Of a stretch of DNA of 36,757 nucleotides, positions 1 through 36,757 are shown piece after piece. Made by a program: the position numbers and the translations under genes. The stretch comes from Bacteroidales bacterium (lineage in GTDB: Bacteria > Bacteroidota > Bacteroidia > Bacteroidales > UBA3824): contig JAGCDD010000449.1 of the NCBI GenBank assembly GCA_017651345.1, positions 1 to 36,757 of the forward strand. The letters run 5' to 3'. Below the pieces are notes generated by a model that was not told the DNA's origin, searched no databases, and worked only from the letters and a program-made list of their open reading frames with translations. How positions within the stretch are numbered: the stretch's first letter is position 1; every line of letters starts with the position of its first letter.

Positions 1-36
1 TTCATAATTCATAATTCATAATTCACAATTCACAAT
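1..36. repeat. 7-bp tandem repeat at the contig start
   Basis: The first 36 bases are five head-to-tail copies of a heptamer, three TTCATAA and then two TTCACAA, running into related AT-rich sequence up to about base 47. It lies directly upstream of the histidine kinase start. Short AT-rich tandem repeats like this are often dispersed between genes and break short-read assemblies, which would explain why the contig begins here. No function can be assigned. Confidence 0.75.
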
Positions 37-47
37 TAATAATTAAC

Positions 48-896
48 TTGGAATTAATTATTTACATAGTAATTGCGTTAATAGTTGGAGCGGGCATTGG
101 AGGATTTATAACCTTCCGCAGGGCTGCCACCAAGGTTAATTTTCTGATGGACGCGATGGAAGACGGCGAGATGAATTTCCGTTTTAAGGAGAACAACCGC
201 CTCAACAAAGCCCTCAACCGTCAGAAAACCATCCTTGAAAAGCACCGTCAGGAAAACGAGGCGGAATCGTGGTCGAAACTCATCCGAGTACTCACCCACG
301 AGATTATGAACACCGTTACGCCTATTGCAGCCCTCAGCGAAAGTCTTGCACAAGACGACACTCTCGACACCAAGGCAGGTTTGGAAACCATTGCTCAATC
401 GTCGCGCGATTTGATAAACTTTGTAAATTCGTATCGAAGTCTATCAAAAATTGCAAAGCCAGTAAAGCGTCCCATAATGGTAGACGAACTGATAGCCAAG
501 GTGATAGAACTAACCTCGACCGAAACAGAACAACACGGTGCACGCTGCACCTACCGCGCACTTTCGCCCGACATTCTTCTTTATGCCGACGAAGGACAGA
601 TTTCGCAAATACTTATCAACCTGATTAAAAACGCCTTCCAAGCCGAATCCACATTGATAGAGATTACAGCGGAACTATCACCAAAAGAGGAAGTTATAAT
701 CAAAATTTCCGACGACGGCGTACCCATCAGCCACGAAAGCAAGGAACAAATCTTTATTCCCTTTTACACCACCAAGGCAGGCGGTTCTGGCATAGGTTTG
801 AGTCTCTCGCGACAAATAATGCGTCTCCACAATGGTACATTAGACCTCTTGCAAAGCGACAATCAGAGAACTACGTTTATGATGAAGTTTAATTAA
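48..896 (+). CDS. Compact sensor histidine kinase, one membrane helix, no PAS domain
   Basis: Membrane-anchored sensor kinase of a two-component system, 282 residues. Residues 4-22 form one transmembrane helix. A charged linker follows (about 24-75), then the dimerisation and phosphoacceptor helix with His84 in LTHEIMN. The ATPase domain has the N-box NLIKNAFQA with Asn195, the G1 box SDDGVP near 221 and the G2 box GGSGIGLS near 245. In related NtrY-like Bacteroidota kinases I would expect a PAS domain of about 100 residues between linker and H-box; here they are almost fused. The start is TTG at 48. An in-frame stop at 12-14 means the protein cannot begin much further upstream, and no ATG is available. 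No response regulator lies in the window; one may sit upstream, off the contig. The signal sensed is unknown. Confidence 0.85.
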   Translation: MELIIYIVIALIVGAGIGGFITFRRAATKVNFLMDAMEDGEMNFRFKENNRLNKALNRQKTILEKHRQENEAESWSKLIRVLTHEIMNTVTPIAALSESLAQDDTLDTKAGLETIAQSSRDLINFVNSYRSLSKIAKPVKRPIMVDELIAKVIELTSTETEQHGARCTYRALSPDILLYADEGQISQILINLIKNAFQAESTLIEITAELSPKEEVIIKISDDGVPISHESKEQIFIPFYTTKAGGSGIGLSLSRQIMRLHNGTLDLLQSDNQRTTFMMKFN

Positions 897-1032
897 ATAG
901 GAATAAAGAACATTAATTCTATAACTTATTCTTTTGCAGCACTATTACATATAACATTATTTGATAAGAATATAATTATTCCGTCAAACTTATACAAAAA
1001 ACACAATATCTGGCGAAATAATTTTAAAATTA

Positions 1033-1740
1033 TTAATTCCACCCCAGCGGCATCTCAAAATTAAACGAGAATAATACGTGTTTGGTGGTGAAGTCTTGGT
1101 AGGGTTTGGTGCCGTTGGGAGCGGTGAAATCTTGATTAAAATAATCAAAGTAATCGTGCTCGTAACGAATTGTAAAATTGATAATATAAGAAAACGAAAC
1201 ACCCACACCATAAATGCCAGTTACACCATCGTTATAGCACTTTCGATCGCGATATTCGCCATCTCCGGCAAATGTAAAATTACGACGTACGCCGGTTTCC
1301 CACAAAAAAATAACGTCTGATTTCCCAGCATAAAACGTCAAACAAACTTCCGGCGAAAACGATTGCCGCTTAAAGTTGACATAAGTGCGATTTCGGAGAA
1401 GATATGCCTTCCATCCTTGCTTTTCGTAACTGAGCGTGGTAGACAAAGTAAAATGGCTAACAGTAAAATAAGTCTTAAATCCCGCTGAAAAATTTCTGAA
1501 ACTCCAATCCCAAAATTTAACAGGTACCTCACCGAGAGGGGTAAAAATTTGCTGTCTAATAGTTAACTTTGGAATGATGGTTAAAAACGAAAATGTTCCT
1601 ACATATTCATTAACGGGTGTTAGCACAAATCCAATAGGCGAATTTGTAGTGGAAATCACTGATGTAAAATGCCAAGCCTGCGCAAAACTGTTGCTAACCA
1701 ACAGAAAGACAATGGATAATATGAGAATGGCACGTTTCAT
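1033..1740 (-). CDS. Exported protein of unknown function, possible small outer-membrane beta-barrel
   Basis: 235 residues, family not recognised. The start is taken as the ATG at 1740 because it gives a clean signal peptide (MKRAILILSIVFLLVSNSFAQA, cleavage after the SFAQ region). The frame stays open further upstream into hflX, but that extension has no signal-peptide character. The mature part is rich in alternating aromatic and hydrophobic segments (for example FTIRYEHDYFDYF) and ends HVLFSFNFEMPLGWN, in the style of a beta-barrel last strand. The ATG is seven bases after the hflX stop, so it is probably the last gene of the hflX operon. The barrel idea is inference from composition. Confidence 0.7.
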   Translation of the reverse strand: MKRAILILSIVFLLVSNSFAQAWHFTSVISTTNSPIGFVLTPVNEYVGTFSFLTIIPKLTIRQQIFTPLGEVPVKFWDWSFRNFSAGFKTYFTVSHFTLSTTLSYEKQGWKAYLLRNRTYVNFKRQSFSPEVCLTFYAGKSDVIFLWETGVRRNFTFAGDGEYRDRKCYNDGVTGIYGVGVSFSYIINFTIRYEHDYFDYFNQDFTAPNGTKPYQDFTTKHVLFSFNFEMPLGWN

Positions 1741-1747
1741 ATTTCGT

Positions 1748-2971
1748 TCATTCTTCGGTTTCGTAATCGCCATAGAGCAAATCATCGTAGGGGTAACGCT
1801 CGGTGTGAATGCGGCGGGCTTCTACGTAAACACGTTCTTTTAGCAATTCAAAATTATCCTTGGTTTTGGCTGATACAAAGATACATTCGGCATCTTTGGA
1901 ATATTTCATACGGATATAATCCTGCATTTCGGCAAGAGGATAGTTTGCCAAAGTTTTTTCGGTGAGGTCGTCGGCATCTTTGGCTATGTAGTTGTAATTG
2001 TCGCACTTATTGAAAATCAAGAACTTAAATTTTTTATCGTTGCAAATTTGGTCAAGAGTTTCGTTAACGGTTTGCAATTGTTCCTCAAAATTGGGATGAG
2101 ATATATCGCAGACAATCAATAGTATATCAGCCTCACGAACTTCGTCTAAGGTGCTCTTAAACGATTCCAAAAGGTTTTTGGGAAGTTTGCGGATAAAGCC
2201 CACTGTATCGCCAAGTAGAAATGGCAGATTTTTTACCACAACCTTGCGCACAGTGGTGTCGAGCGTGGCAAAAAGTTTGTTTTCGGCAAGCACATCGCTC
2301 TTAGCCCAAAGGTTCATAAGGGTAGATTTGCCTACGTTGGTATAGCCCACAAGAGCCACACGGACAAGTTTTCCACGATTTTGACGCTGCACATTCTTTT
2401 GGTTGTCGATTTTGCGGAGTTCCTCTTTGAGGCGTGTAATACGGTCGCGGACAATACGGCGGTCGGTTTCAATCTCCTTTTCGCCCGGACCGCGCATTCC
2501 GATACCGCCTTTCTGACGTTCAAGGTGAGTCCACATACCTGCAAGACGCGGCAGAAGATATTGATATTGAGCAAGTTCTACCTGAGTTTTTGAATGAGCA
2601 GTTTTGGCGTGTTTGGCAAAAATATCGAGAATAAGGTTGGCGCGGTCGATAATCTTGCATTTAAGAATCTGTGAGATGTTTTTGTACTGTGCAGGCGAAA
2701 GTTCATCATCGAAAATGGCGGCATCAATCTCGTTAGCCTCAATATAGTCGGCAATCTCCTTCATCTTGCCCTCGCCCAAGTAGATACGAGGATTTGGGTA
2801 TTCAACCGACTGGGTAAAACGGCGGACACAAACCACCTCGGCAGTTTTGGCAAGAAATTCAAGTTCGTCTAAATATTCTGCGGATTTTTGCGGCGTAATC
2901 TTCTGAGTGATAACGCCAATCATCACAGCACGCTCTTGCGGTTTTTCGGTAATATATTCGTGATTACTCAT
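1748..2971 (-). CDS. hflX: GTPase HflX
   Basis: Ribosome-associated GTPase of the OBG-HflX group; in other bacteria HflX splits or rescues stalled 70S ribosomes under stress. 407 residues, usual length. The N-terminal HflX domain (about 15-195) has the glycine-rich loop KGGIGMRGPGEKEIETDRR near 154-172. The G domain follows: P-loop GYTNVGKS at 209-216, G3 DTVGF at 255-259, G4 NKCD at 321-324 and G5 VSAK at 366-369. The ATG overlaps the stop of the upstream protease gene in an ATGA arrangement, which suggests translational coupling. It sits fourth in a five-gene minus-strand run. Confidence 0.96.
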   Translation of the reverse strand: MSNHEYITEKPQERAVMIGVITQKITPQKSAEYLDELEFLAKTAEVVCVRRFTQSVEYPNPRIYLGEGKMKEIADYIEANEIDAAIFDDELSPAQYKNISQILKCKIIDRANLILDIFAKHAKTAHSKTQVELAQYQYLLPRLAGMWTHLERQKGGIGMRGPGEKEIETDRRIVRDRITRLKEELRKIDNQKNVQRQNRGKLVRVALVGYTNVGKSTLMNLWAKSDVLAENKLFATLDTTVRKVVVKNLPFLLGDTVGFIRKLPKNLLESFKSTLDEVREADILLIVCDISHPNFEEQLQTVNETLDQICNDKKFKFLIFNKCDNYNYIAKDADDLTEKTLANYPLAEMQDYIRMKYSKDAECIFVSAKTKDNFELLKERVYVEARRIHTERYPYDDLLYGDYETEE

Positions 2972-4560
2972 TGTATTTGAAGTGTGTCGGGTTTAAAATA
3001 ATTAAGTGCGGCGGAAATATCCGTATCGTACACATTTTTAGTAATATACATATCACATTCGCGATTCCACATAGAGTAAATGTAGGCGCGAATAGAATTT
3101 TCAATTTTGTCGGAATAAGGCTGAAAATCCTTAACCGTCAGTGTTATACCACAATACTGGGCGTAAGAGGCAAACTTGGTAAGCAAATCAGGTTGAGCAA
3201 AAATGCCATCCAACATAGTTTCGCAAGTGATGGTATCGTTGTAAAAACGATTGAATTGCGCGGCGGCAAATCTACTCGTAATATTCTCAGATTCAATATT
3301 ATAAACCACACCTGAAACATTATCGGGATTAATAGGCACAAACACATCTGGCATAATACCGCCTCCACCGTAAACCGTTTTGCCACTGGGAGTTGTGAAT
3401 TTAAGACTGTCGGCAAAGGTAATAGCATCGGCACTGTCGAGTTCGCCATTTTTTGCACGATTTTTCATATCGTTTTTATAATCGTCGTAAGGTTTTTGAA
3501 TACAGCGACCTGTGGGAGTATAGTAACGCGCAATGGTAATGCGAATTACAGAACCGTCGGAAAGTTCCACAGGCTCTTGCACAAGGCCCTTGCCGTAAGT
3601 TCGGCGACCTACCACAGCAGCGCGGTCGTTATCCTGAAAAGCACCAGAAAGAATTTCGGAGGCAGAAGCAGAATACGAATCCACAACTATCACTAAATTA
3701 ATATCTTGCATAGTTCCAGAACCGTCGGCGTTGTATTCGTTGAGAATTCCGTTGTGATTTTGAGTGTAAACAATCTTTTCGCCATCTTTTAAAAACTCGT
3801 TAGCAATTTTTACAGCGGTGCGTATATAGCCGCCTGAATTACTTCTTAGGTCAATAACTAAATTCTTCATACCTAAAAGTTTAAGTGAATCTATTTTAAC
3901 CATTAGTTCATCGTAAGTATTGGCAGCAAACGACGAAATAGCCACGTAAGCCGTAGCCGAATCTGCCATATAACCTCCGTGAACACTATAAAGCGGTATA
4001 TCATTACGAGTTACATCAAAATACAACAACGAATCAACAGTACTACGCAAAACTCCAATTTGTACGGTTGTTCCTTTTTCGCCTTTTAGATTATTGGAAA
4101 TCAAGTTTTTAACAGCAGACAATCCGGCGTATAAAGAATCATTCACCGAAATAAGTTTGTCGCCCGGAATCACACCCGCAGTTTGAGCAGGACCACCATA
4201 AACCACGTTGGTAACAATTGCTGTATCATTAAAAACGGCGTATTCAATGCCCACGCCGCAAAAATGTCCTACAAGATGTTGTTCACTTTCGGTGCGTTTA
4301 TTGGCAGGAACGTAGGTGCTATGAGGGTCTAACAAACTGAGAATCTGTGGAATAATCTTTTCGGAAATATAATCGATATTCACCTCGTCAACATATTTTT
4401 TGTCAACAAGATTAACCACAGACTGAATTTTGCTAACCCTACCGTTGAAAAACGAGAAACTAAAATCACTTCCTTCCGAACGAAAAAGATAACGTCCTGC
4501 GAGTAAGCCAGTTACAAAAATGGCGAAAACAATAAAAGGAGTATATTTGTTATTGTTCAT
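2968..4560 (-). CDS. S41-family C-terminal processing peptidase (CtpA/Prc type) with PDZ domain
   Basis: Periplasmic membrane-tethered serine protease, 530 residues from the chosen start. Residues 7-22 form an N-terminal anchor or signal helix. A PDZ domain spans roughly 95-175 (GVGIEY, GPAQTAGVIPGDKLISVND). The S41 core has VIDLRSNSGGY near 235 and the Ser-Lys dyad, probably Ser299 in SYSASASEIL and Lys324 in RTYGKG, 25 residues apart as in this family. The region after about 400 is a Bacteroidota-style extension ending in KPDTLQIQ. The start is ATG 4560 because it puts the hydrophobic helix at the N-terminus; an open extension of seven residues further upstream is not needed. The ATG overlaps the last 11 bases of the dCMP deaminase gene in another frame, and the stop overlaps hflX. 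Confidence 0.94.
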   Translation of the reverse strand: MNNNKYTPFIVFAIFVTGLLAGRYLFRSEGSDFSFSFFNGRVSKIQSVVNLVDKKYVDEVNIDYISEKIIPQILSLLDPHSTYVPANKRTESEQHLVGHFCGVGIEYAVFNDTAIVTNVVYGGPAQTAGVIPGDKLISVNDSLYAGLSAVKNLISNNLKGEKGTTVQIGVLRSTVDSLLYFDVTRNDIPLYSVHGGYMADSATAYVAISSFAANTYDELMVKIDSLKLLGMKNLVIDLRSNSGGYIRTAVKIANEFLKDGEKIVYTQNHNGILNEYNADGSGTMQDINLVIVVDSYSASASEILSGAFQDNDRAAVVGRRTYGKGLVQEPVELSDGSVIRITIARYYTPTGRCIQKPYDDYKNDMKNRAKNGELDSADAITFADSLKFTTPSGKTVYGGGGIMPDVFVPINPDNVSGVVYNIESENITSRFAAAQFNRFYNDTITCETMLDGIFAQPDLLTKFASYAQYCGITLTVKDFQPYSDKIENSIRAYIYSMWNRECDMYITKNVYDTDISAALNYFKPDTLQIQ

Positions 4561-4996
4561 ATTCAGGGTGATCGGGGTCAATAAAAACGGTTTCGATTCC
4601 GGCGCGTTCCAAAAGTTTTAATCCGTCTTCAAGACGATATTTCTCGCTGTAAACCACTCGTTTAATGCCGCTTTGGATAATGAGTTTGGCACATTCCAAA
4701 CACGGCGAGGCGGTAACGTAGAGTGTGGCGTTGAGACTGTTGTTGTTGCTTTTTGCCACCTTGGTAATGGCATTAGCCTCAGCGTGAAGCACATACGGCT
4801 TGGTTGTACCGTCATCAAGTTCGCAGACATTCTCAAACCCCGACGGAGTGCCATTGTAACCGTCGGAAATTATCATTTTGTCTTTTACAATTAACGCGCC
4901 CACTTTGCGACGCTCGCAGTAAGAATTTTCTGCCCAAATACGCGCCATACGCAGGTAACGGCAGTCGAGAAGATATTGTTTGCTGTTGGTATCCAT
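4550..4996 (-). CDS. dCMP deaminase-family protein (ComE-like)
   Basis: Zinc-dependent cytidine/deoxycytidylate deaminase, 148 residues. Deamination of dCMP to dUMP feeds thymidylate synthesis in the cytosol. Zinc and catalytic motifs are clear: HAEANA with His71 and Glu73, and SPCLECAK with Cys99 and Cys102. KVGALIVKD and DGYNGTPSGF are typical of the dCMP branch and unlike TadA. The start is ATG 4996; the frame is open further upstream, but that extension is proline/arginine-rich and lies inside the ompA-like gene, so I reject it. The start is four bases after the ompA-like stop, and the gene end overlaps the protease start. Confidence 0.93.
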   Translation of the reverse strand: MDTNSKQYLLDCRYLRMARIWAENSYCERRKVGALIVKDKMIISDGYNGTPSGFENVCELDDGTTKPYVLHAEANAITKVAKSNNNSLNATLYVTASPCLECAKLIIQSGIKRVVYSEKYRLEDGLKLLERAGIETVFIDPDHPEYEQ

Positions 4997-5000
4997 AATG

Positions 5001-5858
5001 TTAATAGCCCGGATTAATAAAAACTTCGGTTCTGCGGTTTTTCTTCTTGTTAGCGTCGTTGGTGTTGGTGGCAAGCGGACTGTACATACCTTTGCCCGAA
5101 GCAGTGTAAGCCGAGCCGGGGAGGGTGCAGTTTTCAGCAAAAGCGGTAACAGTGGCGGCGGCTTTGCGTGCACTTTGGTCTAATAGGCTCTTAGCCTGAC
5201 CGTTGCTGTCGGTATGCGAAACCACTGTAACAGTGCAATTTTCGGTAGACGAAAGCAATGTAGAGAGTTTCTTAATTACCGCTAAACCTTTGGTAGAAAG
5301 TTCGTTAGTGCCCGATTTAAACAAGAAATCATTACTAAAAGTAATAAGAATAACGCCAGCCTTAATTTCTGCGTAAGCCTCCGATTGGTTGAGACCTTCG
5401 AGAGCACGTTTTGAAGTGGTAAGGTAATTATCCAACTTGCGCATCCTTGTGTCGGAAATATTACGTGCGCTATCTTGACTAACGGCTTGAATATTAAGAA
5501 TATTCATAAGGCTATCTACTGCGCGGCTTTTGGTTGCAAGTTTATCGCGTTCCGCCTTGTAATCATTGATAGTTTGCACAAGGTTCTGATTTAGAGAGGC
5601 TTTGTCGGCGGTTAACTGATTGTTGGCTCGGTTGAGACTATCTAAACGCAAATCTTTGGCAGAATTACTGTTTTTCAGATAGTTAGTATTAGAATTAAAC
5701 CCCGCAACAGTTTTATCAAAAACCTTGTTGAGCGAATCGAGCGAGTATTTGCCACGAGCCACCGCCTCTTGGTATTTTTTCTTGCTTACACACGACGGCA
5801 TAATCATCAACGCCGCCGAAAGTGCTATAAATGAAGTTATTAATATACGTTTCATCAA
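5001..5858 (-). CDS. OmpA-family lipoprotein with coiled coil
   Basis: 285 residues. A lipoprotein signal is visible: a hydrophobic stretch ending MPSC with Cys23 as the likely lipidated residue, then a short KKK linker. Residues about 30-150 are rich in Leu, Asn and Asp heptads and look like a coiled coil. The C-terminal OmpA/MotB-like peptidoglycan-binding domain covers about 165-285 (ITFSNDFLFKSGTNELS, VVSHTDSNG, SARKAAATV, NRRTEVFI). It probably links the outer membrane to peptidoglycan. It is the first gene of the minus-strand run that continues through hflX, with a candidate promoter just upstream. ATG 5858 is used; ATG 5855 is equally possible. Confidence 0.9.
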   Translation of the reverse strand: MMKRILITSFIALSAALMIMPSCVSKKKYQEAVARGKYSLDSLNKVFDKTVAGFNSNTNYLKNSNSAKDLRLDSLNRANNQLTADKASLNQNLVQTINDYKAERDKLATKSRAVDSLMNILNIQAVSQDSARNISDTRMRKLDNYLTTSKRALEGLNQSEAYAEIKAGVILITFSNDFLFKSGTNELSTKGLAVIKKLSTLLSSTENCTVTVVSHTDSNGQAKSLLDQSARKAAATVTAFAENCTLPGSAYTASGKGMYSPLATNTNDANKKKNRRTEVFINPGY

Positions 5859-5881
5859 TTTTATAATTATGTTTTAATTCT

Positions 5882-5889
5882 CAAAATTA
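5882..5889 (-). promoter_or_regulatory. Candidate -7 promoter element for the ompA-like/hflX operon
   Basis: Read on the minus strand this is TAATTTTG, matching the Bacteroidota -7 element TAnnTTTG, 24 bases upstream of the ATG at 5858. A TTTG lies upstream at 5904-5907, but the 14-base gap is shorter than the usual 19-21. Confidence 0.45.
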
Positions 5890-5965
5890 CGCATTTTGCA
5901 CGACAAAACATACACTGTAAACATTTTTTAACAAAATATTTCTTCGGTAATACGCCGCAAATAGT

Positions 5966-5973
5966 TAATTTTG
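5966..5973 (+). promoter_or_regulatory. Candidate -7 promoter element for the 5998 gene
   Basis: TAATTTTG on the plus strand, a match to TAnnTTTG, 24 bases before the ATG at 5998. No convincing -33 TTG box is seen at the right distance. The intergenic space holds divergent promoters for both flanking genes. Confidence 0.45.
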
Positions 5974-5997
5974 GGGTATAATTAAAAAAGTGAAAAG

Positions 5998-7092
5998 ATG
6001 AAAAAAATCAGATTAATACTATGCGCAGCACTGATGCTATTAAGTATCAATGCATTGCCACAAACCATAATAGAAGGCTTAGTAAAAGACGCAAAATCGG
6101 GCGAGGCAATTCCCTTTGTAAATATCGCTCTTGTGGGCGAAACCATCGGCACCATCAGCGACGAAAACGGCGAGTTTAAACTCTCGATTGCAAACACCGC
6201 AATGGGAAAAAATCTTGCATTTTCGTCGGTTGGGTACACAGCCAAAACATTAAAGATTAGCGAATTAGTTAACCAACGAAACGAAATTTCTCTCGACCCC
6301 GCCGACATCAAAATCGAAGAAGTGGTTGTAACCGACAAAAGCGAGGCTGGCAAAAAACTTCTCCGCAGCGCATTGCAAAAATTAGAAACCAATTTTATTC
6401 ACCAACCTTACAGTTACTTAGGCACTTACACCAGCACAGTAAAAAAAGGTTCAAAAGAAAACGTTACCACAATGCGTTTTACAGCATACGACAGCGAGGG
6501 ATACGTCAACAACCCCGTGCAAACTGCGTATCAGGCTCTAAATTACAAGATTACACAATGCGACCGCAACTTTAAAGTAAACGATTACGACGGCGGCACT
6601 ATACGTTTCGACATTGCAAATGGCTTTGACGTAATGCGTTACAAACTAAATTTTATCAACGAAGAACATTTTTCAGATTTTGACTACCGCATAAAGCAAG
6701 ACGGCGGCGATGCCAACACAGCATTGATTGAGTTCACTTGCAACAATCTTAACCTTCTGAGTACCGGCGCATTAAACCCGAAAAAATATACAGGCACAAT
6801 ACTCGTAGACAAAAACACATTCGACGTAAAATCTTGCTCTTACACCCTAATAGTTAGCAACTTTACGCCACACTCATTGTCGATGGAATCTGCCGAGCCA
6901 AACAATGCCGAAATCACCGCAACCGTTGAGTATCAAAAAAATAACAATTACACATCGCTCAAAGCCGTTACCTCGCAAATCAAAGTTAATCAGGGCAGCA
7001 ACGAAACCGTCTACACCGACAAAATCAACGTTGAAAGTGCTAACTACAAAATACCAACAAAGGTAGACGGCAAAGTTTTTTATGTTAGATAA
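5998..7092 (+). CDS. Exported carboxypeptidase-regulatory-like domain protein
   Basis: 364 residues. The N-terminal signal peptide ends near residue 20 (ALMLLSINALPQ). Residues about 22-105 form a CarboxypepD_reg-like beta-sandwich (GLVKDAKSGEAIPFVNIALVGE, GTISDENGEFKLSI, FSSVGYTAKTL) followed by EEVVVTDKSE, the form seen at the N-terminus of many Bacteroidota envelope proteins. The rest (about 110-364) is a beta-rich domain of unknown role (LLRSALQKLETNFIHQPYSYLGTY). It lacks the long C-terminal barrel of TonB-dependent receptors, so it is not a truncated SusC. It is probably periplasmic or on the outer membrane. Function unknown. Confidence 0.85.
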   Translation: MKKIRLILCAALMLLSINALPQTIIEGLVKDAKSGEAIPFVNIALVGETIGTISDENGEFKLSIANTAMGKNLAFSSVGYTAKTLKISELVNQRNEISLDPADIKIEEVVVTDKSEAGKKLLRSALQKLETNFIHQPYSYLGTYTSTVKKGSKENVTTMRFTAYDSEGYVNNPVQTAYQALNYKITQCDRNFKVNDYDGGTIRFDIANGFDVMRYKLNFINEEHFSDFDYRIKQDGGDANTALIEFTCNNLNLLSTGALNPKKYTGTILVDKNTFDVKSCSYTLIVSNFTPHSLSMESAEPNNAEITATVEYQKNNNYTSLKAVTSQIKVNQGSNETVYTDKINVESANYKIPTKVDGKVFYVR

Positions 7093-7103
7093 GAATTTTT
7101 GAG

Positions 7104-7111
7104 TAATTTTG
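7104..7111 (+). promoter_or_regulatory. Candidate -7 promoter element for the 7135 gene
   Basis: TAATTTTG, 24 bases before the ATG at 7135 and just after the stop of the preceding gene. No clear -33 element, so the gene could equally be co-transcribed with its upstream neighbour. Confidence 0.35.
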
Positions 7112-7134
7112 CGTCAAATAAATAGGTAACCGAA

Positions 7135-7758
7135 ATGTCAAAAATAGAGAAATCGTTTGCAGAGAAACTCCGCATCCGTCACGCCTACAACAAGCGCACA
7201 GGGCTCTATAAGTTTATGGGGCAAATCGTAATTAAACTTTTAGTAATAATTGCGATAATAGTAGGTATTGTATTATTGCTCAATCATTTCTTCAATCTGT
7301 CACAAATTATCGAAGACTATATTTTTAGTCACGATACGCCGGGCGTACTCACGCTATTTCTTATTTCAGAAACGGTGCTTGGATGGATTCCGCCCGACCT
7401 ATTTATTATGTGGAGCGACAAGTTTAACGCGCCGCTTCTGTGGCTCACAATCCTTGGCACAATATCGTATGTAGGTGGAATGAACGCCTATTTTATCGGC
7501 AAGATAGCATTAAAGTTTCCACGCTTTCGCCGTTGGCTCGAAAACCGCAACGCCGTATTTTTTGAGCGCATACGCAAATGGGGTGGGATAATAATTATCC
7601 TTGCCGCGCTCTTTCCGTTGCCCTTTGCCACCACCACCTTAGCCGCCGGAATGGTAAAATATCCTCTAAAACAAACACTTATCTTCGGGTTGTCGAGGTA
7701 CATAAGATTTTACCTTTATGGGGCTATGATATTTTTTGGAATGGATCAGTTGATGTAG
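7135..7758 (+). CDS. VTT/DedA-like (YqaA-type) inner-membrane protein
   Basis: 207 residues. The basic cytosolic N-terminus (about 1-30) is followed by a long helix at about 31-52 (VIKLLVIIAIIVGIVLLL). A VTT-like core then has re-entrant or helical segments around 72-120 (LFLISETVLGWIPPDLFIMW, TILGTISYVGGMNAYFIG) and 145-205 (WGGIIIILAALFPLPFATTTLAAGM). The pattern of a hydrophobic helix, an acidic/proline turn, then a Gly/Ala-rich helix with FPLPFATT resembles the SNARE-associated/DedA superfamily, implicated in lipid or undecaprenyl-phosphate movement. Assignment is by pattern, so the substrate is unknown. The gene is convergent with metG across a hairpin. Confidence 0.7.
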   Translation: MSKIEKSFAEKLRIRHAYNKRTGLYKFMGQIVIKLLVIIAIIVGIVLLLNHFFNLSQIIEDYIFSHDTPGVLTLFLISETVLGWIPPDLFIMWSDKFNAPLLWLTILGTISYVGGMNAYFIGKIALKFPRFRRWLENRNAVFFERIRKWGGIIIILAALFPLPFATTTLAAGMVKYPLKQTLIFGLSRYIRFYLYGAMIFFGMDQLM

Positions 7759-7766
7759 GATTTTAA

Positions 7767-7815
7767 TTATATCCCGCCAAAACAGCAAAAAAAATCGTGT
7801 TTTGGCGGGATATAA
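7767..7815. terminator. Perfect 18-bp hairpin between convergent genes
   Basis: Arms 7767-7784 and 7798-7815 pair perfectly over 18 bp around a GC core (TCCCGCC/GGCGGGA), with a 13-base A-rich loop. It lies between the stop of the VTT-like gene and the stop of metG, so it can serve both strands. Neither side has a strong U-tract, so it may act partly as a 3'-end stabiliser. Confidence 0.75.
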
Positions 7816-7830
7816 ATACATAAAAAATCC

Positions 7831-9876
7831 CTACTTCACTTCGCAGCCGTTTTCGATTTCGGCGTCGGGGGCGCAGAGGTGGTAGCCTCCGTCGGCGGCA
7901 ACGGCGCAGAGAATCATTCCTTGACTTTCGATGCCTTTGATTTTGCGGGGTTCGAGGTTTACAATCATCAGTATTTTAGTCCCGATGATTTTTTCAGGGT
8001 CGTAATGCTCGGCAATGCCCGAAACCAAAGTGCGGGTGTCGATACCAGTATCAACAGTAAGTTTGAGCAACTTGGTGGTTTTGGCTACCTTTTCGGCGGC
8101 AATAATAGTGGCGGTTCGGATGTCGGCCTTGGTAAAGTCGTCGAAAGAGATATTCGGTTTTTGCGGAGCGGGCTTGAAGGCAGATTTTTGGTTTGCCAAC
8201 TTGGTGGCGTTGAGTTTGTCTACCTGAGCCTGCACAACCTCGTCGGTAATAGGTTCAAAAAGGAGCGCACTCTTGTTGAGTTTATGACCAGGAGCAATAA
8301 GTTCGCCCTTGCCGATTTCGTCCCAAGCCACAATTTTATCGAGGTTGAGGAACTCAATCAACTTAGAACTTGTGTGAGGAAGAAAAGGTTCTAACACAGT
8401 GGCAATAGCGGTGGTTATTTGAAGGTTTACATAAAGGATAGTCTTTACGCGTTCCATATCGGTTTTTGCCACCTTCCACGGCTCTTGCTCGGTGATGTAT
8501 TTATTGCCAAGGCGACCGAGACCCATAGCATTGTTCAAAGCCTCGCGGAAGCGGTAAGCCTCGATACTGTTTTCGGTGTCAGCCTTGATTGTGGCAATCT
8601 GAGCAAGGGTGTTTTTGTCGTTTTCGGTGAGTTCGCCCGGTTGGGGAACAATGTTGTCGAAATATTTGGCAGTGAGCACCAAAGAGCGGTTAACAAAGTT
8701 GCCGAGCACAGCCACAAGTTCGCTGTTGTTGCGCTGTTGAAAATCTTTCCAAGTAAAGTCGTTGTCCTTGGTTTCGGGAGCGTTAGCCGTTAACACATAG
8801 CGGAGAACGTCTTGTTTACCAGGGAAATCCTCGTTGTATTCGTGAAGCCAAACAGCCCAATTTCGCGAAGTGGAAATCTTGTCGTTTTCGAGATTGAGAA
8901 ACTCGTTGGCAGGAACATTGTCGGGAAGAATGTAACTACCTTCGGCATTGAGAATTGCGGGGAACACAATGCAGTGGAAAACAATATTGTCCTTGCCGAT
9001 AAAGTGAACGAGTTTGGTATCGGGACTTTTCCAATATTTTTCCCAATCTTTGGTAAGTTGCTTAGTAAAAGAGATATAGCCGATAGGCGCATCAAACCAA
9101 ACATAGAGTACCTTACCCTCGCCGCCTTCTACGGGAACGGGAATACCCCAATCGAGGTCGCGGCTTACGGCACGGGGTTGAAGACCTTGGTCGAGCCAAC
9201 TCTTGCACTGTCCGTACACGTTTACTTTCCAATTCTTATGGTCTTGGAGAATCCATTTTTCAAGAAACTGCTGATATTTGTCGAGAGGCATATACCAATG
9301 CTTTGTTTCTTTGAGCACGGGTTGGCTGCCCGAGATAGTGCTGCGGGGGTTTACAAGGTCGGTAGGGTCGAGCGATGTTCCGCATTTTTCGCATTGGTCG
9401 CCGTAAGCGTCGGGATTGCCGCAGTGAGGGCAGGTGCCCATAATATAGCGGTCGGCAAGAAACTGATGAGCCTCCTCGTCGTAATATTGCTTGGTGGTTT
9501 TTTCTACAAAAATGCCTTTGTTGTAGAGGGTTTTGAAAATTTCTTGCGATGTTTCGGTGTGCACGTCGCAACTTGTGCGCGAATATATGTCGAAACTAAT
9601 TCCAAAATCTTCAAAAGCCTTTTTGTTGAGTTCGTGATATTTGTCGATAATTGCCTTGGGAGTAGTACCCTCTTTACGGGCGCGCATAGTGATAGCCACG
9701 CCGTGTTCGTCGCTACCGCAAACGTGAATCACATCGCGGCCGCGCTGACGTTGGTATCTTACGTAAATATCTGAGGGAATGTAAACTCCCGCCATATGTC
9801 CAATGTGTATAGGACCGTTGGCGTATGGCAACGCCGATGTAACAAGTATCCTTTTATATTCTTTGTTTTCTGCCAT
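7831..9876 (-). CDS. metG: Methionine-tRNA ligase with C-terminal tRNA-binding domain
   Basis: Class I aminoacyl-tRNA synthetase charging tRNA-Met, 681 residues, full length for the dimeric form. The HIGH motif is at 24-27 (PIHIGHM). The zinc knuckle has Cys149, Cys152, Cys162 and Cys165 (CPHCG and CEKCG). The KMSKS loop is KISTS at 333-337, a variant I consider normal in Bacteroidota MetG. An anticodon-binding helical domain follows. The C-terminal Trbp111/EMAP-like OB fold covers about 575-681 ([30 protein letters not shown]). Single-gene unit with its own promoter, divergent from manC. Confidence 0.98.
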
Positions 9877-9912
9877 ATTGTTTGTATTTTATCTAAATTC
9901 TGTTTGAGACTG

Positions 9913-9920
9913 CAAAGATA
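9913..9920 (-). promoter_or_regulatory. metG -7 promoter element
   Basis: TATCTTTG on the minus strand, an exact TAnnTTTG, 36 bases upstream of the metG ATG. No good -33 partner is evident at 19-21 bases. Confidence 0.6.
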
Positions 9921-9944
9921 CATTTTTTTTAGATTAAAAAATTG

Positions 9945-9976
9945 TTTGCAATAAATATTTATTTGACTTACTTTTG
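9945..9976 (+). promoter_or_regulatory. manC promoter (TTTG -33, TACTTTTG -7)
   Basis: TTTG at 9945-9948 and TACTTTTG at 9969-9976 are separated by 20 bases, the typical Bacteroidota sigma-ABfr spacing. The ATG at 9999 follows 22 bases after the -7 element. Confidence 0.75.
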
Positions 9977-9998
9977 CAAAAAATAAAACAGAAAAAAA

Positions 9999-11105
9999 AT
10001 GGACAATCTTGACTCCAACAATTATTGCGTGATAATGGCAGGCGGAATCGGAAGCCGTTTTTGGCCTCGCAGCCGCACCAATTATCCCAAACAGTTTTTA
10101 GACATACTCGGCACTGGCCGCACGCTTATACAGCAAACTTGGGACAGGTTTTTGAAAATCTGCCGCCCTGAAAATATTTTTGTAGTAACTGGCGAAATTT
10201 ACGAAGACCTTGTAAAAGAGCAACTTCCCGACATTCGTAAGGAGAACATTCTTCTTGAACCGCTCCGCCGCAACACCGCGCCCTGCATTGCCTACGCGTG
10301 CTACAAAATTATGGACATCAACCCAGATGCCAACATTGTGGTGTCGCCAAGCGACCATTTTATCGGCGACCAAACCCAATTTGTTGACACTATTAATATA
10401 GGATTGAATTTTACCAAAAAATCCGACTGCCTTTTGACACTCGGCATTATGCCAACACGTCCCGAAACAGGCTACGGATATATTCAAATAGATGTGGCTG
10501 CCGACGAGGCGCTTTCTACCCAAAAAGACGTTCTCAAAGTAAAAACCTTTACCGAAAAGCCGGAATTAGAGATGGCTAAGGTGTTTTTGGAGAGCCGTGA
10601 GTTTTATTGGAACTCAGGCATCTTTATTTGGAACGTTAAGAGCATAGTGCTTGCATTTCAGCAACTTCTGCCCGAAATCGACACAATGTTCAACAGCGGA
10701 TTCGGCATCTACAACACTCCCCAAGAACGCGACTTTATCAACCGCATTTACCCCGAATGTACGTCAATATCAATTGATTACGGCATTATGGAAAATTACC
10801 CCAACGTATATGTTATCCCTGCCAAGTTTCTTTGGAGCGACCTCGGCACTTGGGGCTCGCTTTACGAAAACTCAAAACGCGACCGCGACGGCAATGTGTC
10901 GGTGGGCAAAAACATCTTTGTGCGCAACTCGTCGGGATGTATCGTTAGCAGCAGCGATGCCAAAATTATGGTTATCGACGGTCTAAAAGATTATATCGTG
11001 GCAGAGAGCGACGGAATGATACTCATAATGCCCCTCAAAGACGAACAAAACATCAAACAGGTGGTAAACGAGGTAAAAATCTCGTTGGGCGATGATTTTG
11101 TTTAG
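9999..11105 (+). CDS. manC: Mannose-1-phosphate guanylyltransferase
   Basis: Makes GDP-mannose from mannose-1-phosphate and GTP for surface polysaccharides. 368 residues: the nucleotidyltransferase domain only, without the C-terminal phosphomannose isomerase domain of longer ManC proteins. Visible motifs are the signature loop GGIGSRFWPRSR at 15-26 with YPKQFLDI, then VVSPSDHFIG, the FTEKPE motif, FYWNSGIFIW, and the C-terminal left-handed beta-helix region (VIDGLKDYIVAESDG). It has its own promoter. No other GDP-sugar gene is adjacent. Confidence 0.95.
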   Translation: MDNLDSNNYCVIMAGGIGSRFWPRSRTNYPKQFLDILGTGRTLIQQTWDRFLKICRPENIFVVTGEIYEDLVKEQLPDIRKENILLEPLRRNTAPCIAYACYKIMDINPDANIVVSPSDHFIGDQTQFVDTINIGLNFTKKSDCLLTLGIMPTRPETGYGYIQIDVAADEALSTQKDVLKVKTFTEKPELEMAKVFLESREFYWNSGIFIWNVKSIVLAFQQLLPEIDTMFNSGFGIYNTPQERDFINRIYPECTSISIDYGIMENYPNVYVIPAKFLWSDLGTWGSLYENSKRDRDGNVSVGKNIFVRNSSGCIVSSSDAKIMVIDGLKDYIVAESDGMILIMPLKDEQNIKQVVNEVKISLGDDFV

Positions 11106-11138
11106 AAAAATTAATTTTTTTGAATAGCAAATTAAATG

Positions 11139-11146
11139 TATTTTTG
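11139..11146 (+). promoter_or_regulatory. Candidate -7 promoter element for the 11177 gene
   Basis: TATTTTTG matches TAnnTTTG, 30 bases before the ATG at 11177. The nearest TTTG upstream (11119-11122) is 16 bases away, slightly close. Confidence 0.5.
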
Positions 11147-11176
11147 CCGCAACTTTTTATATATTAACTATTAATT

Positions 11177-12082
11177 ATGCAAGAGAACAATATTACCTCA
11201 GGAAACACCTCATCTAACAAGGTAATGATGTGGGTGGCAATTGCAGAAGCGGTTGTGATTATCGCTCTGTTAATCAATATGTACAGCACCAAACAGCACA
11301 CCAACGAACTCATCAATCAGATAGAGGCTGGTGTGGTAGAAAAAGACTCTCTCAACCACGAGATGGAACTCATCGTTAAGAGTTACGACGAACTGAAAAT
11401 CAACAACGACACCCTCAGCGCACAACTTGAACAAAACCGCGCCGAAGTGGTTCAGTTGATGGAACAGTTGAAAAAGACCAAAGCCGCCAACCGCGACAGT
11501 CTTAAAAAGTACAAGGCTCAGATTGAGACTATGCGCTCTATTATGCGTAGTTTTGTGGTTCAAATCGATAGTCTTAACACTAAAAATCAAGAACTTATTG
11601 CCGAAAACGACCGCTTAACAGGCAAACTCGACAACGCCACACGCGAAAACCGCAAACTCACCGGCGAAAAAGACTCTCTGCAAGGTCGTGTAAAACAGGC
11701 AGAAACACTCAAAGCCGTGGGCATAAAACTCACCGCCCTCAACGACCGCGACAAGGAGACCAACCGTGTGCTAAAAGCGCAAAAATTTGTAATCAACTTT
11801 ACCATAGCCGAAAACGAGATGACAGCCAAGGGCAGCCGCGACATCTACATCCGTCTTGCCAAGCCAAACGGCGATATTTTGATGAACGAGTCGTCGAGTT
11901 TCTTCAACTATCAAGGCAAAGAGATTGCATATTCTGCCAAAAAATCGGTTAACTACGACGGCAAGGCACAGTCTGCCACCGTTTACGTAATTTCGCGCGA
12001 AGTGCTCAACCCGGGCGAATACTCAGCCGATATTTTTATGGACGGAAGAAAAATTGGCACAGGTATCTCAAACCTCGACTAA
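11177..12082 (+). CDS. Membrane-anchored coiled-coil protein, unknown function
   Basis: 301 residues. A short polar N-terminus precedes one transmembrane helix at about 18-36 (MWVAIAEAVVIIALLINMY). A long coiled coil runs from about 40 to 185, rich in Glu, Lys, Asn and Leu (ELINQIEAGVVEKDSLNHEM, NRDSLKKYKAQIETM). The C-terminal beta-rich domain (about 200-301; KFVINFTIAENEMTAKGSRD, NPGEYSADIFMDGRKIGTG) looks like an immunoglobulin-type fold. Topology suggests a cytosolic N-terminus and a periplasmic rod with a terminal domain. It lies 24 bases upstream of the MMPL transporter and may act with it. No named family recognised. Confidence 0.8.
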   Translation: MQENNITSGNTSSNKVMMWVAIAEAVVIIALLINMYSTKQHTNELINQIEAGVVEKDSLNHEMELIVKSYDELKINNDTLSAQLEQNRAEVVQLMEQLKKTKAANRDSLKKYKAQIETMRSIMRSFVVQIDSLNTKNQELIAENDRLTGKLDNATRENRKLTGEKDSLQGRVKQAETLKAVGIKLTALNDRDKETNRVLKAQKFVINFTIAENEMTAKGSRDIYIRLAKPNGDILMNESSSFFNYQGKEIAYSAKKSVNYDGKAQSATVYVISREVLNPGEYSADIFMDGRKIGTGISNLD

Positions 12083-12106
12083 CATTATTTAATAATAACA
12101 ACTGAT

Positions 12107-14455
12107 ATGTGGGATTCGATAGCAAAATTTATTCTCAAAAACAAAGTATGGGTGCTAACGGTAATAGGAATAGTTACCGTGTTTATGGCATTTCAGATGA
12201 AGGGACTTCGTATGAAATACGCCTACACGCCCCTTATGAGCGAGAGAGACAGCGTTTATCTTAACTATTTGGAATTTAAGGAGATGTTTGGCGAAGATGC
12301 CACCCTTTCGGTGGTAGCCTTTGAAGACCCCGATTTTGTGCAATTAGACAAGTATCGCGGACTAATCACACTTTGCGACAGTCTCAAAACTGTTACAGGT
12401 GTTGACGGTGTGCTTGCCTACAACAATGCCGTTACCGTGGAAAAAGACACCGCCGAAAAGAAGTTTAAGATACGCAAGATTTTTGCCGAAGAACCACAAA
12501 CTCAACAGCAATTAGACAGTATGTTTGCCGAAGTAAAGCGTTTTGGTTTTTACGAACAAATGCTCTACAACGGCGATTCGTGCTACGTGCTTGCCATCAC
12601 CTGCGACCCCGAAATCGTTAACACCAAGCAACGCGCCGAACTTATCACAGGCATCGAAAAATATGTTGACGCATATTCTGCCAAATATAATATAAAGGTG
12701 CGCTATTCTGGCTTGCCCTACACCCGCGAGCGAATGATGACTATGGTGCGCGACGAGTTGATAATTTTCGCCATTCTGTCGCTCATTATTGTGGCAATCA
12801 TCTTTATGGTATTTTTCCGCACGGTAAAAACCACACTGTTTGCCATCTTGATTGTGGGTACAGGCGTGGTGTGGACATTGGCAACAATGGCTATGATAGG
12901 CTACGAACTCACAATGCTTTCGGGTATGTTGCCGCCGTTGCTGATAGTGATAGGTATTCCAAACACGATATACCTGCTCAACAAATATCACGTGGAATAC
13001 CGCGATCATCAAGACCGCGAACTTGCCCTCCACCGCGTAATTGCCGACGTGGGCAAGGCTACATTCCTCACCAACCTCACCACAGCAATCGGTTTCTGCA
13101 CATTCCTCTTTACAGGCAACAATATGCTTATGGAGTTTGGACTTGTGGCTACGATAGGCATTATAATTATGTTCTGCCTCTCGGTATGTATGGTTCCCAC
13201 AATATTCAGTTACCTTGCACCGCCCGACGAGCGTCAAACCAAACACGTTGAGGGTAAAGTAGTTAACAAGATTATTGATAAATTTGTAAACATTGTAGAA
13301 AACCATCGCAAGGCAGTATACTTGGGCACATTGATAGTAATTGGTCTTGCCGCTTGGGGATTAAGTCTCTTAAAGAACGAGAGTTACATAGTAGACGACC
13401 TTCCACAGGAAAACCGAATCTACGCCGACCTCAAATATTTTGAAAGAGAAATCGGCGGCATAATGCCCTTTGAAATCAGCATCGACACCAAAAAGAAGAA
13501 AGGTCTTTTCAATATGGACGTTATGAAAAAAATTGAAAAGATTGAAGATTCGTGCCGCTATTTCAACTGCGTATCTAAGGCAATGTCGATGGCAGACGCT
13601 CTAAAAATCATCAAACGAGCATATTACAACGGCAACAACGATTTTTACTCCATTCCGTCGAAAACCGAACTCGCATTCATAGCCGACTACCTAAAAGGCA
13701 ATATGAGCGACGCTTCGGCAATAAGCGCAATGGGCAAAATGACCGACAGCCTTTACTCAGCAGCACGTATACAAATGCGTATCAGCGACGTAGGCACCTC
13801 TCGTATGATGATTGTGGCTGACAGTATTCAAAAAATTGTTGACTATTATTTCCCGCAAGAAAAATACAAGACCAACCTCACAGGTTCGAGCCTGATATTT
13901 ACCAAAGGTTCGCTCAAACTCGTTGACAACCTTGTGCAGAGCCTTGCATTGGCAATTCTGTTGATTTCGCTCTGTATGGTTTGGCTCTTTACCTCGTGGA
14001 AAATGGTGTTTATCTCTATCATTCCCAACTTTATACCGCTTTTGGTAACGGCTGCGCTGATGGGATTTTTCGACATTCGACTAAAATCATCAACCATACT
14101 TGTATTCAACATTGCATTTGGAATATCTGTGGACAATGCTATCCACTTCTTCACCAAGTTGAAACACGACCTCGGCACCACCGGCGGCGATATGCACAAA
14201 TCGATACTCGGCTCAATGCGCGAAACCGGCGTAAGCATTATCTATTCCGACCTGATACTTTTCTGCGGATTTATGATGTTTTTTGCATCGCAGTTTGGCG
14301 GCACACAAGCATTGGGACTTTTGGTAGGCTTAACTCTCTTTGTAGCAATGTTTACCAACTTGATTCTCCTGCCCTCGATGCTAATGAGTTTCAAAAACCG
14401 TTTTAATTTTGCACCTAAAAAAGAAAAAGCCTGCAACTGCGGCTGCTCTGATTAA
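12107..14455 (+). CDS. MMPL/RND-superfamily transporter
   Basis: 782 residues with the duplicated RND layout. TM1 is near 13-30, a periplasmic loop spans 31-215, TM2-6 lie in 216-370 (FAILSLIIVAIIFMVFF and following), TM7 is near 403-421, a second loop spans 422-605 and TM8-12 lie in 606-762. The sterol-sensing/MMPL-like segments carry GIPNTIYLLNKYH and GISVDNAIHFFTK, matching the conserved helix-4/10 motifs. The size and lack of long AcrB-type loops point to lipid or hopanoid-type export (MMPL/HpnN group) and not tripartite drug efflux. The gene is followed after a short gap by a polyprenyl synthetase, which would fit a lipidic substrate, but that is inference. It ends in an unusual cysteine-rich tail, CNCGCSD. 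Confidence 0.88.
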   Translation: MWDSIAKFILKNKVWVLTVIGIVTVFMAFQMKGLRMKYAYTPLMSERDSVYLNYLEFKEMFGEDATLSVVAFEDPDFVQLDKYRGLITLCDSLKTVTGVDGVLAYNNAVTVEKDTAEKKFKIRKIFAEEPQTQQQLDSMFAEVKRFGFYEQMLYNGDSCYVLAITCDPEIVNTKQRAELITGIEKYVDAYSAKYNIKVRYSGLPYTRERMMTMVRDELIIFAILSLIIVAIIFMVFFRTVKTTLFAILIVGTGVVWTLATMAMIGYELTMLSGMLPPLLIVIGIPNTIYLLNKYHVEYRDHQDRELALHRVIADVGKATFLTNLTTAIGFCTFLFTGNNMLMEFGLVATIGIIIMFCLSVCMVPTIFSYLAPPDERQTKHVEGKVVNKIIDKFVNIVENHRKAVYLGTLIVIGLAAWGLSLLKNESYIVDDLPQENRIYADLKYFEREIGGIMPFEISIDTKKKKGLFNMDVMKKIEKIEDSCRYFNCVSKAMSMADALKIIKRAYYNGNNDFYSIPSKTELAFIADYLKGNMSDASAISAMGKMTDSLYSAARIQMRISDVGTSRMMIVADSIQKIVDYYFPQEKYKTNLTGSSLIFTKGSLKLVDNLVQSLALAILLISLCMVWLFTSWKMVFISIIPNFIPLLVTAALMGFFDIRLKSSTILVFNIAFGISVDNAIHFFTKLKHDLGTTGGDMHKSILGSMRETGVSIIYSDLILFCGFMMFFASQFGGTQALGLLVGLTLFVAMFTNLILLPSMLMSFKNRFNFAPKKEKACNCGCSD

Positions 14456-14469
14456 ACAACACATTGATA

Positions 14470-15444
14470 ATGAAAACATTTGAAGATTTAAGGCATTTGG
14501 TAGAAGACGAATTTAACAACCTTGATCTGCCAAAGCAACCTAACAACCTCTATGCACCTATAAAATACGCACTTACACAGGGAGGCAAGCGTATGCGTCC
14601 CGTTCTCACGCTTATGGCGTGCAATATATTCAGCGACAATATCGAACCTGCCATCAAACCCGCATTAGGATTGGAGATTTTTCACAACTTCACCCTTTTG
14701 CACGACGACATAATGGATTGCAGCGACCTTCGCCGCGGACATCCCACAGTACACTCCAAGTGGAACAACAATATTGCAATACTCGCCGGCGACGCAATGG
14801 CGTTTGTAGCAATGCAATACGTGGCAGCCGCTCCGCAAAACGTGGCTCAGCAAGTGTGCGATATTTTTAACCGCACCGCGCTCGAAGTATGTGAAGGTCA
14901 GCAGTTTGATATGGATTTTGAAACATCCAACAACGTTCACGAAAAAGATTATATCAATATGATACGCTTGAAAACAGCCGTTTTGCCCGCTGCCTGCCTC
15001 AAAATAGGAGCGTTGATTGGCGGAGCAAACGAAGAACAGGCGCAACACCTTTATAATCTGGGCATTAATGTTGGTCTCGCATTCCAATTGCAAGACGATT
15101 ATTTGGATGTATTTTCTACTCCCGACGTGCTTGGCAAACCCATCGGCGGCGACATTGTAGAAAACAAAAAGACATTCCTCTTAATAAAAACTCTCGGAAA
15201 ATTAGACGTTATTCAGCGCAACGACCTACTTAAATACTTGGCGGACAAGACAGTAGAGCGTTACGAAAAAGTATCGTACGTTACCGACATTTATACAAGA
15301 ATGAAAGTAGCCGACGATTGCCGCAAAAAAATAGAAAAATATTTTGCCGCCGCCTACAACGAACTCTCTGCTATCGACGTAGACAACAGTCGTTTAGAAA
15401 TGCTTCGCGCTTTTATGGATAAGATTGCCAACCGTAAAAAATAA
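14470..15444 (+). CDS. Polyprenyl diphosphate synthase (trans-prenyltransferase)
   Basis: Condenses isopentenyl diphosphate onto an allylic primer. 324 residues from ATG 14470; an in-frame TTG six bases upstream is less likely. Motifs: GGKRMRP near 38-44, first aspartate-rich motif DDIMD at 79-83 followed by DLRRGHPTVH, and second motif DDYLD at 209-213 with GDIVENKKTF. The residue five before the first Asp is Phe74. In characterised enzymes a bulky residue there limits chain length to about C15-C20, so the annotation octaprenyl/solanesyl synthase would be a guess. It probably supplies isoprenoids for quinones or membrane lipids. It lies 14 bases after the transporter and six before ruvC, suggesting one operon. 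Confidence 0.92.
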   Translation: MKTFEDLRHLVEDEFNNLDLPKQPNNLYAPIKYALTQGGKRMRPVLTLMACNIFSDNIEPAIKPALGLEIFHNFTLLHDDIMDCSDLRRGHPTVHSKWNNNIAILAGDAMAFVAMQYVAAAPQNVAQQVCDIFNRTALEVCEGQQFDMDFETSNNVHEKDYINMIRLKTAVLPAACLKIGALIGGANEEQAQHLYNLGINVGLAFQLQDDYLDVFSTPDVLGKPIGGDIVENKKTFLLIKTLGKLDVIQRNDLLKYLADKTVERYEKVSYVTDIYTRMKVADDCRKKIEKYFAAAYNELSAIDVDNSRLEMLRAFMDKIANRKK

Positions 15445-15450
15445 CGCATT

Positions 15451-16026
15451 ATGGCAGTGGTTTTGGGCATCGACCCGGGTACAAACTTTATGGGCTACGG
15501 CATTATAGAGTCGCTGGGAAATGCCATCAAATGTCTTGCTGTGGGCATTGTGGATATGCACAAGATGGACGACCCTTACCTAAAACTCAAAACCATTTTT
15601 AGCCGAACCACAGGATTAATCAATAGTTATCACCCTGAATGTCTGTCGATTGAGGCGCAATTTTACGAAAAAAATGCACAATCGATGCTCAAACTCGGTC
15701 GCGCTCAGGGTGTTGCCATAGCCGCCGCAGTGTCGTGCGGTGTGGAGATTCACGAATACGAACCCCGCAAGATAAAACAATCGGTAACAGGCTACGGCAA
15801 CGCCACCAAAGAGCAAGTGGCTGCAATGCTTGCCCGAATGTTAAACCTCACCGAACTGCCCGACAAGTACGACGCCACCGACGCACTTGCCGCCGCTGTT
15901 TGTCATCATTTTCAAATGAAATTTCCCACAGTAGCATCCTCAACCGTTAAAAAACCAAGGGCAAAAAAAGGCGGGTCGTCGTCGTGGGAGGCATTTATTT
16001 CGCAAAATCCCGACCGTGTATGCTGA
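15451..16026 (+). CDS. ruvC: Holliday junction resolvase RuvC
   Basis: Endonuclease that resolves Holliday junctions with RuvAB. 191 residues. The four acidic catalytic residues are visible: Asp8 in GIDPGTNFMGYG, Glu68 in SIEAQFYEKN, and Asp141 and Asp144 in KYDATDALAAAVCH. RAQGVAIAAA and SVTGYGNATKEQV also match the family. A basic Ser/Lys/Gly C-terminal extension (about 160-191, ending NPDRVC) is common in Bacteroidota. Its last bases overlap the next start in ATGCTGA, so porZ translation may be coupled. Confidence 0.96.
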   Translation: MAVVLGIDPGTNFMGYGIIESLGNAIKCLAVGIVDMHKMDDPYLKLKTIFSRTTGLINSYHPECLSIEAQFYEKNAQSMLKLGRAQGVAIAAAVSCGVEIHEYEPRKIKQSVTGYGNATKEQVAAMLARMLNLTELPDKYDATDALAAAVCHHFQMKFPTVASSTVKKPRAKKGGSSSWEAFISQNPDRVC

Positions 16027-18206
16027 GGCTTTTGATTACAACGGCGTTGATTGTTTTAACGTGCTGCAACTGCTTGGCACAGTGGACAATGCGTCCGTCG
16101 TTTTACAACGTTGCCGATGTGTGCGCCTTGGGCGATAAGGCTGTGGCATTTTGTCCTCACGCTGTGTTTGTGGCAGATTACAGCGGCGATGTGCAAATCT
16201 ACACCAAAACCACGCTACTGTCAGGAGCCGACATCACAGCCGGATACGCCGACCCCGACGGAAAATCTTTTATCACAGCCTTCGCCGATGGCAAAGCCGA
16301 CAGAATCGTTGGCAACAGCGTATCGTCAATTGCTGATATTTCCGCAGGCAACTATTTATTCAACAGACGAATAAACCACATTACTTCAAGCAACGATTAC
16401 TATATCTTTTCGGGAGAATTTGGCATTTCGTTCGTAAAAAAAGATTTTTCGAGCGTGTATGGAGTTTGCCGCACAGATAAGCCTGTAATAATGTGCGCCG
16501 TTAATGGCAACACGCTTTGGGCAGTTTCCGAAGACGAAATTTTATCCACCGACCTTGCAAACGTCAACCTTCAATCGCCCGATAATTATACCAAATACGA
16601 TTTTTCAATACCCTCAGGATACGCTATAAGCGGCATAGCAAATGCGAATGGCAGTTTGTACGTTGGGTTATACTCATCTTCGCAAAATAAGAGCGAGATT
16701 TATACCTTAAACGGCAATTCGCTAATCGACGAATTTGACGGAGAAATAACCTTAAAATCAAACGGCAGCAATCTAATTGTAAGCACACGAAACAATGTTA
16801 ATCTGTATAACTCCACCGCATTGCTAATAAAGCAGATTGCCGCCGACAATATTAAAGAAGGCATTTACATAAACTCGTCTACCGTTTTAGAAAACGGAAT
16901 GATAGCCATTGCCACAAAAAATTCAGGACTATATTTCGGCAACGAATCTGCATTTAAAAACTATCTACCTAACGGACCATTAACCGATAATTTCAACGCC
17001 ATAGAAACCTTCAAAAACCGTCTTGTGGCAGGCAATTCGGGTTTATCAATTTTAGAAAACAATGCTTGGACAAATAGTTTTCCCACGGGCGGCGAAACAA
17101 TTCATTCCCTTTTCTTTAATCCGTTTAACTATCGCCACGTGTTTGTAGGTGCTGAAAAAGCGGTTCTCTATCAATACGAGGATGCCAACCAAAAATCTGT
17201 TCTGAGCGTGGAATCTGCACCCAAAAATCGCATTTCGGCTATGGCTGCCACTTCCGACGGAAACCTCATCACAGTGGTAGACAAAGGTGGAATCTATATA
17301 CTTGCCCCCGATGGGTCGTGGCATTATCTCAATTCGTCGGAAACACTTAAAAATTACGCAGTTAACTCCATTACGCAAGTTTCTGACTACGCATTTTTGC
17401 TAAACCTTGGCAACAACGGCGTTTTTGCCATCGACCTCAGCGGCACGCCCACCGACCCGTCCGACGACCGCACAAAACTTTTTTATCCGCTCTTTACCAC
17501 AGGCGAGCGCGTTGGCAACACCATTACAGCCATTGCCCGAGACCTTGAAAACCACATTTGGATAGGTTCTAACAGCGGAATAGGCTACATTCAAAACGCA
17601 GAAGACGTATTTTCGGGCGAGGCGCGGTGTATGCGTCCCGTGGTAACGCAAAGTAGCAAAACCGATGGCGACTATTCGCAATACCTTTTGCGCTATGCCA
17701 ACATCAACGATATTTGCGCCGACGCTGCCGACCGCAAGTGGATAGCCACCAACGCAGGTGTTTTTGCCGTTAGCAACGACGGCACTGGCGAGGTTTTCTG
17801 TTTCAACACCAAGAATTCTCCACTACCAAGCGACACGGTTTTTAGCGTAAGTTTTATGGGACTCACCGGCGAATTGTTTTTTGCCACTGCATCGGGACTT
17901 TGCAGTTACGCCGGCGATGTAGAAGACGCTTGGAGCAATCTCGACAACGTGAAAGTTTACCCAAACCCTGTGCGTCCCGATTACGACGGAATGATTTACG
18001 TTTCGGGACTTGAAGACGAAACTGATGTTCGCATCACCGACATCACTGGCGCACTCGTTTTCCATACAGTTTCGGCAGGCGGCAAAATATCTTGGGACGG
18101 CAAAAATCTCCGAGGAAACCGCTGCCGAACAGGTGTTTACCTAATCTTTTGCGTAAATCCCGAAACTCACGATACAATAGTAAAAAAATTGCTGATAGTT
18201 AATTAA
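16020..18206 (+). CDS. porZ: PorZ-like type IX secretion component, beta-propellers with CTD
   Basis: 728 residues from ATG 16020, chosen because it starts a signal peptide (MLRLLITTALIVLTCCNCLAQ); the open frame further upstream lies inside ruvC. After WTMRPSFYNVADV come repeated beta-propeller blades with HIWIGSNSGIGYI, DRKWIATNAGVFAVS and LFFATASGLCSY, as in two-component-regulator-type propellers. The C-terminus (about 650-728) is a T9SS-type domain: KVYPNPVRPDYDGMIYVSGL, then GNRCRTGVYLIFC and KKLLIVN. Propellers, this tail and no catalytic domain match PorZ, which with PorU, PorV and PorQ forms the outer-membrane attachment complex that puts anionic LPS on T9SS cargo in Porphyromonas gingivalis (776 residues there). 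It is a T9SS-exported propeller protein at least; the PorZ identity is likely, not proven. Confidence 0.82.
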   Translation: MLRLLITTALIVLTCCNCLAQWTMRPSFYNVADVCALGDKAVAFCPHAVFVADYSGDVQIYTKTTLLSGADITAGYADPDGKSFITAFADGKADRIVGNSVSSIADISAGNYLFNRRINHITSSNDYYIFSGEFGISFVKKDFSSVYGVCRTDKPVIMCAVNGNTLWAVSEDEILSTDLANVNLQSPDNYTKYDFSIPSGYAISGIANANGSLYVGLYSSSQNKSEIYTLNGNSLIDEFDGEITLKSNGSNLIVSTRNNVNLYNSTALLIKQIAADNIKEGIYINSSTVLENGMIAIATKNSGLYFGNESAFKNYLPNGPLTDNFNAIETFKNRLVAGNSGLSILENNAWTNSFPTGGETIHSLFFNPFNYRHVFVGAEKAVLYQYEDANQKSVLSVESAPKNRISAMAATSDGNLITVVDKGGIYILAPDGSWHYLNSSETLKNYAVNSITQVSDYAFLLNLGNNGVFAIDLSGTPTDPSDDRTKLFYPLFTTGERVGNTITAIARDLENHIWIGSNSGIGYIQNAEDVFSGEARCMRPVVTQSSKTDGDYSQYLLRYANINDICADAADRKWIATNAGVFAVSNDGTGEVFCFNTKNSPLPSDTVFSVSFMGLTGELFFATASGLCSYAGDVEDAWSNLDNVKVYPNPVRPDYDGMIYVSGLEDETDVRITDITGALVFHTVSAGGKISWDGKNLRGNRCRTGVYLIFCVNPETHDTIVKKLLIVN

Positions 18207-18221
18207 ATTTCAAAATTTTAT

Positions 18222-18229
18222 TATTTTTG
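18222..18229 (+). promoter_or_regulatory. trpS -7 promoter element
   Basis: TATTTTTG matches TAnnTTTG, 28 bases before the trpS ATG at 18258 and just after the porZ stop. No well-spaced -33 box is seen. Confidence 0.5.
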
Positions 18230-18257
18230 CCGATTATAAAAAATAGTAAACATCAAA

Positions 18258-19241
18258 ATGGAAATAGTATTAAGCGGCATACGCCCCACAGGAGACCTGC
18301 ACCTCGGTAATTATTTTGGTGCGCTCCGCAATTTTGTAAAAATGCAGGACGACTACAAATGCAATTTTTTTGTAGCCGACTATCATTCGCTTACCACGCA
18401 CCCTCATCCCGAGGATTTGCGTATCAACGTTAAAAAAATTCTCAGCCAATATATTGCAAGCGGTCTCGACCCCGAAAAAAGCACTATCTACGTTCAGAGC
18501 GACGTTCCCGAAGTGTGCGAACTCTATATGCTTATGAATATGAACGCTTACATCGGCGAACTTGAACGCACCGCTTCGTTTAAAGAAAAAGCACGTCAAA
18601 ACCCCGACAACGTAAACGCCGGATTGCTCACATACGCTGTGCTTATGGCTTGCGATATTCTTATTCAAAAGGCCGACAAAGTGCCCGTAGGCAAAGACCA
18701 AGAGCAGCACCTCGAAATGACCTGCCGTTTTGCCCGCCGTTTCAACAATATCTACGGTGTGGAATACTTCAAAGAGCCTAAGGCATTCTCGTTTAGCAAA
18801 GACTTGATAAAAGTTCCCGGTCTCGACGGCACAGGCAAGATGGGCAAAAGCACCAACAACGGCATCTACCTTATCGACGAAGACAAGGACATCCGCAAAA
18901 AAGTGATGAAAGCCGTTACCGACAGTGGTCCCACCGAGCCAAACCAAGCCAAACCAGAGGTAATACAAAACCTTTTCACCCTTATGGATTTGGTATCAGA
19001 CCGCAGCACCATCGAGCATTTTGAAAACGCTTGGAACGATTGCTCAATCCGCTACGGCGACCTCAAAAAGCAACTTGCCGAAGACATTATCCGCACAGTT
19101 GCCCCCATCCGCGAGCACATCAAAGACATCTACAACGACGATGCCTACCTTGAACGCGTTGCCCGCGAAGGTGCCGAAAAAGCCCGCGTCCAAGCCGCAA
19201 AAACAGTTAAAGAAGTTAGACAGATTATTGGATTTAAATAG
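18258..19241 (+). CDS. trpS: Tryptophan-tRNA ligase
   Basis: Class I synthetase charging tRNA-Trp, 327 residues, the normal bacterial length. GIRPTGDLHLGNYFGAL at the N-terminus contains the HIGH-equivalent HLGN at 15-18. The KMSKS loop is KMGKS at 194-198 (DGTGKMGKSTNNGIYL). AYIGELERTASFKEK, VPVGKDQEQHLEMT and the tail REGAEKARVQAAKTV are typical. The start is well supported because GIRPTG must lie near the N-terminus. A strong hairpin terminator follows directly. Confidence 0.98.
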   Translation: MEIVLSGIRPTGDLHLGNYFGALRNFVKMQDDYKCNFFVADYHSLTTHPHPEDLRINVKKILSQYIASGLDPEKSTIYVQSDVPEVCELYMLMNMNAYIGELERTASFKEKARQNPDNVNAGLLTYAVLMACDILIQKADKVPVGKDQEQHLEMTCRFARRFNNIYGVEYFKEPKAFSFSKDLIKVPGLDGTGKMGKSTNNGIYLIDEDKDIRKKVMKAVTDSGPTEPNQAKPEVIQNLFTLMDLVSDRSTIEHFENAWNDCSIRYGDLKKQLAEDIIRTVAPIREHIKDIYNDDAYLERVAREGAEKARVQAAKTVKEVRQIIGFK

Positions 19242-19256
19242 GATTATGTTAATACG

Positions 19257-19292
19257 AAAAAAGGGAGGCGATTATTTGTGCCTCCCTTTTTT
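19257..19292. terminator. Bidirectional intrinsic terminator
   Basis: Arms 19257-19269 and 19280-19292 form 13 perfect base pairs with a GGGAGGC core and a 10-base loop. A/T runs flank both sides, so each strand ends in a U-tract. It serves trpS on the plus strand and the OmpA-family gene on the minus strand, whose TAA stop touches the arm. Confidence 0.93.
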
Positions 19293-20737
19293 TATTCTGC
19301 CAATTCTAATATCATAAACTCAACCCTTCGGTTAACCTCACGTTGCTGCGGTGTGGCGTTTTTGTTGAGGGGGCGACTTTCGCCATAGCCTACTGGAACA
19401 AGGCGTTTGCGCTCTACGCCGTGGCTTACAAGATAATTGACCACAGTATTGGCGCGACGTTTGGAGAGTTGCAGGTTGTAAGCATCAGAGCCAACATTGT
19501 CGGTATGCGCCGAAACTTCGAGTTTGGTAACGTCGGGATTCTCTAACATAAACACCACAACGGTATCCATAATGGTGTTGACATCGCTTTTGAGGCGGTC
19601 GCTGTTGGTTTCAAACAATATAGGTGCGCCAATCGGGTCGCCAACCTTTTTGCGTTTTAGTTGTTTCGACATATCAAGGGCATTGTTGGCAAAGGCGTAA
19701 TCCTGAGGCATAATATCAATGGCGTAGCCTTCGTTTTTGGGTTCTTCTTCGGGTACTTCCACTATTGCGAGTTCATCTTCGGTATAAGGAATATTAGCAT
19801 TACCAAGGTCCACATTGATATAATCAGGAGCAGGCACAGGTTTTGGCTTGCGCACAAGGCGGTAGCGGATACCGATAGTGGCGGAGAGGTTGGCAAGTTT
19901 TACACCGTCGCAGATGTTAGACTGTGTAATGCCCACATATTCGCGAGCATCCTCGTTGTAAAGTTTAGGAAGATTCTGATTTTTGATGTCAGAAAAACGG
20001 TATGCGCCGCTAATGCCCATACTTAGGTCTAACTGCTTGTTGATAGCGTAATAGGCCTTACATTCAGCACCAAAGCCGATAGAAATTTTCTTAAAGTCAG
20101 GAGTTCCGCTAAAATCCGAAAATTTGGTGAGGCCGTGGTTTGGCAAATCGTGAAGTTGAGCGTTGTAGTACGGCAAAATAGCCTCCACGCTGATATCACC
20201 CTTGTTGTTGCTGTATTTGCTGCCCGCAATAGTGGTAACAATCAGGTGCGCGCCTGCTCCAATGCGCCATTTTGCGCCAAGTGAGTGCTGATAATATGCG
20301 CCGATAGGAATATCAATTGCCGAAAGCGAAACCTTTTCTTCCAAATCGTTGAACGCTGTAAGATAATTACGTTCTTTGTGTTCGCCCATAAGTGCGGGGT
20401 CGGTGCCGTTTTGCTCCTCTTGATTGAAGTTGAGTTTGGCTTTTGCGGCAAAAGTATTGAAATTAAAACCAATACCCACGCCCCAATTTGGGTTGAAAAA
20501 ATATCTGTATCCTGCACCTACGCCAAAGCCAAAGCCGGGATTCTTGTCGCCATAACCATCGGTTTTGAAAGCGATATTATGGAGTCCACCGCCAAGGTCG
20601 AATGTAAGATAATGACCCGCGCGGCTTGCGTTTACAGGAAGCGAATCTTTATTGGATGTTTGTGCGGCGGCATCTTGTGCGCTCATAGTCAAGGCGCATA
20701 CTATCGACAATGCCGCATTTGTTATCTTCTTAATCAT
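19292..20737 (-). CDS. OmpA-family outer-membrane protein, N-terminal barrel plus peptidoglycan-binding domain
   Basis: 481 residues. The signal peptide ends around residue 25 (ALTMSAQDAAAQ). Residues about 40-315 are glycine- and aromatic-rich strands (YLTFDLGGGLHNIAF, FGFGVGAGYRYFFNPNWGVGIGF, IGIRYRLVRKP) that look like an outer-membrane beta-barrel. An acidic/proline linker spans about 318-360. The OmpA C-terminal domain occupies about 370-481 (ILFETNSDRLKSD, VSAHTDNVGSDAYN, LSKRRANTVVNYL, RRVEFMI) and should bind peptidoglycan. No lipobox. The ATG is 17 bases after the stop of the large surface-protein gene, so the two are probably one transcript. Confidence 0.92.
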   Translation of the reverse strand: MIKKITNAALSIVCALTMSAQDAAAQTSNKDSLPVNASRAGHYLTFDLGGGLHNIAFKTDGYGDKNPGFGFGVGAGYRYFFNPNWGVGIGFNFNTFAAKAKLNFNQEEQNGTDPALMGEHKERNYLTAFNDLEEKVSLSAIDIPIGAYYQHSLGAKWRIGAGAHLIVTTIAGSKYSNNKGDISVEAILPYYNAQLHDLPNHGLTKFSDFSGTPDFKKISIGFGAECKAYYAINKQLDLSMGISGAYRFSDIKNQNLPKLYNEDAREYVGITQSNICDGVKLANLSATIGIRYRLVRKPKPVPAPDYINVDLGNANIPYTEDELAIVEVPEEEPKNEGYAIDIMPQDYAFANNALDMSKQLKRKKVGDPIGAPILFETNSDRLKSDVNTIMDTVVVFMLENPDVTKLEVSAHTDNVGSDAYNLQLSKRRANTVVNYLVSHGVERKRLVPVGYGESRPLNKNATPQQREVNRRVEFMILELAE

Positions 20738-20754
20738 AATAATTTACAAGGTTT

Positions 20755-23700
20755 TTATTTAACAATTACTTTAAAGCCAGATTTTTCACCGTTGCTAATC
20801 AACGAGCCTGAATAAATACCCATAGGTAGAGTGGTGGTGTTGATTTTTTCAAGACCTGTGAGTTTCTTCACCAAAGTGCCATTAGCGGTGAAAATCATTA
20901 TGGTATAATCTTTTGCGGGGTCATATTCCTCAATTTCCAAAGTAAACTGCTCGCCCGAAGTGGCAGGATTGGGATAAACCTTTACACTACTTTTGGTATT
21001 CTTTACCGAAACGCCAGTTTTAATAGGACACGACATAAATTTTTTACCGTCTTTGTCGGTGATTTTTACAGTGTAGCGGCCACTGAACGAAGGTTCGGAA
21101 TAAAACTGAAGAGTTGCGCCCGAAATAGCGTTGCCATCCTTATACCATTGATAAGCCGAGTAGTTGTTGTCGTGATTATCAACCAGCAACACGTCGGAAT
21201 ATATCTGAAGAGCAGCATTTTTGGGAATATTGGCGGTGATAGCCACAGGGTAGGCTTCGGATTCTTTGTAAAGTTCGGGGTCGCCATTGAATACCACGCT
21301 GCCTTTGTAAACGCCCGATTCAAGATCATTTGGAATTTCGATTAACACATTATTATTAGCGTCAACTTTGCCATTTACCACAGTGCCGTTTTCAAAAGTA
21401 ACAATGTATTCCGAGGGTTGACCCTTGGTGATGGTAAATGGCAATGATATAGAGGTTTCGTTACCATTGCAGAATTTGTCGGCATCGGTGGGGAACGATG
21501 TTGTTCCATTAAAATCTACGGCAATAGTTTCACGGTCGTCGCGCCATTGAGCCTTCACGGTCAGGTCATGGGCAGGCATTGTGGCAGGTAGTGCGGGTTG
21601 CCAACCAAGAAATGTAAAGCCTTTTTTAGCAGGGTTGGCAGGTGCTGTGATTGCAGTGTTGTAATACTGAGTAATGGCTTCAATCGGGTCGGCACCATCG
21701 GTATCGAAAGTAATGGTGTATTGGTTGATTTGCCACTGAGCCTTAAAAGTAAGGTCTTCGTCGGGCATAGTTTCGGGAATTTGTTTGTCCCAACCGAGGA
21801 AAGTGTAACCAGTTTTTACAGGGTCTACAGGTTTAGAGATATTTTCGCCGTATTTAACAGTCATTTTGTCAATAGGAGTGCCACCGTCGGTATCAAATGT
21901 AATGGAGTGAGTGTTAATTTGCCATTTTGCTGTTAAAGTAACATCCTCGGCGGGCATTGTATTTGGAATATCCTTATCCCAGTCAAGAAATGTATAACCT
22001 GTTTTTACAGGGTCGGCAGGTTTGTTAATGGCAGTGTTGAAATCTTGTTTAATAGCAGAAATTTCAGAACCGCCATCGGTATCAAAGGTGATAGTGTATT
22101 GGTTGATTTTCCATTCAGCCTTAAATGTTAAATCTTCATCAGGCATGGTTTCAGGTATTTCCTTATCCCATCCGAGGAAAGTGTGACCAGTTTTTACAGG
22201 GTCGGCGGGTTTGGTGATAGTTGCGCCATAATACGTTTCTATAGGGTCGATAGCAGAGCCGCCATCAGTATCAAAGGTGATAGTGTGGGGATTGCCCTGC
22301 CACTGTGCCTTTAAGTTCAAATTCTGGGCAGGCATTTTGGCAGGCAATGCAGGACTCCAACCTTTAAATACGTAGTGTTCTTTGGTGGGGTCGGTGGGTG
22401 CGGTGATGTCGGAGTTATAGTCTTGTGTGATGTCGGCAACAGGTGTGCCTCCGTCGGTGTCGAACTTTATGGTAAACTTGGCAGGCTTCCAAACTGCGGT
22501 AAACTCCCAATCACCGTAACTACCTTGTTGAATTGTTACTGATGGTTCAATGGCTTTACCATTGTCCCAACCCACAAATTCATAGCCAGTTTTAACGGGA
22601 TTGTGGAGATCAAAATCAGGAGTTTCAATATTGTAAGTTTCATAATTATAAGAACCAAATGGTATTTCACCTCCCTCAAGGTTGTATGTAATAGTATAAG
22701 GGTGAAGCTTCCACAAAGCAGAAATGGTTAAATCATTGTCGGGCATAGTTGTAGGAATAGTATTGTCCCATCTATCAAAATCATAGCCGAGCTTGGTGGT
22801 AGTGTTTGTTCCGTTGATAATAGGGTTAACCTCAGCAGAAATATCAGTGCCAGGGAGTTCTTGAATTGGAACATGAACAGCGCTACCGCCCTTGGTATCG
22901 AATGTAAGTGTGGATGTCTTAGCCCAATGAGCAGTATAGATACGGTTGCCAATGCTACCTTGAGGAATTGTTACGGTCATGTTGTCTTCTCCAGTCAAAC
23001 CAGTGATTTTTGTACCCGACCAGCCAGTGAACACATATCCGTCTCTAACAGGATTCTTGAGTGTAATTATTGAAGTAGTCTTGTTAAACTCTGTTGGATT
23101 GCTGCCCGAAGTAATTTCACCACCGTCTAATTCGTAGAATATCTTGAAGTTGCCTTTGGTGAAATAACCTGAAGTAGACGAAGATGTTTTCTTGTCAATT
23201 CTTGCATATGTGGTATAACCTTTTTGATTGTCATCATAAGTGGTGCCTTCATTACCTATAATCTCAGGGGGATTAAACATGGCATTAGTACGGAATCCAA
23301 AAACGTTGGTTTTATAAAGATTTCCTGACACCTTGTTTGTGTTCCAATCGTTGTTGCTGATTATTGTTGTAAGGTTTCTGCAATCAGAAAACATGCTTCG
23401 CATATCCGTAACGTTAGCAGTATTAAAGTTAGACAAATCAAGAACAACCAATTCATTCTGCAAATATGGTTTCATTGAGAACATAGATTGCATAGATGTA
23501 ACTTTTGCAGTATTAAAGCTGCTTAAATCAAGGTAAACCAATGATGAGCAATCTTGAAACATCATATTCATCTTTGTCACATTCTGTGTGTCGAATTTGC
23601 TCAAATCCAAGCTCTCTAAAGCAGAACAAGAAGCGAACATATATGACATATTAGTAACACTTGCCGTTGAAAAATTGTCACCGAACTTGATAGTCTTTAG

Positions 23701-24675
23701 TTTAGAGCAATTGTTAAAGAAACCAGACATGTCAGTAACGTTCACTGTATTAAAATTGCTTAAATCAAGAGAAGTTAATTCCTTACAACCGCTAAACATA
23801 GCTGTCATATCTAACACATAGTCAGTTGTAAAATTTGAACTCCAAGTAAGCGTTGAAAGGCTATTACAACCAAAAAACAACGACTTCATAGAAGTAACAG
23901 CACTTGTATTAAAACCGCTAAGATTCAATGTAGTAAGAGCATTACAACCATCGAATGTAGCTTCCATATTAGTTAAAGTTGTAGAGGGAGCGAAATGACT
24001 CAAATCAAGAGTTGAAAGGTTGTTACAACCGGAAAAAACCTTATTTAAAGATTTTACTTTTGTAATAGTAAAATTATTACCAAATGTAATAGTTGTAAGA
24101 TTGGTACAACCATTAAACATTTCATTCATATACTCAAGTTTTTCGCTACTGAATGAACTTAAATCCAACTCCGTTAATGTCTCACATTCATAAAACATAT
24201 AAGCCATTCCTGTAACATTGGAAGTAGTAAAAGATGAAGGGAATGTCAAGCCTGTTAGTTTTTTGCAACTACGAAACATATTCGACATATCCTTTACTTT
24301 CACAGTATTAATATATTCTAAGCCTTCAATCGTTTCAAGATTTGTACAGCCTTCAAACATTCGCTGAAGAGCATCTGGTTCACAGGAAGCAAATGATGAT
24401 TCTATTACTACATGTTTAATTTGCGTTGCATCAGTAATTAATGGATACCCTACATATTTACCGACAGTTGCATCATTTTTAAATTGGGCTGACACATCTT
24501 TGCCATTTGCTGGGACATCTCCAAAAGCAAGAGTTAGTGTGCCTGTAGTTACGTCAAAAGTAACGTACGGGAAACCTGCCACCGCCGCCTGACTAAAATT
24601 ACACATAAAAACCAGGAATAAAAATGTAAATATCCATTTACATTTTGCCCCCCCCCGATTGACAGGGAGAGCCAT
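20755..24675 (-). CDS. BspA-type LRR / InlB-B-repeat surface protein with T9SS sorting domain; possible phase-variable start
   Basis: 1306 residues. A signal peptide core (IFTFLFLVFMCNFSQA, about 15-30) follows an unusual N-terminus encoded partly by nine G. Residues about 104-440 hold 13 BspA/DUF285 leucine-rich repeats of 26-27 residues (MFxGCxxLxxLDLSxFNTxxVTxM). Residues about 509-1049 hold eight InlB-B/Listeria-Bacteroides repeats; the last five, from 735, have an exact 63-residue period (ITFDTDGG ... GYTFLGWD ... MPxxDLTxKAQW). Next comes an Ig-like region (about 1050-1220), then a type A T9SS sorting domain from about 1231 (VKVYPNPATSGEQF to FKVIVK). It is probably a secreted surface adhesin, as BspA proteins bind host proteins or other bacteria. 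The LRR part looks more AT-rich than neighbouring genes, hinting at transfer. Start is ATG 24675; see the G-tract entry. Confidence 0.93.
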   Translation of the reverse strand: MALPVNRGGAKCKWIFTFLFLVFMCNFSQAAVAGFPYVTFDVTTGTLTLAFGDVPANGKDVSAQFKNDATVGKYVGYPLITDATQIKHVVIESSFASCEPDALQRMFEGCTNLETIEGLEYINTVKVKDMSNMFRSCKKLTGLTFPSSFTTSNVTGMAYMFYECETLTELDLSSFSSEKLEYMNEMFNGCTNLTTITFGNNFTITKVKSLNKVFSGCNNLSTLDLSHFAPSTTLTNMEATFDGCNALTTLNLSGFNTSAVTSMKSLFFGCNSLSTLTWSSNFTTDYVLDMTAMFSGCKELTSLDLSNFNTVNVTDMSGFFNNCSKLKTIKFGDNFSTASVTNMSYMFASCSALESLDLSKFDTQNVTKMNMMFQDCSSLVYLDLSSFNTAKVTSMQSMFSMKPYLQNELVVLDLSNFNTANVTDMRSMFSDCRNLTTIISNNDWNTNKVSGNLYKTNVFGFRTNAMFNPPEIIGNEGTTYDDNQKGYTTYARIDKKTSSSTSGYFTKGNFKIFYELDGGEITSGSNPTEFNKTTSIITLKNPVRDGYVFTGWSGTKITGLTGEDNMTVTIPQGSIGNRIYTAHWAKTSTLTFDTKGGSAVHVPIQELPGTDISAEVNPIINGTNTTTKLGYDFDRWDNTIPTTMPDNDLTISALWKLHPYTITYNLEGGEIPFGSYNYETYNIETPDFDLHNPVKTGYEFVGWDNGKAIEPSVTIQQGSYGDWEFTAVWKPAKFTIKFDTDGGTPVADITQDYNSDITAPTDPTKEHYVFKGWSPALPAKMPAQNLNLKAQWQGNPHTITFDTDGGSAIDPIETYYGATITKPADPVKTGHTFLGWDKEIPETMPDEDLTFKAEWKINQYTITFDTDGGSEISAIKQDFNTAINKPADPVKTGYTFLDWDKDIPNTMPAEDVTLTAKWQINTHSITFDTDGGTPIDKMTVKYGENISKPVDPVKTGYTFLGWDKQIPETMPDEDLTFKAQWQINQYTITFDTDGADPIEAITQYYNTAITAPANPAKKGFTFLGWQPALPATMPAHDLTVKAQWRDDRETIAVDFNGTTSFPTDADKFCNGNETSISLPFTITKGQPSEYIVTFENGTVVNGKVDANNNVLIEIPNDLESGVYKGSVVFNGDPELYKESEAYPVAITANIPKNAALQIYSDVLLVDNHDNNYSAYQWYKDGNAISGATLQFYSEPSFSGRYTVKITDKDGKKFMSCPIKTGVSVKNTKSSVKVYPNPATSGEQFTLEIEEYDPAKDYTIMIFTANGTLVKKLTGLEKINTTTLPMGIYSGSLISNGEKSGFKVIVK
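21541..22473 (-). repeat. Five tandem 189-bp coding repeats (InlB-B type)
   Basis: Five consecutive units of 63 codons begin at residues 735, 798, 861, 924 and 987 of the surface protein. Units two and four are nearly identical over their second halves (GWDKxIPETMPDEDLTFKAxW). Direct repeats of this size can change copy number by recombination. Confidence 0.85.
24648..24656 (-). repeat. G9 homopolymer in the first codons of the surface-protein gene
   Basis: The plus strand shows nine C in a row, which is G9 on the coding strand, covering codons 7-10 of the frame that starts at 24675. With G9 the frame runs into the signal peptide. With G10 it reads an ATG-TAA stop at once. With G8 it stops after a few dozen codons from this ATG, but the ATG at 24691 then becomes in frame. 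Confidence 0.8.
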
Positions 24676-24723
24676 AAAGTTTATTTTTCATAATATAAAT
24701 AATTTAAATAATAATATTGACGG

Positions 24724-24731
24724 CAAAGATA
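24724..24731 (-). promoter_or_regulatory. -7 promoter element for the BspA-like surface-protein gene
   Basis: TATCTTTG on the minus strand, an exact TAnnTTTG, 49 bases upstream of ATG 24675 and 33 upstream of ATG 24691. A TTTG at 24756-24759 could be the -33 box, but the 24-base gap is long. It shows the gene need not be read from the upstream peptidase. Confidence 0.6.
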
Positions 24732-24801
24732 AGAATAAAAACAGAGATTGTTATTCAAAAGGATAACAAAATTCAAATTATAGCCTAAAAAGTTAGGAAT
24801 C

Positions 24802-26652
24802 TCATTTTTTGCCTATGCTCAGGCGTTTAGAAAAATACCCATCTGCGCCTTCTAACGAGATGTAATACTCGCCGGAGGAAAGGCGGCGGAGGTCGATGGT
24901 GGCGTTGCCGTCGTTGGGTATCTTGCCTGATTGAACAGTTGCAAGGTCAAAGTTTTTGATTAAATAGCGTGTGTAGACCTTTGGTTTAGAAATATTTACA
25001 AATAGTTGAGTATTTTCGTGACGCGTTTTTACAGTGCAATCGGCGGCAAGGTTTTCTTCCTTGGTGGTGCTTCCCCACGATACAATGTCGGCGTAGGGGT
25101 CGAACGAAATATTAGCCACTTGAAAACCCGGGTCAATGGTAAAAAATTGATTTTCTACAGTATTGTTGAGGCGTACAAACACACTTTCGCCGTTTAGACC
25201 ATAAATCATAACAGGTACTTTTGCCCTAAAAAAAGCCATAGTAGAATCGGTTCTACGCTGCTCTATTTTCAAATTCAAAAGGTTATCGACATTCTGCTGC
25301 CACAGCACACGATACACGGGCGTACCTCGTCCATAAAACCATTGGTCGAAAAACCATTTGTAGTCTATACCCGAAAAATCGTTGACCAATCTAAAAAACT
25401 CCTCGGCAGAGCAGTTGCCAAACCTATGGCGCGAATACTTTATATAATATTTAAGGAGATTGAAAAAAGTCTCGTCGCCAAGTTCGGTTCGTAGCATGTG
25501 GAGAAGCATAGAACCCTTATCGTAGGTCATACGAGTGTCGAAAATTTCCCACACATCAGTTGTGTCGGTAACATAAATAGAGCCGAGCGGCTTGGTGGCG
25601 GCAGAATAAATCTTTTTTTTGCGCCAAAGTATAGGGTCGTTGGTTTGTCCCACGCCTCTTTCCTCGGCAAAACCCTCGCACCATTCGGCAAAACCTTCGT
25701 TGATCCACACGTCGGTCCATCGGCTGCAAGTAATAGTATTGCCGAACCATTGATGAGCAAGTTCATGAACCATAAGCGATGGCGAAAATTCAGATACAAA
25801 AGTCATAGTTTGGTTTTCCATGCCGCCGCCCCAGCCAAATTGCGCCTGAGCATATTTTTCATCCACAAAAGGATAAACGCCAAAAGTATCGCACAGCATT
25901 TTGAGAGCTGGAATCAATCGGGCAGCGCGGCGATGGTTCTGCTCGTAGCGTTCGGGGTAAAAATAGTTGACATATAGCAGCGAGTCGCCATTGTTGAGAT
26001 GCACATACTCTTGCGTCACCACATAATTGCTAACAGCCACAGCCACAAGGTAAAAAGCAATTTTGTGACGGTGAATCCAGTTGGTGGTGCGTATGCCATC
26101 TTTTACCGATTCGGAAACAATCACGCCGTTGGATGCCGCACGATATTGTTCGGGACATTGCACAACAACCTGCACCGAATCGTATTTATCGGTGTTGACC
26201 TGACGGCAAGGATACCAATCTTTTGCGCCATTGGGTTCTGAAAGCGTCCAAAATATAGGCGAATTACCGTGGTTAGAAAAAGTCACAGAGCCTAAACCCG
26301 ACCTCAACGGCACACCTTCGTAAATTACCTTCACCGAATCGCTATACGACCAAGTGTCGTCGGGATAAATAATCAACGAATCGCCTTGATGATTGAATTT
26401 TAGCGGGTTATCGCCGTGCATTACATTCTTTACTTCAAGCGACGAAGCAAGGTCGAATTGCAACGGCAGGAAACGGTCTTGTCTGGATTTTACAGCAAAA
26501 TATTGAGTGGTTACACCTTTTATATATTTAACCGAAGGGTCAATGCTCAAATTGATACGCACAAATTGCATATCCACCCACGAAAATGGATTTTTGGCAG
26601 CCGACACCGCAGTTGCACAAAACAACAACAGCAAAAATACTAACCGTTGCAT
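24802..26652 (-). CDS. M1-family zinc aminopeptidase, exported, with T9SS-like C-terminal tail
   Basis: 616 residues. Signal peptide MQRLVFLLLLFCATAVSA. The N-terminal saddle domain (about 25-215) is followed by the M1 catalytic domain with the substrate-binding GGGMEN at 275-280, zinc motif HELAH at 296-300 and third ligand Glu319 in NEGFAE. Tyr of MTYDKG serves as the usual transition-state residue. It probably trims N-terminal residues from peptides outside the cytoplasm. The last 70 residues (ATVQSGKIPNDGNATIDLRRLSSGEYYISLEGADGYF... in the style of type A sorting domains) suggest T9SS export, though the YPNP-like opening is missing. The ATG overlaps the end of purN by 13 bases. Confidence 0.92.
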   Translation of the reverse strand: MQRLVFLLLLFCATAVSAAKNPFSWVDMQFVRINLSIDPSVKYIKGVTTQYFAVKSRQDRFLPLQFDLASSLEVKNVMHGDNPLKFNHQGDSLIIYPDDTWSYSDSVKVIYEGVPLRSGLGSVTFSNHGNSPIFWTLSEPNGAKDWYPCRQVNTDKYDSVQVVVQCPEQYRAASNGVIVSESVKDGIRTTNWIHRHKIAFYLVAVAVSNYVVTQEYVHLNNGDSLLYVNYFYPERYEQNHRRAARLIPALKMLCDTFGVYPFVDEKYAQAQFGWGGGMENQTMTFVSEFSPSLMVHELAHQWFGNTITCSRWTDVWINEGFAEWCEGFAEERGVGQTNDPILWRKKKIYSAATKPLGSIYVTDTTDVWEIFDTRMTYDKGSMLLHMLRTELGDETFFNLLKYYIKYSRHRFGNCSAEEFFRLVNDFSGIDYKWFFDQWFYGRGTPVYRVLWQQNVDNLLNLKIEQRRTDSTMAFFRAKVPVMIYGLNGESVFVRLNNTVENQFFTIDPGFQVANISFDPYADIVSWGSTTKEENLAADCTVKTRHENTQLFVNISKPKVYTRYLIKNFDLATVQSGKIPNDGNATIDLRRLSSGEYYISLEGADGYFSKRLSIGKK

Positions 26653-27227
26653 TTACCCAACACCTTTATAATAGTATCTTCAATTACTTTGGGATAATAT
26701 TCGTATTCGAGGGCGTGCACACGTTGGGCAAGAGTGTCGGCGGTGTCGTCGGGCAATACAGGACATTTAGCTTGGAAAATCACCGAGCCGCGGTCGTAAT
26801 CGTTGTCGATAAAATGAATAGTAATGCCGCTCTCCTTATCTCCGCTATCGAGCACGCTCTGATGCACACGACTGCCATACATACCTTTTCCACCATGTTT
26901 TGGCAACAACGATGGATGTATGTTGACAATGCGCTGATCAAAAGCCGTCACAATATAGTCGGGTACAAGTTTGATGTATCCCGCCAGCACCACAAAATTG
27001 GTACGGAAGTCGCGCAAAACGCCAAGCATAAAGTCTGTGTCGTCGATCAAACGCTTTGAAAGCACCAAACATGGCACCGAATGACGACGGCAACGCTCTA
27101 TTACAAACGCCTTCGGATTGTCGGTAATCAATAGTCCGATGCGTACTAACTTACTATCTTTAAAATAGTTGAATATATTTTCGGCATTAGTGCCGCTGCC
27201 CGAGGCAAATATAGTTACGTTCCACAT
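26640..27227 (-). CDS. purN: Phosphoribosylglycinamide formyltransferase (GART)
   Basis: Third step of purine synthesis: formylates GAR with 10-formyl-THF. 195 residues. Motifs: ASGSGTNAENI near 8-18 for the phosphoribosyl group, the catalytic VNIHPSLLPKHGGKGMYG with Asn102 and His104, and the HFIDNDYDRGSVI loop with the catalytic Asp near 145. VHQSVLDSGDKESGITIHF is also typical. Divergent from acpP, a common Bacteroidota arrangement. The downstream aminopeptidase overlaps its end, an odd operon partner. Confidence 0.96.
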   Translation of the reverse strand: MWNVTIFASGSGTNAENIFNYFKDSKLVRIGLLITDNPKAFVIERCRRHSVPCLVLSKRLIDDTDFMLGVLRDFRTNFVVLAGYIKLVPDYIVTAFDQRIVNIHPSLLPKHGGKGMYGSRVHQSVLDSGDKESGITIHFIDNDYDRGSVIFQAKCPVLPDDTADTLAQRVHALEYEYYPKVIEDTIIKVLGKCNG

Positions 27228-27255
27228 AAAAATTTTTTTTAAAAAATTTAACGTG

Positions 27256-27263
27256 CAAATATA
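27256..27263 (-). promoter_or_regulatory. purN -7 promoter element
   Basis: TATATTTG on the minus strand, an exact TAnnTTTG, 28 bases upstream of the purN ATG. No well-placed -33 TTG. The remaining roughly 170 bases to acpP are AT-rich with A and T runs; the acpP side shows only a degenerate TTTCTTTG at 27377-27384. Confidence 0.5.
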
Positions 27264-27437
27264 TCAATAAATCTTCAATAGCCACGTTTTAAAGCATTTA
27301 AAATAATAGTGTCGAAAAATAATTTTTTAACAATCAATTAATTACAAAAATATTTTTTTTTTCGGTCTAAAATTGTTTTCTTTGCGGCGAATTTAAAAAA
27401 GAGAAATCGAAGTTTAATTTTTAAAAAATTATTTATC

Positions 27438-27677
27438 ATGAACGAAGACATAAAGAAAAAAGTAAAAGAGATTATCGTTGAGAAATTAGGTGTAGACGAA
27501 GCAGAAGTTACTGAAGAAGCATCTTTCACAAACGATCTTGGTGCCGACTCTCTCGACACAGTAGAACTCATCATGCAGTTCGAAAAAGAGTTCAACATCT
27601 CTATTCCCGACGATCAAGCTGAAAAAATCGCTACCGTAGGCGAAGCTATCGAATACATCGAAAACCAACAAAAATAA
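27438..27677 (+). CDS. acpP: Acyl carrier protein
   Basis: 79-residue acidic carrier of fatty-acid intermediates. The phosphopantetheine site is Ser38 in [25 protein letters not shown] at the N-terminus, and [20 protein letters not shown], are standard. It is ten bases upstream of fabF, so the two are co-transcribed. Codon use looks like that of a highly expressed gene. Confidence 0.99.
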
Positions 27678-27686
27678 ATTATTTCT

Positions 27687-28940
27687 ATGGAATTAAAACG
27701 AGTAGTCGTAACTGGCATGGGGACAATAAACCCCTTAGGCCATAATATAACCGAGTTTTGGGAAAATTTAAAATCCGGTGTAAGCGGCGCAGGTCCGATT
27801 ACCCGTTTTAATCCCGAAAAATTCAAGACCCGGTTTGCCTGCGAGGTTAAAAATTTCGACGAGGTTGACGCTCAGTTCTTCAACAAAAAAGAAACCGGAC
27901 GTTTAGACCTTTTTGCTAAGTTCGCACTTATCTCTGCCGAAGAGGCTTGGAAAAACAGCGGACTTACACCCGAAAATTTCAACCACGACCGTGCAGGTGT
28001 AATCTGGGGCTCGGGCATCGGCGGAATCAACACCCTCACCGAAGAAGTAGAACAATTCTGCCAAGGCGATGGTTCTCCCCGTTTCAGCCCATTCTTTATT
28101 CCCAAAATGATCAGCGACATTGCTCCGGGACACATCAGCATGAAGTACGACCTTCGCGGACCAAACTTCACCACTGTTTCGGCATGCGCTTCGTCTACCA
28201 ACGCCATTATCGACGCATTCAACTATGTTCGTCTTGGCAAGGCAGACATCATTGTAACAGGTGGTTCTGAATCACCCGTGGGAATTGCTGCAGTTGCCGG
28301 ATTCAACTCTATGAAGGCTCTCAGCACCAACAACGACAACTACAAAACAGCATCTCGTCCGTTTGACGCAACACGCGACGGATTTGTAATTGGTGAAGGT
28401 GGCGGTTGCCTCATTCTCGAAGAGTACGAACACGCTGTAAAACGCGGAGCAAAAATTCTCTGCGAACTTGCCGGAAGCGGACTCACAGCCGACGCTCACC
28501 ACATTACCGCTCCTCACCCCGAAGGACGTGGAGCAGCAGCTGTAATGAAACTTGCTATCGAAGATGCCGGACTTAAACCCGAAGACATCGACTACGTTAA
28601 TGTTCACGGCACATCTACCGGTCTCGGCGACATTGCAGAATCAAAAGCAATTCAGCAAGTGTTTGGCGATTACGCTTACAAAGTTAGCATCAGCAGCACA
28701 AAATCTATGACAGGTCACCTTCTCGGAGGCGCCGGCGTTGTAGAATCTATCGCTTGTGTGCTTGCAATGCTCAACGAAACCGTACCCCCGACCATCAATT
28801 TCCAAAACCCCGACCCGCATATCGACCCAAAACTCGACATCACACCCAACGTTGCCAAGAAAAGGGTTATCCGCGCAGCCCTCAACAACACATTCGGCTT
28901 TGGCGGACACAACGCTTCGGTGGTTTTCAAAAAGATTTAA
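27687..28940 (+). CDS. fabF: Beta-ketoacyl-ACP synthase II
   Basis: Elongating condensing enzyme of type II fatty-acid synthesis, 417 residues. The Cys-His-His triad is complete: Cys167 in VSACASSTNA, His308 in VNVHGTSTGLGD and His344 in SMTGHLLGGAG. The thiolase fold is present from VVVTGMGTINPLG to the C-terminal NNTFGFGGHNASVVF. It works with AcpP encoded just upstream. A long hairpin follows. Confidence 0.98.
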   Translation: MELKRVVVTGMGTINPLGHNITEFWENLKSGVSGAGPITRFNPEKFKTRFACEVKNFDEVDAQFFNKKETGRLDLFAKFALISAEEAWKNSGLTPENFNHDRAGVIWGSGIGGINTLTEEVEQFCQGDGSPRFSPFFIPKMISDIAPGHISMKYDLRGPNFTTVSACASSTNAIIDAFNYVRLGKADIIVTGGSESPVGIAAVAGFNSMKALSTNNDNYKTASRPFDATRDGFVIGEGGGCLILEEYEHAVKRGAKILCELAGSGLTADAHHITAPHPEGRGAAAVMKLAIEDAGLKPEDIDYVNVHGTSTGLGDIAESKAIQQVFGDYAYKVSISSTKSMTGHLLGGAGVVESIACVLAMLNETVPPTINFQNPDPHIDPKLDITPNVAKKRVIRAALNNTFGFGGHNASVVFKKI

Positions 28941-28945
28941 CGGCT

Positions 28946-29001
28946 AAAAAGGGGTGCATTTAAACGCTTAATGCGTAGCCATAAATGCAACCCTTTTTTT
29001 T
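28946..29001 (+). terminator. Long hairpin with U-tract between fabF and rnc
   Basis: Outer arms 28946-28962 and 28982-28998 pair with one G-A mismatch; an inner ACGC/GCGT stem (28964-28967 and 28973-28976) closes the loop. Eight T follow the GC-containing 3' arm. It looks like an intrinsic terminator for acpP-fabF, but it sits only 16 bases before the rnc start and no promoter is visible between them, so read-through must supply rnc. Confidence 0.8.
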
Positions 29002-29016
29002 AATTATTTAGCACAG

Positions 29017-29733
29017 GTGTTTAAGAACATAGCAGCCTTCATAAAGTACCTTTTCGGCAAAGACAAGAAATTCGCCCGCCAAATAAGGCGAATAACTGGT
29101 TTTTACCCTTACAACAAAGACCTTTACCAAACTGCACTTACTCACCGCTCGCTTTCGGCACGCACCAACACAGGATTTATGATCAACAACGAGCGCTTAG
29201 AATTTCTGGGCGACTCGGTGCTCGACCTCCTCATTGGCGAATACCTCTACAAGCGATTTTCAAACGAACAAGAAGGATTCCTCACTCAACTTCGCGCCCG
29301 CATTGTTAACGGCGACAATCTCACCGAACTATCTAAGCAAATAGGTCTCGACTTGCTTGTAAAAACCTCCGTAAAGAGCCATTCTTCAAATATTCACCTC
29401 TACGGCGATGCATTTGAGGCATTTCTCGGCGCAGTTTACTTAGACCGCGGATTTAGTCAGGCAGGCAAATTTATCTACAAGCGCATAATGCCAAAATATC
29501 TCAATATCTTTGAGTTAGAGCATCAAAACACCAACTACAAGAGCCAACTTATTGAGTGGGGACAAAAAAACAAAAACGAAATTGAATTTGCCACCGACGT
29601 GGAATATCCCGGAAGCAAATATTTTGTATCGTATGTGCGCATCAACGGCGAAAACTACGGCTCGGGCATAGGCATTTCAAAAAAAGAAGCCGAACAAAAA
29701 GCTTCAAAAGTTGCTTTAAGCAAACTAAGCTAA
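29017..29733 (+). CDS. rnc: Ribonuclease III (GTG start)
   Basis: Double-strand-specific endonuclease for rRNA and mRNA processing, 238 residues. The RNase III signature NERLEFLGDSVLDLL carries Glu62 and Asp66; the second metal site is Asp131 and Glu134 in GDAFEAFLGAVYLD. The double-stranded RNA-binding domain fills about 172-238 (NYKSQLIEWGQKN, GSGIGISKKEAEQKASKVAL). The start is GTG 29017: the encoded MFKNIAAFIKYLF matches the usual Bacteroidota N-terminus and no ATG is better placed. The acpP-fabF-rnc order is conserved in the phylum. Confidence 0.96.
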   Translation: MFKNIAAFIKYLFGKDKKFARQIRRITGFYPYNKDLYQTALTHRSLSARTNTGFMINNERLEFLGDSVLDLLIGEYLYKRFSNEQEGFLTQLRARIVNGDNLTELSKQIGLDLLVKTSVKSHSSNIHLYGDAFEAFLGAVYLDRGFSQAGKFIYKRIMPKYLNIFELEHQNTNYKSQLIEWGQKNKNEIEFATDVEYPGSKYFVSYVRINGENYGSGIGISKKEAEQKASKVALSKLS

Positions 29734-29779
29734 CTCATTAATCATCATCCACTAATAGTTTATTAAAAAAAATCCCGCG

Positions 29780-30355
29780 ATGATAATTCTCGACGATGTT
29801 CTTATCAACGAAGATATTTTTACCGAAAAATTTTGTTGCGACGTTACCGCCTGCCTCGGCACATGCTGCGTAGAAGGCGACAGCGGCGCACCTCTCGACT
29901 ATACCGAAGTGCCAAAGCTCGAGAAGCATTTCAACGCCGCCAAAGAATATCTCTCGGCCGATAACATTGCCGCTGTTGAAAATCAGGGATTTGCAGTAAG
30001 AGATTACGACAACGAACTTGTTACCCCGCTACTCAATCGTGCCGAATGTGCCTATTCGTACAAAGAAAACGGCATCACCCTCTGCGCCTACGAACGCGCA
30101 TATCTCGACGGCAAAATTCCGTGGCGCAAACCCATTTCGTGTCATCTTTATCCCATCCGCCTCACCAAAGTAGGCATCTACACCGGCATCAAACTTCATC
30201 GTTGGAATGTTTGCCACAGTGCCTTCATCCTTGGTCGCAAAAAAAGTCTCCCCGCCTACAAATTCTTAGAAGAGCCCATCGTCCGCCGTTTTGGACAAGA
30301 ATTTTATGATCGCTTGTGTGAAGTGGCTGAGGCGTATTTGAAAGGAAGAAAATAA
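29780..30355 (+). CDS. DUF3109 family protein, cysteine-rich
   Basis: 191 residues, cytosolic. Cysteines cluster near the N-terminus (FCCDVTACLGTCC) and again at about 92 (RAECAY), 102 (TLCAYE), 121 (ISCHLYPIR) and 145 (NVCHSA). The pattern matches DUF3109/YkgJ-like proteins, thought to bind zinc or an iron-sulfur cluster, but no activity is established. It follows rnc by about 45 bases with no visible promoter. Confidence 0.85.
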   Translation: MIILDDVLINEDIFTEKFCCDVTACLGTCCVEGDSGAPLDYTEVPKLEKHFNAAKEYLSADNIAAVENQGFAVRDYDNELVTPLLNRAECAYSYKENGITLCAYERAYLDGKIPWRKPISCHLYPIRLTKVGIYTGIKLHRWNVCHSAFILGRKKSLPAYKFLEEPIVRRFGQEFYDRLCEVAEAYLKGRK

Positions 30356-30446
30356 TAAGCAACCAATTCTACGTAAAATTTTGCAATAAAATTTTCACTG
30401 CTAAATCACTATCCAGCAATACAATAACAAACAAATTGTAAATATC

Positions 30447-30562
30447 AACTAAAATTTCAGTTTATTAACTGAAAAATAAGTTGTATAATTGAAACATAAG
30501 TTTTATCTTTGCGTTATAAATATCATAACTAATTTATCAGTTATAAAACTTAAAAACAAATT
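30447..30562 (+). promoter_or_regulatory. Operator array of AAYT-N8-ARTT 16-mers, 20-bp grid, upstream of TonB gene 1
   Basis: Five 16-base elements start at 30447, 30467, 30487, 30527 and 30547: AACTAAAATTTCAGTT, AACTGAAAAATAAGTT, AATTGAAACATAAGTT, AACTAATTTATCAGTT and AACTTAAAAACAAATT. All starts fall on a 20-bp grid; only the slot at 30507, which holds the -7 box, is empty. The 30527 element has six-base perfect arms when extended (ATAACT/AGTTAT). Two copies at 31287 and 31307 lie in front of the BlaI-type gene at the same distance from its -7 box. Most likely these are binding sites for that repressor. The region is AT-rich, so the weaker elements (30447, 30547) could be chance. Confidence 0.65.
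30481..30511 (+). promoter_or_regulatory. Promoter of TonB gene 1
   Basis: TTG at 30481-30483 and TATCTTTG at 30504-30511, 20 bases apart, match the Bacteroidota consensus well. The -33 box lies at the edge of one operator 16-mer, and another fills the spacer, so a bound repressor would block polymerase. Confidence 0.8.
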
Positions 30563-30592
30563 TTAGTATCAACAATTAAAAAACGCAAAGCC

Positions 30593-31282
30593 ATGGAACA
30601 GAAAAAATCAGAGAAAGCCAATCTCCAAAGCAAGAAGTTCACCTTCTTAGAAATCGGTCTTGTACTTACCCTATTGGCTATTTGGGGAGTATTTGAATTT
30701 AGCACCAAAGCTGAAAGTGCATCAGCATTCAACCAAATTACATTAACCGTCGACGACGGCTTAATCGAAATTCCCGTCACCCATTCCGAACCACCGCAAC
30801 CTCCTGCGCCGCCAGTTCGCAAAATTGCCGAAATTATTGAAGTAATAGATGACCCTGAAACAATTTGTGGTGATCCGCAAATCGACGCTGAAATAGACAT
30901 TGACGCTGCCGTGCAAATCGAAGAATTACCTTCACCATCATGCAGCGACGAGATAATAAGCGAAGAAGACTTACCTCCGTTCATTGTCTGTGAAGATATG
31001 CCCGAATTCAGAGGAAACCTATTAAAGTATGTTGCCGAGCACGTAGTCTATCCCGAAGTAGCTAAAGAAAACGATATTCAGGGAACAGTATACATAGGAT
31101 TTGTTATCAACGAAAAAGGCAAAGTTACCGATGTAACCTTAACCAGAGGCGTTGACCCACTGTTAGACAAAGAGGCTCTCAAGGTGGTTGAAAACCTTCC
31201 TGATTGGAAACCCGGAAAACAATCAGGCAAAAATGTAAAGGTAAAGATGTGTATACCGATAAAATTTAAGCTTTCAAACTAA
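30593..31282 (+). CDS. TonB-family energy transducer, paralogue 1, with four periplasmic cysteines
   Basis: 229 residues. Cytosolic N-terminus MEQKKSEKANLQSKK, one transmembrane helix at about 17-34 (FLEIGLVLTLLAIWGVFEF), a proline-rich periplasmic stretch (PPQPPAPP), an acidic linker, and the TonB C-terminal domain at about 132-229 (DMPEFRGNLLKYVAEHVVYP, GTVYIGFVINEKGKV, LPDWKPGKQSGKNVKV). It should couple proton motive force to outer-membrane receptors through ExbBD. It is a close paralogue of the gene at 33399, but lacks the GGEKA after the MPEF motif and has four cysteines (ETICGD, SPSCSD, FIVCED, VKMCIP) where that paralogue has none. It has its own promoter with the shared operator array. 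Confidence 0.9.
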   Translation: MEQKKSEKANLQSKKFTFLEIGLVLTLLAIWGVFEFSTKAESASAFNQITLTVDDGLIEIPVTHSEPPQPPAPPVRKIAEIIEVIDDPETICGDPQIDAEIDIDAAVQIEELPSPSCSDEIISEEDLPPFIVCEDMPEFRGNLLKYVAEHVVYPEVAKENDIQGTVYIGFVINEKGKVTDVTLTRGVDPLLDKEALKVVENLPDWKPGKQSGKNVKVKMCIPIKFKLSN

Positions 31283-31286
31283 AAAA

Positions 31287-31362
31287 AACTTAAAAATAAG
31301 TTTGATAATTTAAAAATAAGTTATATATTTGCAAAACCAATTATAAAACTAACAAGTCAATT
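31287..31362 (+). promoter_or_regulatory. Operators upstream of the BlaI-type gene, same 20-bp grid
   Basis: AACTTAAAAATAAGTT at 31287-31302 (a perfect dyad: AAACTTA-AAAA-TAAGTTT when extended) and AATTTAAAAATAAGTT at 31307-31322, 20 bp apart. A weaker AACTAACAAGTCAATT at 31347-31362 is again on the grid, skipping the -7 slot. The second element is centred 9.5 bp before the -7 box, exactly as at TonB gene 1. BlaI/MecI repressors bind such short dyads as dimers and usually repress their own gene. Confidence 0.72.
31301..31331 (+). promoter_or_regulatory. Promoter of the blaI-M56-TonB operon
   Basis: TTTG at 31301-31304 and TATATTTG at 31324-31331, 19 bases apart. The -33 box overlaps the first operator dyad. 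Confidence 0.8.
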
Positions 31363-31387
31363 ACACAACGCATAAATACATTAAGAG

Positions 31388-31750
31388 ATGGAACAGTTGA
31401 CCAAAGCAGAAGAAAAGGTGATGCAGATATTATGGAAACTTAAATCTGCATTTGTAAAGGACATCATAGAGCAGATGCCCGACCCCAAGCCGCCGTACAA
31501 TACCATATCGTCGGTGGTAAGGATACTCCGCGAGAAAGGTTTTGTAGACTTCAAGGCATACGGCAAAACCTACGAGTACTTTCCCGCTGTCAGCAAACTC
31601 GCCTACAAGAAATACACTTTCGGGCAGATGCTGAAAAACTACTTCGACGGCAGCTACGAAACCATGGTATCTTACATGGTGGACGAAGAGCCGGTATCCG
31701 AACGCGAAATAAGCGAAATAAAGCAGATTATCGACCAAAGATCTAAGTAG
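31388..31750 (+). CDS. BlaI/MecI/CopY-family transcriptional repressor
   Basis: 120 residues. The N-terminal winged helix (about 1-70) has LTKAEEKVMQILW, VKDIIEQM, YNTISSVVRILREKGFV and KTYEYFPAVS, all typical of the Penicillinase_R family. The C-terminal helices (about 75-120) mediate dimerisation and hold the cleavage region in BlaI/MecI. It is two bases upstream of the M56 peptidase gene, the classic blaI-blaR1 pairing: the peptidase is expected to inactivate the repressor when its periplasmic sensor detects a signal. Operator-like dyads cover its own promoter and that of TonB gene 1. No beta-lactamase gene is nearby, so beta-lactam resistance should not be assumed. Confidence 0.93.
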   Translation: MEQLTKAEEKVMQILWKLKSAFVKDIIEQMPDPKPPYNTISSVVRILREKGFVDFKAYGKTYEYFPAVSKLAYKKYTFGQMLKNYFDGSYETMVSYMVDEEPVSEREISEIKQIIDQRSK

Positions 31751-31752
31751 AC

Positions 31753-33051
31753 ATGCTTTCGGCGGTGGCATACATAGTAGAATCATCGGTAATATTTGCA
31801 GTGCTTATAAATTTTTACAAATATGCCTGCTACCGTCAAACCTATTACAAGTGGGATCGATTTCTACTAATTGCCTGCATAGTAATATGCTACGCACTGC
31901 CGTTTTGCAAAATCAGCGGAGACGAATCTAACACCAAAGCCGAAACCGAACCTGTATCGATAACAGGCATCGCATTAGGCGAAAACAGCCACACAATCAC
32001 ACTCTCAAGGCAAACCACTTTTGCCACAATAGCCAAAAACGCACTACACAGCCCCACATTCCACACATTATTATTTATATTAATGATAGCGTATATAGTG
32101 TGCGCGGCAATAAAGGCAGTATCAGTATTATCTGCACTGCTAAAAATACTCCGACTAAGGCGCGGAAAGCCAGAAACAATTGACAACGGCATCAAAATTT
32201 ACACCGCCGAAAGTCGCACACCAGCGTTCTCGTTCTTTGACAATGTATTTGTAAACAAGGCGTTCTGCAACCTCGACAGCCGTTCGCAAGAGATAATTCT
32301 CAACCACGAACGCCAGCACATACGCGGACGCCACAGCATTGATGTTATCATCTTTGCCATACTCTCAATAGTGCAATGGTTCAACCCTGCTGTTAAAAAA
32401 GCCGCAGCACTCAGCCGACAGATTTGCGAAAACATAGCCGACTCGTCTGCCACCGAGGGCGACAAAAAAGAGTACGCGCTGCTTCTATTAAAACTCGGCA
32501 GCAACAACCCCACACCTTCGTCAGCAGAAACAGACACAGAAGGCAGTCTCAAAAACCGTGTGCTCAATATCTACTCTTACGATAGCGCACAAAACCGCAA
32601 AATACGATTTGCCTGTTCGCTACCCATATTGTTATTGTTAATAATCTGTTACCTGATAATAGGCGGCAAAATGAGCACAAAAAACAAAGACGGATTAGAG
32701 TTTCCAATAAAAGGCGGCTACACATTGGCAGCAGAATACTTTGAAGACCGAATTTGCACAATAAAGGATGGACGGAAATATTACGTTTCGCATCCCGAAA
32801 CAGCATTCTACGTACCCGAAAACACAGTAATTGTTGCACCGATTACAGGCACAGCCACATCAGCAAACGACAACGAAATTGCCATAACATCGGGCGACAC
32901 CACTATCACTATCAAATACTTATCGTTGGTAAGCAAAAGCAAAACGGTAACACTCGGTCAAGAGATAGGGCGAGCCACTACCCTCCCACTGTCGATAAAA
33001 ACCGAAATAAAAAACAAAGCAATCGACCCAGCGATAATATTCAACTACTAA
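31753..33051 (+). CDS. BlaR1/MecR1-like M56 metallopeptidase with degenerate LytM/M23-like sensor domain
   Basis: 432 residues. Membrane segments are predicted near 5-21, 36-52, 103-125, 196-212 and 285-304. The M56 zinc motif is HERQH at 185-189 in LNHERQHIRGRHSIDV, with a possible third ligand Glu226 in ICENIAD. The periplasmic tail (about 316-432) follows the LytM/M23 outline: FPIKGGYTLAAEYFEDR, then TVIVAPITGTATSA, NEIAITSGDTTITIKYLSLV and KTVTLGQEIGRAT. The metal-binding HxxxD and HxH positions read HPETA and SIK, so it is probably a binding module, not an enzyme. BlaR1 has a penicillin-binding domain at this place; here a cell-wall ligand is a reasonable guess. Confidence 0.87.
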   Translation: MLSAVAYIVESSVIFAVLINFYKYACYRQTYYKWDRFLLIACIVICYALPFCKISGDESNTKAETEPVSITGIALGENSHTITLSRQTTFATIAKNALHSPTFHTLLFILMIAYIVCAAIKAVSVLSALLKILRLRRGKPETIDNGIKIYTAESRTPAFSFFDNVFVNKAFCNLDSRSQEIILNHERQHIRGRHSIDVIIFAILSIVQWFNPAVKKAAALSRQICENIADSSATEGDKKEYALLLLKLGSNNPTPSSAETDTEGSLKNRVLNIYSYDSAQNRKIRFACSLPILLLLIICYLIIGGKMSTKNKDGLEFPIKGGYTLAAEYFEDRICTIKDGRKYYVSHPETAFYVPENTVIVAPITGTATSANDNEIAITSGDTTITIKYLSLVSKSKTVTLGQEIGRATTLPLSIKTEIKNKAIDPAIIFNY

Positions 33052-33090
33052 TTTATATAACGTAACTTAACTACCTAATACTTTGATACT

Positions 33091-33285
33091 ATGCAAAACA
33101 AAAAATCAGCAAGTGCCGACCTTGAAAGCAAACGAGGAATAATGTTTCTGATAGGTCTTGCCATATCGCTAGGGCTGATATACGCAGTGTTGAGCTACGA
33201 AAAGCCCAAGCCCACATACGAGGAGGTAACAGTAACCCTCCCGGCGGAAAGTTTAATCATCACCGAAATAATTTCTCCGCCATAA
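33091..33285 (+). CDS. 64-residue TonB N-terminal-like microprotein or remnant
   Basis: Starts MQNKKSASADLESKRG and continues into one transmembrane helix (about 18-36, FLIGLAISLGLIYAVLSY), then KPKPTYEEVTVTLPAESL and stops at IISPP. The first 40 residues align with both flanking TonB paralogues (KKS-x-A-x-L-x-x-K pattern, then the helix), but it ends where their proline-rich segment would begin. After the stop there is no recognisable TonB C-terminal domain before the next gene. It may be a truncated duplicate or a functional small protein that competes for ExbBD. It starts 39 bases after the M56 gene, in the same operon. Confidence 0.7.
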   Translation: MQNKKSASADLESKRGIMFLIGLAISLGLIYAVLSYEKPKPTYEEVTVTLPAESLIITEIISPP

Positions 33286-33398
33286 GTTAAATTATTATTA
33301 AAAAAAATTTGCGTATAAAAAATAAACACAATAATTTTACACGCTCGAAAATGTAGCACATTAACATTAAATATAAACACACAAAAACATAAATCAAA

Positions 33399-34088
33399 AT
33401 GGAAGAAAAAAAATCACAAAAAGCCGATCTCGAAGGTAAGAAAACCATCTTCTTAGAAATCGGTTTCGTTCTCACCCTCTTAATTGTGTGGTGGGCGTTC
33501 GAATTCAGCACAAAAGCAGAAAAAGCTGAAGACCTCGGTACAGTTGCATTCACCGAAGACGTTGTAGAAGAAATTCCTATCACTCGTCAAGAGCAGATAG
33601 AGCTTCCTCCTCCACCTCCTCAACAAACCGTTGCCGACATTATTGAGGTGGTAGACGACAAAATCGAAATCAACGAAGACCTCACAATCGACGAAGCTGA
33701 CGAAAACACAGCCGTTGAAATTCAAGAAATTGTAGAGGTTGCACCCGTTGAAGAAGAAGAAGAAGAGGCAGCACCTTTCGTTATCGTAGAGGATATGCCC
33801 GAATTCAAAGGCGGTGAAAAAGCTCTTTTGAAATATATTGCTGAACACGTGGTTTACCCCGAAATTGCAAAAGAAAACGACATTCAGGGTACAGTATACG
33901 TTAAGTTTGTAATCAACGAAAAAGGCAAAGTTACCAACGTAGGACTTCTCCGTGGCGTTGACCCCTTGCTCGACAAAGAGGCAATCAAAGTTATCGAAAG
34001 CCTTCCCGATTGGAAACCCGGCAAACAGTCTGGTAAAAACGTAAAAGTTTCGATGCAGGTGCCCATCAAGTTTCAGTTAGCAAACTAA
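33399..34088 (+). CDS. TonB-family energy transducer, paralogue 2
   Basis: 229 residues. N-terminus MEEKKSQKADLEGKK, helix at about 17-36 (FLEIGFVLTLLIVWWAFEF), proline run LPPPPPQQ, a strongly acidic linker (VEEEEEEAAP near 124) and the TonB C-terminal domain (DMPEFKGGEKALLKYIAEHVVYP, GTVYVKFVINEKGKV, LPDWKPGKQSGKNVKV). It keeps the full MPEFKGGEKA motif that paralogue 1 lacks, has no cysteine, and is the more canonical of the two. It is last in the blaI-M56 operon and is followed by a strong terminator. The 113 bases before it are AT-rich, with no clear promoter. Confidence 0.93.
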   Translation: MEEKKSQKADLEGKKTIFLEIGFVLTLLIVWWAFEFSTKAEKAEDLGTVAFTEDVVEEIPITRQEQIELPPPPPQQTVADIIEVVDDKIEINEDLTIDEADENTAVEIQEIVEVAPVEEEEEEAAPFVIVEDMPEFKGGEKALLKYIAEHVVYPEIAKENDIQGTVYVKFVINEKGKVTNVGLLRGVDPLLDKEAIKVIESLPDWKPGKQSGKNVKVSMQVPIKFQLAN

Positions 34089-34104
34089 TGCAAAAAAAAC
34101 TCAC

Positions 34105-34147
34105 AAAAAAAATCTGCCCACTGTTGACACGGGGCAGATTTTTTTTT
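34105..34147 (+). terminator. Intrinsic terminator of the blaI-M56-TonB operon
   Basis: Arms 34105-34119 and 34132-34146 pair perfectly over 15 bp (ATCTGCCC/GGGCAGAT core plus A/T), with a 12-base loop, and the 3' arm runs into nine T. It lies just after the TonB paralogue 2 stop. Confidence 0.93.
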
Positions 34148-34154
34148 ATATTTG
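34124..34154 (+). promoter_or_regulatory. Promoter of the universal stress protein gene, inside the terminator
   Basis: TTG at 34124-34126 sits in the terminator loop and TATATTTG at 34147-34154 begins at the end of the U-tract; the gap is 20 bases. The ATG at 34185 is 30 bases further on. Confidence 0.75.
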
Positions 34155-34184
34155 CAAAAAACCGCCTACAACCAATATAAACTT

Positions 34185-34994
34185 ATGACAACAGACAAGC
34201 CAATAATAGTTCCATGGGATTTTAGCGAAAAAGCAGAGTTTGCACTGCTTCATGCTGTCAACATTTCAATAATAACAAACTATCCTATAATACTTGTTCA
34301 CATTACTAAACGTCAATCAGACAACGCAGAATATACCCAAAAACTAACTACCAAGGCCAACGAATTAAAGCAACAATACGGAGTTGAAATATCAGCCTTG
34401 GTACGCACAGGCAACATCTTTAATCAAATATCCGACATCATTGCCGAAACCAATGCCTTTATTGCCATTATGGGCACACACGGCATGAAAGGGCTTCAAA
34501 AACTAACAGGCAGTTGGGCATTAAAAGTAATTACAGGCTCAAAAGCTCCATTTATTGTAGTTCAAGACCGTCCTCAATCAAATGCCGACGTTACAAAAAT
34601 CGTTCTTCCAATGGATTTTAAACTCGAAGAACGAGAGAAACTTGTGTGGACAACATTTCTTGCAAACGTTACCAAATGTAAATTTTACATTTGTTATACC
34701 GAAATTGGCGACGAAATAATTCAAAAACGCACCATCGGCAACATAAAAGCTGCCTGCACATATTTAGAAAGCAAAGGAATCAACTACGAACTACATCAAC
34801 TACCCGGCGAAGAAGGCATCGCCAAAGAAACCATAAAATTTGCCAAACAAATCGAAAGCGGAATGATTCTTATTACCACCACCAAAAACATTAAGTTTCA
34901 AGACTATGTGCTTGGTGCTGCCGAACAACAAATTATTGCCAACGACAGCAAAATTCCTGTTATGTGCGTCAATCCAAAAGCAGGAACAAAATAA
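34185..34994 (+). CDS. Universal stress protein, tandem UspA domains
   Basis: 269 residues from ATG 34185; the longer open frame from a TTG at 34152 would begin inside the promoter. Domain 1 (about 5-128) is canonical: IIVPWDFSEKAEFAL, VRTGNIFNQISDI, and the nucleotide loop MGTHGMKGLQKLTGSWALKVI. Domain 2 (about 135-269) keeps the fold (IVLPMDFKLEEREK, HQLPGEEGIAKETI, PVMCVNP) but its ATP-binding glycine loop is replaced by TTTKNIKFQDYVLG, so it is probably structural. Stress-related; target unknown. Own promoter. Confidence 0.92.
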   Translation: MTTDKPIIVPWDFSEKAEFALLHAVNISIITNYPIILVHITKRQSDNAEYTQKLTTKANELKQQYGVEISALVRTGNIFNQISDIIAETNAFIAIMGTHGMKGLQKLTGSWALKVITGSKAPFIVVQDRPQSNADVTKIVLPMDFKLEEREKLVWTTFLANVTKCKFYICYTEIGDEIIQKRTIGNIKAACTYLESKGINYELHQLPGEEGIAKETIKFAKQIESGMILITTTKNIKFQDYVLGAAEQQIIANDSKIPVMCVNPKAGTK

Positions 34995-34995
34995 T

Positions 34996-35027
34996 TTTGC
35001 ACATTAATAAAATAATATCTACCTTTG
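34996..35027 (+). promoter_or_regulatory. pdxA promoter
   Basis: TTTG at 34996-34999 and TACCTTTG at 35020-35027, 20 bases apart, immediately after the stress-protein stop. ATG 35054 is 26 bases downstream. This placement argues against the longer reading frame that opens at 34964. Confidence 0.78.
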
Positions 35028-35053
35028 TAATTGGATATAACAAATTTTCGAAA

Positions 35054-36124
35054 ATGGACAAAACAGAAAACAACAAATACGTAATAGGCATTACACAGGG
35101 CGATATCAACGGCATCAACTACGAGATAATAATCAAAGCACTTGCCGACCCGGAATTATACAACAACTGCACAATAGTAATTTATGGTTCTGCCAAGGCA
35201 ATAGGCTTTCACCGCAAAAACCTCAACCTGCCGCAAATCAATTTCAACGCTACCAAAAGCGCTGCAGAACTTGCTCCAAACAAAATAAACCTTATTAACA
35301 TTGGCGACGACAACCTTCGTCTCGAACTCGGAACCTCAACTGTTACCGCAGGCGAATGTGCTGCCGAAGCTCTCAAACTTGCCGTTCAAGATTTAAAACA
35401 AGGATACATCGATATTTTGGTAACTGCTCCCATCAACAAAAACAACGTTAACGAAGCTGGACTCAAGATACCGGGACACACCGAATTTCTTGCCGATAAT
35501 TTCAACACATCTGATTACCTTATGCTTATGACCTCCGAAGATTTAAAAATCGGAGTTGTAACGGGTCATGTACCTCTAAAAGACGTGGCACACAACATAA
35601 CACCACAAAAAATAGTTCAAAAACTACGCATCATAAACCGCTCGCTCAAAGAGGATTTCACCATCCGCCGTCCCAAAATAGCGGTGTTGGGTCTCAACCC
35701 TCACTCTGGTGACAACGGAGTAATTGGCAACGAAGAATCAGAAATCATTCTTCCCGCACTTAAACAAGCCGAAGAAGAAGGTATAACATGTTTTGGTCCA
35801 TATCCTTCGGACGGATTTTTTGCTGCCGAACTCTACAAAAAGTTTGATGCAGTGCTTGCCATGTATCACGACCAAGGATTAATCCCCTTTAAAATAATAG
35901 CAGGCAACAAAGGCGTTAACTACACAGCTGGATTGCCAATTGTGCGCACTTCGCCCGACCACGGCACAGCATACGATATTGCAGGTAAAGGCATTGCCGA
36001 CGAAACTTCGCTCAAAGAAGCTATTTACACAGGCATTGCAATTTGGCAAAACCGTCAGTTGCTCAAAGGAATCAATCCGCTCAAAAAACTTACAGTAACC
36101 GAATCGGACAAAAAAATTTGTTAA
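35054..36124 (+). CDS. pdxA: 4-hydroxythreonine-4-phosphate dehydrogenase
   Basis: NAD-dependent step in DXP-dependent pyridoxal phosphate synthesis. 356 residues from ATG 35054, which places YVIGITQGDINGINYEI near the N-terminus as the family requires. Motifs: VTAPINKNNV, the metal-binding IPGHTEFLAD, LNPHSGDNGVIGNEE, MYHDQGLIPFK and VRTSPDHGTAYDIAGKGIAD. The GDINGI opening (in place of GDPAGIG) is, to my knowledge, normal in Bacteroidota. It is followed after 25 bases by deoC. Confidence 0.95.
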   Translation: MDKTENNKYVIGITQGDINGINYEIIIKALADPELYNNCTIVIYGSAKAIGFHRKNLNLPQINFNATKSAAELAPNKINLINIGDDNLRLELGTSTVTAGECAAEALKLAVQDLKQGYIDILVTAPINKNNVNEAGLKIPGHTEFLADNFNTSDYLMLMTSEDLKIGVVTGHVPLKDVAHNITPQKIVQKLRIINRSLKEDFTIRRPKIAVLGLNPHSGDNGVIGNEESEIILPALKQAEEEGITCFGPYPSDGFFAAELYKKFDAVLAMYHDQGLIPFKIIAGNKGVNYTAGLPIVRTSPDHGTAYDIAGKGIADETSLKEAIYTGIAIWQNRQLLKGINPLKKLTVTESDKKIC

Positions 36125-36149
36125 CCACTACTATTAAAAACAATATACA

Positions 36150-36715
36150 ATGAAAGACTTTTCTTACGAACGTCACGGCTCAGACTTAATTAATTCGCGC
36201 CTCTGCGTTATCGAAAACCGTGCACAAAAAAATAGATCGATAGCGAATCTCAAAAAACTACACTCGTGTATCGACCTTACATCGCTTAGCAATGCCGACA
36301 ACGAAAACTCCATTGCCGACTTTGTAATGAGCGTCAACACTTTTAAAGAAAATAATCCTGACATACCAAATGTAGCAGGTATATGTGTATATCCCAAGTT
36401 TGTTCCTGTGGTACGAAAAATTCTTGCTGTTCCCGATGTTAAAATTGTTTCGGTGGCAGGAGCTTTTCCCCATGCACAAACATTTGAAGAGATAAAAATT
36501 CGCGAAGTAGAACTTGCCGTAGAAGCTGGTGCCGACGAAATAGACGTGGTAATCAATGCAGGCGACATTATCGACGAGGAGCATTCCAAAGCACTTGCAT
36601 CGCTCAAAGATATGAAAAAAGCTTGTGGCAACGCTCACCTCAAAGTAATACTCGAAACAGGCGCATATTCTTACGATTCTGACATTTACGAAGCCTCAAT
36701 AATAGCCATAAAAGC
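36150..36715 (+). CDS. deoC: Deoxyribose-phosphate aldolase, truncated by the contig end
   Basis: Cleaves 2-deoxyribose-5-phosphate to acetaldehyde and glyceraldehyde-3-phosphate. 188 genuine residues remain. Seen: LHSCIDLTSLS near 30-40, GICVYPKFVPVV, VAGAFPHAQT, ADEIDVVINAGD with the conserved Asp, and LKVILETGAYS. The frame then ends in AIKA; the Schiff-base lysine motif (usually FIKTSTG) and the KPAGG-type motif lie beyond the end. The six codons after 36715 come from adapter sequence and are not part of the protein. Confidence 0.93.
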
Positions 36716-36757
36716 AGATCGGAAGAGACACGTCTGAACTCCAGTCACAACAACCAA
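36716..36757. other. Illumina adapter contamination at the contig end
   Basis: From 36716 to 36748 the sequence matches the TruSeq read-1 adapter (AGATCGGAAGAG ... GAACTCCAGTCAC) with a single base missing after GAAGAG. The last nine bases, AACAACCAA, are where an index would lie. This is not genomic sequence. Confidence 0.96.

Follow-up and report, generated by a model that had tools for sequence, protein, structure and literature searches.

A row of predicted BlaI operators with a 20-bp phase at the blaI and tonB-1 promoters of a Bacteroidales bacterium

Introduction

In the window, by which we mean the whole stretch of 36,757 nucleotides of Bacteroidales DNA that was analysed, a gene for a BlaI/MecI/CopY-family repressor (blaI, 31388..31750, 120 aa) is preceded by tonB-1 (30593..31282), encoding a TonB_C-domain protein of 229 aa (PF03544, E=1.2e-20), and followed by the gene of a BlaR1-type M56 membrane metalloprotease (31753..33051; PF05569, Peptidase_M56, E=1.8e-16) with a degenerate M23-like C-terminus; a second tonB gene (tonB-2, 33399..34088, Pfam TonB_C) lies 3' of the M56 gene. 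All genes and elements located in the window are on the + strand. As short dyads recur at regular intervals in front of both tonB-1 and blaI, we were interested whether BlaI binds them, which would make tonB-1 its first target besides its own operon, how far such rows are spread and what their spacing means.

The predicted repressor has a full-length domain, with PF03965 (Penicillinase_R) covering residues 4-117 and profile positions 1-115 of 115 (E=1.4e-30), and is homologous to proteins of solved structure (MecI 1okr, E=1.8e-12; BlaI 1sd4, E=2.7e-4). It is 79-98% identical in 17 named relatives, all Bacteroidales assemblies and many of them ruminant-derived. Judging from conservation and letters, it appears to share the BlaI-family trait of dyad operators at its own promoter.

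Dyads and promoters share one register

A preliminary description of this DNA had listed eight 16-mers of the form AAYT-N8-ARTT, and all eight were found. Those at the tonB-1 promoter are the predicted operator dyads T1 (AACTAAAATTTCAGTT, 30447..30462), T2 (AACTGAAAAATAAGTT, 30467..30482), T3 (AATTGAAACATAAGTT, 30487..30502), T4 (AACTAATTTATCAGTT, 30527..30542) and T5 (AACTTAAAAACAAATT, 30547..30562). The last bases of T2 overlap the TTG of a -33-type element (30481..30483), which is located 20 bp 5' of the -7 box (TATCTTTG, 30504..30511, invariant across five species); T3 is the proximal dyad and lies inside the -33/-7 spacer, and T4 lies 3' of the -7 box. At the blaI promoter, the predicted operator dyad B1 (AACTTAAAAATAAGTT, 31287..31302), whose outer 6+6 letters form a perfect palindrome, overlaps at its end a TTTG as -33-type element (31301..31304); the predicted proximal dyad B2 (AATTTAAAAATAAGTT, 31307..31322) again occupies the spacer, followed by the -7 box (TATATTTG, 31324..31331) and the predicted dyad B3 (AACTAACAAGTCAATT, 31347..31362). 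The consensus of most window dyads is near AAYT[GT]A-N4-T[AC]ARTT. TACA and TGTA, the halves of the TACA-N2-TGTA operator of the studied Gram-positive BlaI/MecI members, are absent from all eight.

As had been proposed, the register is the same at both promoters, with the centre of the proximal dyad 9.5 bp 5' of the -7 box. One base separates the end of this dyad from the TAnnTTTG box, and a TTG or TTTG is found 19-20 bp 5' of the box, a layout which we take to be that of a Bacteroidota -33/-7 promoter. The grid slot at the -7 box had been described as empty. This is correct for tonB-1, but at blaI the slot contains a degenerate dyad (ATTTGCAAAACCAATT, 31327..31342) only one letter off the AAYT-N8-ARTT motif. 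Since in 12/18 species of the genus the slot at blaI is filled by an AATTGC-N4-TCAATT dyad that overlaps the -7 box, an empty slot as a general rule was rejected. The idea of an exactly shared DNA face had to be given up as well, as, with 10.5 bp per turn, a 20-bp step misses two full turns by 34 degrees; neighbouring dimers would thus be nearly, not exactly, aligned.

The phase, not the single site, exceeds chance

Taken singly, the 16-mers are not significant in the window: 13 were seen versus 8.35 expected, and at least 13 occurred in 6 of 100 shuffles. The looser form with up to three mismatches stayed under expectation in the window (160 versus 174.8), and genome-wide the one-mismatch form was at background (162+167 versus 179+172 for the reversed pattern). 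Because of this background-level frequency, lone 16-mers were rejected as evidence on their own. Clustering and phase of the dyads, in contrast, are significant. The tonB-1 intergenic region reached a chain score of 12 with five in-phase sites, and the blaI intergenic region a score of 6 with three; none of 3000 first-order Markov randomisations of each region reached these values (maximum 5 and 4 respectively). Equal grids in shuffled sequence, which had been named in advance as an outcome that would refute the proposal, were thus not obtained for either intergenic region, nor for the upstream regions of the homologues described below.

Half-sites are conserved within the genus

For a sister-species comparison, four sister species were aligned to the window and cells were scored at the window's site positions. 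At tonB-1 only 2/160 half-site cells were changed, both at the last base of T5 (in two of the four species), which makes T5 the least conserved of T1-T5; at the blaI promoter it was 1/96, in B1 and in one of the four. Outside the sites, 77/372 cells (20.7%) were changed at tonB-1 and 42/320 (13.1%) at blaI, and Fisher tests of half-sites against core plus outside gave 5.5e-11 and 8e-5 respectively. Alignment gaps were located outside the dyad rows. T1, T5 and B3 had been called weaker than the others, which is supported for T5 by the lost last base but not for T1 and B3, as these kept all half-site letters in all four species.

blaI was found in all 18 genomes of the genus that were examined, and by chain score, with sites of up to two mismatches counted, a row lies 5' of blaI in 18/18 species; under the strict pair rule 15/18 were positive. 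With weak sites included, three dyads are in phase in five of these species, four in three and five in ten, and several species show a single step of 21 instead of 20 bp. In one species (G013, L028:1380-1500), the sequence at the blaI promoter is of the type found at the tonB-1 promoter of its sisters, which suggests loss of a tonB-1 copy with promoter fusion.

Rows precede blaI beyond the genus

The same-order set comprised 97 BlaI homologues with upstream DNA, i.e. 30 genus loci (all with loci among 32 places) and 67 others, drawn from the best-scoring 68 of 150 with one near-duplicate skipped; from 98 loci L077 was dropped because no start was found, and L064, with 13 bp of upstream DNA, was counted as a miss. 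Tandem dyads of the same spacer, with up to two mismatches and 19-22 bp apart, were accepted as a pair. In this set, which includes the best 68 of 150, such a pair was detected 5' of blaI in 75/97 homologues (randomised mean 0.35, maximum 2) and was absent by this rule from 22/97. With spacers free to differ, a pair without any mismatch was found in 44 same-order homologues, again including the best 68 of 150, and in none of the randomised sequences. Free-spacer counting would give 77/97 in the same order and 11/29 in a class/phylum sample, compared with 75/97 and 10/29 in the same-spacer recount.

A further set, referred to as named loci, was found by peptide patterns from the window's BlaI and limited to the best 80 of 198, a procedure that favours close relatives. 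In these best 80 of 198, all 63 loci outside the genus carried a pair (randomised mean 0.2, maximum 1). As L168 and L170 share their contigs with L053 and L054, 61 of the 63 are new; L233 is apparently on the same contig as L215. Most named loci come from Pedobacter and Mucilaginibacter, others from Larkinella and further Sphingobacteriales and Cytophagales. Conservation in related loci, which the preliminary description had named as a check, is thus borne out in the genus, in the same order and in the named loci.

The paired sites 5' of blaI have a consensus of the AACT-N8-AGTT type. Their distances peak at 20 bp (45/67 other same-order promoters, 60/61 named), followed by 40 bp and, in the genus, also 60 bp; in the named set distances of 27 and 47 bp recur in 12 and 9 promoters. 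A -7 box exactly 1 bp after the dyad (one mismatch allowed in TTTG) was observed in 61/62 named and 49/75 pair-bearing same-order promoters, and in 19/75 of the latter no -7-like box was detected 0-4 bp after the dyad. Together, the 20-bp step and the register of the box fit the -33/-7 geometry, in that one dimer would fill the spacer and its neighbour would reach the -33 element. When dyads in phase were counted (without L064 and the named L168-L170), only two were present in 35/57 other same-order promoters and three in 53/60 named ones, which suggests that two or three suffice there.

At greater distance the row becomes less frequent. In the class/phylum sample just 10/29 homologues passed the pair rule, and an 18-bp step was seen in three. 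In six of the seven loci L254-L260 (L254-L256 and L258-L260), TTCTA-N6-TAGAA dyads are exactly 20 bp apart, and a -7-like TACATTTG lies inside the first dyad. These six belong to another of the phylum's BlaI branches, and their first dyad has the classical TACA/TGTA core. The others have one dyad, a poor dyad or none. A palindrome scan free of any motif placed 20 bp on top in the genus (6/18), in other same-order loci (24/66), in the class (7/21) and in L254-L260 (4/7), and 21 bp among BlaI paralogues (8/12). In the named loci it gave no 20-bp top, 27.5 bp leading with 2/60, because mixed half-sites fail its 5-of-5 rule.

Operator letters vary with the BlaI helix

For position 5 of the operator, BlaI residue 36 was the best predictor among 120 columns (R2 0.937), followed by residue 42 (0.882). 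Pro36 goes along with mostly T or G at position 5 (mean fraction of A 0.12, n=85), Ala36 with A (0.98, n=39). Both residues fall in a stretch that aligns with the segment of MecI which we take to be its recognition helix. This link between residue and letter points to BlaI as the probable binder. Most of the covariation reflects two clades: a tree built without these columns, and without L064, L168 and L170, contained four supported independent pairs, in which residue 36 changed the same way in 1.7, the opposite way in 0 and not at all in 2.3. With so few independent switches a sign test cannot reach significance, and the covariation was rejected as statistically independent proof. Exceptions are L030 and L223, with Pro36 and A at position 5 in half or more of the sites, and L123, with His36 and mostly G. 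Inside the Ala clade, L128 and L145 have Pro together with TAAGTT-type dyads, L128 also with a TAGTT dyad alongside. A paralogous BlaI of the genus has its own 17-bp version, AACTA-N7-TAGTT or near, 5' of its own gene in all 12 loci fetched, and the rows of this type have steps of 21 or 19 bp.

The target set appears small

Co-regulation of the two operons had been proposed, and in agreement with it both promoters carry a row in all five genus species that have tonB-1 directly before blaI. In the organism's own genome the strict 16-mer occurs at 11 places, with an in-phase 16-bp partner only at four in the window. Among the 21 loci examined, L015 has a two-mismatch 17-bp pair near a one-mismatch place, which was taken as chance. 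A 99% complete relative (G002) gave 12 places, six at the blaI and tonB-1 promoters and six alone. When 494,085 bases around the best 80 of 198 named loci were searched outside blaI promoters, rows were found only at the four tonB-1 promoters present, beside blaI. A comparison of 27 TonB loci, in which the ORF taken differed from the matched ORF in L086, L092, L105 and L107, showed no operator row in front of tonB-2, and in G015 a weaker five-site row at a different tonB copy (L105). As rows are nearly restricted to two promoters, the circuit looks small, consisting of blaI-M56 and tonB-1. A paralogous BlaI was not found in the own genome; this assembly is 90% complete, so that another BlaI could be missing from it.

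A model for repression, and its alternatives

The computed features, i.e. presence, phase, conservation, near-restriction to these two promoters, -7 register and co-segregation with the helix, are very probably explained by the 16-mers being operators of the predicted BlaI encoded at 31388, which would block the promoters of blaI-M56 and tonB-1, with M56 probably relieving this block. From the sequences we infer that BlaI dimers would occupy dyads 20 bp apart, presumably in contact with each other, one in the -33/-7 spacer and the next reaching the -33 element; additional dimers might lengthen the row in both directions, 5' and 3'. Once bound, BlaI would exclude RNA polymerase from the blaI-M56 promoter, resulting in autoregulation, and from the tonB-1 promoter. 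By analogy to BlaR1 and beta-lactams, M56 would probably lift repression on sensing an envelope or cell-wall signal.

Among the alternatives, the least unlikely is that just the two core dyads at the -33 element and in the spacer are operators, and that T1, T4, T5 and B3 have another role or are relics of duplication. The prevalence of two dyads in other same-order promoters and of three in named ones agrees with this, as does the loss of the last T5 base in two sister species. We nevertheless consider it unlikely, since the half-sites of T1, T4 and B3 are the same in all four sister species and four or five dyads are in phase in 13/18 genus species, weak ones counted. That BlaI is a mere neighbour and an unlinked regulator binds the dyads is considerably less probable still. 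BlaI binding is predicted from sequence, and some homologues have no row, but the row tracks blaI in its own order and in the named Sphingobacteriales and Cytophagales, the operator letters vary with the helix and with the paralogue, and in the best 80 of 198 named loci, rows that do not belong to a blaI promoter are confined to tonB-1 beside blaI.

A site for activation or DNA architecture instead of a repressor block would account for the presence of dyads not only over the promoter but also 5' of it. We regard this as marginally more improbable than a foreign regulator, as the proximal dyads occupy the -33/-7 spacer and mostly keep one register, which is where a block would be expected to sit, and as those members of the BlaI family for which studies are available are repressors. 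Finally, the similarity of some units (e.g. B1 and B2) and the tonB-1-type promoter before blaI in L028 might suggest that a 20-bp unit was recently duplicated in tandem in this AT-rich DNA and has no function. This reading is contradicted by the conservation, as the half-site letters persist in spite of diverging inner bases and flanks, by the same phase with diverged letters in other groups and by the lack of such a grid in randomised sequence, and can practically be dismissed. We therefore retain repression by BlaI from a phased row as the best explanation.

Relation to known BlaI-type systems

In Clostridium thermocellum, BlaI_0696 and BlaI_1845 were mapped by DAP-seq, and the authors think that two ordered inverted-repeat sites per target are a strict requirement; the regulons comprise three and one operons, with autoregulated operons that include BlaR1 genes (PMC8457756). 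These proteins belong to the same family, and their half-sites GTCTAT and GACTAT resemble ACTA, but according to the same source their targets have two dyads with half-sites five nucleotides apart, in another phylum, compared with up to five dyads here, and its operator section does not state a promoter-tied 20-bp phase (PMC8457756). The TACA/TGTA operator is hence not universal in the family, as the published C. thermocellum sites differ from it, too (PMC8457756).

For the CopR-CopY family a 16-base cop operator, RNYKACANNTGTMRNY, is described, with two operators in 67/88 promoters, distances of mostly 24-39 bases (mode 26) and a proposed block of the -35 element and polymerase (PMC7253601). 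In our own comparison, the AACTA-N6-TAGTT class fits positions 1-5 and 12-16 of RNYKACANNTGTMRNY; CopY differs by its inner CA/TG, which is missing here, by copper sensing and, in the distances given there, by having no 20-base mode (PMC7253601). Staphylococcus and Bacillus licheniformis BlaI/MecI are reported to have several operators per control region (OP1-OP3; R1 and Z dyads), and a peptidoglycan fragment has been proposed as coactivator (PMC5460165, PMC3305447). The pairing of repressor and membrane metalloprotease is common to these systems and to the window, whereas the systems as described there have TACA/TGTA operators, a penicillin-binding domain on the sensor, which was not found in the window's M56, and beta-lactamase or PBP2a as targets in place of TonB (PMC5460165, PMC3305447).

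Operator pairs have thus been described before, in CopY and Clostridium BlaI; the novel features are a consensus for Bacteroidota, the promoter-matched 20-bp phase and row lengths of up to five dyads. In open-licence literature, covered mostly at the level of titles and abstract openings, no description of a Bacteroidota BlaI operator was found. Consensus and geometry can be used for finding BlaI targets in Bacteroidota; the operator phase is tied to the unusual promoter of this phylum; operator position 5 and BlaI residue 36 form a testable pair of letter and residue; and the 20-bp spacing 5' of blaI in many relatives provides a testable rule for the silencing of targets by the predicted repressor. 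As a tentative, though quite possible, generalization, spacing may be conserved more than letters in Bacteroidota BlaI systems, the 20-bp phase matching the -33/-7 spacing across at least three operator alphabets (AACT[GT]A..T[AC]AGTT, AACTA..TAGTT and TTCTA..TAGAA). If true, contact between dimers along the promoter would be an ancestral trait, and the length of the row (two, three, up to five) would act as a dial of repression strength.

The putative M56 sensor and its probable tie to TonB

The HExxH motif of the M56 protein is located at residues 185-189, and H185, E186 and H189 are invariant in 19 aligned proteins. No C-terminal penicillin-binding sensor domain was among its Pfam matches listed at E up to 1, and the NCBIfam BlaR1 model gave a score of 26.8, far under its cut-off of 400. 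The C-terminus aligns with Peptidase_M23 domains, which are above the Pfam cut-off in the relatives L168, L169 and L170 but not in the window's protein. A scan of ten M56 proteins revealed M23 in three, Amidase_3 in two (L180, L229), POTRA in one (L172) and none of these in four, including that of the window; the sensor end is swapped between lineages, with M23 in L168-L170 and Amidase_3 or POTRA domains in others. From these domains, M56 may fairly be taken to sense a cell-wall or envelope signal, and the locus connects TonB with a BlaR1-type protease in which no penicillin sensor can be recognised.

In the interval that separates the M56 gene from tonB-2, an ORF of 64 residues was noticed (33091-33285), for which the first 36 residues of TonB-2 are the sole part matched (36% identity, E 7e-8 in a single comparison); it is apparently what is left of a third tonB copy. 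Two other contigs of the same assembly have 17-bp pairs of the paralogue type with a 21-bp step. One (C189:6572-6609, corresponding to L231:1073-1110) lies 5' of an M56-TonB_C fusion gene, the other (C225, L322:1440-1477) 5' of a gene starting at 1577 whose product has an AhpC-TSA/thioredoxin-like domain, possibly a further target of the paralogous repressor. In the paralogous loci L109 and L110, M56 and TonB_C are likewise fused in one protein, which supports a functional connection of M56 with TonB. In L109 the M56-TonB_C gene is arranged tail to tail with a gene for an S13 D-Ala-D-Ala carboxypeptidase.
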